DNA of 40,309 nt, from the NCBI GenBank assembly GCA_028711415.1, contig JAQTSG010000005.1:1-40309 (forward strand), given 5' to 3'. The DNA comes from Patescibacteria group bacterium (lineage in GTDB: Bacteria; Patescibacteriota; Patescibacteriia; Patescibacteriales; JAQTRU01). The notes below the pieces were generated by a model, which searched no databases, was not told the origin of the DNA, and saw only the letters and a program-made list of their open reading frames with translations. The translations under genes were made by a program, and so were the position numbers. Below, piece after piece: positions 1 to 40,309 of the stretch (the stretch's first letter is position 1; each line of letters opens with the position of its first letter).

Positions 1-612
1 ACTAGAACCAATGGATAAAGCAATACAGAGGCCAAGCAAATGGTTGCTGAAGTTTGAAAATTCCGCGCCATCATCAAGTAAAACGCAGTATATCACCAGA
101 GCGAAACAAGCGACTGCTTTTAGCTTGCCTACCCATTTAGCGGCAACGGATTTCTTTAATCTTCGTAACAATCCTCTTACCAGAAACTGCCCCATAAACT
201 CAACCGTAATCAGCCACCAGACCAGTCCATGAGAGCAAACCCCTTGGTAAGAAAAGACAAGTAGAGGAGCTAGATAAGAAATCTTGTCACAGAACGGGTC
301 TAAAAATTTCCCAAATTCCGTAATTAACTCACATTCCCTGGCTATCAAACCATCAACCGCGTCAAGGCAAGCGCCAACAGTAAAAAGAAGTATTCCCAAA
401 AATAAACTCAAACCGCTCTGGCTGGTAAAATATATCAAAATTCCAACCAGACACATAAAGGTTCGCCAAACGCATATCCAATTTGGCTGCAGCCATTCAT
501 GTTCCTTGACATAAGATCTCAACTTCAAGCTCGTCTTTATCTTAAAAAACAAAAAAAGATAAAAAACGAGTGATAGAGCTCCTGATATTATCAAATCAAC
601 AAGTCTCTCCAT
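1..612 (-). CDS. CDP-alcohol phosphatidyltransferase family protein (3' end outside window)
   Basis: This integral membrane enzyme family transfers a phosphoalcohol from a CDP-alcohol during phospholipid synthesis (PgsA-like or a relative). The reading frame is open from an ATG at 612 to the window edge, giving 204 codons. The full family signature is visible: D84-x2-D87-G88-x2-A91-R92-x8-G101-x3-D105-x3-D109, the metal- and CDP-binding motif. Hydrophobic segments lie at about 8-24, 52-64 and 68-84, as expected for a membrane protein. The start is supported by a G-rich GGGGGCGGAG just upstream. It lies about 40 bases downstream of tRNA-Thr on the same strand and could be co-transcribed with the two tRNAs. 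The acceptor alcohol cannot be told from sequence, so PgsA is only the most likely member. The family call is secure. Confidence 0.88.
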   Translation of the reverse strand, partial: MERLVDLIISGALSLVFYLFLFFKIKTSLKLRSYVKEHEWLQPNWICVWRTFMCLVGILIYFTSQSGLSLFLGILLFTVGACLDAVDGLIARECELITEFGKFLDPFCDKISYLAPLLVFSYQGVCSHGLVWWLITVEFMGQFLVRGLLRRLKKSVAAKWVGKLKAVACFALVIYCVLLDDGAEFSNFSNHLLGLCIALSIGSS

Positions 613-654
613 CTCCGCCCCCTCATTTTTCAAAAGGTCAAAAAATACTCTTTG

Positions 655-727
655 AGCCACCCGTCGGACTCGGACCGACGACCCACAGTTTACAAAACTG
701 TTGCTCTACCAGCTGAGCTAGGGTGGC
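655..727 (-). tRNA. tRNA-Thr (anticodon UGU)
   Basis: A full cloverleaf folds on the minus strand: acceptor GCCACCC/GGGTGGC, D-arm GCTC/GAGC, anticodon stem ACAGT/ACTGT with loop TTTGTAA (anticodon TGT), and T-stem GTCGG/CCGAC. The discriminator base is T and CCA is not encoded. The T-loop reads TCCGAGT, so the nearly universal U55 is C here, whereas the neighbouring tRNA-Lys has a normal TTCGAAT loop. Confidence 0.93.
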
Positions 728-731
728 GATG

Positions 732-838
732 AAAAATAAAAAATTAAAAATCAAGGTGTCGTTATTGCGACAAATTTATAAGATAAAATCTATGAGCGAA
801 ACGAATACAATAATTTTTATTTTTAATTTTTTATTTTT
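732..838. repeat. Inverted repeat between the two tRNA genes
   Basis: A perfect 20-base inverted repeat (732-751 and 819-838) separates tRNA-Thr from tRNA-Lys. The arms are A/T only, built from words such as AAAAAT and AAATT, with a 67-base loop. It would form a long hairpin in the tRNA precursor between the two mature tRNAs. It belongs to the spacer repeat class seen throughout the backbone. Confidence 0.7.
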
Positions 839-850
839 AATTTTTTTATG

Positions 851-923
851 TGCGCCGTACTGGATTCGAACCAGTGACCATCAGCTTAAAAGGCTGTTGC
901 TCTACCAGCTGAGCTAACGGCGC
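851..923 (-). tRNA. tRNA-Lys (anticodon UUU)
   Basis: A full cloverleaf folds on the minus strand: acceptor GCGCCGT/ACGGCGC, D-arm GCTC/GAGC, anticodon loop CTTTTAA (anticodon TTT), T-arm ACTGG/CCAGT with a canonical TTCGAAT loop, discriminator A, and no encoded CCA. It is upstream of tRNA-Thr in the same transcription direction. A 14-base copy of its 5' end recurs upstream at 1026-1039. Confidence 0.94.
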
Positions 924-1039
924 CCTACTTCGCTCCGATTGATATCGGAGCTTCGAAGGGCAAGTATTTTATAATTAGAACTGCTTGTCCTTCCGAAGCT
1001 CAAATGCAATTTGAGCGAAGGAGGAAGCTAACGGCGCCC
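912..1039. repeat. Structured insert bounded by a 14-base duplication of the tRNA-Lys 5' end
   Basis: AGCTAACGGCGCCC occurs at 912-925 (5' end of tRNA-Lys and the bases just upstream) and again at 1026-1039. The 100 bases between contain two imperfect hairpins: one around CTCCGAT/ATCGGAG (934-953) and one around CTCAAAT/ATTTGAG (about 999-1014). The layout resembles insertion of a small structured element with duplication of its target, or a tandem duplication later filled in. No ORF is present. Confidence 0.55.
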
Positions 1040-1097
1040 AAAAACCAAAAAAACAAAATAAAAACTGCCAAAAGCAGAAATTATTTTATTTACTATA

Positions 1098-1126
1098 ACA
1101 ATAGCAAAATCTTTAAAATTTGACAA
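1098..1126 (-). promoter_or_regulatory. Probable promoter of the tRNA-Lys/tRNA-Thr unit
   Basis: On the minus strand TTGTCA (1126-1121), a 17-base spacer and TATTGT (1103-1098) form a good housekeeping-type promoter pointing at the tRNA genes. The transcript would start near 1091 and run through the structured insert before tRNA-Lys. Confidence 0.5.
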
Positions 1127-1201
1127 GACCTCAAAATTTTATTTTGTTATTTTGTTATTTTATTATTTAAATAAGGTGGAAAAATAGTGGACAAAATACC
1201 C

Positions 1202-1230
1202 TTGCGGAAAAAGAACCGATAAGATAAGAT
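1202..1230 (+). promoter_or_regulatory. Possible dnaB promoter, leaderless arrangement
   Basis: TTGCGG (1202-1207), a 17-base spacer and TAAGAT (1225-1230) precede the dnaB ATG at 1238 by only seven bases. If used, transcription would begin at about the start codon. The -35 is poor, so support is moderate at best. The rest of the 924-1237 gap holds only the structured insert and A/T-rich repeats. Confidence 0.3.
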
Positions 1231-1237
1231 TAAACAC

Positions 1238-2650
1238 ATGAGTAATGGAGAAAAAAATCCGCCCGCGAGCGGAATAGAAAAAATGCCGCCGCAAAATATT
1301 GAGGCCGAGCAATCGCTTCTCTCCTGCCTTTTAATTGACAAAGATGCGATTATTAAAGTGGCGGATATTATCGCGGAAAACGACTTTTATAAAGACGCGC
1401 ACCGGATTATTTTTACTACCATTAAAGAGCTTTATAATCATCATGAACCGATTGATATTTTAAGCTTGGCTAACAGGTTAGAAGAAAAAAAGCAGCTTTC
1501 CGACATTGGCGGCCGGACTTACCTCGCTAATCTTTCTTCTTTCGCCGCCACTTCGTCAAATATTGTCCATTACGCCAATATTATCCAGCGCAAAGCCACT
1601 CTGCGCCGTTTGCAAACCGCCGCTTCGGAGATTATGGACTTAAGCTATCAGGAAGAGGAAGAAATAGATAAAGTCTTGGATCAGACCGAGCAGAAAATTT
1701 TTTCCGTTTCGCAAAAATATTTAAAAAATACTTTCCTGCCGATTGACAATCTCCTAACCGAAGCTTTTGAAAGGATTGATGAACTGCATAAGCACGGCGG
1801 AAAACTGCGCGGCCTGCCGACCGGCTTTCCCGATTTAGATAATATTTTGGCTGGCCTGCAAAAAAGCGACTTAGTAATTCTGGCTGCCCGCCCGAGCGTC
1901 GGAAAAACTTCCCTGGCTTTGGATATCGCCCGCCAGGCCGCGATAAAAAGCAAGGAAGGGGTCGGACTTTTCTCCTTAGAAATGAGCAAAGAGCAGCTGG
2001 TGGACCGGCTGCTTTGCTCCCAATCCCGCGTCAACTTATGGAAAATGCGCACGGGAAAGCTTTCTGACCGCGAAGAAGACAATGATTTTACCCGCATCGG
2101 CGAAGCCATGGGCCAGCTTTCCGAAGCCCCGATTTATATTGATGACTCTCCTGTTTCTTCCATTATGGACATAAGAACAAAATCGCGGCGTCTGCAGATG
2201 GAAAAGGGTCTGGGACTGCTCGTGATTGATTATTTGCAGCTGATGGAAGGCCGGGGCAGATATGGCGACAACCGCGTGCAGGAAGTGGCGGAAATCAGCC
2301 GCGGCCTTAAAGCCATTGCCCGCGAATTAAATATTCCGGTTTTGGCTCTATCCCAGCTCTCCCGCGCGGTTGAGCAAAGCGGCGGACCGGCGATTCCGAA
2401 ACTGGCTCACTTACGCGAATCCGGCTCAATTGAACAGGACGCGGATGTGGTTATGTTTATTTACCGCAAAGCGGCGGATCGGCATTATAACCGCGAAGAA
2501 TTGCCCGAATCGGAAAAAAATCTCGCCCAGGTTTTTATCGCTAAGCACCGAAACGGACCGACCGGAAAAATTGAATTATTCTTTGATGAAGAAACCGCCA
2601 GCTTTTCCAGTATTGAAAGAACCGGCCTGGAAGAACCACCGGAGTTCTAA
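1238..2650 (+). CDS. dnaB: Replicative DNA helicase DnaB
   Basis: DnaB is the hexameric ATP-driven helicase that unwinds DNA at the replication fork. At 470 residues it has normal length. The N-terminal helical domain starts at the typical PPQNIEAEQSLL (about 17-28). The RecA-like C-terminal domain contains Walker A ARPSVGKTS (about 217-225), Walker B LLVIDYLQLM (about 327-336) and the SQLSR segment that follows it. The ATG at 1238 is preferred because the conserved N-terminus begins shortly after it. There is no clear Shine-Dalgarno sequence. The gene is followed by ybaB and recR on the same strand, with repeat-filled spacers in between. No intein is present at the Walker A region, a common insertion site in this family. 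Confidence 0.97.
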   Translation: MSNGEKNPPASGIEKMPPQNIEAEQSLLSCLLIDKDAIIKVADIIAENDFYKDAHRIIFTTIKELYNHHEPIDILSLANRLEEKKQLSDIGGRTYLANLSSFAATSSNIVHYANIIQRKATLRRLQTAASEIMDLSYQEEEEIDKVLDQTEQKIFSVSQKYLKNTFLPIDNLLTEAFERIDELHKHGGKLRGLPTGFPDLDNILAGLQKSDLVILAARPSVGKTSLALDIARQAAIKSKEGVGLFSLEMSKEQLVDRLLCSQSRVNLWKMRTGKLSDREEDNDFTRIGEAMGQLSEAPIYIDDSPVSSIMDIRTKSRRLQMEKGLGLLVIDYLQLMEGRGRYGDNRVQEVAEISRGLKAIARELNIPVLALSQLSRAVEQSGGPAIPKLAHLRESGSIEQDADVVMFIYRKAADRHYNREELPESEKNLAQVFIAKHRNGPTGKIELFFDEETASFSSIERTGLEEPPEF

Positions 2651-2652
2651 TC

Positions 2653-2754
2653 AGTTTAAAGTTTATAAAGTTATAAAGTCATAAAGTTTTTGTTTTGCCT
2701 TTAACCAATGATTTTTTAACTTTATAAACTTTATAACTTTTTACTTTTAAACTA
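2653..2754. repeat. Word-type inverted repeat after dnaB (AAAGTTATAAAGT words)
   Basis: Repeated words AGTTTATAAAGTTATAAAGT on the left are answered by ACTTTATAAACTTTATAACT on the right, making a long imperfect hairpin that starts two bases after the dnaB stop and ends just before ybaB. A close relative built from the same words lies at 11173-11265, between the PBP gene and murF. Confidence 0.75.
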
Positions 2755-2760
2755 AGCGCT

Positions 2761-3036
2761 ATGTTTGCCAAACTAAAATACATGAAAGACCTGCGCTCGC
2801 AGGCCAAAATCATGCAGAATGCTTTAGCCCAGGAATCGGTTACCGTGGAAAAAGGCGGGATAAAAGTAGTTATGAACGGCAATATGGAAATTATCTCCTT
2901 GTCCATAAACGAAGGCCTGGCTAAAGAATCTCTGGAAGGCATGCTTGCCGATTGCCTTAACGAAGCCATAAAGAAAACTCAGCGGCTGATGGCGCAAAAA
3001 ATGCAGGAAATGGGCGGGCTGCCTGGTCTTAAATAA
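2761..3036 (+). CDS. ybaB: YbaB/EbfC family nucleoid-associated protein
   Basis: Members of this small family form dimers that bind DNA and are usually encoded next to recR, as here. The 91-residue product has the family's layout: an N-terminal helix (KLKYMKDLRSQAKIMQNAL), a short beta sheet around VTVEKGGIKVVMNGNMEI, and a C-terminal helix rich in K and E ending in a Met/Gly tail. It is slightly shorter than typical homologs of about 100-110 residues, mainly because the N-terminus is brief. There is no convincing Shine-Dalgarno sequence. The stop codon lies inside the left arm of the following inverted repeat. Family assignment is secure; its exact role in this organism is not known. Confidence 0.93.
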   Translation: MFAKLKYMKDLRSQAKIMQNALAQESVTVEKGGIKVVMNGNMEIISLSINEGLAKESLEGMLADCLNEAIKKTQRLMAQKMQEMGGLPGLK

Positions 3037-3163
3037 ATCCTAAACTCTAAATCCTAAATCCTAAACAATTTCAAAATTAAAATTTTCAAAATCCAAAACA
3101 TTAGTTTAGAATATTTGAATTTTGGTAATTCGGATTTGTTTAGAATTTAGAGTTTAGGATTTA
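3034..3163. repeat. Word-type inverted repeat after ybaB, containing its stop codon
   Basis: A perfect 19-base inverted repeat (3034-3052 and 3145-3163; TAAATCCTAAACTCTAAAT and its complement) surrounds further partial words. The first three bases of the left arm are the ybaB stop codon. The word set (ATCCTAA, CTCTAA) is not shared with the other loci in this window. Confidence 0.8.
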
Positions 3164-3196
3164 GAATTTTAGATTTCTAATTAACAAAAATCTCCA

Positions 3197-3793
3197 ATGA
3201 AATTTCCCTTGGCTATCCAAAATTTAATAAACCAATTTTCCCGCCTGCCTTCCGTTGGTCCGAAGACCGCCCAGCGGTATGTTTTTTATTTATTGAAACA
3301 GCCGGCCGAAGAGTTGCAGAAACTGGCGCAGTTTATTGCCGAACTTAAAGAAAAAACTACTGTCTGCTCCCGCTGCTTAAGCTTAGCCGAATCTAGCCCC
3401 TGTCCGATTTGCGCGGATAAAAAACGCCGACCGGATATAATCTGCGTTGTCGCCAGCACGCAGGATATGCTTACGCTTGAAGCTACGAGCCAATACTACG
3501 GCTTATACCATGTCTTAGGCGGACTTATAAATACGATAGAAGAAGTAAAGCCGGAGCAACTTAATATAAGCCAGCTTATTGATCGGGTAAAAAAAGACGG
3601 GATTAAAGAAATAATTTTAGCTTTAAATCCGACTTTAGAAGGCGAAACCACAGTCCTTTATCTGGTTAAAATTTTAAAGCCCTATAAAATAAAAATCACC
3701 CGCCTGGCTAAAGGATTGCCCAGCGGAGCGGACTTGGAGTACGCGGACGAGATAACCCTAACCAACGCCCTGAAATATAGAAACGAATTATAA
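3197..3793 (+). CDS. recR: Recombination mediator protein RecR
   Basis: RecR acts with RecO and RecF to load RecA on single-stranded DNA during gap repair. The 198-residue product has normal length and all the parts: helix-hairpin-helix LPSVGPKTAQR (17-27), a C4 zinc finger with C57, C60, C69 and C72, and a Toprim domain from about residue 78, with ILALNPTLEGETT and the C-terminal DLEYADEITLTNAL segment. The start at 3197 gives the usual family N-terminus. Its pairing with ybaB is the common bacterial arrangement. A bidirectional terminator lies about 90 bases downstream, facing rplU. Confidence 0.97.
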   Translation: MKFPLAIQNLINQFSRLPSVGPKTAQRYVFYLLKQPAEELQKLAQFIAELKEKTTVCSRCLSLAESSPCPICADKKRRPDIICVVASTQDMLTLEATSQYYGLYHVLGGLINTIEEVKPEQLNISQLIDRVKKDGIKEIILALNPTLEGETTVLYLVKILKPYKIKITRLAKGLPSGADLEYADEITLTNALKYRNEL

Positions 3794-3794
3794 T

Positions 3795-3872
3795 ACCTCA
3801 CCCCCTAGCCCCTCTCCTAATTAGGAGAGGGGAAGCGAATCCCGCTCGCTGGCGGGATGAGCGGGGTGAGGT
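3795..3872. repeat. Palindromic repeat, intergenic copy
   Basis: The element begins CCTCACCCCC, contains a 24-base perfect palindrome at 3809-3832 (CCCCTCTCCT, central AATT, then its complement), then a second hairpin CCCGC/GCGGG, and ends GGGGTGAGG, which complements the beginning. A second copy with a different central tetranucleotide lies in frame inside the glycosyltransferase gene at 4684-4738. Confidence 0.85.
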
Positions 3873-3876
3873 AATA

Positions 3877-3908
3877 AAAAAAGAAGGCGAATTACTCGCC
3901 TCTTTTTT
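3877..3908. terminator. Bidirectional intrinsic terminator between recR and rplU
   Basis: The stem AGGCGA/TCGCCT (3885-3890 and 3896-3901) is flanked by an A-run on the left and a T-run on the right, so it can terminate recR on the plus strand and rplU on the minus strand. Confidence 0.85.
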
Positions 3909-3921
3909 ATATAACATCTAT

Positions 3922-4239
3922 TTAAGCAATACTTATAATCTCTACTTTCGTATATGGCTGCCTGTGCCCGACATTTTTCTGGTAGCGGGTTTTATTTTTA
4001 TATTTTACCACGGAAATTTTCTTAGCTCTTCCTTGCTCTAAAATTTTTCCTTCCACCTTTTCGCCCAAAGCCGGTTTGCCTAAATTCATTTCCTGGCCGT
4101 CAGAGGAGGCCGTAAGCAAAGTTTCAAATTTTACTGGCTTGCCGGCTTCCGCGTCTAATTTTTCTATTTTTAAAACCTGGCCCGGTTTAACTTTATATTG
4201 TTTCCCGCCGGTTTTTATCACCGCAATTCTATCTACCAT
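3922..4239 (-). CDS. rplU: 50S ribosomal protein L21
   Basis: L21 is a large-subunit protein that binds 23S rRNA. The 105-residue product has full length and family hallmarks: an N-terminal AVIKTGGKQYKVKPGQ (about 6-21), a middle beta domain, and the C-terminal KYKNKTRYQKNVGHRQPYTKVEI. In most bacteria rplU is followed by rpmA (L27); here it is followed directly by a terminator and the convergent recR, so L27 must lie elsewhere or be absent. It has its own strong promoter, which overlaps the end of the upstream glycosyltransferase gene, and a terminator-like hairpin in its leader. No clear ribosome binding site is seen before the ATG. Confidence 0.97.
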   Translation of the reverse strand: MVDRIAVIKTGGKQYKVKPGQVLKIEKLDAEAGKPVKFETLLTASSDGQEMNLGKPALGEKVEGKILEQGRAKKISVVKYKNKTRYQKNVGHRQPYTKVEIISIA

Positions 4240-4260
4240 ATTTTTTATAACTTAATAAAT

Positions 4261-4290
4261 AAAAAATGCTCTTTCTTTAGGAGCTTTTTA
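4261..4290 (-). terminator. Terminator-like hairpin at the rplU transcript start
   Basis: On the minus strand GCTC (4284-4281), a nine-base loop and GAGC (4271-4268) are followed by ATTTTTT. It may end the upstream glycosyltransferase transcript, act as an attenuator, or form a 5' stem on the rplU mRNA, since the predicted start of that mRNA falls at its left edge. Confidence 0.6.
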
Positions 4291-4291
4291 T

Positions 4292-4319
4292 ATTATAGCT
4301 GAAAACTAAAATTTGTCAA
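4292..4319 (-). promoter_or_regulatory. rplU promoter
   Basis: TTGACA (4319-4314), a 16-base spacer and TATAAT (4297-4292) are both perfect consensus hexamers on the minus strand, directly upstream of rplU. The -35 lies inside the last codons of the preceding gene, beyond its stop at 4306. Confidence 0.85.
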
Positions 4320-5289
4320 TTTTTTCTTTTATTAGCTTTAACTTCCCATACTGTCCCAATAAATACTGCTCAAAAAGCAAAGCGAAAATAAACATCGCTA
4401 ATATTCGCAGAATAATCACGATTTTGCTAAAGAAACCCTGTAAACGCCAATATTTTAGGAAAATTATGTGTTGATTTAAAAAAGACCACTTTTTTACCTG
4501 CTCACTCTTGGCTCCCCTGCCCCTAAAAAAGGCCAAAAAACCCTTCTTAGCGCGGGCAACGGTCCGATCGTGGTAAATTATAGCTTCCGGGGCTAATTTG
4601 GCCTTAAAACCGGCTAAATAGAGCCGATAGGCCAAATCGCAGTCTTCTTTATACATAAACATTAATTCATCAAAATACTGGCCACTTCTCCCCTTTAATT
4701 CCCCTCTCCTGGCCAGGAGAGGGGTTAGGGGTGAGGTTAAGGCGCTAATCCGATAAATTCCGGCCGCGCCATCCGGACCGATAATATTTGCGCCATCACA
4801 TTGCCCTTTATCAATCTGCCCCTGGCCAAAATCAAAAAATCTTAAACCGGTTTTTAATCCGATGCCGCAGGTATCAATAATATTAGTTTTTTTATTCTCT
4901 AAAAAATCCCATTTTAAAATCTTAGGGCTGGCGCTACCTAAACTTTTATCTTTATCCATAACTTCAATTAATTTCTTCACCGCTTCCGGCTCCAGAATCG
5001 TGTCCGGGTTAATAACCAAAAAATATTCGGTATCTAATTTTTGAGCTTCATCTATCATTCTGTTAAAAGCCGCGGCAAAGCCGATATTTTCTCCCGACTT
5101 CATAATCTTAATCTCTGGAAAGTTAGTAGATATAAATTCCACGTTACTCCTGTTATCCTCGCTATTGTCCCAGCAAAAAATTTTGTAATCTCTCTCCCCT
5201 GCCAAAGCTTTAAATAAAGACGGCAAAAAATACGGCAAATACTTTGCCGTATGCTCCCTATAAGTTATAAAACCGATGGCAAGCTTCAT
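4306..5289 (-). CDS. Family 2 glycosyltransferase with in-frame repeat insert
   Basis: GT2 enzymes add a sugar from a nucleotide donor during polysaccharide or glycolipid assembly; this one resembles rhamnosyltransferase-type members. The GT-A fold is visible: FITYRE at the start, CWDNSEDN (about 40), GENIGFAAAFNRMI (about 67-80), the metal-binding NPDT (about 95), and FMYKEDCDLAYRL (about 208-220) with the catalytic ED. A hydrophobic C-terminal segment (about 289-310) suggests membrane association. Around residues 184-201 the expected chain is interrupted by TSPLTPLLARRGELKGRS, which is the translation of the palindromic repeat at 4684-4738; without it the sequence joins the normal family pattern. 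The insert keeps frame and has no stop, so the gene is probably still functional. Donor and acceptor are unknown. Confidence 0.88.
   Translation of the reverse strand: MKLAIGFITYREHTAKYLPYFLPSLFKALAGERDYKIFCWDNSEDNRSNVEFISTNFPEIKIMKSGENIGFAAAFNRMIDEAQKLDTEYFLVINPDTILEPEAVKKLIEVMDKDKSLGSASPKILKWDFLENKKTNIIDTCGIGLKTGLRFFDFGQGQIDKGQCDGANIIGPDGAAGIYRISALTSPLTPLLARRGELKGRSGQYFDELMFMYKEDCDLAYRLYLAGFKAKLAPEAIIYHDRTVARAKKGFLAFFRGRGAKSEQVKKWSFLNQHIIFLKYWRLQGFFSKIVIILRILAMFIFALLFEQYLLGQYGKLKLIKEKIDKF
4684..4738 (-). repeat. Palindromic repeat inserted in frame in a coding sequence
   Basis: A 24-base perfect palindrome at 4701-4724 has the same arms as the intergenic copy at 3809-3832 but central GGCC instead of AATT. 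The flank read on the minus strand (CCTCACCCC then TAACCCC) also matches the other copy. Its length is a multiple of three and it adds about 18 residues to the glycosyltransferase. Confidence 0.85.
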
Positions 5290-5322
5290 ATTCTATTTTA
5301 CCTGTTAAACTTTGCCCCTAAT

Positions 5323-5403
5323 ACTTTGATACTCCAAAGTATAGGAGTGTTCTACTAACCGCTATTTTAAACTGCCACTTTGATACTCCAAAGTATCAAA
5401 GTG
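5323..5403. promoter_or_regulatory. Two copies of a 20-base palindromic box, candidate regulator sites
   Basis: ACTTTGATACTCCAAAGTAT occurs at 5323-5342 and 5378-5397. The second copy is part of a longer inverted repeat with 12-base perfect arms (5376-5387 and 5392-5403) around CCAA. A third copy lies just upstream of the regulator gene that separates them. They lie downstream of the regulator and upstream of the glycosyltransferase start at 5289. Confidence 0.55.
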
Positions 5404-5418
5404 AGTATTAAAAAAGAT

Positions 5419-5733
5419 TTACCTGCCCTTACCCAATCTTTTTAGCACCATCTTATAACCTTTACCAAAATTTAAATTCTTATTTATCCTTTCAATTGTG
5501 TCCATACCCATTTTAAATCTTTTGTTTACTTCTTCATAAGTATAACCATCTATTAACATCTTGGCCGCCAGCAATCTCCTTGAGAGCATGCCAAATTCCG
5601 TGAAGCTGAATAAATCATTGAAAAACTCTCTAACTTCGTTAACGCTTTTTAATTTTAAAACCGCCTTGCAATATTCATTAAAAAGAATGTCTCTGGTTTT
5701 AGGAGTTAATTTTTGTAAATTATATCTGGACAT
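5419..5733 (-). CDS. TrpR/YerC-YecD family DNA-binding regulator
   Basis: This family contains TrpR-fold helix-turn-helix proteins related to the Trp repressor. From the ATG at 5733 it is 104 residues, typical for YerC-like proteins. Family features are LTPKTRDILFNEYCKAVLKLKSVNEVREFFNDL, FTEFGMLSRRLLAAKML and the recognition region YTYEEVNKRFKMGMDTIERINKNL, ending near GYKMVLKRL. A longer frame begins at 5772, but its extra 13 residues are encoded by a palindromic repeat, and homologs begin near MSRYNLQ, so the shorter start is preferred. A 15-base-arm inverted repeat sits 13 bases upstream of this ATG, and two related boxes follow the gene, which suggests autoregulation. Its ligand, if any, is unknown. 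Confidence 0.82.
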   Translation of the reverse strand: MSRYNLQKLTPKTRDILFNEYCKAVLKLKSVNEVREFFNDLFSFTEFGMLSRRLLAAKMLIDGYTYEEVNKRFKMGMDTIERINKNLNFGKGYKMVLKRLGKGR

Positions 5734-5745
5734 TTTACTAAAAAG

Positions 5746-5779
5746 TTCTACTTTGATACTCCAAAGTATCAAAGTAGAA
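5746..5779. promoter_or_regulatory. Large palindrome upstream of the YerC-like gene, candidate operator
   Basis: Perfect 15-base arms (5746-5760 TTCTACTTTGATACT and 5765-5779) flank CCAA. It contains the same 20-base core found at 5323-5342 and 5378-5397. It lies 13 bases upstream of the preferred start codon, where a repressor site would be expected. It could alternatively be one more copy of a mobile palindrome. Confidence 0.55.
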
Positions 5780-5804
5780 TATATAAATTTTTCCTGCCCA
5801 ACAT

Positions 5805-6464
5805 CTAAACTTTAGAGTTCCACTCTTTAAAAAATTGCTTTAAATATTTTTCTAAAAATTCATGCCGCTCTCCGGCTAACTTTTTGCCGGTTTTAGTGTT
5901 CATTAAATTTTTTAAAAGCAAGAGCTTATCATAGAAATGATGAATAGCGGAATAGCTGTCTTTTTTCCTGAAATTCATTGTTCTTTTTTTTATTTTTATT
6001 TCCGGGTTATAAATCAATCTTTCTTGCAGTTTAGCGCCCGTAGCAAAAACTCTGGCGATCCCAACGGCGCCCAAAGCGTCTAATCTGTCCGCATCCTGCA
6101 CGATTTTACCCTCTTGAGTTTTCATCCTTGATTTTATCTTCGCGCCGGTAAGAGAAAAGGACATATTTTCTATAATTTCACAAACATCTTTTATAATCTT
6201 TTTTTCAACTTTCAATTTCCCTAAAAAATTTCTGATTAATTTCGACCCTAAATTCCTATTACCTTTATTAAGTTTCCAATCAGCAATATCATGAAGCAGA
6301 GCCGCTAATTCTATAATAAATAAATCCCCGCCTTCTTTTCCGGCGATATACTTGGCGGTCTTCCAGACCCTAAGAGCGTGCCACCAGTCATGCCCCGTCG
6401 TTTCGTTTCCCAATCTGCCCCGCGCATATTCTTTTGTTTTATTTATAACTTCCCTTCTGTCCAT
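5805..6464 (-). CDS. HD-domain phosphohydrolase
   Basis: HD proteins are metal-dependent phosphohydrolases acting on nucleotides or phosphoesters. The 219-residue product has the expected order of metal ligands: H25 in TGHDWWHALRV, the H58-D59 pair in ALLHDIAD, and a distal D126 region in QDADRLDALGAVGIARVF (about 123-140). The best match by eye is the YpgQ/YedJ-like subgroup. The C-terminal half is helical and contains YSAIHHFYDKLLLLKNLM, typical of that subgroup. It is upstream of the YerC-like regulator in the same direction and follows the rmlA-like gene after a heptamer repeat. The substrate cannot be inferred. Confidence 0.85.
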   Translation of the reverse strand: MDRREVINKTKEYARGRLGNETTGHDWWHALRVWKTAKYIAGKEGGDLFIIELAALLHDIADWKLNKGNRNLGSKLIRNFLGKLKVEKKIIKDVCEIIENMSFSLTGAKIKSRMKTQEGKIVQDADRLDALGAVGIARVFATGAKLQERLIYNPEIKIKKRTMNFRKKDSYSAIHHFYDKLLLLKNLMNTKTGKKLAGERHEFLEKYLKQFFKEWNSKV

Positions 6465-6476
6465 ATAAGATCTTCT

Positions 6477-6541
6477 CGTTATGCGTTATGCGTTATGCGT
6501 TATGCGTTATGCGTTATGCGTTATGCGTTATGCGTTATGCG
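6477..6541. repeat. Heptamer tandem repeat (TTATGCG, about nine units)
   Basis: Sixty-five bases of exact CGTTATG repeats fill most of the space between the rmlA-like gene and the HD gene and end three bases before the rmlA-like stop codon. A degenerate relative (TTATGCGATACACGATATGCG) follows the small ORF near 14.87 kb. The length probably varies among strains. Confidence 0.9.
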
Positions 6542-6543
6542 AA

Positions 6544-7269
6544 TTAAATTATCATCTTCCCCTGCATTTTCTCTTTAGCAAAATTTTGCGCCCGAAGCAG
6601 ACTGTCAAAAGTGCCGGCGTCAATCCATTCGCCCTTTACCATCGCCACTTCCAGCTCGCCATGTTCTAAATACCACTTATTTATATCAGTGATCTCATAT
6701 TCCAACCTGTCCGACGGTTTTAAATCTTTCGCCACTTTAATTACCCGATTATCATAAATATAAAGTCCGGTGACGCAATAATTGCTTTTCGGCTTGACCG
6801 GCTTTTCTTCAATGGAAATCGCTTTCCGGTTTTTATCAAACTCCACGATACCGAATCTTTCCGGATCCGGGACTTCTTTGGCAAAAATTTTACCTCCGCC
6901 TTTGAAACTTTTTATCTCCTTACTCAAATCATCTTCAAAAATATTGTCTCCTAAAATCATAGTTACATTTTCCTGATCAATAAAATTCTCTCCGATGATA
7001 AAAGCTTCGGCTAAACCTTTCGGCTTATCCTGAATTTCGTAAGTGAATTTAGCCCCGAATTCCTTGCCGCTTCCTAATAAATTTAAATAATCTCCGGCCC
7101 GCTCCGGCGCCACGATTATCAAGATTTCCTTAATCCCGGCTTTAAGTAGAGTATTCAAGGGATAGTAAATCATCGGCCGGTTATAAATCGGCAAAAGCTG
7201 CTTTGAAGTAACTTTTGTGCAAGGGCGAAGCCGCGTAGCCGAACCCCCGGATAAAATAATACCCCTCAT
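6544..7269 (-). CDS. rmlA: Sugar-1-phosphate nucleotidyltransferase (RmlA-like)
   Basis: The enzyme class activates a sugar-1-phosphate with NTP; RmlA makes dTDP-glucose from dTTP and glucose-1-phosphate, the first step to dTDP-rhamnose. The 241-residue product starts with the diagnostic MRGIILSGGSATRLRP (1-16) and KQLLPIYNRPMIYYPL (23-38). The Mg-binding LGDNIF follows at about 106-111, then RFGIVEF, IEEKP and WIDAGTFDSLLRA near the C-terminus. It is shorter than classical RmlA (about 290 residues) and lacks the C-terminal helical extension. The adjacent rmlD-like gene supports a dTDP-sugar role. RmlB and RmlC are not in the window. UDP-glucose-type activity cannot be excluded. Confidence 0.87.
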   Translation of the reverse strand: MRGIILSGGSATRLRPCTKVTSKQLLPIYNRPMIYYPLNTLLKAGIKEILIIVAPERAGDYLNLLGSGKEFGAKFTYEIQDKPKGLAEAFIIGENFIDQENVTMILGDNIFEDDLSKEIKSFKGGGKIFAKEVPDPERFGIVEFDKNRKAISIEEKPVKPKSNYCVTGLYIYDNRVIKVAKDLKPSDRLEYEITDINKWYLEHGELEVAMVKGEWIDAGTFDSLLRAQNFAKEKMQGKMII

Positions 7270-7316
7270 AAATTAAAAATTAAAATATAAAAAATAAAAT
7301 ATAAAATGGCCTAATG

Positions 7317-7364
7317 GACTTTACGGACTTTTGACTTTATGACTTTACGGACTTTTGACTTTCG
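7317..7364. repeat. Two 24-base tandem units overlapping the end of the rmlD-like gene
   Basis: Units at 7317-7340 and 7341-7364 match at 22 of 24 bases (words GACTTTACGG and ACTTTTGACTTT). The rmlD-like stop codon is at 7337-7339 inside unit 1, and unit 2 encodes the last residues of the protein. The rest of 7270-7316 is A/T-rich repeat sequence. Confidence 0.8.
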
Positions 7365-8218
7365 ACTAAGTACTCGCGCAAAGCTTCCTCCCAGCCCCTT
7401 TGCATTTCAAGCTTAGTGTTTATCAAAACTGAATAAGCCGGACGTTTAGCCGGCCTAGGAAATTTATCGCCCGCCACCGGATTTATTTTAATTTTTTTAT
7501 CTAAAATTTTAAATAACTCCACGGCCGCTTCGTACCAGGTAGCCCGACCGATATTGGTAAGATGATAAATTCCATAGCCCTTGTCGCTCTCTAATAGCTT
7601 TTTAGTAGCCCCAGCTAAATCCGGCGTATAAGTGAAACCGCTCACCTCTTCATCAACCGCATCCAATTCTTTTTTCTTTTTCGCTAAATCAAGCATTAAA
7701 TCAAAAAAACTCGGCTTGGCCGCTTCATTTCCGGCTTTAGGCCCGAATAATTTTGAAGTCCGGATTAAATAATATTTTAAGCCCTGCCCGCTTTTTTTTA
7801 TAAGCTCCTGCTCACCGGCCAGTTTTGTCTCGCCGTATTTATTTATCGGGTTCGGTTCATCATCTTCTTTATAGCCCTCCTTCTTATCGCCGGCAAAAAC
7901 ATAATCGGAAGAATAATGGACTAAAACCGCGCCGGTTTCCAGGCAGGCCTCAACTAAATAACTTACCGCTTCGGCGTTTAATTTTATGGCCAGCTTAAAT
8001 TCTTTTTCCTCTTCGCATTTATCAACCGCGTTATAGCCGGTAGCGTTGATAATAACATTCGGCTTCAGTTCCCGTATCTTTTTAAAAACTAATTCTTTAT
8101 CCGTTATGTCTATTTCTTCCCTGTCCCAGGCAACAACTTTATAATCCTTGTCAGCGGAAAAAATTTTAACTAGCTGGCTGCCTAAATTGCCGCGAGCGCC
8201 TAAAATTAATATTTGCAT
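7337..8218 (-). CDS. rmlD: dTDP-4-dehydrorhamnose reductase (RmlD-like)
   Basis: RmlD reduces dTDP-4-keto-rhamnose to dTDP-rhamnose with NAD(P)H. The 293-residue protein is of normal length and is an extended short-chain dehydrogenase: Rossmann motif GARGNLG (7-13), DITD (37-40), NATGYNAVDKCE (58-69), active-site strand HYSSDYVFAG (101-110) and the YxxxK pair Y128/K132. The C-terminal substrate region includes RPAYSVL. The last residues, about VESQKSVKS, are encoded by the tandem repeat that also provides the stop codon, so the tail is probably not under functional constraint. It lies next to the rmlA-like gene, consistent with a dTDP-sugar pathway serving the glycosyltransferases nearby. Confidence 0.9.
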   Translation of the reverse strand: MQILILGARGNLGSQLVKIFSADKDYKVVAWDREEIDITDKELVFKKIRELKPNVIINATGYNAVDKCEEEKEFKLAIKLNAEAVSYLVEACLETGAVLVHYSSDYVFAGDKKEGYKEDDEPNPINKYGETKLAGEQELIKKSGQGLKYYLIRTSKLFGPKAGNEAAKPSFFDLMLDLAKKKKELDAVDEEVSGFTYTPDLAGATKKLLESDKGYGIYHLTNIGRATWYEAAVELFKILDKKIKINPVAGDKFPRPAKRPAYSVLINTKLEMQRGWEEALREYLVESQKSVKS

Positions 8219-8318
8219 ATTTAAAATAATATAAAAATAAAATAATGAAATAATATAAAAACCTTATGTATTTCTGCTTTTACCTTAGCATAATTGATTG
8301 ATAAAATAAAGACCGCTC

Positions 8319-8357
8319 TGCCATTGCGAGTTCTAACGCTTCTTCCTCGCAATGGCA
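8319..8357. repeat. Inverted repeat upstream of the alpha/beta hydrolase
   Basis: Perfect 12-base arms TGCCATTGCGAG (8319-8330) and its complement (8346-8357) flank a 15-base loop. The CATTGCGAG word resembles dispersed palindromes seen in many unrelated bacteria. It lies between the divergent rmlD-like and hydrolase genes and just before an extended -10 element. Confidence 0.75.
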
Positions 8358-8362
8358 AGTAG

Positions 8363-8371
8363 TGATATAAT
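8363..8371 (+). promoter_or_regulatory. Extended -10 promoter for hydrolase-Nudix pair
   Basis: TGATATAAT (TGn followed by a perfect TATAAT at 8366-8371) lies 30 bases upstream of the hydrolase ATG. The -35 region does not match consensus, which is tolerated in extended -10 promoters. Confidence 0.5.
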
Positions 8372-8401
8372 TTATTTATGATATTAATTTAGGAAAAACA
8401 A

Positions 8402-9232
8402 ATGGAGAAAAAAATTAAATCGCATGACTCAACTATAATCGTTTATGATATAAACAGGTTTTCGAAAGAATTTTTGGTTTTCGTCCACGGAGCCGGAGGC
8501 GATCTTACGGCCTGGAAAAAAGAACGGGCCTTTTTTCATAAGAAGGGTATTTCAACCTTAGCCGTAGATTTAAGGGGCCATGGAAAGTCAGGCCGGCCGG
8601 ACACAGCCCAAAGCTATAGTTTAAAAAATTTCGCTAAAGACATCGGTATTGTTCTGGAAAAAGAAAAAATATCTGAATTTTCCATGATAGGCCATTGTTT
8701 CGGCGGTATGGTCACCGTAATGTTTGAAAAAATTTTCCCCGAGAAAGCAAAAGCTTATATCCTGATTGATACGGCCTACAAAGCGCCCGGAATATTGAAC
8801 GAATTTGTAAAATACAATCCGTTTTTGGTTAATTTTTTAAACAGGGCCCTGGAAAAATATGATTTAAACAGAAAACGTTTCGGCCATGTAAATTTTGATA
8901 AATTCATTGGCGGCGGCGATTATGACCCAGCGAGGATTTATTCCGATATAATTCATACTTCCCTAAAGTCATGGTTATTCACTTATGAAAATCTCGCGAG
9001 ATATGATGGCGTCCCAACATTGAAAAAAATAAGAAAGCCGGTGCTGATCATCGAGGGCGAAAAAGATTCCATATTTGATGTTTCCGTTGCCAAAAAAATA
9101 AACCGATTGATAAAATCATCTCGGCTAGTTGTGGTCCCGGAAGAAAATCATATAATCAACCTGAATAATCCGGCAATCATTGACAAAAATATCTGGGAAT
9201 TTCTCAATAAAATTGAATTTTTTAAAAAATAA
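8402..9232 (+). CDS. Alpha/beta hydrolase with cysteine in the nucleophile elbow
   Basis: An alpha/beta-fold hydrolase of 276 residues. The oxyanion-hole motif is VFVHGAGG (26-33), followed by VDLRGHGKSGRP (55-66). The nucleophile elbow reads GHCFGG (97-102), so the catalytic residue is Cys99 instead of the usual Ser. The acid is probably the Asp in EGEKDSIF (about 218-225), and the His is in EENHIINL (about 243-250). Cys nucleophiles occur in dienelactone hydrolases and PHA synthases, but overall this resembles the small alpha/beta hydrolase 1 family. An AGGAAAAACAA element precedes the ATG. The Nudix gene follows after 14 bases, so the two are likely one transcript. Substrate unknown. Confidence 0.88.
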   Translation: MEKKIKSHDSTIIVYDINRFSKEFLVFVHGAGGDLTAWKKERAFFHKKGISTLAVDLRGHGKSGRPDTAQSYSLKNFAKDIGIVLEKEKISEFSMIGHCFGGMVTVMFEKIFPEKAKAYILIDTAYKAPGILNEFVKYNPFLVNFLNRALEKYDLNRKRFGHVNFDKFIGGGDYDPARIYSDIIHTSLKSWLFTYENLARYDGVPTLKKIRKPVLIIEGEKDSIFDVSVAKKINRLIKSSRLVVVPEENHIINLNNPAIIDKNIWEFLNKIEFFKK

Positions 9233-9246
9233 AAATATTAACTAAG

Positions 9247-9771
9247 ATGATATCAACTTGGAAAAAATTAAAAGAAGAGCCCTTTCGGGCCGGATTTCGC
9301 AAATTAGTAAAAAGGACGTTTCAAATGCCTGATAACAGAATTGTTGATTTTGATATAAAGCAGGAAGGGCCGGTAGTCTGCGTTTTGGCTTTAACAAAAA
9401 ATAACAATATAGTCTTGGCTAAACAATTCCGACCCGGTCCGGAAAAAGTATTGCTGGAATTGCCCGGCGGAGGCGTGGATACCGGAGAAACTCCGGAGAA
9501 AGCGGCTAGGAGAGAATTTTTAGAAGAAACCGGTTATACCGGAGACTTTCAATTTGTCGGCGCAAGCTTGGGGGACGCTTACTCAACTTTAATCAGATAT
9601 AATTTTGTCGCCACTAACTGCTACAAAAAGCAGGAACAAAATTTAGAAGATAACGAATTTATTGAAGCCGTAGAAATGCCGCTTGAGGAATTCAGAAAAC
9701 ATCTTCGCAGCGGCCAGCTTACGGACATCACCACCGGTTATCTCGGCCTGGACTATTTAAATTTATTGTAA
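9247..9771 (+). CDS. Nudix hydrolase, ADP-ribose pyrophosphatase-like
   Basis: Nudix enzymes cleave nucleoside diphosphates linked to another group. The 174-residue product carries a complete Nudix box: G75-x5-E81-x7-R89-E90-F91-x-E93-E94-x-G96-Y97. The preceding VLAKQFRPGPEKVLLELPGG (about 57-76) is characteristic of the ADP-ribose pyrophosphatase/NudF-type subgroup, which acts on ADP-ribose or nucleotide sugars. It follows the hydrolase gene by 14 bases and is closed by a bidirectional terminator, forming a two-gene unit. It may recycle nucleotide sugars or ADP-ribose; the exact substrate is not evident. Confidence 0.92.
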   Translation: MISTWKKLKEEPFRAGFRKLVKRTFQMPDNRIVDFDIKQEGPVVCVLALTKNNNIVLAKQFRPGPEKVLLELPGGGVDTGETPEKAARREFLEETGYTGDFQFVGASLGDAYSTLIRYNFVATNCYKKQEQNLEDNEFIEAVEMPLEEFRKHLRSGQLTDITTGYLGLDYLNLL

Positions 9772-9789
9772 TTAAAAAATTTATCAACC

Positions 9790-9820
9790 AAAAAACTGCG
9801 GAAATACTCTGCAGTTTTTT
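9790..9820. terminator. Bidirectional terminator between the Nudix gene and murF
   Basis: Arms AAAAAACTGC (9790-9799) and GCAGTTTTTT (9811-9820) pair perfectly around an 11-base loop. A- and T-runs on either side allow termination in both directions, ending the Nudix unit and the convergent murF transcript. Confidence 0.85.
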
Positions 9821-9831
9821 ATTCCAAATTA

Positions 9832-9866
9832 GTTAATTGTTAATTGTCAATTGTTAATTGTCAACT
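9832..9866. repeat. Heptamer repeat TTAATTG/TCAATTG at the murF 3' end
   Basis: Tandem TTAATTGT and CAATTGT words are self-complementary enough to fold. The repeat contains the TGA stop codon of murF on the minus strand. Similar words recur after mraZ at 15050-15085. Confidence 0.75.
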
Positions 9867-11159
9867 ATTATTACTCCACTCCTCTTCCTGCCTGACTAAT
9901 AATTCTTTCGCTCGCAACGGCTCGGCCATAATTTCTTTCACGATTTTTTCCAGGCGCAGGCCCTGCGAACCTTTAACTAATACTAAATCGCCTTGCTCAA
10001 TTCTTTGCTCTATAAACCGGCCGGCTTCAGCCACATCCGTATATTCAAAAATATCATCGCGCGACATCCCGGCTTCTTCAGCCGCTCGGGCTATATCCCG
10101 GGACCTTTCCCCGACCGTAATCAACTTGTTTATACCGGATTTAGCCACATAACGTCCGACTTCTTTATGACCTTCTTCGCTATAACCGCCTAACTCCAAC
10201 ATATCCCCTAAAACCGCGAATCTTTTTGCTCCCTTGGCCAGAGGAATTTTAGTCACAATATCCAAAGCGGACATTACGGAAGCCGGTGAGGAGTTGTAAG
10301 TATCGTCAATAACCAAAGTATGTTTTATCCCGTCAATTAAATTCATCCGGCCGTTCGGAGAATCAAATTCACGCATCGCTTTGGAAATTTCCACTAAGTT
10401 CATTTCCATGGCAATACCAATCGCGGCCGCGGCCAGAGCGGCGTAGATGGAATTATAGCCGATTACCTGCGGCAGCAAAACCGGTATGAATGAACCGTTA
10501 TAAGTAAGCTTAAAACTAATACCTAAAAGATTATCAACTTCCTTGGTTTTTTCAAAACTAAAAACCAGTTCCTGCGCCCTTACCGTTGGCCCTTCTTTAA
10601 AACCATAAGACAAGACTTTAACCTTGCTTTTTTCCGCAAGTTCCTTAGTCAGATCATCATCAAAATTAAGAATTGCCCAACCGCCCGGTTTAAGATTTTC
10701 TACGAGCAGGCCTTTTTCTTTCTGGATTGCTTTTACATCGGTAAAAAACTCCTCGTGCGAATGGCTGATTAAAGTTACGATGCCGATATCGGCTTTAGCA
10801 ATACTTATTAAATATTTCATATCACCCGGCCGATCCACGCCCATCTCCAAGACTAAAATTTTCGGATAATTTTTATCCCGCCATAATATCAGGCCGCAAG
10901 CTTTAATAAAAACTCCAAGCCAGCCGAACATAGATTTGCCCGGCGAGTCCGAACCGATAATCGTCAAAGGCAGGCCGATTTCGTTATTATAATTCTTAGT
11001 GTTGCGCCGGACGCTGAATTTACCTTTAAGCACGGTAAAAACCGCTTCTTTCGCGCTGGTTTTTCCCACACTGCCGGTAATGCCAATGATTTTCGGCTTA
11101 TACTTCTTTAGAATCAGCTTGGCCAGAATTTTTAGTTTTAGTCGGACTAATTTACGCAT
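9861..11159 (-). CDS. murF: MurF-like UDP-MurNAc-tripeptide:D-Ala-D-Ala ligase, N-terminally short
   Basis: MurF adds D-Ala-D-Ala to the peptidoglycan precursor using ATP. The 432-residue protein has the Mur ligase core: ATP-binding GITGSVGKTS (26-35), NTKNYNNEIGLPL (about 54-66), EMGVDRPGDM (about 106-115), SHSHEEFF, and VIDDTYNSSPASVMSAL (about 290-306), the MurF signature, then a C-terminal domain with KGSQGLRLE. The first domain of classical MurF (about 80 residues before the GKT loop, which grips the UDP end) is missing; only a short basic hydrophobic leader precedes the loop. This resembles other CPR MurF-like proteins. It is last in the mraZ-rsmH-ftsL-PBP-murF series. Its stop codon lies in a repeat. 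Confidence 0.9.
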   Translation of the reverse strand: MRKLVRLKLKILAKLILKKYKPKIIGITGSVGKTSAKEAVFTVLKGKFSVRRNTKNYNNEIGLPLTIIGSDSPGKSMFGWLGVFIKACGLILWRDKNYPKILVLEMGVDRPGDMKYLISIAKADIGIVTLISHSHEEFFTDVKAIQKEKGLLVENLKPGGWAILNFDDDLTKELAEKSKVKVLSYGFKEGPTVRAQELVFSFEKTKEVDNLLGISFKLTYNGSFIPVLLPQVIGYNSIYAALAAAAIGIAMEMNLVEISKAMREFDSPNGRMNLIDGIKHTLVIDDTYNSSPASVMSALDIVTKIPLAKGAKRFAVLGDMLELGGYSEEGHKEVGRYVAKSGINKLITVGERSRDIARAAEEAGMSRDDIFEYTDVAEAGRFIEQRIEQGDLVLVKGSQGLRLEKIVKEIMAEPLRAKELLVRQEEEWSNNS

Positions 11160-11172
11160 AAAAATATTAATT

Positions 11173-11265
11173 GAAAGTTTATAAAGTTATAAAGTTCATA
11201 AAGTTTTTAAAACGTTGCGAGTCAGACAACTTTATAACTTTATAGACTTTATAACTTTTTACTTT
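11173..11265. repeat. Word-type inverted repeat between the PBP gene and murF
   Basis: Words AAAGTTTATAAAGTTATAAA on the left are matched by ACTTTATAACTTTATAGACT on the right around a G/C-containing loop (AACGTTGCGAGTCAGAC). It starts immediately after the PBP stop codon (read on the minus strand). It uses the same words as the repeat after dnaB 8.5 kb away, the clearest pair of related copies in the window. Confidence 0.78.
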
Positions 11266-13372
11266 AATCCCTCGTTTTCGCCACCTGATAATATTGTAGC
11301 AGAAATTCGGCAATTTCGCCAAACAAGGGCGCGGCGGAGGATTCGGCCCAGGAAACGTCGCGCGGATTATCAATCCGGACCAACATCACGAACTGCGAGT
11401 CGTCAGCCGGAGCAAAGCCGGCAAAAGAACCGATATGGGCGCCGGTCTCATAACCCCGCCCATTTTTTTTAGGAATTTGGGCAGTTCCGGTCTTACCGGC
11501 CACATAATAACCGGAAACTCCGGCTTTCTGGCCATGGCCTTCTTCCACGACATTAACCAGCATCCCGCCTAAAAGAGTCGCCGCCTTTTCCGAAATCACT
11601 CTCCTTATCTCCTTTGGTTTTGTAATTTCCTTAGTCCCGTCGGAATGGTCAATTTCTTTCACGATATAAGGTTTCATTAAAATCCCGCCATTGGCAATCG
11701 CGGCGTAAGCGCTTATAAGCTGAATCGGGGTAACGCTTATTCCCTGCCCGAAAGAAGCGACGGCCGCATCAATCGGTTTTATTTTGTCCGCGGTTAAATT
11801 TTTGATATCTCCCGAACTTTCGCCGGATAATTCAATGCCGGTATTTTCCCCAAAGCCGAAATTCTTTACATAATCGGAAAACTTTTCCGCGCCGATCTTC
11901 TCCATGGCAAAAATCGCGCCGGTATTTAAAGAATTTTCCAAAACTCCGGTCATATTAACCTCGCCGCGCCCGCCAACGGTATCAAAATCAGAATTTTTTA
12001 TCGGCTTGGGCCAGCCGGTAATCATAACCTGGCCCTCGTCTTTATAAGTAGTTTCCGGAGTAACCTTATTTTGGTCTAAGGCCGCGGCCATAGTGATGGG
12101 TTTGAAAACCGAACCGGGTTCATACTGGGAAAAAATTGCCGGATTGTTAAAAACCTTTATATCTTCAACCTGGTCATAATTATTGGGGTCAAAATCTGGA
12201 TAGGAGCACATCGCGATTATCGCGCCGGTTTTCGGATTCATGACAATGACGCTGCCGCTATCCGCTCCGTGCCGAAGCGCGGCTTCGTTTAATTTCTGGC
12301 AGACATGGAACTGGACCGAGCGGTTAATAGTCAAAATGAAATCACTGCCGTCTATGGGCTTTTTATATTCTCGGTCATTAACAATGATTACATCCTTTTC
12401 CGCTCCCCGTTCCGCTTTGATTGAGCCGTATTGCCCGAAAAGCTCCTCGTCAAAAAAACCCTCTAAGCCGTATTTGCCTCTCGGTTCTTCATCGGCATAA
12501 CTGGTAAATCCTAAAATATGGGAACCGATATTTCCTTCCGGATAAAAACGATAAGCGGTCATCGCGTAAGATAGCCCTAAAAATTTCACCTCTTTCGGAT
12601 TATTATCCCCGTCTTTATCAATCTTATTAAAGACAATCCCATTTTTTACCTCTAAATCCCCCTCGCTTATTTTTTTCTCCTCGGTGCTTAAAAGAAGGGA
12701 ATATAATTTTTTTAAAGTCTCTTCATCAACTTTTTTCTCAATCGGCTCATACGGGTCGCCGGCTTTTTTAAAAACCGTCAAATAATCACTTATTACTTTT
12801 TCTTTCCTTAATTTTATTTCCGCCTCCCTCCTTACAGCTAAAATTTCCTGATATTTTTTATCTGACTTTAAAGCTTCCAAATTTATTTTTACTTCTCCTT
12901 CTTTTTTAATCCTTTCAACTTCGGGCAGATTAAGGCCGGCAACATATTTCAGTTCGCTTTCTAACTTTTCTTCTTCCTCTTTTTTCAATAATTCATCCGC
13001 CTCTTTCTCCGCTTCTTCCTGGTTAAAAACAGCATACAACTTTTCCGCTAAAATTTCCGGCTCTCTCACTTCTTCAGGGACGGCGTAAACCAAAGCGAAG
13101 TCTTTATTGGCGGCGAAAGGATATAACTCTTCTTCCGCCCGACCTTGTTTACGGTCGCTAATGAAAATTTTTCCCCTCTCCGGCTTAAGTTCGCTATAAA
13201 CTTGGTGCTGGCTGTCGGCTAAAGCGGTGTATAGATCATAATCTCTTACCTGCAAGCCGTATAATTTATATAAAATTGAACCGCCTAATAAAAAAACAAT
13301 CGCGATTATTAAATTAAGGCGATTATTTTGGGCAATACTAACTTTTTGTTTTGGCTTTTTCCACAATCTCAT
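11264..13372 (-). CDS. ftsI: Class B penicillin-binding protein (FtsI/PBP2-like transpeptidase)
   Basis: This is the septal or elongation peptidoglycan cross-linking enzyme; the dcw context favours FtsI. The 702-residue protein has a membrane anchor at about 20-38, an N-terminal dimerisation region, and a transpeptidase domain with all three catalytic motifs: S421-V-F-K424, S481-L-N483 and K627-T-G. Residues about 110-250 form an unusually charged, Glu/Lys-rich, probably coiled-coil insert within the non-catalytic domain, making the protein longer than typical FtsI (about 580-600). No C-terminal PASTA domains are present. It follows the ftsL-like gene by 21 bases. The stop codon is followed at once by a word-type repeat. 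Confidence 0.94.
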   Translation of the reverse strand: MRLWKKPKQKVSIAQNNRLNLIIAIVFLLGGSILYKLYGLQVRDYDLYTALADSQHQVYSELKPERGKIFISDRKQGRAEEELYPFAANKDFALVYAVPEEVREPEILAEKLYAVFNQEEAEKEADELLKKEEEEKLESELKYVAGLNLPEVERIKKEGEVKINLEALKSDKKYQEILAVRREAEIKLRKEKVISDYLTVFKKAGDPYEPIEKKVDEETLKKLYSLLLSTEEKKISEGDLEVKNGIVFNKIDKDGDNNPKEVKFLGLSYAMTAYRFYPEGNIGSHILGFTSYADEEPRGKYGLEGFFDEELFGQYGSIKAERGAEKDVIIVNDREYKKPIDGSDFILTINRSVQFHVCQKLNEAALRHGADSGSVIVMNPKTGAIIAMCSYPDFDPNNYDQVEDIKVFNNPAIFSQYEPGSVFKPITMAAALDQNKVTPETTYKDEGQVMITGWPKPIKNSDFDTVGGRGEVNMTGVLENSLNTGAIFAMEKIGAEKFSDYVKNFGFGENTGIELSGESSGDIKNLTADKIKPIDAAVASFGQGISVTPIQLISAYAAIANGGILMKPYIVKEIDHSDGTKEITKPKEIRRVISEKAATLLGGMLVNVVEEGHGQKAGVSGYYVAGKTGTAQIPKKNGRGYETGAHIGSFAGFAPADDSQFVMLVRIDNPRDVSWAESSAAPLFGEIAEFLLQYYQVAKTRD

Positions 13373-13393
13373 ATAAATAGTTCCGGGGGAATT

Positions 13394-13750
13394 TTATTTT
13401 TTGGCGACAATGCCGCTTGGGATCGTTATATAATCAATCTCTCCGGCGGCCACCATTTTTAATTCTTCGGCCCGCTCGCTTAAGCTATTAAAAGACTGGA
13501 AACCAGTTGCTTTTAATTCCAAAACGGCATTTTCTTCCTTAAGGAGGTTAATTTTATTTTTCCCTTCCTGCAGTTTAAAGCCCTTGACGGTTAAATCGTT
13601 AATGCCGGCGAGATAATAAACGCCGCCAGCGATAATAATAACAAACAAAAATTTATTTAAATTTTTTAAGTTAAATATCTTCTTTCGATTTTTTTCTTTA
13701 GCCGCTTTCTCGCAAAAATCATTTTTTATGTTTGTTTTTGTTTTTGTCAT
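13394..13750 (-). CDS. ftsL: Small bitopic cell-division protein, FtsL-like
   Basis: This is a 118-residue protein with a charged N-terminus, a single membrane segment at about 34-50 (FLFVIIIAGGVYYLAGI), and a heptad-like stretch at about 58-80 (KLQEGKNKINLLKEENAVLELKA), followed by a short C-terminal region. Sequence identity to FtsL is weak, as is normal for this family. The call rests on size, topology and its place between rsmH and the class B PBP gene, the usual ftsL position. FtsL with FtsB/DivIC activates the septal synthase. A DivIC-type identity is equally possible. Confidence 0.68.
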   Translation of the reverse strand: MTKTKTNIKNDFCEKAAKEKNRKKIFNLKNLNKFLFVIIIAGGVYYLAGINDLTVKGFKLQEGKNKINLLKEENAVLELKATGFQSFNSLSERAEELKMVAAGEIDYITIPSGIVAKK

Positions 13751-13754
13751 TTTG

Positions 13755-13879
13755 TTAATTACAAATCCACGAATCAGAACACAAATTCACAAATATTATA
13801 TAAACGTTTTAAAATCTATTTGTGCTATTTGTGATAATATTTGTGAATTTGTAATAAAAAATTTGTGATTTGTAATTAA
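13755..13879. repeat. Nested word-type inverted repeat between rsmH and ftsL
   Basis: Two nested perfect inverted repeats are present: outer 13-base arms (13755-13767 TTAATTACAAATC and 13867-13879) and inner 19-base arms (13781-13799 ACAAATTCACAAATATTAT and 13834-13852). The words ACAAAT and CACAAAT recur in a related repeat upstream of rplJ near 39.0-39.1 kb. Confidence 0.82.
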
Positions 13880-13888
13880 GTAATTATT

Positions 13889-14842
13889 TTAAAGTTTCTC
13901 CGTTACCCTTAACTTAGCACTTCGGGAACGCGGATTGTTTTTTATTTCTTCTTCGCCGGGCCTTACAACTTTTTTTGTAATTATTTTTAAACTGGCTTTA
14001 TGTCCGCATTGGCAAATCGGAAAACTTGGCGGGCAAAGGCAGTCGCGGGCTTCTTCCTTAAAAAAATTCTTTACAATCCTGTCTTCTAAGCTATGAAAAG
14101 AAACTATTGCCAGCCGGCCCTTACTAGCTAATAAATTAACCGCCGCCGGCAGGGCCTCCCTCAAACTATTTAATTCATCATTGGTGGCGATGCGCAAGGC
14201 CTGAAAAGTTCTGGTGGCCGGATGAATTTTACCGTTTAAATATTTTTTAGGGACAGCTGCCTCTATAATTTCCGCCAATTCATCCGTCGTTTCGATTTTT
14301 GTTTTTTTTCTTCTCTCCCCTATGGCTCGGGCGATATTTTTAGCAAACCTCTCTTCGCCGTATTCCCGGATAATTTTTTCTAAATCCGCTTCCGGCCAGT
14401 TATTTATTATTTCTTCAGTCCTCCTCCTCGTTAGGGGACCGAAGGCCATATCTAACGGCGCAGCCAACTGAAAAGAAAATCCCCGGCTCCTGTCTTCGAG
14501 TTGAGCTGATGATAAACCCAGATCAAAGACAATCCCGCTAAACCAATCCTTTTGGTTTTCTTCTTTAAAATATGTTTTAATGATTTTTGATAAATTTTTA
14601 AAATTTTCATTTGCTAAAATTATATTGGTTAACTTTAGGCGAGAAATTAGGTGGCGGGCATTAGCTATCGCCATCTCATCAAGGTCAATTGCCAGCACTC
14701 TTCCGGTCTCCCCTACCCGCTTGGCAATTTCTATCGTGTAACCAGCTCCACCTAAAGTGCAATCAATAAAAAATTGTCCTGTCCTCGGACGCAAATATTC
14801 TATAACCTCCTTAAGCATTACTGGAGTATGTTTATATTCCAT
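13889..14842 (-). CDS. rsmH: 16S rRNA (cytosine1402-N4)-methyltransferase RsmH
   Basis: RsmH (MraW) methylates C1402 of 16S rRNA using SAM. The 317-residue product is of normal length. It starts with EYKHTPVMLKEVIEYL (2-17), has the SAM-binding FIDCTLGGAGYT (about 24-35) and AIDLDEMAIANA, DLGLSSAQLEDRSRGFSF (about 107-124), PATRTFQALRIATNDEL (about 211-227) and the C-terminal SFHSLEDRIVKNFF. It sits in the standard mraZ-rsmH-ftsL order. A possible small ORF lies between it and mraZ. Confidence 0.97.
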   Translation of the reverse strand: MEYKHTPVMLKEVIEYLRPRTGQFFIDCTLGGAGYTIEIAKRVGETGRVLAIDLDEMAIANARHLISRLKLTNIILANENFKNLSKIIKTYFKEENQKDWFSGIVFDLGLSSAQLEDRSRGFSFQLAAPLDMAFGPLTRRRTEEIINNWPEADLEKIIREYGEERFAKNIARAIGERRKKTKIETTDELAEIIEAAVPKKYLNGKIHPATRTFQALRIATNDELNSLREALPAAVNLLASKGRLAIVSFHSLEDRIVKNFFKEEARDCLCPPSFPICQCGHKASLKIITKKVVRPGEEEIKNNPRSRSAKLRVTEKL

Positions 14843-14857
14843 TTATTTAATAGTCTA

Positions 14858-14893
14858 ATGTTGCTCGTTATGCGATACACGATATGCGATTTA
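14858..14893. repeat. Degenerate TTATGCG-type repeat
   Basis: CGTTATGCGATACACGATAT followed by GCGATTTA lies between rsmH and the small ORF at 14891-15031. It shares the TTATGCG word with the heptamer array at 6477-6541. The stop codon of the small ORF lies at its right edge. Confidence 0.5.
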
Positions 14894-15031
14894 CAGCACT
14901 AACGCTCGCGCCCGGGAAAAAATTATTCTCCGTAATTGTCGGCTGTCAACCAAAGGCGCTTTGATAATTTTTACTTTAATGTCTTGAGCTTCTTCGCTCG
15001 ACAAAGCTTGGCATTCAATTTTTTTTGTCAT
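14891..15031 (-). CDS. Possible small ORF between mraZ and rsmH (46 residues)
   Basis: An ATG at 15031 opens a 46-residue frame beginning MTKKIECQALSSEEAQDIKV and ending near RIIFSRARALVL. I do not recognise it. In its favour: it fills an otherwise empty slot in the operon, has a basic hydrophilic composition like a real protein, and its stop codon touches a word-type repeat in the way real genes here do. Against it: no Shine-Dalgarno sequence and no known family. Confidence 0.35.
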   Translation of the reverse strand: MTKKIECQALSSEEAQDIKVKIIKAPLVDSRQLRRIIFSRARALVL

Positions 15032-15049
15032 ATTTTTGTTTTTATTTTA

Positions 15050-15085
15050 TAAGTTAATTGTCAAATGTTAAATGTTAATTGTCAA
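15050..15085. repeat. Word-type repeat after mraZ
   Basis: TTAATTGTCAAATGTTAAAT followed by GTTAATTGTCAAAT directly follows the mraZ stop codon on the minus strand. The words are related to those at the murF 3' end (9832-9866). Confidence 0.65.
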
Positions 15086-15086
15086 A

Positions 15087-15518
15087 TTAGACCCCAAGTT
15101 CTCCCAAAGCTTCCGCGATACTGCTGCTTTGTTTTTCCGTTCCGCTTTTATATTTATTCCAGATCGTTTCGTCCCAAATTTCTAAGCGGTCATAAAGTCC
15201 GGCAATAATTGATTTCCTTTTTAAGCCGGCAAATTTTCTTAAATAACCCGGCAAAGTAATTCTTCCCTGGTTATCAAATTCAACGTCCATAGCGCCGGCA
15301 AGCATTAGGCGGGAAAAAGCCCGGGCCTTGGCCTGGCTTATCGGCAGTCCGGCTAATTTAGTCGCCAAAACTTCCCACTCTTTTTTCGGATATAAAAAAA
15401 GACAGTTATCCAGTCCCCTGGTCACAACCGCTCCACTTTTAAGTAAAGCTCTAAATTTAGCCGGGACAGCGAGTCTGCCTTTACTGTCCAAGCTGTGTTG
15501 GTATTCTCCGATAAACAT
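15087..15518 (-). CDS. mraZ: Transcriptional regulator/division protein MraZ
   Basis: MraZ is an AbrB-like DNA-binding protein that represses its own dcw operon. The 143-residue product is of normal length and has two MraZ half-domains: MFIGEYQHSLDSKGRLAVPAKF (1-22) and, in the second half, AGAMDVEFDNQGRITLPGYL (about 74-93), each with the DxxGR signature. It is first in the dcw series here. A strong promoter at 15890-15918 implies a leader of roughly 365 bases, and G-rich boxes with about ten-base phasing lie just downstream of that promoter, where MraZ could bind. Confidence 0.96.
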   Translation of the reverse strand: MFIGEYQHSLDSKGRLAVPAKFRALLKSGAVVTRGLDNCLFLYPKKEWEVLATKLAGLPISQAKARAFSRLMLAGAMDVEFDNQGRITLPGYLRKFAGLKRKSIIAGLYDRLEIWDETIWNKYKSGTEKQSSSIAEALGELGV

Positions 15519-15534
15519 AACGGATTTAAGAATA

Positions 15535-15626
15535 AAGAATTATGAATTATGAATACTTTTTCTTAAATCTTAATTCTTAATTCATAATTCATAATTCATA
15601 ATTCATAATTCATAATTCATAATTCG
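15535..15626. repeat. Heptamer tandem repeat AATTCAT upstream of mraZ
   Basis: Almost seven exact AATTCAT units (15579-15626) are preceded by the complementary words AATTATGAATTATGAAT (15539-15555), so the whole folds as a hairpin. It lies in the mraZ leader, 17 bases upstream of the start codon at its nearest. Confidence 0.88.
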
Positions 15627-15628
15627 TT

Positions 15629-15780
15629 TAAGACCGAGGAGAAGTCTGATAATCCCCCGACAAGGAAAGATTTATCAGACCCCTTCTTTGCCTTAATTTA
15701 ATAAAGATTGCCTCGATAGGCCCGAGGCGAGGCCATCTCCATGCCCTGGCCCGAAAGCCAGGATTTTTTTGCAGTCGGCG
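15629..15780 (+). ncRNA. Candidate structured RNA ending in a plus-strand terminator
   Basis: Hairpins seen: GTCTGATAA/TTATCAGAC (9 pairs, extended by AGAAG/CTTCT), GCCTCG/CGAGGC, then CCTGGC-CCGAAA-GCCAGG followed by ATTTTTTT, a classical intrinsic terminator on the plus strand. Another hairpin, GTCGGC/GCCGAC, follows at about 15776-15801. Read on the minus strand the same bases form the structured leader of mraZ. I could not match it to tmRNA, RNase P, SRP, 6S or a riboswitch I know. No clear plus-strand promoter was found. Confidence 0.4.
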
Positions 15781-15853
15781 CTTAGTATCTTGGCCGACCG
15801 ATTTAGTTTTTTGTTTTTATTTTTAAAAAACTTATGGATTTAATTTGAGTAGT

Positions 15854-15881
15854 TCACCTCTATTCCCCACTTTTCACCTTT
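15854..15881 (-). promoter_or_regulatory. Candidate MraZ box
   Basis: Downstream of the mraZ promoter -10, the minus strand reads AGGTGAA, TGGGGAA and AGGTGAA with ten-base spacing. MraZ operators in other bacteria are tandem G-rich boxes with about this spacing in the same place, so this is a plausible autoregulatory site. Confidence 0.4.
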
Positions 15882-15889
15882 ATACTTTA

Positions 15890-15918
15890 ATTATACTCCA
15901 CTTTTTGCCTAAAGTCAA
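15890..15918 (-). promoter_or_regulatory. Promoter of the mraZ-rsmH-ftsL-PBP-murF operon
   Basis: TTGACT (15918-15913), a 17-base spacer and TATAAT (15895-15890) form a near-perfect promoter on the minus strand. It is the only strong promoter found ahead of mraZ. Confidence 0.75.
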
Positions 15919-15968
15919 TGATAAGATAAATCAATTTTTTTTCCTAATATAAGTAAAATAACTAAACA

Positions 15969-15999
15969 AAAAACCCGCCTTGTTAATAAGTGGGTTTTT
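15969..15999. terminator. Intrinsic terminator between tsaB-like gene and mraZ
   Basis: AAAAACCC (15969-15976) pairs with GGGTTTTT (15992-15999). Flanking A- and T-runs allow use in both directions; it would close the polysaccharide/tsaB unit upstream of the mraZ promoter. Confidence 0.75.
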
Positions 16000-16077
16000 A
16001 TTCTGCTTCTTATGAAACTGGTTAAACGTCTTATTTGTTAACTTTTCAACAGTTAATCCACAGGATGGGCAACATCT

Positions 16078-16200
16078 TAAACACTAAACACAAAAACACA
16101 CGGCCTTGCGCCACCGCTAAAGCTTTAGCGACACGCGGTCGGCCTTAAAACAAAAAAATACAAGTGTTTTCGTGTTTTCGTGTTTTTGTTAATAATCTCC
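16078..16200. repeat. Word-type inverted repeat with internal palindrome, after the tsaB-like gene
   Basis: Words AAACACAAAAACAC on the left and GTGTTTTCGTGTTTTTGTT on the right flank a G/C-rich centre that contains the perfect palindrome CGCTAAAGCTTTAGCG (16115-16130). Nearby, TTTTCAACAGTTAATCCACA (16044-16063) resembles, but does not match, a DnaA box. Nothing else is seen in 15519-16224 beyond the features listed. Confidence 0.7.
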
Positions 16201-16224
16201 AAATTACCAATTACTCATTATAAA

Positions 16225-16599
16225 TTACTTTTTACCAATATTTGGCTCGCTGCTATAAATCGGTTCAATAACATCAAACTTAGAGAACTTTTTGCTTTTG
16301 GTTTTCCCACCTAAACCCTTAACCGGAATTCCTAGGCCGTAGCCCAAAGCATTAGCCGTAACTACCCCGATACGCAAAGCGGTAAAGCCGGTACTGGCGC
16401 CGCTCTTATTCGCGATAACAATCTCGGTGATGGCGGATAGTTTTATTTTTTTCTTCCCCAAAATTTTTTTAATTTCCGGCAATAATTTTTCCGCCTGCGA
16501 ATACTTTGCCTCAAATTCTTTGCGCGCTAAAATCCTCTCCCCTTCTTTTAAAGCGACTTCAATTTTATTCCCGTTAGTTGTGTTAAGATAAAGAATCAT
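16225..16599 (-). CDS. tsaB: TsaB-like tRNA t6A synthesis protein, half-length
   Basis: TsaB (YeaZ) is a partner of TsaD in making N6-threonylcarbamoyladenosine at tRNA position 37. The 124-residue protein matches only the N-terminal half of TsaB: MILYLNTTNGNKIEVAL (1-17), QAEKLLPEIKKIL (about 35-47), and TEIVIANKSGASTGFTALRIGVVTANALGYGLGIPVKG (about 58-95), in which the family motif GPGSFTGLRIG appears as KSGASTGFTALRIG. Full-length TsaB is about 220 residues. Short versions seem usual in CPR genomes, so this is probably the native form and not a fragment. It overlaps the upstream glycosyltransferase stop in an ATGA, implying translational coupling. Confidence 0.8.
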   Translation of the reverse strand: MILYLNTTNGNKIEVALKEGERILARKEFEAKYSQAEKLLPEIKKILGKKKIKLSAITEIVIANKSGASTGFTALRIGVVTANALGYGLGIPVKGLGGKTKSKKFSKFDVIEPIYSSEPNIGKK

Positions 16600-17771
16600 A
16601 ATAAACCAATAATCTTTCTGACTAATTTTAATCTTAGCGGTTTTTCTTTCATTTGCTTGTCAGCTAAAATATTTTTATAAATTTTTATAATTTCCTTAAC
16701 TACTTTATCCCAGCCGTAATTTTCCTCTACCCTTAATCGGCTTAATTTCTTTCTGCTTTTTACTGAATCAGGATTCCTTAAAAGGCACTCTAACCTTTCG
16801 GCTAAATCATTGCTATCTTTATTTTTAAAAGTAAAGCCGACATCCCCGATTACCTCTTTATTTTCCGGAATATCGCTAGTTAAAACCGTCTGACCATAAG
16901 CCATCGCTTCTAGGAGCGCGATTGACAGGCCTTCCGACTCCGAGGGCTGGACAAATAAATAGCCATTGGCGAACAATTCCGCCAGTGTTCTATTTTTTTG
17001 TTCACCGGTGAAAATTATATTTTTATTGCCGGCGGCCATTTTTTTTAGATCCCGGACATAATCATCAGTAAAAGATCCGTCCCCGACAATCACTAACTTT
17101 TTTTTGGTTTTTATTTTCTGGTAAGCGTTAATTAAATAATGGGCGCCTTTGTGCCGCACCAGGCGGGAAACGGCTAAAATATAATTTCCTTTTTTAAGTC
17201 CCCATTTTTTTTCTATCTCTTCCGGCGGTAAAATTTTCCCGATAGCCGCCCCGTTGGGAATATAGCTTGCTTTCCGGTTGTATCTTTTCTTCGTATATTT
17301 CTTTAATGTTTTAGAAACCGTTATTACCTCGTCCGCCAACCGGCATAAGACAAACTCGCCGAATTTAAGGTAGAGTCTGGCTAACTCCCCCCACTTTTTA
17401 TGATAATAGCACCGAGTATGAAAAGTCGCCACGACCGGGGTTTTCGGATTTAATAATTTAACCAGCCAAATTAAAGAAGACGGCCCGATAGAATGAAAAT
17501 GAATTATCTCAACTTTTCTTCTAAAGGTTACATCCAGACAAGCCAAAAAAGTATGGGAGATGGCGTCTAAATGCTTGGAAGGGACGGAAGGCAAACTAAT
17601 CAGTTTAACCCCGTTATACTCTTTTAGTTTTTCAGGGGAATAACTCGGCCGGGTATAAACATAAACTTCCTGGCCAAGCTTAACCAACCGCGTTGACAAT
17701 TCTTCAACGTGTCTTTCTACGCCTCCGGACATAGCCGGTATTCCTTTTTGCCCGATGAAAGCTATTCTCAT
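16596..17771 (-). CDS. Family 4 glycosyltransferase (GT-B fold)
   Basis: GT4 enzymes transfer a sugar from a nucleotide donor onto a growing glycan at the cytoplasmic membrane face. The 391-residue product has the N-terminal FIGQKGIPAMSGGVERHVEEL (5-25), HFHSIGPSSLIW (about 92-103), the donor-domain start ILAVSRLVRHKGAHYLI (about 200-216) and the C-terminal ESEGLSIALLEAMAYG (about 281-296) with the E-x7-E catalytic/donor-binding motif. Its N-terminal GGVERHVEEL resembles DUF1972/rhamnosyltransferase-type members, which would fit the rml-like genes, but the sugar is not certain. It ends the GT cluster and overlaps tsaB by four bases. Confidence 0.92.
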   Translation of the reverse strand: MRIAFIGQKGIPAMSGGVERHVEELSTRLVKLGQEVYVYTRPSYSPEKLKEYNGVKLISLPSVPSKHLDAISHTFLACLDVTFRRKVEIIHFHSIGPSSLIWLVKLLNPKTPVVATFHTRCYYHKKWGELARLYLKFGEFVLCRLADEVITVSKTLKKYTKKRYNRKASYIPNGAAIGKILPPEEIEKKWGLKKGNYILAVSRLVRHKGAHYLINAYQKIKTKKKLVIVGDGSFTDDYVRDLKKMAAGNKNIIFTGEQKNRTLAELFANGYLFVQPSESEGLSIALLEAMAYGQTVLTSDIPENKEVIGDVGFTFKNKDSNDLAERLECLLRNPDSVKSRKKLSRLRVEENYGWDKVVKEIIKIYKNILADKQMKEKPLRLKLVRKIIGLL

Positions 17772-17773
17772 AT

Positions 17774-19567
17774 TTAATAACTGGCAACTAAAATTTCTTT
17801 TACCTTATCGCCGTTAGTATCAGCTAAAACTAAATCATATTTGCCCCGGAAACTTTTATCCCTGAAAAAAAACTCTTTTTTAAGCCCTCCGTAGGGGGTA
17901 AATATTTTTAAGTGCGCTCCGCCATAAGCCGGCACAGTCACGATTTCCGCTTCCCCGTCGCCGTCAACATCGCCTACCGCTGTTTTTACTCCGCAAACGA
18001 ACTTTGCCGGATAAGCCGAAAAAATACCCACTAGTTTGTTGGCTTTATTATTAAAAATATTTATTAGAGACTTTTGGCCAAAAGCTGCGCCAGCAACTCT
18101 TTCAATCGCGCCATCATTCTTAAAATCAACCGTGCTGGCTTCGGCCTGGGCCTTACTAACTTCCCCCTGGCTGTTTTCTTTTATCCTTTCGCCTGCTAAG
18201 TAGGAATCGCTTTTAAAAGAATAATCGTCATAAGCTATCCGGCCATGGCTGTCAAAAACTTTATAGCTTTTGCCGTTAAGTAAGCCAACCCCATAAATTT
18301 TTAGAATATCCCTTAAAATAATCCCGTCGGTCGGGCCAAGAATTAAATAGCTAACCAAGCCGCCGTCATTAACGACTTTGTCCTGCTCGCCGTTAATTTT
18401 TTCCATCTGATAAGGCAGACCGACTCTGGCTTCCTCAAAATAGGAATTAAGATAAACGGCGCCATTCTGAAAACCGCGGCTCCAGAGGCCTTGAGGATAA
18501 TCCGCCGATGGCCCGTCAATTCTAACCGCCTCTCCCTTGGCCGCGCCCAGACCCACTCCATACTCATCATACCACCAAGTCTGGGAATGGTTGGAAATAT
18601 CGTAATCAAAACTGAAATAAGCGTCCGTTAGCAAGGCGCTCGCCAGAGCCGACCTCATCTTAAGATAATTATCCCGCTTCTGGCTATTTGAATTAATTAT
18701 ATGGATATTGGGTTTAAAATTTAATTCTTTGATTCTCGCGTATGACTGCATTATATCAGACCAAACGCCGCCTGATTCCCATGGGGTAGGAAAATTTTCA
18801 AACATTATACCGTTTAAATAGGGCTGATAGCCGCCATAAGACGAACCATTGCCCATAATAATAAAATCATTGCCGGCAAAGTCGCGGGTAAGGGAAAGTA
18901 TTTTTTTTACGCCGGCAATCCATTTTTCATTTATCTCTTCTTTCGTCTCCGCCGCTCCGTCGCGGTCAATATCAATATTGCCTTCGTTTAACCAGGTTAT
19001 GTCATGCCAGATATTATCATAAAACACCCCGTCCCAAAGGCCGGTAGAAAGAATTTCCCGATAAACGAAGTTCGGCAAAATCGCGTTCCAGCTCGCCCCT
19101 TTAGCCGGGTCCTCGCTTACCATATTTAACATATAAGTATTGGGCCAGGCAGACAGTCTCCAGCCCTGGTTATTCGTCAACCACCAATTGCCGTTAATTT
19201 TAGCCAGAAGCTTCTTCCTCATCTTAGCGTTTTTCATCCCGGCAATATCATATCTCATCTCCGAAGAAGAAATATAAGCTAAAATTATGATATCAGGATT
19301 ATGCTCTCTTATTTTTTTTAAATTATCGCGGCTGTTTTCCTGAACTTCCATATCTAAAACCAGTAGGTCCCACCGCGCCAATTCTTTCGCTTCTTCTTCG
19401 CTTATTTCCCATTTCAAGAAATAATTCGCCAATTTCGGATTTTTATCTTCTTTTACCTTACCGAAAAAAGCGCTGGCCGGGGACGGCAGGAAGAAAAAAG
19501 CAGAAATAATAATAACCAGCAAAAAAAGACTATTTTTCCGCTTTATATTTTTTAGTAATTTTTTCAT
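17774..19567 (-). CDS. Secreted GHL15-like putative glycoside hydrolase with C-terminal FG-GAP-like repeats
   Basis: This exported protein of 597 residues has a signal peptide (1-33, cleavage after SPASA). A TIM-barrel-like domain resembling the GHL15/GH114-type putative glycosidases spans about 40-420. Candidate catalytic acids are D72 in LLVLDME and the Asp in GVFYDN (about 181). The C-terminus (about 525-597) has two calcium-binding-like repeats, GDVDGDGEAEIV and ADTNGDKVKEIL, typical of FG-GAP propeller blades. A shorter paralogue is encoded at 23518-24609. The gene begins 38 bases inside the upstream glycosyltransferase in another reading frame, and no later Met would keep the signal peptide, so the overlap seems real. 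It may trim or anchor the polysaccharide made by its neighbours; activity is unproven. Confidence 0.8.
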   Translation of the reverse strand: MKKLLKNIKRKNSLFLLVIIISAFFFLPSPASAFFGKVKEDKNPKLANYFLKWEISEEEAKELARWDLLVLDMEVQENSRDNLKKIREHNPDIIILAYISSSEMRYDIAGMKNAKMRKKLLAKINGNWWLTNNQGWRLSAWPNTYMLNMVSEDPAKGASWNAILPNFVYREILSTGLWDGVFYDNIWHDITWLNEGNIDIDRDGAAETKEEINEKWIAGVKKILSLTRDFAGNDFIIMGNGSSYGGYQPYLNGIMFENFPTPWESGGVWSDIMQSYARIKELNFKPNIHIINSNSQKRDNYLKMRSALASALLTDAYFSFDYDISNHSQTWWYDEYGVGLGAAKGEAVRIDGPSADYPQGLWSRGFQNGAVYLNSYFEEARVGLPYQMEKINGEQDKVVNDGGLVSYLILGPTDGIILRDILKIYGVGLLNGKSYKVFDSHGRIAYDDYSFKSDSYLAGERIKENSQGEVSKAQAEASTVDFKNDGAIERVAGAAFGQKSLINIFNNKANKLVGIFSAYPAKFVCGVKTAVGDVDGDGEAEIVTVPAYGGAHLKIFTPYGGLKKEFFFRDKSFRGKYDLVLADTNGDKVKEILVASY

Positions 19568-20783
19568 AAATATCCATCAAACCTTTATAATAAATTTCCT
19601 TGTTATTTTTTTCTACCACCGTTCTTCTCGCCCGCTCACCTATTTTTCTTCTCGCTTCTTCATCTAAATTTAAAAGGTGGACCATAACTTCGGCTAAACC
19701 GGCAACATCGCCGGCCTCAAATAAAAAGCCGGTTTTACCATCCTCCACTATTTCAGAAAGTCCCCCCATCTTAGCACAGACAACTGCCTTTGTTAAGCTC
19801 ATGGCTTCAATAATATTATAAGGCGCGTTTTCATACCACCGAGAAGGCGCGACTACAAATTCCGCGCCCTTGACTAAACTCCAGAGACCAGGCCCTTCTA
19901 TATAACCAGTAAAAATTACATCCCTGACTAAACCCCTTTCCCTCGCGATTATTTCCAGTTCTTTTTTTTGCGGTCCCTCACCGGCAATAACTAATTTACA
20001 ATCAATTTTTAATAAACTATAAGCTTTTATTAAATCGCTAATCCCCTTCTCTTTACTCAAACGGCCAAAATATAAAATATATTTTCCGGCAATTTCGGTT
20101 TCTTGACTGGGCTGGATAGTGGCGGTCAGAAGAGGATTGGGTAAATAATTTATTTCCTCTTTAAATTCGAATTCCTTAAATTTTTTTATTAAAAACCGGC
20201 TGGGTGAAATAAAAGCGTCAATCTTATCATAAACTTTAAGCCATTTATGCAAATAAGCTTCAAATACGCAAATAAGACTTTTTAAATAAGAGTCTTTTAC
20301 GCATCTAGCAAAAAAGCATTTATAGTATTTATCCGGCCGGCTTTTCTCCCAGATTTTCCCCCGCGCCAACAAATTATAATTGGGACAAATTAATTTATAG
20401 TCGTGTAAAGTCATCACCATGGGAATATTATACTTCTTCAGAGTTTTTATTACAGACGGCGATAGTTGGTGGTAGATATTATGGAGATGAGCTACTTCTG
20501 GCTTAAAATCCTTTATCAATTTTTCTAAATTTATTTGGGCGGAAAAATTATAAATTATCTTTAAAGCGGAATTTATTTTCCCCCGCCAGTTCATTTTTTC
20601 TTTTTCGTAATCTACCTCGTCAATAAAATATTTTAACCAGCGGCTCGGCCGGTTTTTAGGATGGGCCATAGAAAAAAAAGCGATGTCATGCCCATGGCCA
20701 GCTAAAATTCGGGCGGTGTCAAAATAGCATCTTTCCGCTCCGCCTCTTAAATAATGGAATTTGTTTATTAGAAGAATTCTCAT
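19530..20783 (-). CDS. Family 4 glycosyltransferase (GT-B fold)
   Basis: This 417-residue protein has the layout of a GT4 enzyme: LLINKFHYLRGGAERCYFDTARIL (4-27, acceptor domain), HLHNIYHQLSPSVI (about 98-111), MTLHDYKLICPNYN (about 123-136), donor domain start ILYFGRLSKEKGISDLI (about 233-249) and PSRWYENAPYNIIEAMSLTKAVV (about 310-332) with the E-x7-E motif. The short Cys-containing stretch around YYKCFFARCVKDSYLKSLIC (about 152-171) occurs in a subgroup of such enzymes. It is separated from the preceding GT by 182 bases of repeat and overlaps the following glycosidase gene by 38 bases, suggesting tight coupling. The sugar specificity is unknown. Confidence 0.92.
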   Translation of the reverse strand: MRILLINKFHYLRGGAERCYFDTARILAGHGHDIAFFSMAHPKNRPSRWLKYFIDEVDYEKEKMNWRGKINSALKIIYNFSAQINLEKLIKDFKPEVAHLHNIYHQLSPSVIKTLKKYNIPMVMTLHDYKLICPNYNLLARGKIWEKSRPDKYYKCFFARCVKDSYLKSLICVFEAYLHKWLKVYDKIDAFISPSRFLIKKFKEFEFKEEINYLPNPLLTATIQPSQETEIAGKYILYFGRLSKEKGISDLIKAYSLLKIDCKLVIAGEGPQKKELEIIARERGLVRDVIFTGYIEGPGLWSLVKGAEFVVAPSRWYENAPYNIIEAMSLTKAVVCAKMGGLSEIVEDGKTGFLFEAGDVAGLAEVMVHLLNLDEEARRKIGERARRTVVEKNNKEIYYKGLMDIYEKITKKYKAEK

Positions 20784-20841
20784 ACTTATATGTCAATTGA
20801 TGATAAATTAAAAAGATAATATCGCTCGCCGAGTTGCAATA

Positions 20842-20932
20842 CCTACGAATTACAAATCCTTTACGAATTTACGAATCCTCATCCAAATATTTTTTTATAT
20901 TCGTAAATTCGCACCAATTCGTAATTCGTAGG
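20842..20932. repeat. Nested word-type inverted repeat between two GT4 genes
   Basis: Outer arms CCTACGAATTAC (20842-20853) and complement (20921-20932), and inner 13-base arms CGAATTTACGAAT (20864-20876) and complement (20899-20911), form one long hairpin. The words ACGAATT and TTACGAA are specific to this locus. Confidence 0.8.
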
Positions 20933-20965
20933 AGATTAACCTCGCTAACCGCGCTAACTTAGAGA

Positions 20966-22075
20966 TTAGTTGGGCAAGCCATCTTGTTCAGACAATAACC
21001 TTAAATATAAATCCTCGTATTCTTTAACAATTTTTTCTATGGCAAATTTTTCTTTCACTTTATCCTGTAAATTTAATCCCAGTCTTTCCCTTTCTCTTGG
21101 GCGTTCAATCAGATAATTTATTTTTTCCGCCAAGCCACTTACATCCTCTTTTCCAAATAATAAACCATCTTGACCATCTTCTATAATTTCTTTTATTCCG
21201 TCAACTCCGGAAGCGATAACCGGTAGACCAGCCAGTCCCGCTTCCAAAATCGCGATGCCGAATCCCTCCCAGCGGGAAGGCAGGACAAAAATATCTAAAG
21301 AGTTTAAAAATTCTGAAACATCTTTCTGCCAGCCCGCTAATTCCACCCGGCCGGATAGGTTTAATTTTTTTATGAGCTTTTCTAATCTTTTTCTCTCGGC
21401 GCCGTCACCGGCAATAAAACACTTTACTTTTTTATCCGTCTTAGCCAAGGCCGTAATCAAGCCGTCAAAACCTTTTTGCTTAGTAAGCCGACCAACCGAA
21501 CCGACAACAATTTCTTTCTTTTCATTATGGTAATCCCGGTTTTTGTTTAAAAATCTCTTAGCTTCCACGCCGTTATAAATAATTTCTGTTTTATTTCTGT
21601 CTGCTCCCTCAAATTTAACCGCGTAATCCTTTACGGCCCGCGAAACCGCTATGACAGAAGTAGCCAAACCGGCGGTAGACTTTTTAAGGATTTTTTTTAA
21701 AAAACTTTCCTGGTAATTTAAATTATGTTCGGTAGAGACTATAACTTTTACCCCGGCCAGCCGGCCGGCCAGCCGGCCAAAAATATCCGCTCCGAAAAGA
21801 TGGGTATGGATAATATCCGGCTTTTCTTTTTTTAATATTTTTACCAGCTTTAAAAAAACAAACAGGCCTAACTTTTTATCTCCCCCCGCTAAAATAAGCG
21901 GGATGCCTTCTCTTTTTAATTCCATCCCCCAAAAACCAAAACGTTTAAGACAAACAACTTTGCTTTCAAATTTTTCTTTATCCAAATTTTTCACGATATC
22001 AACCAATAGCTTTTCCGCTCCGCCCAGATCCAAAGTCGGGATGATATGGATTATTTTAATTTTTTTCTCCGGCAT
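20966..22075 (-). CDS. Family 4 glycosyltransferase (GT-B fold)
   Basis: This 369-residue GT4 enzyme begins KIIHIIPTLDLGGAEKLLVDIV (6-27), with HTHLFGADIFGRLAGRLAGVK (about 94-114) and STEHN. The donor domain starts at VVGSVGRLTKQKGFDGLITAL (about 190-210), followed by LPSRWEGFGIAILEAGLAGLPVI (about 275-297) with the E-x7-E motif. It overlaps the upstream O-antigen ligase-like gene by 20 bases, so the two are almost certainly one translational unit, consistent with assembly of one polysaccharide. Specific sugar and linkage are unknown. Confidence 0.93.
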   Translation of the reverse strand: MPEKKIKIIHIIPTLDLGGAEKLLVDIVKNLDKEKFESKVVCLKRFGFWGMELKREGIPLILAGGDKKLGLFVFLKLVKILKKEKPDIIHTHLFGADIFGRLAGRLAGVKVIVSTEHNLNYQESFLKKILKKSTAGLATSVIAVSRAVKDYAVKFEGADRNKTEIIYNGVEAKRFLNKNRDYHNEKKEIVVGSVGRLTKQKGFDGLITALAKTDKKVKCFIAGDGAERKRLEKLIKKLNLSGRVELAGWQKDVSEFLNSLDIFVLPSRWEGFGIAILEAGLAGLPVIASGVDGIKEIIEDGQDGLLFGKEDVSGLAEKINYLIERPRERERLGLNLQDKVKEKFAIEKIVKEYEDLYLRLLSEQDGLPN

Positions 22076-23447
22076 AGGCCTTATTTTCCCTTATTAAATA
22101 TATTGCCGCCAAAGTTAAAGCGATTGGCAGCCAAAGCTTTCCCTTATAATAAGAAGTGTTAGAAAACTCAAACAAAAATATGCCGAAACTGCCGACTGCT
22201 AAAGGCAGCAGCAACTTTAAATTATTTTTATATCTTTTAAGGGATTTATAAAATAAAGAAAAGATGCAGAAAACAAAAGCGGCAAAAGACAAAACTCCGA
22301 ATAAACCATTTTCCGCCAGTATTTTTTGCCCAAGGCCGTGCGAATCAAGCGGCGCTCCGTATTTCGCCCTGAACCTTACATTATCCGCGACTAAATTTAT
22401 AAACTCGCCCGCGCCCTGCCCGAAAAACGGTTTTTCCTTAAAGGCCTGCCAGGCGATCTCTGTCATCAATATTCTGTTCTCGGTTGAGCTCACGCCAATT
22501 TCATACTGGCTCTGGAGTTTCACCATATAAACAACCAAGGGAGACAAAATAATTAAAGCAACCGCTAAGGTAAGAATAATTTTTTTCCCGTATCTCCGGC
22601 TTTTATAAAAAAGATAAATAGCGGCCTCTAAAAATAAAACCAGCCAAGCGGCGCGGGAAAACGTTCCCAGTAATACCAAGCTTAAAAAAATAACCAGGAG
22701 ATTAATTGCCCGGCCGGCGGATCCTTCTTTAAACCAATATTTTAAAGCTAAAGAAAAAAATATAGCGACCAGCAAAACTTCCGCGATTAAATTATGGTTT
22801 TCGCCAATCGGGTAAATTCCGGAAATCCCGATGGGCCGGACGCGGACAAATTCATTATACCAGTCCTGCTGGCTTAAAGAAACTAACCCGACAACGGCCA
22901 CCAGCAAGCCGGAGATTAGAAAGCAGATTAGGCAATTTCTTAAGGTCTTTTTTTCTCTTATGATGTTCACCGGCAGAACAACATAAGCCAGATAAAAAAA
23001 CATTATCCAGCGAAGGGAATACCAGATATTGGTAAAAATATCGCCGGCTAAAATATTGCTGATGCTCACGCTTAGAAAAAATATGAGGAAAGGCAAGGCC
23101 AAGGGTAATTTTATTTCCTTTAACTCATCTTTGGAAAAAAATAAAAAACGGAAAAAAATTCTTAAAAAATAAGCCGCTAAAACGACTATCGCCAATAAAT
23201 CAATAAACGGGATTACTAAATTGCCAACGTTAAAATTTAAATCAATAACCGGCAGAAATAATATCATTAAATAAAGTCCAATCTCGGGTTTAATCGCTAA
23301 GATAGCTAAAACCAAAAAAGCTAAAAAAATAGCGGCCGCGACCAAGGGAGAAAAACAAAACAGAACCGAGCTTAAAGCAAAAGTTAAAGCTAAAAAACCC
23401 GTTATAACCCACTTATCCCTCTTATTTTCCCAAGTAAAATAATTCAC
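22056..23447 (-). CDS. O-antigen ligase/polymerase-like membrane protein (Wzy/WaaL family)
   Basis: The family joins or polymerises lipid-linked oligosaccharides on the outer face of the membrane. The 463-residue product has about 11-12 hydrophobic segments and a large loop between late segments (about 315-390) containing STENRILMTEIAWQAFKEKP, FFGQGAGEF and DSHGLGQKILAENG; the H of the last motif is the usual conserved residue. The start codon is GTG at 23447; no upstream ATG fits. In a presumably monoderm cell, this would act in polymerising or attaching a cell-surface polysaccharide and not lipopolysaccharide. It heads the glycosyltransferase cluster. Polymerase and ligase cannot be told apart by eye. 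Confidence 0.88.
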   Translation of the reverse strand: MNYFTWENKRDKWVITGFLALTFALSSVLFCFSPLVAAAIFLAFLVLAILAIKPEIGLYLMILFLPVIDLNFNVGNLVIPFIDLLAIVVLAAYFLRIFFRFLFFSKDELKEIKLPLALPFLIFFLSVSISNILAGDIFTNIWYSLRWIMFFYLAYVVLPVNIIREKKTLRNCLICFLISGLLVAVVGLVSLSQQDWYNEFVRVRPIGISGIYPIGENHNLIAEVLLVAIFFSLALKYWFKEGSAGRAINLLVIFLSLVLLGTFSRAAWLVLFLEAAIYLFYKSRRYGKKIILTLAVALIILSPLVVYMVKLQSQYEIGVSSTENRILMTEIAWQAFKEKPFFGQGAGEFINLVADNVRFRAKYGAPLDSHGLGQKILAENGLFGVLSFAAFVFCIFSLFYKSLKRYKNNLKLLLPLAVGSFGIFLFEFSNTSYYKGKLWLPIALTLAAIYLIRENKAYAGEKN

Positions 23448-23496
23448 CTTATTTTTTTATTATATTGATAAATGATGTTTTATATTGACATAAAAA

Positions 23497-23529
23497 ATAA
23501 AAAAAGTCAAGGTATCTCTACCTTGACTT
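23497..23529 (-). terminator. Terminator overlapping the stop codon of the short GHL15-like gene
   Basis: Perfect 11-base arms AAGTCAAGGTA (23504-23514) and complement (23519-23529) flank TCTC. On the minus strand a T-run follows. The TAG stop (23520-23518) lies within the stem and loop, so the terminator is partly coding. Confidence 0.88.
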
Positions 23530-24609
23530 GTATATAATTTCTCCTTTCCTTTCTCCCGGCCAAACCTTGACAATGGCCTTGGAAAACTCCCTTTGCCAGG
23601 AACCGTCAAGCATTTCCCGGGCCGGACCAAGCGCCTTCCCGATTTCCTGATACTCGGGGAATCTCCTGATCAGGCCCTGGCCATAAGCGTAATAACCGTC
23701 GAAAAGCAGGGCGCTTGATAGGATAAATAACCTGTGCTCGGGATTGTTGGGGACCTGCCTGGCCTGGATAATGGAAAAGGGGCCGGTTTGAAAATAATTC
23801 GTCATTGACTTATACCAACCACCGGCCTTATCATCTCCCAAATAATCATTCGGGAACTCTTCAAACATCTTACCGTCAAGGATATTAAGGAACTCTAACG
23901 TTCCTTTATTCCCAACCATAAGAAAATTCGGGCCTTTTGCTTCTCGGATAACCCGGAGAAATTCCTGGATCCCCAAGGACCAGGAAAAATCAAGGATGGA
24001 AGTGTCGTCATTTTCTCCATTATTACCCGAGTCAATCCCTTTGTTTCTCCCGTAAGTCCCGATCCAGGAAACATCCCCGCCGGAATTATCCATGAAGTAG
24101 CCATCCCAGACGGAATTGAATAAGACTTTTTCCAAAAGAAACCGGGCAATCCACCGGTTATAGCGCGCTCCATTTACCTCGGGGCAGACGGCGCTTAGGT
24201 TAAGCATCCGCATACCTGGCCAAAAAATTACGGGCTCGCCATCTGGCTGGAGAAGCCACCATTTCCCGGCTGCTTCCACCTTTTCCAGAACTTCTTTTTG
24301 CAAAGTCCTGTTTGCCACCATTGGATAAAATAATTCCATTGGGTTGGAATAGGCCAGAAGCTTTACTTCCGGATTCCTTTTTTTAATCGCCCGAAGGTTA
24401 TCCGGATTGTTGACCAGATTTTCCATATCCGCTACTACCAGGTGAAAATTGGCCAAAGAGTCGGCTTCGTCTTTGGTCATTGTCGGCGAAGTCCAATAAG
24501 CGGCTAGTTTGGGATTGCCGCCTAACTTTGCCTTTCTTGCTATAATAGAACCGCAGCCACCGGCAATTATCGCAATCAGGAGCAAGAGACACATCCTTTT
24601 TATCTTCAT
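23518..24609 (-). CDS. GHL15-like putative glycoside hydrolase lipoprotein
   Basis: A 363-residue lipoprotein: hydrophobic signal with lipobox IIAGGC (Cys19). It is a paralogue of the 597-residue protein at 17774-19567, aligning through NPKLAAYW, HLVVADMENLVNNPDNLRAIKKRNPEV-type segments (the long paralogue has LLVLDMEVQENSRDNLKKI), and VWDGYFMDN, with the same two candidate Asp residues, but it lacks the C-terminal FG-GAP repeats. It is preceded by a good promoter and a strong AAAGGGGACTG ribosome binding site, and ended by a terminator, so it is a single-gene unit. It is probably anchored on the outer face of the membrane and could act on a surface glycan. Activity is unproven. Confidence 0.8.
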   Translation of the reverse strand: MKIKRMCLLLLIAIIAGGCGSIIARKAKLGGNPKLAAYWTSPTMTKDEADSLANFHLVVADMENLVNNPDNLRAIKKRNPEVKLLAYSNPMELFYPMVANRTLQKEVLEKVEAAGKWWLLQPDGEPVIFWPGMRMLNLSAVCPEVNGARYNRWIARFLLEKVLFNSVWDGYFMDNSGGDVSWIGTYGRNKGIDSGNNGENDDTSILDFSWSLGIQEFLRVIREAKGPNFLMVGNKGTLEFLNILDGKMFEEFPNDYLGDDKAGGWYKSMTNYFQTGPFSIIQARQVPNNPEHRLFILSSALLFDGYYAYGQGLIRRFPEYQEIGKALGPAREMLDGSWQREFSKAIVKVWPGERKGEIIYKSR

Positions 24610-24676
24610 CGCAGTCCCCTTTCAGTTGGGATATAATTTTAAAAAAATTTTCAAAGGAACAAAAAATTGATTTTTT

Positions 24677-24705
24677 ATATTAACATAACGGCAAAACTAA
24701 GTCAA
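24677..24705 (-). promoter_or_regulatory. Promoter of the GHL15-like lipoprotein gene
   Basis: TTGACT (24705-24700), a 17-base spacer and TAATAT (24682-24677) on the minus strand, 67 bases upstream of the start codon. Confidence 0.65.
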
Positions 24706-24724
24706 TTGCGTGTAAATATTTTAT

Positions 24725-24759
24725 AAAAAAAGGCGTCAGATGCAAGCATCTAACGCCTT
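24725..24759 (-). terminator. Terminator after the GGYNF-domain protein gene
   Basis: AAGGCGTCAGATGC (24730-24743) pairs with GCATCTAACGCCTT (24746-24759) with one mismatch, followed on the minus strand by a run of T. It closes the two-gene unit of the LysM protein and the small exported protein. Confidence 0.88.
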
Positions 24760-24781
24760 GAATTCAATTGTCCCGAACCGG

Positions 24782-25219
24782 TTATTTTTCCGGAACCGGA
24801 ATCGGCTTGAGGCGGAAATTGTAGCCGCCTCGATCATTGTCGACGATATCCTCTTCCCTTACCGCCTTAAGGAGAGAGGAATCAAGAGTGAGCAAGGCAT
24901 GAGGAATATACCTATTCCCCCCGATAGCGAAACAAAAAGAGAATTCTTTCTCCAGCGGAAGCATCACCCCCGCCTTGAAGAAATAATACTTTTTGTCCGC
25001 GGAGAGAGACATCTCCTCATCCCTCCATTCCGTCAAATCCGCCCTGAATTTGGGCTTTTCTCCCTCCACCGCGTCCACGAGCTTCTTGGCGACAAAAAAA
25101 GTCCCGTCCTCATACACGCCATAGAGGATGCTATCGGGCGGAGAGACGAATTCCTGCGCCTGGACTACGAAGCCAAGGGCGAAGAGGAAAAAGACGGCGA
25201 AGCAAAAGATTCTTTTCAT
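24782..25219 (-). CDS. Small exported protein with a single copy of a shared (G)GYNF domain
   Basis: I do not recognise this 145-residue protein. It has a signal peptide (1-20, ending VVQA) and one domain of about 110 residues. Motifs along it: DSILYGVYEDGTFFVAKKLV near the start, a W around residue 65, KKYYFFKAGVMLPLEKEFSF (about 76-95), YIPHALL, and EDIVDNDRGGYNFRLKPI near the end. The same pattern occurs twice in the protein at 31830-32900, so this is a repeated domain family within the locus. A strong AAAGGAACAGGG site precedes the ATG. Only 14 bases separate it from the upstream LysM gene, so they are co-transcribed. It is probably secreted or cell-surface associated; function unknown. 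Confidence 0.72.
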   Translation of the reverse strand: MKRIFCFAVFFLFALGFVVQAQEFVSPPDSILYGVYEDGTFFVAKKLVDAVEGEKPKFRADLTEWRDEEMSLSADKKYYFFKAGVMLPLEKEFSFCFAIGGNRYIPHALLTLDSSLLKAVREEDIVDNDRGGYNFRLKPIPVPEK

Positions 25220-25233
25220 ATCCCTGTTCCTTT

Positions 25234-26664
25234 CTATCTGAAAAACTTTTTTTGTGGTTCAAAATCCAGAGTGACACCAATAGAATTGCCATTAGCGTCT
25301 CGGAACTTTGAATTTCTGGTATTCTTAAATTCAACTCCAAATTTAAAAATATCTTCTTTGCTGCCTATACAAAATCCAACAATGCTAGTAATGCCATAAT
25401 CTTCGTAAGCATAGCTGGATTTTGCCACGATGCCGCTCTTAAAACCATCAAGGTCCCAGAGATAATATCTGGACCCGAAATTGACGCTCCCTTTATTCCC
25501 GGCCGGATCATTCCTTCTTGGAATCCGGCTATTGGCCCACCAGCTCTTTTTGCTGTGGCCAACATCAAAAATGAAATCAAGCCAAGTCTCAAATCTCCTT
25601 TCCTTGAAAATTTCAGCGCCATTACCATAAGAGTCAGCTGTAAGGCCGAAGTAAAGGATGGAATCATCCTGCTCGGCTTTATATCCTTTTCCGTCCCGGC
25701 CCTGGTCATGTTGCCGGCCAAGCTGTAAGGACGATGTAAAACGGTAATTTTTCATGGTCATGTCCAAAACCGGACCGACTGTAGCCCGATATCCATCGTA
25801 ACTAAAACCGCTTCCGGTTTTTCCTTGCCATCCGTTGGCGATACCGCCGATACCGAAATGGATATTGGTTAAAAAAGCGCCCTTGGTGGAAAAATAAAAG
25901 TTGCTTTTGCCGCCGTAATAATTACTTCCGCCCGCTCCTTGCAGAGGGAAATAATGTCCGGCCCAGAGATAAGTCTCATGGCGGCGAACAAAAACAGATT
26001 CATCCTTTTTCTCCGGGGGAACTAATGACGGAGGCGAAGCAGGCGGTTTTTTTGTTTCCAGTTTTGGTTCTTTTGGTTTATCCGGTTTCTTAAAAACCGG
26101 CTTATCTGGAATTTTTTCCTTCCACCAAGCCCAGTTATTGCAGATTGTCGGGGCAATCAGATAATAAACAGAATCGCCTACCTGACAAGAATACCTTTTT
26201 GCCTCATAGTAGACGGTGGAATCCGGCCAGGCCGCTACCACGTTATTGACCAGACGGTAATTGTTAAAAACCATCTGGCAAAAGCGTTCGCCTTTGGCCA
26301 GATAGTAATCTTCGCTATCCCCTCTTTCTACCCGCGCGATTAAAAACGCTTTCACGCTGCCAGGCAGAGAAAACATCTTGATCGCTTTGCGGAAATCTCT
26401 TTTACCAAAAGGATCGCCCCCGGGGTTTTTCCAAAGGAAAACTCCGGCTTCCGGAACTTCCGGAATCCTTAATTCCTGCCCGGTCCTTAATAAGGTCGGG
26501 TCGGAAATTTCCGGGTTGGCCGCCAGAATCTGCTGCCAGGTCAAACCATACTTCTTGGCGATCTGCGCCAAGGTTTCATTGGCTTTAACCATATAGGTTT
26601 CTTCGGCCTGCGCCAAAGCCGATACAGCCATAGCCACCAGTATTATCAACACAAACTTTTTCAT
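25234..26664 (-). CDS. Exported LysM-domain protein with a beta-rich C-terminal region
   Basis: A 476-residue protein with a signal peptide (1-20) and one LysM domain (about 24-68: TYMVKANETLAQIAKKYGLT to GQELRIP), which binds peptidoglycan-type glycans. A middle domain of unknown type follows (about 75-185), then a Pro/Lys-rich linker (about 186-220). The C-terminal half (about 225-476) is rich in aromatic and Gly residues with alternating polar/hydrophobic strands such as FYFSTKGAFLTNIHFGIGGI and NSIGVTLDFEPQKKFF. It looks like a beta-barrel or large beta-sheet domain, which is unexpected for a monoderm. It shares a transcript with the small protein downstream. Exact role unknown; attachment to the cell wall is likely. 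Confidence 0.75.
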   Translation of the reverse strand: MKKFVLIILVAMAVSALAQAEETYMVKANETLAQIAKKYGLTWQQILAANPEISDPTLLRTGQELRIPEVPEAGVFLWKNPGGDPFGKRDFRKAIKMFSLPGSVKAFLIARVERGDSEDYYLAKGERFCQMVFNNYRLVNNVVAAWPDSTVYYEAKRYSCQVGDSVYYLIAPTICNNWAWWKEKIPDKPVFKKPDKPKEPKLETKKPPASPPSLVPPEKKDESVFVRRHETYLWAGHYFPLQGAGGSNYYGGKSNFYFSTKGAFLTNIHFGIGGIANGWQGKTGSGFSYDGYRATVGPVLDMTMKNYRFTSSLQLGRQHDQGRDGKGYKAEQDDSILYFGLTADSYGNGAEIFKERRFETWLDFIFDVGHSKKSWWANSRIPRRNDPAGNKGSVNFGSRYYLWDLDGFKSGIVAKSSYAYEDYGITSIVGFCIGSKEDIFKFGVEFKNTRNSKFRDANGNSIGVTLDFEPQKKFFR

Positions 26665-26778
26665 GCTCGTCGTCCTTCTTATAGATTGTGAAAGAACGGA
26701 AAATCAGATTATTAAATTTAGAAAAAACTCCTTATTTCTCCCAAATTCAATCATCCAAGTTGACCCCATATTTCTAAC

Positions 26779-26816
26779 CCCGTTAGAAATAATCTTCTAA
26801 GCGAGGCTAACAGGGT
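26779..26816. repeat. Imperfect inverted repeat upstream of the LysM gene
   Basis: AACCCCGTTAG at 26777-26787 is answered by CTAACAGGGTT at 26807-26817 with one mismatch. It lies between the predicted LysM-gene promoter and its start codon, so it would be in the mRNA leader. Confidence 0.5.
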
Positions 26817-26825
26817 TGATATCTT

Positions 26826-26854
26826 AAGTTAACAAATTTCCCAATTTTTGTCAA
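26826..26854 (-). promoter_or_regulatory. Possible promoter of the LysM gene
   Basis: TTGACA (26854-26849), a 17-base spacer and TAACTT (26831-26826). The -35 is perfect and the -10 is poor. Confidence 0.4.
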
Positions 26855-26875
26855 TAGCGTGTTTCTTGCAACAAA

Positions 26876-26907
26876 GGGGTTCGACACCCTATAGGGTGTC
26901 GAACCCC
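26876..26907. repeat. 32-base perfect palindrome
   Basis: GGGGTTCGACACCCTA (26876-26891) is followed directly by its complete reverse complement (26892-26907), giving a palindrome without a loop. It lies between the lipoprotein terminator and the LysM promoter. Confidence 0.85.
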
Positions 26908-26928
26908 CAATACTTTTTATATTATTTC

Positions 26929-27043
26929 CTGCCTGCTCGCCTCTCCCGCTTAGCGGGATTTGGCCAGTCTCGCTCGCCTCGCTTTCGCTCCGACGAAGCG
27001 GGCCAGCTCGTCTATGCGGGCGAAGCGAGCCGGTAGGCAGGTA
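26929..27043. repeat. G+C-rich long imperfect inverted repeat
   Basis: CCTGCCTGCTCGCC at the left end and GGCGAAGCGAGCCGGTAGGC plus AGG at the right end pair imperfectly; nested CCCGC/GCGGG and GAAGCG words lie inside. The composition and words (GAAGCGAGC, GGTAGGCAGG) resemble dispersed palindromes I associate with CPR genomes, but this cannot be checked here. Together with its neighbours this fills the 26665-27126 gap; no gene is seen there. Confidence 0.65.
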
Positions 27044-27054
27044 GAATTTGCGGC

Positions 27055-27103
27055 AAAAAAAAGAAGACGGGCGCTGTGGATTAAACACACAACACACGTC
27101 TTC
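27055..27103 (-). terminator. Terminator of the lipoprotein gene at 27127-27651
   Basis: GAAGACG (27103-27097 on the minus strand) pairs with CGTCTTC (27069-27063) around a 27-base loop and is followed by a run of eight T. Confidence 0.65.
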
Positions 27104-27126
27104 CTGTAATAATCTATATAAATGTG

Positions 27127-27651
27127 CTACTTCTGCGGAACGGGATGATGTTCCCCCGTTCTGATGTTGAAAACGAACTCATAACCCCACTCCCCAGCTT
27201 CGTCCTGCCGGGCGTGCGGGTCGTCGGAAGATATAGTCAATCTTGTTCCACCTTCCGTTTCGGTCCAGACCCGGACCGTGTACCACTCCCCTTCATCAAC
27301 GAAGAACGAGGGAACCAGTACATACCCCCAAACCCGGGGATAATGATTATTCCCGTCAACACGGTTATCGGACACCGAGAAAAAACTCCAGGCGCTATCC
27401 GCGTTGACGAAAATCTGAAACTCAACAAACATCTGGAGCGACGAGTCTTTCATCGCCGGTTCCAGAATCGGTAATGAAACACCTATTCCCTGTCCCTGGA
27501 CAATCGCTTCTACCCGGGAAGGTCCTCTCACATCCTCCCCGGAAACCGTTTTCGTCGCTTGAACCGGCGGCTGAACCGACGGCTTGGGTCCGCAGCTGGC
27601 GAAAACCAGAGCAAGGACACAAGCGAAAATTGCTGACAAGAAAACTTTCAT
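27127..27651 (-). CDS. Hypothetical lipoprotein
   Basis: I do not recognise this family. The 174-residue product has a lipoprotein signal (1-19) with lipobox VFASC (Cys20), a short Pro-rich linker, and a beta-rich domain of about 130 residues containing MFVEFQIFVNADSAWSFF, YVLVPSFFVDEGEWYTVRVW and EWGYEFVFNIRTGEHHPVP. A Met five codons upstream (27666) is possible, but GGAGGAAAAGGCA is a good ribosome binding site for the ATG at 27651, so that is chosen. It is preceded by a tandem array of small hairpins and closed by its own terminator. Codon use looks richer in G+C than the backbone. Confidence 0.72.
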   Translation of the reverse strand: MKVFLSAIFACVLALVFASCGPKPSVQPPVQATKTVSGEDVRGPSRVEAIVQGQGIGVSLPILEPAMKDSSLQMFVEFQIFVNADSAWSFFSVSDNRVDGNNHYPRVWGYVLVPSFFVDEGEWYTVRVWTETEGGTRLTISSDDPHARQDEAGEWGYEFVFNIRTGEHHPVPQK

Positions 27652-27797
27652 TGCCTTTTCCTCCATGAACTGAGGGTGAAGGGTGATATGATCTGATTAC
27701 TTTTTATCTATATCAATTAAATTTGCTGCAGAAAAAACAGTTTTGCTTCCCCTATAAGATAATTTACTTCTTCTTAGCTTGCCCTTCTCTCCATCTC

Positions 27798-27946
27798 AGC
27801 GCCTATCGGCGGCTTAAGCTAACCTATCGGTCAAGCTTAAACGAATCTCCCTATCGGAAGATCTTTTGTCAGCTACCCTATCGGGAAAGCTGCTAAGACA
27901 AAAAGTGGCCTCAAGCTATGAAGCAAGTTATCCTAATGGATGGTAA
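27798..27946 (-). promoter_or_regulatory. Tandem array of hairpins capped by GATA loops
   Basis: Four adjacent hairpins, at 27798-27814, 27814-27840, 27845-27862 and 27864-27903, each have the apex CC-TATC-GG on the plus strand (CC-GATA-GG on the transcribed minus strand). The lower stems differ but stay paired: AGC/GCT, TTAAGCT/AGCTTAA, ATCT/AGAT, TTTTGTC+AGCT/AGCT+GACAAAA. A weaker fifth (27928-27946) has apex CC-TAAT-GG. They lie in the spacer between the DUF5018-like gene and the lipoprotein gene. No gene is seen in 27667-27978. Confidence 0.6.
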
Positions 27947-27978
27947 GAAATTTTTTCTTTTTTTCAGGTTGCTCCCTT

Positions 27979-29727
27979 TTACTCCGATGCTGAAAAAACC
28001 GGCACCGGGGGCAGATTATTGAAGAGAACCGGAACGGAAACTGAACCGTCGTTGGTTTTCTTAACACCTGTCTGAGTAGAATCGGGTTTAGGCGCGGGTG
28101 TCGGAACAGTTGGGGAAACCGGTTCCGCGTCTTTGACCAGGGCCTTCACCTTGGCGACCTGGGAAAGGGGGTTAAAAACATATTCGTATTTCTGAATGTG
28201 TTTTTCCCTCTCTTTATCCGCTCCGGCGAACTTTGCTTCCTTAAAAGAAGCGGCTGCCGAATTAGATTCCGAAGGATTCTTTTTTGTATAATCCTCCAGA
28301 TTGGTGTATTCGGTAATATCGCCGTCCCCCTCCAGCACGTACATCGTGCCGGCTTTGCCGACCCTTACCTCCTCGCCGGTTTTGAAATTTACGTAACCGG
28401 TTTTAATGGCCCTCCGATGCGCTTCTGCCCCGATCCATTTCTTGAGAGAAGTGGAATCGGACAAGGTGCCGGTATAACCCCAGAAAACAGGGTTAAGCGC
28501 AATCTGCCTCATCAGGGGGTTTTCCACGCCGTCGCCATTACAGATGACGGCTCTTTTCGCATACTCGTCGTCCACGGGCAGAAGATGGAAAACCGCAATC
28601 GTCCATTTCTGGACAACTGTGGTATCTTGGGCCACGAGCGTGAACTTCTTGGCGCCATCCGAAAAGTCAAGCGTGTCGCCGAGGTCGGGAACCATTTTCC
28701 CGAAGTCCCCTTTCCAATCCGTAACTATCACGGAATTCAAAGGAACGTCCGGCGCTACTGCTAGCCGGACCGTATGGGCAACCGAATCAATTTCGGCTTC
28801 CTGGCCGTTCAAAACGAATTTGGTAAGATTAATCGTCTTGTCCGGCTTAGCAACTACCACGGTTATCTTCCACTCTTTGACGGTTTTGCCGTCTTCGGAA
28901 GTGACCGTGCAAATCGCCGTACCCGGAAAATCTCCCTTGAGCGTATAGGTTGCACCCAGGGACAACTCCATCTTGAAGAAATCTTCCTTTATCTGGCCGG
29001 GTTTGTAAACGTCATATATAGCCGCGAGGTGAACCTCGCGCTTCTCGGCGTTTACCTCGTTTTTCCCTGACGTATCTGCTATTTCCGAGAGCCAGCATTT
29101 CACGATATCGGCCCCGGTGTTCGCGGCAGCTTTGGTAACCGTGACGGTCCAGTCCTTGGTAGTTACCCCGTCCTGGGCCGTGACCGTGTAAGTCGCCGAC
29201 CCGCTAGAGAAGTCAACAACCGTTCCGGACGCCGGATTGATGGTCGCGCCCTCGGATATTACGAGGGCCGGAGCCATCTTAGTCAGGTCAGTGCTGTACA
29301 TAACCTCAACCGTAATTTTTCCGGCCGGGTCAATGTTCACCTTGGTCTGGCCACCGACCTGGAAATCCGTGATCTCGGCTTCCGTGTTCGGCGCCAGTCT
29401 GACGGTGACTGCCAGCTTATTGGCGATCTTCCCGTTCTCCGACGTAACCACGTAGGACTCGAACCCGTCGGATAAATCGACCGGGGTACCGGATGCCGGA
29501 GAAACAGTTGCTTTCGGCGAAACCACGATGTTCACAACCGCCTTGGTCAAATCCGTGCCGTAAGGCACTTCTACTTCGACCGAGCCGTTTTTGACGGTGG
29601 TCAAGTCCGCCTTGACGCCCGCGACTTCGAGCGCGGTGATTTCCGCCAGCTTGCTTTTGCAACCAGCAAAGCTGACGATAGCGAGAACAAACGCTATCAC
29701 GATAACAATGGGGTTCCACTTCTTCAT
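27979..29727 (-). CDS. DUF5018-like multi-repeat lipoprotein
   Basis: A 582-residue lipoprotein (signal 1-22, lipobox VSFAGC, Cys23) with about four tandem beta-sandwich repeats (about 28-110, 115-200, 203-295, 298-385). Repeats show the DUF5018-type pattern: a strand with a short I-x-x-F core, VEVPYGTDLTKA or VMYSTDLTKM, ATVSPASGT or ATINPASGT, VDLSDG or VDFSSG, then YTVTAQDG and W-x-V-T-V. The last 200 residues are unique and end in a Pro/Thr/Ser-rich tail. Such repeats are best known from Bacteroidetes surface lipoproteins. GAAAGGAG precedes the ATG. It follows the OmpA-like gene by 72 bases that hold an 8-pair hairpin. The role is probably structural or glycan-binding at the surface. Confidence 0.8.
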   Translation of the reverse strand: MKKWNPIVIVIAFVLAIVSFAGCKSKLAEITALEVAGVKADLTTVKNGSVEVEVPYGTDLTKAVVNIVVSPKATVSPASGTPVDLSDGFESYVVTSENGKIANKLAVTVRLAPNTEAEITDFQVGGQTKVNIDPAGKITVEVMYSTDLTKMAPALVISEGATINPASGTVVDFSSGSATYTVTAQDGVTTKDWTVTVTKAAANTGADIVKCWLSEIADTSGKNEVNAEKREVHLAAIYDVYKPGQIKEDFFKMELSLGATYTLKGDFPGTAICTVTSEDGKTVKEWKITVVVAKPDKTINLTKFVLNGQEAEIDSVAHTVRLAVAPDVPLNSVIVTDWKGDFGKMVPDLGDTLDFSDGAKKFTLVAQDTTVVQKWTIAVFHLLPVDDEYAKRAVICNGDGVENPLMRQIALNPVFWGYTGTLSDSTSLKKWIGAEAHRRAIKTGYVNFKTGEEVRVGKAGTMYVLEGDGDITEYTNLEDYTKKNPSESNSAAASFKEAKFAGADKEREKHIQKYEYVFNPLSQVAKVKALVKDAEPVSPTVPTPAPKPDSTQTGVKKTNDGSVSVPVLFNNLPPVPVFSASE

Positions 29728-29750
29728 TGCATTACTCCTTTCGGATTTGA

Positions 29751-29778
29751 GAGGGGCTAGTTTTTAGGCCAGCCCCTC
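29751..29778. promoter_or_regulatory. Hairpin between the OmpA-like and DUF5018-like genes
   Basis: GAGGGGCT (29751-29758) pairs with AGCCCCTC (29771-29778) around 12 bases. No T-run follows on the minus strand, so it may be a processing or regulatory hairpin and not a strong terminator. Confidence 0.5.
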
Positions 29779-29799
29779 CTTGAGTTGAATGTTTAACCA

Positions 29800-30669
29800 C
29801 TAAACTATTTTAGTAACCTTTTTCTGATCCAGGAGAAGGGTAACCTGTGATGCAAACTTATCGCCCTCAAGACATCGTTTCAAAGAATTAACGATATCTC
29901 TTTTGTGCGACATTTTGATGTTTTCCTTTTCGTCTCCCGTATTCGTGAAAGGTGAAATAAAAACTTCTTCCGTTTTATTTCCAATGGTTCTCCATTTACG
30001 CAAAACCTTGACCCGGAAATTTCCCTTGCTTGTTGTTTTTATTTCCAACTCCTCTACTTTTACATTCCAAGAGGTTTCCTCGGAAGCGGTCGGTTTTCTC
30101 CTGAGCTTCTTTAAAAGAATAACGGCCACCAAAGAAATGATCAGGAGAGATACTATAACTACCAAAACTCTCCGGAATGAACGTCCTGCAGCTTCCGCTT
30201 CCGCTTTATCTGCCGAATCTACCAAAGTTTTTTTGCTGGCAGACGCAGATAAAGAATCAAGCTTTGATTTAATCTCTGCGAAGTTTTTGTCAGGAGTGAT
30301 CTTTATAAATTTGTACTCCACGACTACCTGGCGGCTATTTTCTCCGTCTCCCTTTGGGACGACGTTGATTTTCGCCCCGGGAAATTCAGAAGCGAGCACG
30401 CCTTCAACCGCTTCAGCCCTATTTTTTGAGAGCTGGTCATTCTGCGCGGAGATACCGCGGTTGTCAGCTGAGCCAATTATGGTTATGACCAAATTGGTTG
30501 AACCCGGCTGCGCGTCTTTTATTTCCGCCACCAGAATCTTGACCTGCACTTCGATTTCGCCTTTGACCGCGAACTCGTCGGTTCCATAACCGGAGATTAA
30601 TCTTTCATCGGCCGCAATGTTGGCAACGATGGCCAACAGGATGAACATAACCAAACTAAACCGTTTCAT
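29800..30669 (-). CDS. OmpA-like domain protein with a central membrane segment
   Basis: This 289-residue protein has a signal peptide (1-20) and then an OmpA/MotB-type domain (about 22-128), with ITIIGSADNRGISAQNDQLSKNRAEAV matching the GHTDN...N..LS..RA.AV pattern used to bind peptidoglycan. A strong transmembrane segment follows at about 168-188 (VLVVIVSLLIISLVAVILL), and then a charged C-terminal domain of about 100 residues. The order places the OmpA-like domain outside and the C-terminal domain in the cytoplasm, unlike an outer-membrane OmpA. GGAGGTATTAC precedes the ATG. Upstream are three small tandem hairpins. It could link the cell wall to the membrane or sense wall state; that is inference. 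Confidence 0.8.
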   Translation of the reverse strand: MKRFSLVMFILLAIVANIAADERLISGYGTDEFAVKGEIEVQVKILVAEIKDAQPGSTNLVITIIGSADNRGISAQNDQLSKNRAEAVEGVLASEFPGAKINVVPKGDGENSRQVVVEYKFIKITPDKNFAEIKSKLDSLSASASKKTLVDSADKAEAEAAGRSFRRVLVVIVSLLIISLVAVILLKKLRRKPTASEETSWNVKVEELEIKTTSKGNFRVKVLRKWRTIGNKTEEVFISPFTNTGDEKENIKMSHKRDIVNSLKRCLEGDKFASQVTLLLDQKKVTKIV

Positions 30670-30681
30670 GTAATACCTCCT

Positions 30682-30746
30682 GCCCTATCGGGCGGTTTCA
30701 TGCCTTATCAGGCATGGGTTAAAAACTCCTTGCCCAGTCAGGCAAG
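30682..30746 (-). promoter_or_regulatory. Three tandem small hairpins in the leader of the OmpA-like gene
   Basis: GCCC-TATC-GGGC (30682-30693), CATGCCT-TATC-AGGCATG (30699-30716) and CTTGCC-CAGTCA-GGCAAG (30729-30746), plus-strand reading. Two have the same TATC (GATA on minus) cap as the array at 27798-27903. The last hairpin ends 13 bases before the start codon and touches the ribosome binding site, so it could affect translation. Confidence 0.6.
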
Positions 30747-30849
30747 TTTTATTCAGTTGTCAAAGATCCGGCCTTTATTATTTCTGCTCCGATTACGGGC
30801 AGCCCCGCCTTAAGCGGAGATATAATTTAGACCTTCAAACCTAGGCCGT

Positions 30850-31677
30850 TTAATTGCCCAAGTTTGACTGCCCAAAATTATTTTCGTCTTCTAAGGTTTC
30901 TAATTTGTCTTCTTCCAGGTTCCGGCCTTCATCTTCGTAAAAATTCGGGCTGAGGAAACGAGCGTATTCCTTTTTTTCTAAAATACTGCCGACGCTTTCC
31001 CAATTATTTTCTTCCTCCCCTCTTTCTGCTGTTCCACTTCCGTTTCCAGCCGAAAATTTATATTCTTCATCCGCGGAAAAAAGATAGATATAAATTAAAG
31101 ACAAAAAGAAACCGAGAATAACCGCGCCGATAAAATTTAAAATAACATTCGGCTTGACCGGCTTCCGCGAAGTTAACGGCTCATCAATGATTTTTACATT
31201 CACGTTATCTCCGTAGCCGTGATAAAGCCGGTGGCTGGCTTGCATGGAAAAAGCGATAGCGCGGGCAATCTGGTCGGCCTGAAGTTTATCCGGATGATAA
31301 ACCGCGACGGAAATTATGCCGGTATCGCTAATAGTTTTAGCCGCCACGGTTTTTTTCCATTCCTTCATCCGTTTCTCCGTGTCTTGGCCGAAATAATCTT
31401 TATTGATTTTAAAACCGGCTTTATCAACTTTTTCAAAAAATGAATTGGAATAAATCACTTTAGCTAAAATCCCGCTTAAGTATTCGTTTGATTTTGAAGC
31501 GACGTAGGGGTCCGTGTTAGCGCCAAAATTATGGATTACCAGCATCTTAAAGCTGGTTTCATATTTAAATGGCTGGGTAAAAGTAAAACCCGCCGCCAAT
31601 AGAACAAAAAGGATGACGATTATCATTATCGCCAACTTCCTTTTGAGAATTAAATTAAGAAAACTATCTAAATTCAT
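30850..31677 (-). CDS. Wzz/YveK-type chain-length regulator of polysaccharide export
   Basis: The family controls polysaccharide chain length with a periplasmic-type domain held between two membrane segments. The 275-residue product has segments at about 14-34 (KLAIMIIVILFVLLAAGFTF) and about 183-203, with the conserved P-x-x-PxxP-like SRKPVKPN just before the second, and a first-segment-proximal FKYETSFKMLV. The cytoplasmic tail (about 205-275) is Glu/Asp/Asn-rich; no kinase (BY-kinase Walker motifs) is fused or adjacent. Composition is AT-rich like the backbone, unlike the exported genes on both sides, and it has its own promoter. It fits the polysaccharide cluster at 16.6-23.4 kb. Confidence 0.85.
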   Translation of the reverse strand: MNLDSFLNLILKRKLAIMIIVILFVLLAAGFTFTQPFKYETSFKMLVIHNFGANTDPYVASKSNEYLSGILAKVIYSNSFFEKVDKAGFKINKDYFGQDTEKRMKEWKKTVAAKTISDTGIISVAVYHPDKLQADQIARAIAFSMQASHRLYHGYGDNVNVKIIDEPLTSRKPVKPNVILNFIGAVILGFFLSLIYIYLFSADEEYKFSAGNGSGTAERGEEENNWESVGSILEKKEYARFLSPNFYEDEGRNLEEDKLETLEDENNFGQSNLGN

Positions 31678-31727
31678 AAAAATTCTTTAAAAATAGGCCT
31701 TTTTTATTAATTAATATTTAACTTAAC

Positions 31728-31756
31728 ATAATAGCATATTTATTAAACTATGTCAA
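31728..31756 (-). promoter_or_regulatory. Promoter of the Wzz-like gene
   Basis: TTGACA (31756-31751), a 17-base spacer and TATTAT (31733-31728) on the minus strand, about 50 bases upstream of the start codon. Confidence 0.75.
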
Positions 31757-31773
31757 GGATAAAATAAAAATAA

Positions 31774-31805
31774 TAAAAAAGCCCGGGGTTTTATTAACCT
31801 CGGGC
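31774..31805 (-). terminator. Terminator of the type IX-like CTD protein gene
   Basis: GCCCGGGGTT (31781-31790) pairs with AACCTCGGGC (31796-31805) with one mismatch, and a T-run follows on the minus strand. Confidence 0.88.
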
Positions 31806-31829
31806 CTGTTTCATCGTTTTGCCGCTCTT

Positions 31830-32900
31830 TTACTTCAAAAGCGACATTTTTATCGTTTGGGAGAAATCTCCAGCTTTTACCGTGCAGAAATACACGCCGC
31901 TGGAGAATTTTTCCCCGTTCCAGGTAAGCGAGTAGCTACCGGCTTCCCGGAAACCATCGGTGATTACCTCCACCCTTTGCCCGGTTACATCTCGGATATC
32001 AACCATTATGTTTTCAGCTTTGGGAAGGGTAAAGTTGATACTGGTCGCCGGATTAAAGGGATTGGGATAATTTTGGAACAACCCAAAAACCTTCGGTCCT
32101 TCACTTTCAACCGCCACCACCTTGCCGCTGTCAACAGCGGTAACGGAGAAATTATATCCCCCTTTGCCATTGTTAATGGTATCGCTTTTATTGACAAGCT
32201 CATCCATAATGATACCGGGGAAAAACTTCCCGTTATCACTTACGCAATAAAAAACAACTTCCTCTTCTTTGGGAAAAACATAACCGCTGTCAGCTTGGCA
32301 GGAGAAAAAGCCGTTTTCCAACTTTCCTTTCTTCAGTTGCCAGGAAGTCGGTTCGCCGGCAAAACTTACGGACGTACCGCCGGCAAAAGAAACCATTTCC
32401 TCCGAGATAAATATCCGGCCGTTCCCGGCTCCGTAGTGAGTGGAGTCAAAGGACGTTGGCTTCAATTTATCAAACACGGGAAGAACGGAAAAATTGTAAC
32501 CAGTATAGTCGCTATTGCTTACCACGTCAGTATTGTTATTAGCGATCATGCCGAAAATATTACCCGGGAGGTACCAGTCGTTGCTGGTAAAGACATAGAA
32601 GATGACCTTCTGGCCTTTAGGGAAGATATATCCCTTTTCGGCCGAGCAGATAAAAAATCCGTCCTTCAGAATTCCCTCTTTCGGTTTCCAGCCAGTGGGG
32701 TCTCCGTTGAAAAACACCTTTGTACCCTCCGGCCCCTCGAAGTACAGACTGTCCGTTCGCACCATCATCAGCGACACGAACATCTCGTTGTCTTTGATGC
32801 CGTAATTCCATGGCTCAAAATAATGTTGTGCCGCGTCGATTACCGAAGAAAAAGTAACTATTACCGAAACAAAACTTAGGAAAGCAATAAGCCGTTTCAT
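31830..32900 (-). CDS. Exported protein with two (G)GYNF domains and a type IX-like C-terminal domain
   Basis: A 356-residue protein with a signal peptide (1-23). It carries two copies of a domain of about 110 residues (about 28-143 and 150-258), each running from a YG..D/N..(M/I)F start through FF.C.A..GY.FPK, a Tyr-rich strand, and ending TGYNFSVLPV or GGYNFSVTAV. The C-terminus (about 270-356) is a FlgD/type IX sorting-type beta domain: LFQNYPNPFNPATSINFTLP, then REAGSYSLTWNGEKFSSGVYF and FSQTIKMSLLK at the end. It has a strong promoter, an AGAGGAGG ribosome binding site and a terminator. The single-domain relative is at 24782-25219. In Bacteroidota such C-termini direct secretion and anchoring; whether that applies here is doubtful. 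Confidence 0.82.
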   Translation of the reverse strand: MKRLIAFLSFVSVIVTFSSVIDAAQHYFEPWNYGIKDNEMFVSLMMVRTDSLYFEGPEGTKVFFNGDPTGWKPKEGILKDGFFICSAEKGYIFPKGQKVIFYVFTSNDWYLPGNIFGMIANNNTDVVSNSDYTGYNFSVLPVFDKLKPTSFDSTHYGAGNGRIFISEEMVSFAGGTSVSFAGEPTSWQLKKGKLENGFFSCQADSGYVFPKEEEVVFYCVSDNGKFFPGIIMDELVNKSDTINNGKGGYNFSVTAVDSGKVVAVESEGPKVFGLFQNYPNPFNPATSINFTLPKAENIMVDIRDVTGQRVEVITDGFREAGSYSLTWNGEKFSSGVYFCTVKAGDFSQTIKMSLLK

Positions 32901-33007
32901 GGTAAATCCTCCTCTAGGGGAATGTTTGGGTTATTTTTTATTTCTTACCGGTTTACTTATCTCTTTATGTAAAGAACCGCTGAAGAATTTTAAAAGACTA
33001 ATAAATG

Positions 33008-33036
33008 ACAATACCATACCCGTGAACAGATGTCAA
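33008..33036 (-). promoter_or_regulatory. Promoter of the type IX-like CTD protein gene
   Basis: TTGACA (33036-33031), a 17-base spacer and TATTGT (33013-33008) on the minus strand, about 110 bases upstream of the start codon. Confidence 0.7.
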
Positions 33037-33048
33037 CCACGATCCAAA

Positions 33049-33126
33049 AAACAAAAAAACAAGAAAACAATAAAACGGAATACTTGGAAAAATAATTGCT
33101 TTATTGCCTTCTTGTTTTTTTTGCTT
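33049..33126. repeat. Word-type inverted repeat after the winged-helix gene
   Basis: Words AAACAAGAAAACAATAAA on the left are answered by TTTATTGCCTTCTTGTTTTT on the right. It uses the same CAAGAAAACAA words as the repeat at 39300-39382. It marks the end of the exported-protein block. Confidence 0.7.
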
Positions 33127-33164
33127 GCCCCTCGGAGCTTTGGCGTAGTGGGGCTTTCTTATTT

Positions 33165-33848
33165 CTAGCTTATCCCTATCTCGTCAACGACTATAATTTT
33201 ACTTCCTTCCAGAATGCTATAAAGAAAAACATCCGTAATATCTTTGCGGTATTTAAATTCTTTTGTATCCATCAAAGTATAGTTAATCTGCCGGCCCATT
33301 TCTCTTTCTAAATCTTTAACCGTTCTGGCCAGCCGGTTTTTATTTATCCGGCCGACAATAAGCATATCGGTCGGCGCCTGACGATTATTCATAAAAACGC
33401 CGGTTAAAATAAAGAGTTTCGGGCTGCCCAGTTTATTAAGCTTCTTAATAAAGTCTTTTTCATACAAAACCTGGGACTTAACGATTAAAGCTTTTATCTC
33501 CTCAAATAAAACAAAATTTCTATTGGCCTTATAATATTTCTTCTCGCCGCCGCTTAAATTCGCCACTTCAATTTTTTTCGGAACCACGTTTACTATTTCG
33601 CCCCGCAATAACTTTTCTAAATTCTTTCTTTCTTCAAAGGATTGCTCGCTAACCTTCTCCTCCCCTATCCCCGTATTAGAAATTAACAGGCCAAACTCTT
33701 CCAAATTTTCCAGCTCTCTCCGCACGGAATTAACCTGCAGTTTTAAATCGCGGGCCAGCTGCCTAATATAATACTTTTCTTCAGGATGAAGCAGAAATAA
33801 TTTTAAAATTTTTACCCTTGTATTGGAACCGAATAATTTCCCCAGCAT
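33165..33848 (-). CDS. Winged-helix regulator fused to a degenerate nucleotidyltransferase-like domain
   Basis: A 227-residue protein. The N-terminal winged helix (about 1-62) reads GSNTRVKILKLFLLHPEEKYYIRQLARDLKLQVNSVRRELENLEEFGLL, an ArsR/MarR-like DNA-binding domain. The C-terminal domain (about 115-227) resembles minimal nucleotidyltransferases: FILTGVFMNNRQAPTDMLIVGRI (about 146-168) stands where GS...R..SDIDL.V is expected, but the G-S pair and the second Asp are missing, so catalysis is unlikely and it may be a ligand- or nucleotide-sensing domain. It is divergent from the large membrane protein gene, and a 10-base inverted repeat brackets its own promoter. Confidence 0.75.
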   Translation of the reverse strand: MLGKLFGSNTRVKILKLFLLHPEEKYYIRQLARDLKLQVNSVRRELENLEEFGLLISNTGIGEEKVSEQSFEERKNLEKLLRGEIVNVVPKKIEVANLSGGEKKYYKANRNFVLFEEIKALIVKSQVLYEKDFIKKLNKLGSPKLFILTGVFMNNRQAPTDMLIVGRINKNRLARTVKDLEREMGRQINYTLMDTKEFKYRKDITDVFLYSILEGSKIIVVDEIGIS

Positions 33849-33852
33849 ATAT

Positions 33853-33904
33853 CTTATACCTTACTTAAATTATGAATTTATAGTATAATATAAAAAGGTA
33901 TAAG
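33853..33904. promoter_or_regulatory. Inverted repeat bracketing the winged-helix gene promoter
   Basis: CTTATACCTT (33853-33862) and its complement AAGGTATAAG (33895-33904) flank a promoter on the minus strand: TTGACT (33908-33903), 17 bases, TACTAT (33885-33880). One arm touches the -35 and the other lies just upstream of the start codon, a layout suited to autorepression with looping or cooperative binding. Confidence 0.5.
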
Positions 33905-33920
33905 TCAATATTCCAACGAG

Positions 33921-33952
33921 AATAACCAATAGTTTCTTGGTTATTGGTTATT
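33921..33952 (+). promoter_or_regulatory. Hairpin just upstream of the PP2C-like gene
   Basis: AATAACCAA (33921-33929) can pair with either of two overlapping copies of TTGGTTATT (33937-33945 or 33944-33952), ending nine bases before the ATG. Alternative pairing could expose or hide the start region. No clear Shine-Dalgarno sequence is seen. Confidence 0.4.
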
Positions 33953-33961
33953 TAGAGTTTT

Positions 33962-36331
33962 ATGTATTATAAAATAACTTCTCTAATATTAAGTTCCACT
34001 CAAAATTCTGGCCAAACGAGCGAAGTTTTTGTCGCCCAGCCGGACGCCAATAAAGAGACTCTGGCCGGAAAACTTTTTGCTTTGATTGAAGTCAATTCAA
34101 GAAAAAGCGAGGCCTTAAAAATTATTAATTTTTTGGTTAACGCCTTAAACCACAATTATTACCAGAATGAAAAAATAATCCTGCGGGAAAGGATAAGCAC
34201 TCTAAAGGTAGAGCATATTTTTGAAACCTCTTTAGCTAAAACTAATAAAGAGCTGCTTGATTTCCTGGAAAGGGAAAAAATAAATATTCCTCTATCGGCT
34301 TTCAATATTACGGTAGGCATCGCCTACGAAAACGAACTGCATTTCTCCAATCTCGGGAAAAACCGCTGTTTGCTTATCTATAAGCACCGGGAAGAGCCGA
34401 AGGTAATGCCCGGCAAGCTAAAATTTTCCTCTGCCCCTAAACCGGAGGTAAGCTACAAAATCGTTGACTTAAGCCAGAACAGTAAAACCCAGACTCCGAC
34501 CGGAGGCGGGAAAGGGAAAAGACTCTCTGCCCACCCCGACGGGACGATAAAATTATTTTCTAATATTGTGAGCGGCGTGATTCCGACCGGCGGCTACTTT
34601 CTCTTTACTAACGAAACTCTGCCTGAATATCTTTCCGGCAGGCAGCTTATTGATATTATAACGAAACTGCCTCCGGCCGGGGCGATTGAGCAGATAAAAA
34701 ATATCTTGGGCGGCGTTAACGCTTACGTATCTTTCTTGGGGCTTCTCATAAAAAATACGACGGGCTTAAAGCCGGCCGCCGAAATTGAGCCGACGGCCGA
34801 AGTCTCCGCCAGAGACTCAATTACCCGCCTTAACTCTACGGAAGAAAAAACGGAAAATCTTCTTATGCCGTCAGGGATGATAAACTTTAAAAAATGGCTT
34901 AAAGTCCCGGCCTCGATTTCGGCAAAGTTAAAAACCCAAGGAAGCGTTGACCGAAACAAACAAAATTTTTTAATGAAAGATAAAATATTTTTTAGGAAAA
35001 AACAGACCTGGATTTTTGCCAAAAAGATAATTCTTATTCTGCGGGATATCTTTGCCAACCTGATTTATCTCCTTATTTATCTCTTAAAAGTTCTTACCAG
35101 TAAAGAGCAGGCGAAAATATTAGGCGCAAGAATTATCGAAAAAATCCGGTCAGACCGCGAGAATATTAAAGAGAAAAAAGAAAAAATCTGGCTTTGGCTA
35201 AAAAATCTTAACCGGAGAAATAAAATTTTTCTTTTCGCCGCCGCTATCTGCCTCCTGCTTTTTGTTATCAGCTTATCCTTTACCGGCGTAAAGAATAAAA
35301 TAAAAGAGGAAAAAGTCGCCTTTGCCGATTTAGTAAAAACGGTTGAGCAGAAACAAAACCAGGTTGACGCCCATCTCCTTTACAATAACGAAGAAGGGGC
35401 AAAAACTATCTTAGACGAGCTGAAAGGAATGATAGAAAATCTCCCTCAAGAAACGGAGGAGCAAAAAGAATACTACGAAAGAATTACGAAAAAAAACGGG
35501 GAGCAACTGGAAAAAATAAGGCATATCGTAATTATTGAAACCGGAGTCCCTTTAGCCGATTTCGCTAATCTTAATAAGGCGGCCGAAGCGGCTAATATAA
35601 TTTTAGCCGGCAATAAAATTTATGCCGGGGACGGAGCGCAAAAGACAATTTATACTTTAGATTTATCTAAAAATCTGATTACGGCCGTAACTGATCTAAA
35701 CCAGCCGATAAAAGACCTTCTCTCTCCGGTCCTTGATAATAACAAAAATATTTATTATTTAAATAATAATTCTATTATCCAGCTTAAGACGGAAACTGAA
35801 GAAATTTCCAATTTAACCATTGACTTTCCCTCGGGGCGAGAAAATATTGTTGCCGCCACCGGCTATAATAACCTGCTTTATTTTTTGGATAAAAAGGACG
35901 GGCAAATTTACCGCTACCGAAAAACCGAAGGCGGGTTTTCTTCCAGGGAAAAATGGATGAAAGATAAAGCGGATTTCTCTCAAGCCGCCAGCTTTTCCAT
36001 TGATGGGCAGGTTTATGTCCTAAATTCCGATGGCGGCGTCCTTAAATATCTAAAAGGCGAAGAGCAGGACTTTTCTCTAAAAGCGATTGACCCGCCTTTT
36101 ACCGTTGCCAAAAAAATTATTGTTTCCCCGGATTTGGAATATATCTATATTTTAGAACCAGCCAGCAAACGGCTCGCCATCTTTAATAAAACCGGAGACT
36201 TTTTAAGCCAATACCGATTTGACAAGCTCAATAACTTAAAAGATTTTGACGTGGATGAAAAGGGTAAAAAAATATATGTCTTAGATGGAACTAAAGTTTA
36301 CGCCATTGACGCCACGCATTTTAAAAAATAA
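33962..36331 (+). CDS. Large membrane protein: PP2C-like domain, transmembrane segment, beta-propeller-like domain
   Basis: A 789-residue protein with three parts. Residues about 1-270 resemble a PP2C phosphatase fold, with ITVGIAYENELHFSNLGKNRCLLIYK (about 115-140) matching the GDSR-type strand, and TGGYFLFTNETLPEYL (about 216-231) in the place of D.hLLLCSDGL; the metal-binding Asp residues are replaced, so it is probably inactive. A long amphipathic segment lies at about 350-378 and a strong membrane segment at about 421-441. After a coiled coil (about 445-515), the C-terminal part (about 520-789) has repeating strands such as NKIYAGDGAQKTIYTLDL and YIYILEPASKRLAIFNKTGD, typical of a beta-propeller. 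Similar proteins recur in CPR genomes. A sensor or scaffold across the membrane is plausible but unproven. Confidence 0.7.
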   Translation: MYYKITSLILSSTQNSGQTSEVFVAQPDANKETLAGKLFALIEVNSRKSEALKIINFLVNALNHNYYQNEKIILRERISTLKVEHIFETSLAKTNKELLDFLEREKINIPLSAFNITVGIAYENELHFSNLGKNRCLLIYKHREEPKVMPGKLKFSSAPKPEVSYKIVDLSQNSKTQTPTGGGKGKRLSAHPDGTIKLFSNIVSGVIPTGGYFLFTNETLPEYLSGRQLIDIITKLPPAGAIEQIKNILGGVNAYVSFLGLLIKNTTGLKPAAEIEPTAEVSARDSITRLNSTEEKTENLLMPSGMINFKKWLKVPASISAKLKTQGSVDRNKQNFLMKDKIFFRKKQTWIFAKKIILILRDIFANLIYLLIYLLKVLTSKEQAKILGARIIEKIRSDRENIKEKKEKIWLWLKNLNRRNKIFLFAAAICLLLFVISLSFTGVKNKIKEEKVAFADLVKTVEQKQNQVDAHLLYNNEEGAKTILDELKGMIENLPQETEEQKEYYERITKKNGEQLEKIRHIVIIETGVPLADFANLNKAAEAANIILAGNKIYAGDGAQKTIYTLDLSKNLITAVTDLNQPIKDLLSPVLDNNKNIYYLNNNSIIQLKTETEEISNLTIDFPSGRENIVAATGYNNLLYFLDKKDGQIYRYRKTEGGFSSREKWMKDKADFSQAASFSIDGQVYVLNSDGGVLKYLKGEEQDFSLKAIDPPFTVAKKIIVSPDLEYIYILEPASKRLAIFNKTGDFLSQYRFDKLNNLKDFDVDEKGKKIYVLDGTKVYAIDATHFKK

Positions 36332-36355
36332 ATATAAAAATTTATTTATTTTTGA

Positions 36356-36361
36356 TATAAT
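36356..36361 (+). promoter_or_regulatory. -10 element of the methyltransferase gene, leaderless arrangement
   Basis: A perfect TATAAT ends seven bases before the ATG at 36368, so transcription would start at about the start codon. The -35 region is not consensus. dnaB shows the same seven-base spacing. Confidence 0.35.
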
Positions 36362-36367
36362 GAAAGC

Positions 36368-37162
36368 ATGAAGTATAAATCTTATTACAAATACGGCAAT
36401 TTTTCTCTTTTTCATGGTAATTGTCTTGATATTTTAGCTGAAATTCCAGAAAATTCGGTTGATATGATTTTCGCCGATCCGCCATATTTGTTATCAAACG
36501 GAGGATTTACCTGTCATGCTGGTCAAATGGTAAGCGTAAACAAGGGGCAATGGGATGTAAGCAATGGATTAAAGAAAGACTTTGAATTTCATTTAGCTTG
36601 GATTGAAGCCTGCAAAAGAGTTTTGAAACCAGGTGGCACTCTTTGGATTAGCGGAACTTATCATTCAATCTATCAATGCGGTTTTGCATTACAGGTCGCC
36701 AAATTTCATATTTTAAACGATATAGCGTGGTTTAAACCAAATGCCTCGCCAAATTTATCTTGCCGCTTTTTTACCGCTAGCCATGAAACGCTTATTTGGG
36801 CGCGCAAAGATAAAAACGGCAAGCATAAATTTAATTATAAGTTAATGAAAGACGGAAATTGGCCGGAGGATTTTATTAAAAAACAGGGACTCCAAATGAG
36901 AAGTGTTTGGGCGATTTACCCGCCAAGAAATGGAGAAAAAAAATTCGGCAAGCACCCAACGCAAAAACCGATTGATTTATTAGTCCGAATTATTTTAGCC
37001 AGCACCAACAAAGACGATTTGATTATAGATCCGTTTACGGGCTCGTCTACGACGGGTTTAGCCGCTTTTTTAAATGACCGTAAATTTATTGGCATTGATT
37101 TAGAAAAAAAATATTTAGATTTATCCGTAAAAAGATTAAAGGATTTAGAAAAATCAAAATAA
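36368..37162 (+). CDS. DpnA-like DNA adenine methyltransferase (probable GATC specificity)
   Basis: A 264-residue beta-class amino-methyltransferase: catalytic DPPY at 37-40, then the SAM-binding motif DPFTGSSTTG at about 221-230, with KHPTQKP just before it. The sequence DPPYLLSNGGF, MVSVNKGQWD, NASPNLSCRFFTASHETLIWARK closely recalls DpnA (M2.DpnII), which methylates adenine in GATC, including single-stranded DNA. It overlaps nothing and is followed four bases later by a MutH-like endonuclease gene, so the pair forms a probable restriction-modification unit. Unlike DpnII systems, no second (Dam-type) methyltransferase is adjacent. Specificity is inferred from similarity. Confidence 0.88.
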   Translation: MKYKSYYKYGNFSLFHGNCLDILAEIPENSVDMIFADPPYLLSNGGFTCHAGQMVSVNKGQWDVSNGLKKDFEFHLAWIEACKRVLKPGGTLWISGTYHSIYQCGFALQVAKFHILNDIAWFKPNASPNLSCRFFTASHETLIWARKDKNGKHKFNYKLMKDGNWPEDFIKKQGLQMRSVWAIYPPRNGEKKFGKHPTQKPIDLLVRIILASTNKDDLIIDPFTGSSTTGLAAFLNDRKFIGIDLEKKYLDLSVKRLKDLEKSK

Positions 37163-37166
37163 TAAT

Positions 37167-37811
37167 ATGAAAATTATAACTCGAACAGTCGCAATAAACA
37201 ATCTCAAAAAATATATTGGTAAAAATTTAAGGGAGCTTGCCTTGAAATACAAAATAACAACTTACGAAACAGGAAAACAAAACAAAGGGTGGAAAGGTTT
37301 GATTCTAGAAAGATTAGCGGGGCTGGAAAATAATGTTTCCAAAGCGCCAAATGGTTTGTCGTGGGAATTAAAATCAGTCAGCTTCCATGAGGTCAAAGGG
37401 CAATTAACGCCCAAGGAAACTATGGCCATAACCATGATTAACCCAAAAGAACTAAAAGAAACAGAATTTTTTGGCAGCCACTGCTGGAACAAATTAAAAG
37501 CGATTATTTTTTGCGCCGTAAAATGGAACGGTAAAAATTCAGATGACGGTCAATTAATTAAAGTTGCGAGTTTGGATTTTAGTGAAGATGACAAGTTAAT
37601 CAAAGAAATAAAAGCTGACTACGATTTTATCAGAGCTAAATTAATTAAAAAAGGTTTCAGTGCATTAACAGGCAAAGACGGAAAATGGATACAGGCCAGG
37701 ACAAAAGGCACGGGCGGAGTTAATCCGCGAACTGGCGAACGTCGGCCGATTACTCGTGCATTTTATGCTCGCAAAGAATTAGTTAAAAAGATATTTGAAC
37801 TAGCTAAATAA
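37167..37811 (+). CDS. MutH/Sau3AI-like endonuclease, probable GATC restriction enzyme
   Basis: A 214-residue protein resembling MutH along its whole length: GKNLRELALKYKI...NKGWKGLILERLAGL (about 18-53), WELKSVSF (66-73) with the E67-x-K69 of the active site, CWNKLKAIIFCAVKW (about 104-118), a helical region, WIQARTKG and the C-terminal RAFYARKELVKKIFE. In MutH and Sau3AI an Asp lies seven residues before the Glu; here that position is Ala60, and the nearby chain is KAPNG, so the catalytic Asp is not seen. Either N62 or another residue substitutes, or the enzyme is impaired. Pairing with the methyltransferase supports a GATC-specific restriction role. The two genes are AT-rich. Confidence 0.82.
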   Translation: MKIITRTVAINNLKKYIGKNLRELALKYKITTYETGKQNKGWKGLILERLAGLENNVSKAPNGLSWELKSVSFHEVKGQLTPKETMAITMINPKELKETEFFGSHCWNKLKAIIFCAVKWNGKNSDDGQLIKVASLDFSEDDKLIKEIKADYDFIRAKLIKKGFSALTGKDGKWIQARTKGTGGVNPRTGERRPITRAFYARKELVKKIFELAK

Positions 37812-37824
37812 TAAGTGTCAAATA

Positions 37825-37854
37825 TAAAAAAGACGGGAACAACCCCGTCTTTTT
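37825..37854. terminator. Bidirectional terminator between the endonuclease gene and rplL
   Basis: Twelve-base arms AAAAAAGACGGG (37825-37836) and complement (37843-37854) flank a six-base loop; usable in both directions. Confidence 0.9.
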
Positions 37855-37874
37855 TATATTTTATTTTTGATTTT

Positions 37875-38276
37875 TTATTTTAATGTCACTTTGGCTCCGG
37901 CCTCTTCTAAGGCCTTTTTCATGGTTTCCGCGTCTTCTTTCTTGACGCCTTCTTTCACCATTTTCGGAGCGCCGTCCACCAAGTCTTTGGCGTCTTTTAA
38001 GCCCATATCAGTGACGGCTCGGACCGCTTTAATCACGGCGATTTTGTTTCCGCCGGCTTCAGTTAACTCAACGTCAAAGCTGGTTTTTTCTTCAACCGGA
38101 GCGGCCGCGGCGGCCGGGCCAGCCATCATCATGGCCGGAGCGGCGGCGGACACGCCGAATTTGTCTTCCAGGATTTTAACCAATTCGGCTAAATCAAGGA
38201 CGGACATTTTTTCAATTTCCCCGACTAGGGATTTGAATTTTTCAGGAACTATTACTTCCTTTTTTTCTTCTGACAT
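37875..38276 (-). CDS. rplL: 50S ribosomal protein L7/L12
   Basis: L7/L12 forms the flexible stalk that recruits translation factors. The 133-residue product has the N-terminal dimerisation helix region (about 12-42), an Ala/Met/Pro-rich hinge (about 43-60), and a complete C-terminal domain with [42 protein letters not shown] (about 63-104) and the closing [12 protein letters not shown]. It is transcribed after rplJ but separated from it by 206 bases of repeat-filled spacer, longer than the usual short gap. A bidirectional terminator follows. Confidence 0.97.
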
Positions 38277-38340
38277 AATTTTATTTAGTTATTTAATAAT
38301 ATAGCCCGAATAAATTAACCTGAAACAAACTAAGGAGAAA

Positions 38341-38462
38341 TATTACAATTTAAAATTCAAAAGGCGAAAGTCAAAATTTAAGGTCAAAAGTCAAAATTTT
38401 CTGTTTTTTAATTTTAGATTACTTTTGGATTTTGAATTGTATTTTTGATTTTTGAACCAACA
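38341..38462. repeat. Word-type inverted repeat between rplJ and rplL
   Basis: Left words AATTTAAAATTCAAAAGGCG and AAAGTCAAAATTT are matched by AATTTTAGATTACTTTTGGA and TTTTGAATTGTATTTTTGAT on the right. It splits a normally tight ribosomal protein pair without a strong terminator T-run. Confidence 0.65.
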
Positions 38463-38482
38463 ATAAACTTTAATGGCAAATA

Positions 38483-39007
38483 TTACTTCTTATCCCCAAT
38501 CGCTTTTAACACCACAACCAAACCTCTTAAATTCCCGGAAAGGACATGAACGAAACCGGAAATCGGCGCCTGCATGGAGCCGACCATCTTAGCGTACAAT
38601 TCCTGCTTGCTTGGCAAATTGGATAAAGTCTCCACCACTTCGGAAGGAATAAACTTATTTTCTAAAATTCCGCCGACAAAACTAATTTTATCCGGCGTCC
38701 CCTTTTTGAACTGGCCGGTAATTTTAGCCGGCGCCACTTCGTCATCATAGCCGAAAATGGCCGCGACTTTTCCTTCAAGCCCCCTGATATCCAAGTCTTT
38801 CATTCCGCTATTTTTAAAAGCCAGGTCAAGCAAGGTTTTTTTAGCTACGTAATACTCGCCGCCTTCCGCTTTAAGCTTATTTCTTAAATCCTCGTTTTCC
38901 TTAACTCCCAGACTGTTAAACTTAGCAAAAACAACCGACTTAGCCCGCTTTATTTTTTCGGTTAAACTTTCTAAAATTTCCTTTTTTTGTTCTCTTGTTT
39001 TAGGCAT
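38483..39007 (-). CDS. rplJ: 50S ribosomal protein L10
   Basis: L10 anchors the L7/L12 stalk. From the ATG at 39007 it is 174 residues and begins MPKTREQKKEILESLTEKIK, the normal family N-terminus, followed by SVVFAKFNSLGVKENEDLR, EYYVAKKTLLDLAF and the C-terminal L12-binding helix. A longer frame reaches 39088, but its extra 27 residues come from the upstream repeat, so the shorter start is chosen. Upstream lies an L10 leader with attenuator hairpins, implying autoregulation by the L10-L12 complex. rplK and rplA, often located just upstream in other bacteria, are not here. Confidence 0.95.
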   Translation of the reverse strand: MPKTREQKKEILESLTEKIKRAKSVVFAKFNSLGVKENEDLRNKLKAEGGEYYVAKKTLLDLAFKNSGMKDLDIRGLEGKVAAIFGYDDEVAPAKITGQFKKGTPDKISFVGGILENKFIPSEVVETLSNLPSKQELYAKMVGSMQAPISGFVHVLSGNLRGLVVVLKAIGDKK

Positions 39008-39008
39008 A

Positions 39009-39140
39009 TCTTTTATTACGAATTCACAAATATTATCATCACCGTCCCGCCAAGGCGGGATGACGGGACAAATAACACAAATAATCATAAATAAAAAATT
39101 CCAATTTGTGACATTTGTGCTTGATTTGTAATTTGTATTA
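39009..39140. repeat. Word-type inverted repeat upstream of rplJ with internal hairpin
   Basis: ACGAATTCACAAATATTATC on the left pairs loosely with ACAAAT-complement words (AATTTGTGACATTTGTGC, GATTTGTAATTTGTA) on the right. In the middle is a CCCGCC-AA-GGCGGG hairpin (39046-39059). Words are related to the repeat between rsmH and ftsL. It lies in the rplJ mRNA leader. Confidence 0.7.
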
Positions 39141-39143
39141 AAT

Positions 39144-39167
39144 AAAAAAGCTGTGTTTTACCACAGC
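39144..39167 (-). terminator. Attenuator/terminator 2 in the rplJ leader
   Basis: GCTGTG (39150-39155) pairs with CACAGC (39162-39167), followed on the minus strand by six T. It lies between the L10 leader and the coding sequence. Confidence 0.75.
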
Positions 39168-39171
39168 CGAT

Positions 39172-39192
39172 AAAAAAGCCAAAAACGGCTTT
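39172..39192 (-). terminator. Attenuator/terminator 1 in the rplJ leader
   Basis: AAAGCC (39175-39180) and GGCTTT (39187-39192) pair around six bases, followed by a T-run on the minus strand, just after the L10 leader element. Confidence 0.7.
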
Positions 39193-39233
39193 CTTACCTC
39201 GGCAGGTCTTATTCTTCGCCTGCTGTCTGCGGT
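39193..39233 (-). ncRNA. L10 ribosomal protein leader
   Basis: The minus strand reads ACCGCAGACAGCAGGCG, then a short loop, then GACCTGCCGAGGTAAG. The pieces GCAGACAGCAGG and CCTGCCGAGGT are the hallmark of the L10 leader, to which the L10-L12 complex binds to repress its own operon. The pairing CAGG/CCTG and ACC/GGT closes the structure. Confidence 0.88.
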
Positions 39234-39262
39234 AAAATCTTTAATATTTATTGTCTATAACT

Positions 39263-39290
39263 ATAATAGCAGATTAAAAATATATGTCAA
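39263..39290 (-). promoter_or_regulatory. rplJ-rplL promoter
   Basis: TTGACA (39290-39285), a 16-base spacer and TATTAT (39268-39263) on the minus strand; the start would be near 39256, just ahead of the L10 leader. Confidence 0.8.
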
Positions 39291-39299
39291 GGGCATGGT

Positions 39300-39382
39300 C
39301 AAGAAAGCAAGAAAACAAGAAAGCAATAAAACAAAATACTAAAAGGAAAAAATAATTGCTTTCTTGTTTTCTTGCTTTCTTG
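39300..39382. repeat. 28-base perfect inverted repeat between divergent promoters
   Basis: Arms at 39300-39327 and 39355-39382 are perfectly complementary and consist of the words CAAGAAAGCAAGAAAACAAG; the right side continues for another unit to about 39395. It separates the rplJ promoter from the ATP-grasp gene promoter. Confidence 0.88.
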
Positions 39383-39400
39383 TTTTCTTGCTTTTTCTCC

Positions 39401-39429
39401 TTGACATTTGTTTTCTAAAAAATTATAAT
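39401..39429 (+). promoter_or_regulatory. Promoter of the ATP-grasp gene
   Basis: TTGACA (39401-39406), a 17-base spacer and TATAAT (39424-39429), both perfect consensus. A GGAGGAG ribosome binding site follows at 39473-39479. Confidence 0.88.
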
Positions 39430-39490
39430 TTAGTAAGTAAGAGTATTTTTATATTTTGCCATTAAAAAAAATTGGAGGAGAAAAAAAATT

Positions 39491-40309
39491 ATGAACTCAA
39501 ACGGAAGCTTCGCGGGAAAAACTATTCTTTTAGTTAACACCGGCTCAATCAAAAAGAAATTCATTTTAAAAAAATTAAAAAAAATGGAATTAACCGTGGT
39601 CGCCCTGAACAAAGAAAAAAATTGGGCGGACGGTTATGTTGACTATTGGGTACTGGCCGATACTAATAATCACGGCCGGGCGATAGAAGCTTTAGAATCT
39701 TTTTTAACCGCTAATCCTAACGTTAAAATCGACGGCGTTATCACTTTTTGGGAAGATGATGTTCTCTTGACCGCTAAAATTTCCGATCGGTTAAACCTTA
39801 TCGGCATTCCTTTTAAAATTGCCAAAAAGGCCAGAAATAAATACTTGTTTAGGGAATTCTGCAAGGAAAATAAGATTAAAGCTCCTCAATATACCCTCTT
39901 AAAATCCAAAGACCTTGATTATGTAAGCCAGAATTTTAATTTTCCCTTAGTAATAAAACCGGCTTACGGTTCGTCAAGCGCTTTTGTCGTTAAGGTGGAA
40001 AATAAAGAGGAGCTGGCTAACACTTACAATTACATAAAGAAAAATATTTCCACCACCACGGAATCGGCGCTGTCTGACGGTTTGGAAATACTGGCGGAAG
40101 AATATATTGACGGTGAAGAGGTGGATATCAATATTATTCTCCAGAACGGAAAAATAAAATTTTACTCAATCGTGGATAACTATAAAACTGACGAACCCTT
40201 CTTTGTTGAAACCCAATGGGCTATCCCCTCCCGCCTTCATAAAAACGACCAGCAGGCCTTGGTGGAAATGGCGGAAATGATTTTGGAAAAATTGGGCGTG
40301 CAGAACGGC
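39491..40309 (+). CDS. ATP-grasp domain protein (3' end outside window)
   Basis: ATP-grasp enzymes join a carboxylate to an amine or thiol with ATP. The frame is open from the ATG at 39491 to the window edge (273 codons). The N-terminal domain (about 1-100) has a nucleotide-binding-like strand KTILLVNTG and VITFWEDDVLLTAKISDRL (about 83-101). The ATP-grasp domain begins at ARNKYLFREFCKENKIKAPQY (about 115-135), with the first ATP-binding loop PLVIKPAYGSSSAFVVKV (about 152-169) and EEYIDGEEVDINIILQNGKI (about 207-226). It resembles the carbamoyl-phosphate-synthetase-like L-amino acid ligase group. The ribosome binding site GGAGGAG and a consensus promoter are unusually good for this genome. 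Substrate unknown. Confidence 0.88.
   Translation, partial: MNSNGSFAGKTILLVNTGSIKKKFILKKLKKMELTVVALNKEKNWADGYVDYWVLADTNNHGRAIEALESFLTANPNVKIDGVITFWEDDVLLTAKISDRLNLIGIPFKIAKKARNKYLFREFCKENKIKAPQYTLLKSKDLDYVSQNFNFPLVIKPAYGSSSAFVVKVENKEELANTYNYIKKNISTTTESALSDGLEILAEEYIDGEEVDINIILQNGKIKFYSIVDNYKTDEPFFVETQWAIPSRLHKNDQQALVEMAEMILEKLGVQNG

Follow-up and report, generated by a model that had tools for sequence, protein, structure and literature searches.

Four consecutive hairpins that present the same loop on different stems raise the question of what such a loop is for, and of whether the hairpins are a complete structure or part of a larger one. The array was analysed in a stretch of 40,309 nt, here called the window, which is contig C24 of a 1.095-Mb genome (97% complete; G000). 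A relative of the same genus, the Patescibacteria MAG G001, was used for comparison together with more distant members of the order.

Fold of the hairpin array and its long stem

The motif CCTATCGG (CCGATAGG on the minus strand) was located at positions 27802–27809, 27823–27830, 27850–27857 and 27877–27884. The four copies spanned 83 bases, and each capped a hairpin with its own lower stem. The 40-kb window contained six copies of CCTATCGG against 0.94 expected, a number reached in 0 of 100 shuffles. When the minus strand was folded to minimum energy, all four CC-GAUA-GG caps formed hairpins arranged head to tail. The motif copies and this fold confirmed the original prediction of tandem hairpins with a constant CC-GATA-GG cap and variable, still paired lower stems.

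The four hairpins, all on the minus strand, were read from the fold as hairpin 1, AGCUUUCC C-GAUA-G GGUAGCU (27871–27891), hairpin 2, GAUCUUCC-GAUA-GGGAGAUU (27844–27863), hairpin 3, GUUUAAGCUUGACC-GAUA-GGUUAGCUUAAGC (27812–27842), and hairpin 4, GCC-GAUA-GGC (27801–27810). They scored 21.8, 22.1, 21.1 and 20.6 bits, respectively, with a covariance model of GAUA hairpins. A weaker fifth unit with a TAAT loop, which had also been proposed, did not stand on its own in the full fold; its GGAUAAC segment was engaged in the 5′ arm of the long stem that carries the head.

Together, the four hairpins make up just the head of an RNA of ~230 nt that is closed by a long stem. The whole intercistronic element (27730–27958, minus strand) was an irregular long stem with the four-hairpin head on top, and its outermost pairing was GAAAAAA/UUUUUUC. 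It was supported by the fold z-score, by a like architecture in G001, G064, G063 and G041, and by covariation between two sequences. Compared with shuffled sequence, the minus strand folded with z = −6.2 (27785–27960) and z = −7.1 (27725–27965), whereas the plus strand gave much weaker values of −1.9 and −2.45. The mRNA-sense strand is therefore the folded one. The difference arose because the long stem has a pyrimidine-rich (U-rich) 5′ arm and a purine-rich 3′ arm, between which many of the pairs are G-U.

The head was closed by 13 pairs between UUUUUGUCUUAGC (27892–27904) on the 5′ side and GCUGAGAUGGAGAGA (27786–27800) on the 3′ side, both on the minus strand. Outward from the head-closing pair, the stem continued through AGCUUG/CAAGCU, UUGCUUC/GAAGAAG and AGGAUAA/UUAUCUU, and ended in GAAAAAA/UUUUUUC (27950–27958/27730–27738). 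In the conserved lower stem, the minus-strand 5′ arm UAGGAUAACUUGCUUC (27920–27935) was paired with the purine-rich 3′ arm in the GAAGAAGUAAAUUAUCUUA region (27755–27771). The corresponding flanks of G001 were 77–78% identical, and compensatory changes kept the pairs.

Operon setting and confinement within the genome

The element occupied the gap between two exported-protein genes on the minus strand of a Patescibacteria envelope operon. A DUF5018 lipoprotein gene (27979–29727, minus strand; Pfam DUF5018, 1.7e-11) ended 5′ of the element, and a small lipoprotein gene (27127–27666, minus strand), taken from the open reading frame list and with a 40% ortholog in G001, started 3′ of it. The start codon of the small lipoprotein gene was ATG at 27666 or one at ~27651, the latter better placed after GGAGG. 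When the DUF5018 C-terminus was searched among viral contigs and GTDB genome contigs, only the same-genus genome was found. Upstream in the operon lay the gene of an exported OmpA-like membrane protein (29800–30669, minus strand; Pfam OmpA, 1.2e-8), preceded by a Wzz-like (chain-length) gene (30850–31677).

Three further hairpins, which had escaped the original prediction, were located upstream of the OmpA-like gene on the minus strand. In the fold, leader hairpin 1 was CUUGCCU-GACU-GGGCAAG (30729–30746), and leader hairpin 2 was CAUGCCU-GAUA-AGGCAUG (30699–30716; 23.1 bits). Leader hairpin 3, GCCC-GAUA-GGGC (30679–30696; 22.8 bits), stood directly 5′ of an AGGAGG ribosome site.

The CCGATAGG motif was present 19 times in the own genome on both strands, and hairpins around it were nearly confined to the operon. 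A covariance model built from the six GAUA hairpins of the operon returned the same six on top of the whole genome, at 20.6–23.1 bits, followed by matches of 19.0, 18.7 and 17.3 bits. Since these six built the model, their top rank was expected, and the informative result is that nothing else joined them; the scan gave no genome-wide set of GAUA hairpins. One candidate elsewhere, GGCCGATAGGCC at G000:C21:500, was a hairpin 3′ of an unrelated gene. As DNA, the element was single-copy, with one locus in G000 and one in G001. A single-copy element with GAUA hairpins limited to the operon is not a dispersed repeat.

Several other structured or repeated stretches were observed in and around the operon. 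A structured stretch GGGCAGUCAAAC...GUUUGAAGG...CUGCCCGUAAUCGGAGCAGAA ahead of the OmpA-like leader hairpins, resembling a three-way junction and followed by YUUUGACAAY, was kept in both members of the genus (window 30750–30849, minus strand; L023:4915–5045). This stretch gave no Rfam match at the gathering threshold and is possibly a separate cis-regulatory RNA. The small lipoprotein gene was followed by a terminator (window ~27045–27105, minus strand; L023 ~8309–8352), the stem of which co-varied as GACG/CGUC and GCCG/CGGC. Its large loop, UGUGUUGUGUGUUUWAUCCACA, did not vary between the two congeners, an unusual feature in a plain terminator. A perfect 15-bp palindrome with a TATA centre (GGGGTTCGACACCCTATAGGGTGTCGAACCCC; 26875–26908) lay between the small lipoprotein gene and a LysM gene. 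The G+C content of positions ~23500–32900 was 46–47%, compared with 36–42% in the rest of the window. This exported-protein block of atypical composition included a protein bearing a C-terminal tail of the Por secretion type (31830–32900). Elsewhere in the window, two 24-bp palindromes CCCCTCTCCT-NNNN-AGGAGAGGGG (3809–3832 and 4701–4724) differed in their self-complementary centres (AATT and GGCC), and a palindromic unit ACTTTGATACTTTGGAGTATCAAAGT was repeated in several copies (5321–5404 and 5746–5779).

Relatives and the loop of each genome

The syntenic gap of G001 was found by DNA similarity. In this congener, the head was swapped for three other hairpins with loops UAGA, UUAGAG and UAUU, and the overall fold was alike (z = −7.0). 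In the two-sequence consensus of G000 and G001, 44 pairs remained, of which six had both sides changed. The covariance model of these two sequences gave a match of only 20.4 bits in G064, a genome from another family of the order. The gap of G064, in an operon behind a Wzz gene, formed a long stem with four hairpins (loops AUUU, AUUU, AUUU and UUUU; z = −5.7), and its sense strand also folded better. Matches of the covariance model in G098 and G047 were long chance hairpins lacking the head.

When the neighbouring LysM protein and Wzz were used for searching, about 72 operons of the order were obtained. A long stem like that of the window carried four AUCU hairpins in G063 and four GAUU hairpins in G041. 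The long stem was found again in G028 with three AAUU hairpins and in G032 with two GAAU hairpins, and G073 had three GAGC hairpins in a gap two genes further on. When G063 was compared with G064, 64–65 of the 72–73 gap-free pairs (lost ones aside) were kept, 3–4 of them with both sides changed. At loci next to Wzz, repeated-loop arrays were found in families f1, f9, f13, f17 and f20 of the order, and were not seen in many members of f7 and f8. Among 20 Wzz loci from other orders of the class there were no G-C-closed repeated loops, and one A/T-closed tandem repeat.

Two further loci showed repeats of other kinds. In G086 of family f8, three hairpins with GAAG loops were placed in three successive gaps (L138, 1435–4423, minus strand); these may be GNRA-like stable loops and not the same phenomenon. 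The leader at L127 (G039, 1340–1575) had a two-copy tandem repeat containing GAUGUGCCCCUUUUCGUAGCGGGGCUCCGCCCCUGGCGGAUUACAUA.

Within a genome, all or most of the hairpins shared one tetraloop on unrelated stems, and genomes differed from each other (GAUA, GAUU, AUCU, AUUU, AAUU, GAGC and UAGA). The totals were six GAUA in G000, seven GAUU in G041, five AUUU in G064, four AAUU in G028, five GAGC in G073, two GAAU in G032 and two GGAU in G040, with UAGA/CAGA in G001. The leader hairpins matched the gap loop in G000 (GAUA), G041 (GAUU), G064 (AUUU), G028 (AAUU/AACU), G073 (GAGC) and G001 (UAGA/CAGA). In G063, the gap had four AUCU loops and the leader had two GAAU and one GGAU, so that the leader was near-uniform yet unlike the gap.

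When all tetraloop hairpins of the minimum-energy folds of the operon gaps from 37 genomes were taken, 50 within-genome identical loop pairs were counted against 6.5 expected (s.d. 2.6; maximum of 20 in 5000 permutations). In hairpins read from the folds by eye, which is a possible source of bias, within-array identity reached 36 pairs against 3.6, and the true leader–gap pairing ranked first among the 5040 possible.

The clearest single case of concerted loop change was the comparison of G063 with its congener G064. Their four hairpins were orthologous by position and similar in stem, and gap hairpins 1–3 all differed by U/C at loop position 3 (AUUU/AUCU). In this genus, a leader hairpin also kept its GGGC/GCCC stem in three species with the loops GAUU, GGAU and GAAA.

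The homologous RNAs in other genomes strongly supported the earlier proposal of selection on RNA structure together with a recognised loop; they also narrowed it, as GAUA is not universal and the hairpins are only the head of the larger RNA. An array lacking counterparts in relatives, or copies at random places, would have spoken against the proposal. Instead, arrays were found in relatives in the same operon and on the same strand, and the GAUA hairpins of the own genome were essentially operon-confined.

Proposed function and alternative explanations

On balance, we favour the reading that the element is a cis-acting RNA in the envelope-operon transcript, which presents one loop in several copies to a partner that acts in trans and co-evolves with it. 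Stems that vary and remain paired around a constant loop point to the loop as the part being read, and several hairpin copies point to multivalent binding. Because the loop is uniform within genomes and different between them, the reader would differ too. The position in an exported-protein operon, before a ribosome site, suggests expression control of surface proteins. In the folds, the long U-rich/purine-rich stem holds up a head of three to four short hairpins, and a second, smaller hairpin set lies immediately ahead of the gene that follows the chain-length (Wzz) gene. The tetraloops would most likely be docking sites, several used at once, for the trans-acting partner. The specificity of this partner may shift from genome to genome, loops and partner changing together, and a base-pairing RNA, in which point mutation suffices, would account for such rapid change with less difficulty than a protein. 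The binding would probably regulate transcription through the operon, its translation or the stability of the RNA.

Some observations argue against this reading in part. Repeated loops are absent from the operon in some members of the order, and the differing leader and gap loops of G063 argue against one partner for both arrays everywhere. When partners were searched for, the anti-loop hexamer (the reverse complement of the loop and its closing pair) was not enriched in the operon. A cis partner at the start codon (CAGAUG in G063, AAAUG in G064) was promising, but the other genomes did not fit. The tRNA-Arg(GCG) was the only RNA in the own genome to carry the complete complementary sequence, CCTATCGG; its orthologs had no matching anti-loops, and the match was taken as a coincidence. 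By inspection, self-complementary kissing loops would work only for AAUU and, with wobble pairs, for GAUU.

A purely structural element, such as an mRNA stabiliser, a processing site or a spacer, is an unlikely alternative, in which unread loops would be alike through hairpin duplication or gene conversion. Intercistronic stem-loops that stabilise mRNA are common, and with 86% likeness over 21 nt, hairpins 1 and 3 of the head in the window make some duplication possible. Duplication is at odds with stems that differ within one genome while the loops are identical, and with a loop shared by leader and gap arrays 1.5–3 kb apart. Conversion of a 4–6 base tract that lacks flanking homology is implausible, and the same change in three positionally orthologous loops of G063 and G064, on a conserved stem, also argues against it. 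Somewhat less probable still is processive antitermination or attenuation, like that of the EAR RNA in the Bacillus eps operon or of LoaP with its leader hairpin. The setting within an operon that follows a Wzz chain-length gene is comparable to that of EAR, which is placed between eps genes two and three (PMC7858274); however, the element gave no Rfam match even at E ≤ 5, which argues against EAR by sequence and structure. LoaP reads the UNCG tetraloop of the dfn hairpin in a 5′ leader (PMC12691694), and not the loops found here. Although the 5′ arm by itself can fold into a weak hairpin like that of a terminator (27924–27908, then UUUUU), which the long stem would replace, terminator-like sites were not in excess (7 against 5.5 in shuffles). 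The leaders share YUUUGACAAY 5′ of the hairpins, resembling a boxA or −35 element, but antitermination alone would leave the loop differences between genomes unexplained.

That the loops are read by CsrA/RsmA, an ANTAR antiterminator or another known protein of this kind is very improbable; the loops differ between genomes. The GGAU/GGAC loops of G040 resemble the GGA of CsrA sites; GGA was found in hairpin loops only there and in one G063 hairpin, and a CsrA protein was present in 0 of 12 array-bearing or sister genomes, with positive controls in E. coli, B. subtilis and T. maritima. The tandem hairpins also resemble ANTAR targets, which are two tandem hexaloops with fixed A1 and G4 overlapping a terminator, read by a protein dimer (PMC3369931). 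Here, in contrast, tetraloops that varied by genome were found, with no clear terminator. A dispersed DNA palindrome or mobile repeat is scarcely credible. Unrelated perfect palindromes do occur in the own genome, but the single locus in G000 and in G001 and the six best GAUA hairpins, all in the operon, argue against a palindrome, REP or MITE. So do the constant gene-sense strand, the conserved operon position and the better folding of the sense strand, with G-U pairs, in the window and in G064.

No match to the Rfam 15 covariance models was found at window 27650–28000 up to E = 5. Elsewhere in the window, Rfam identified only tRNAs and an ordinary L10 ribosomal-protein leader (39135–39250) ahead of the L10 gene. 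In the open-licence full texts on structured RNAs of this bacterial group, nothing comparable and almost nothing on RNA-level regulation was found. The nearest parallels in logic are CsrB-like multi-hairpin RNAs and the packaging signals found in small RNA viruses. To our knowledge, neither of these re-sets its loop within a genus. CsrB/RsmY and CsrA-bound leaders also have several hairpins with a shared loop motif, varied stems and multivalent binding in trans; unlike them, the element occurs in the absence of CsrA, has a genome-specific loop, is part of an operon mRNA and has one long closing stem. The packaging signals of MS2 and STNV are many hairpins with one virus-specific loop motif and free stems, bound cooperatively (PMC3662417), whereas a bacterial operon mRNA has no capsid and the likeness is in logic only. 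EAR and the LoaP/dfn hairpin are likewise structured RNAs that lie within an operon for surface polymers or biosynthesis, or in front of it, but repeated genome-specific loops are not described there. TIGR arrays are also tandem hairpins with locus-specific repeats in Patescibacteria-like genomes. Their units have two guide spacers of 8–12 nt between box C/D motifs and an adjacent Nop-domain tas gene (PMC12045711), whereas the units here are tetraloop hairpins with arms that pair with each other, and no Nop domain was found among ten neighbouring proteins scanned.

The element is a real, conserved RNA with an unusual evolutionary signature. It is taken here as a variation on loop-recognised multi-hairpin RNAs, with a fair chance of representing a category of its own. 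Loop-recognised regulatory RNAs normally keep the loop across species; here, the architecture, position and pairing were kept and the loop differed even within a genus. For the favoured reading of a loop presented to a partner in trans, loops uniform within and different between genomes would be the footprint of a matched partner changing along with them. The way to this partner would be to look for a molecule whose sequence tracks GAUA, GAUU, AUCU, AUUU, AAUU and GAGC across genomes. More tentatively, the shared tetraloop may be a self-renewing code, re-set in concert in every lineage to match an RNA or protein of its own that evolves alongside it. If this is true, each lineage would have its own orthogonal RNA switch for surface proteins.
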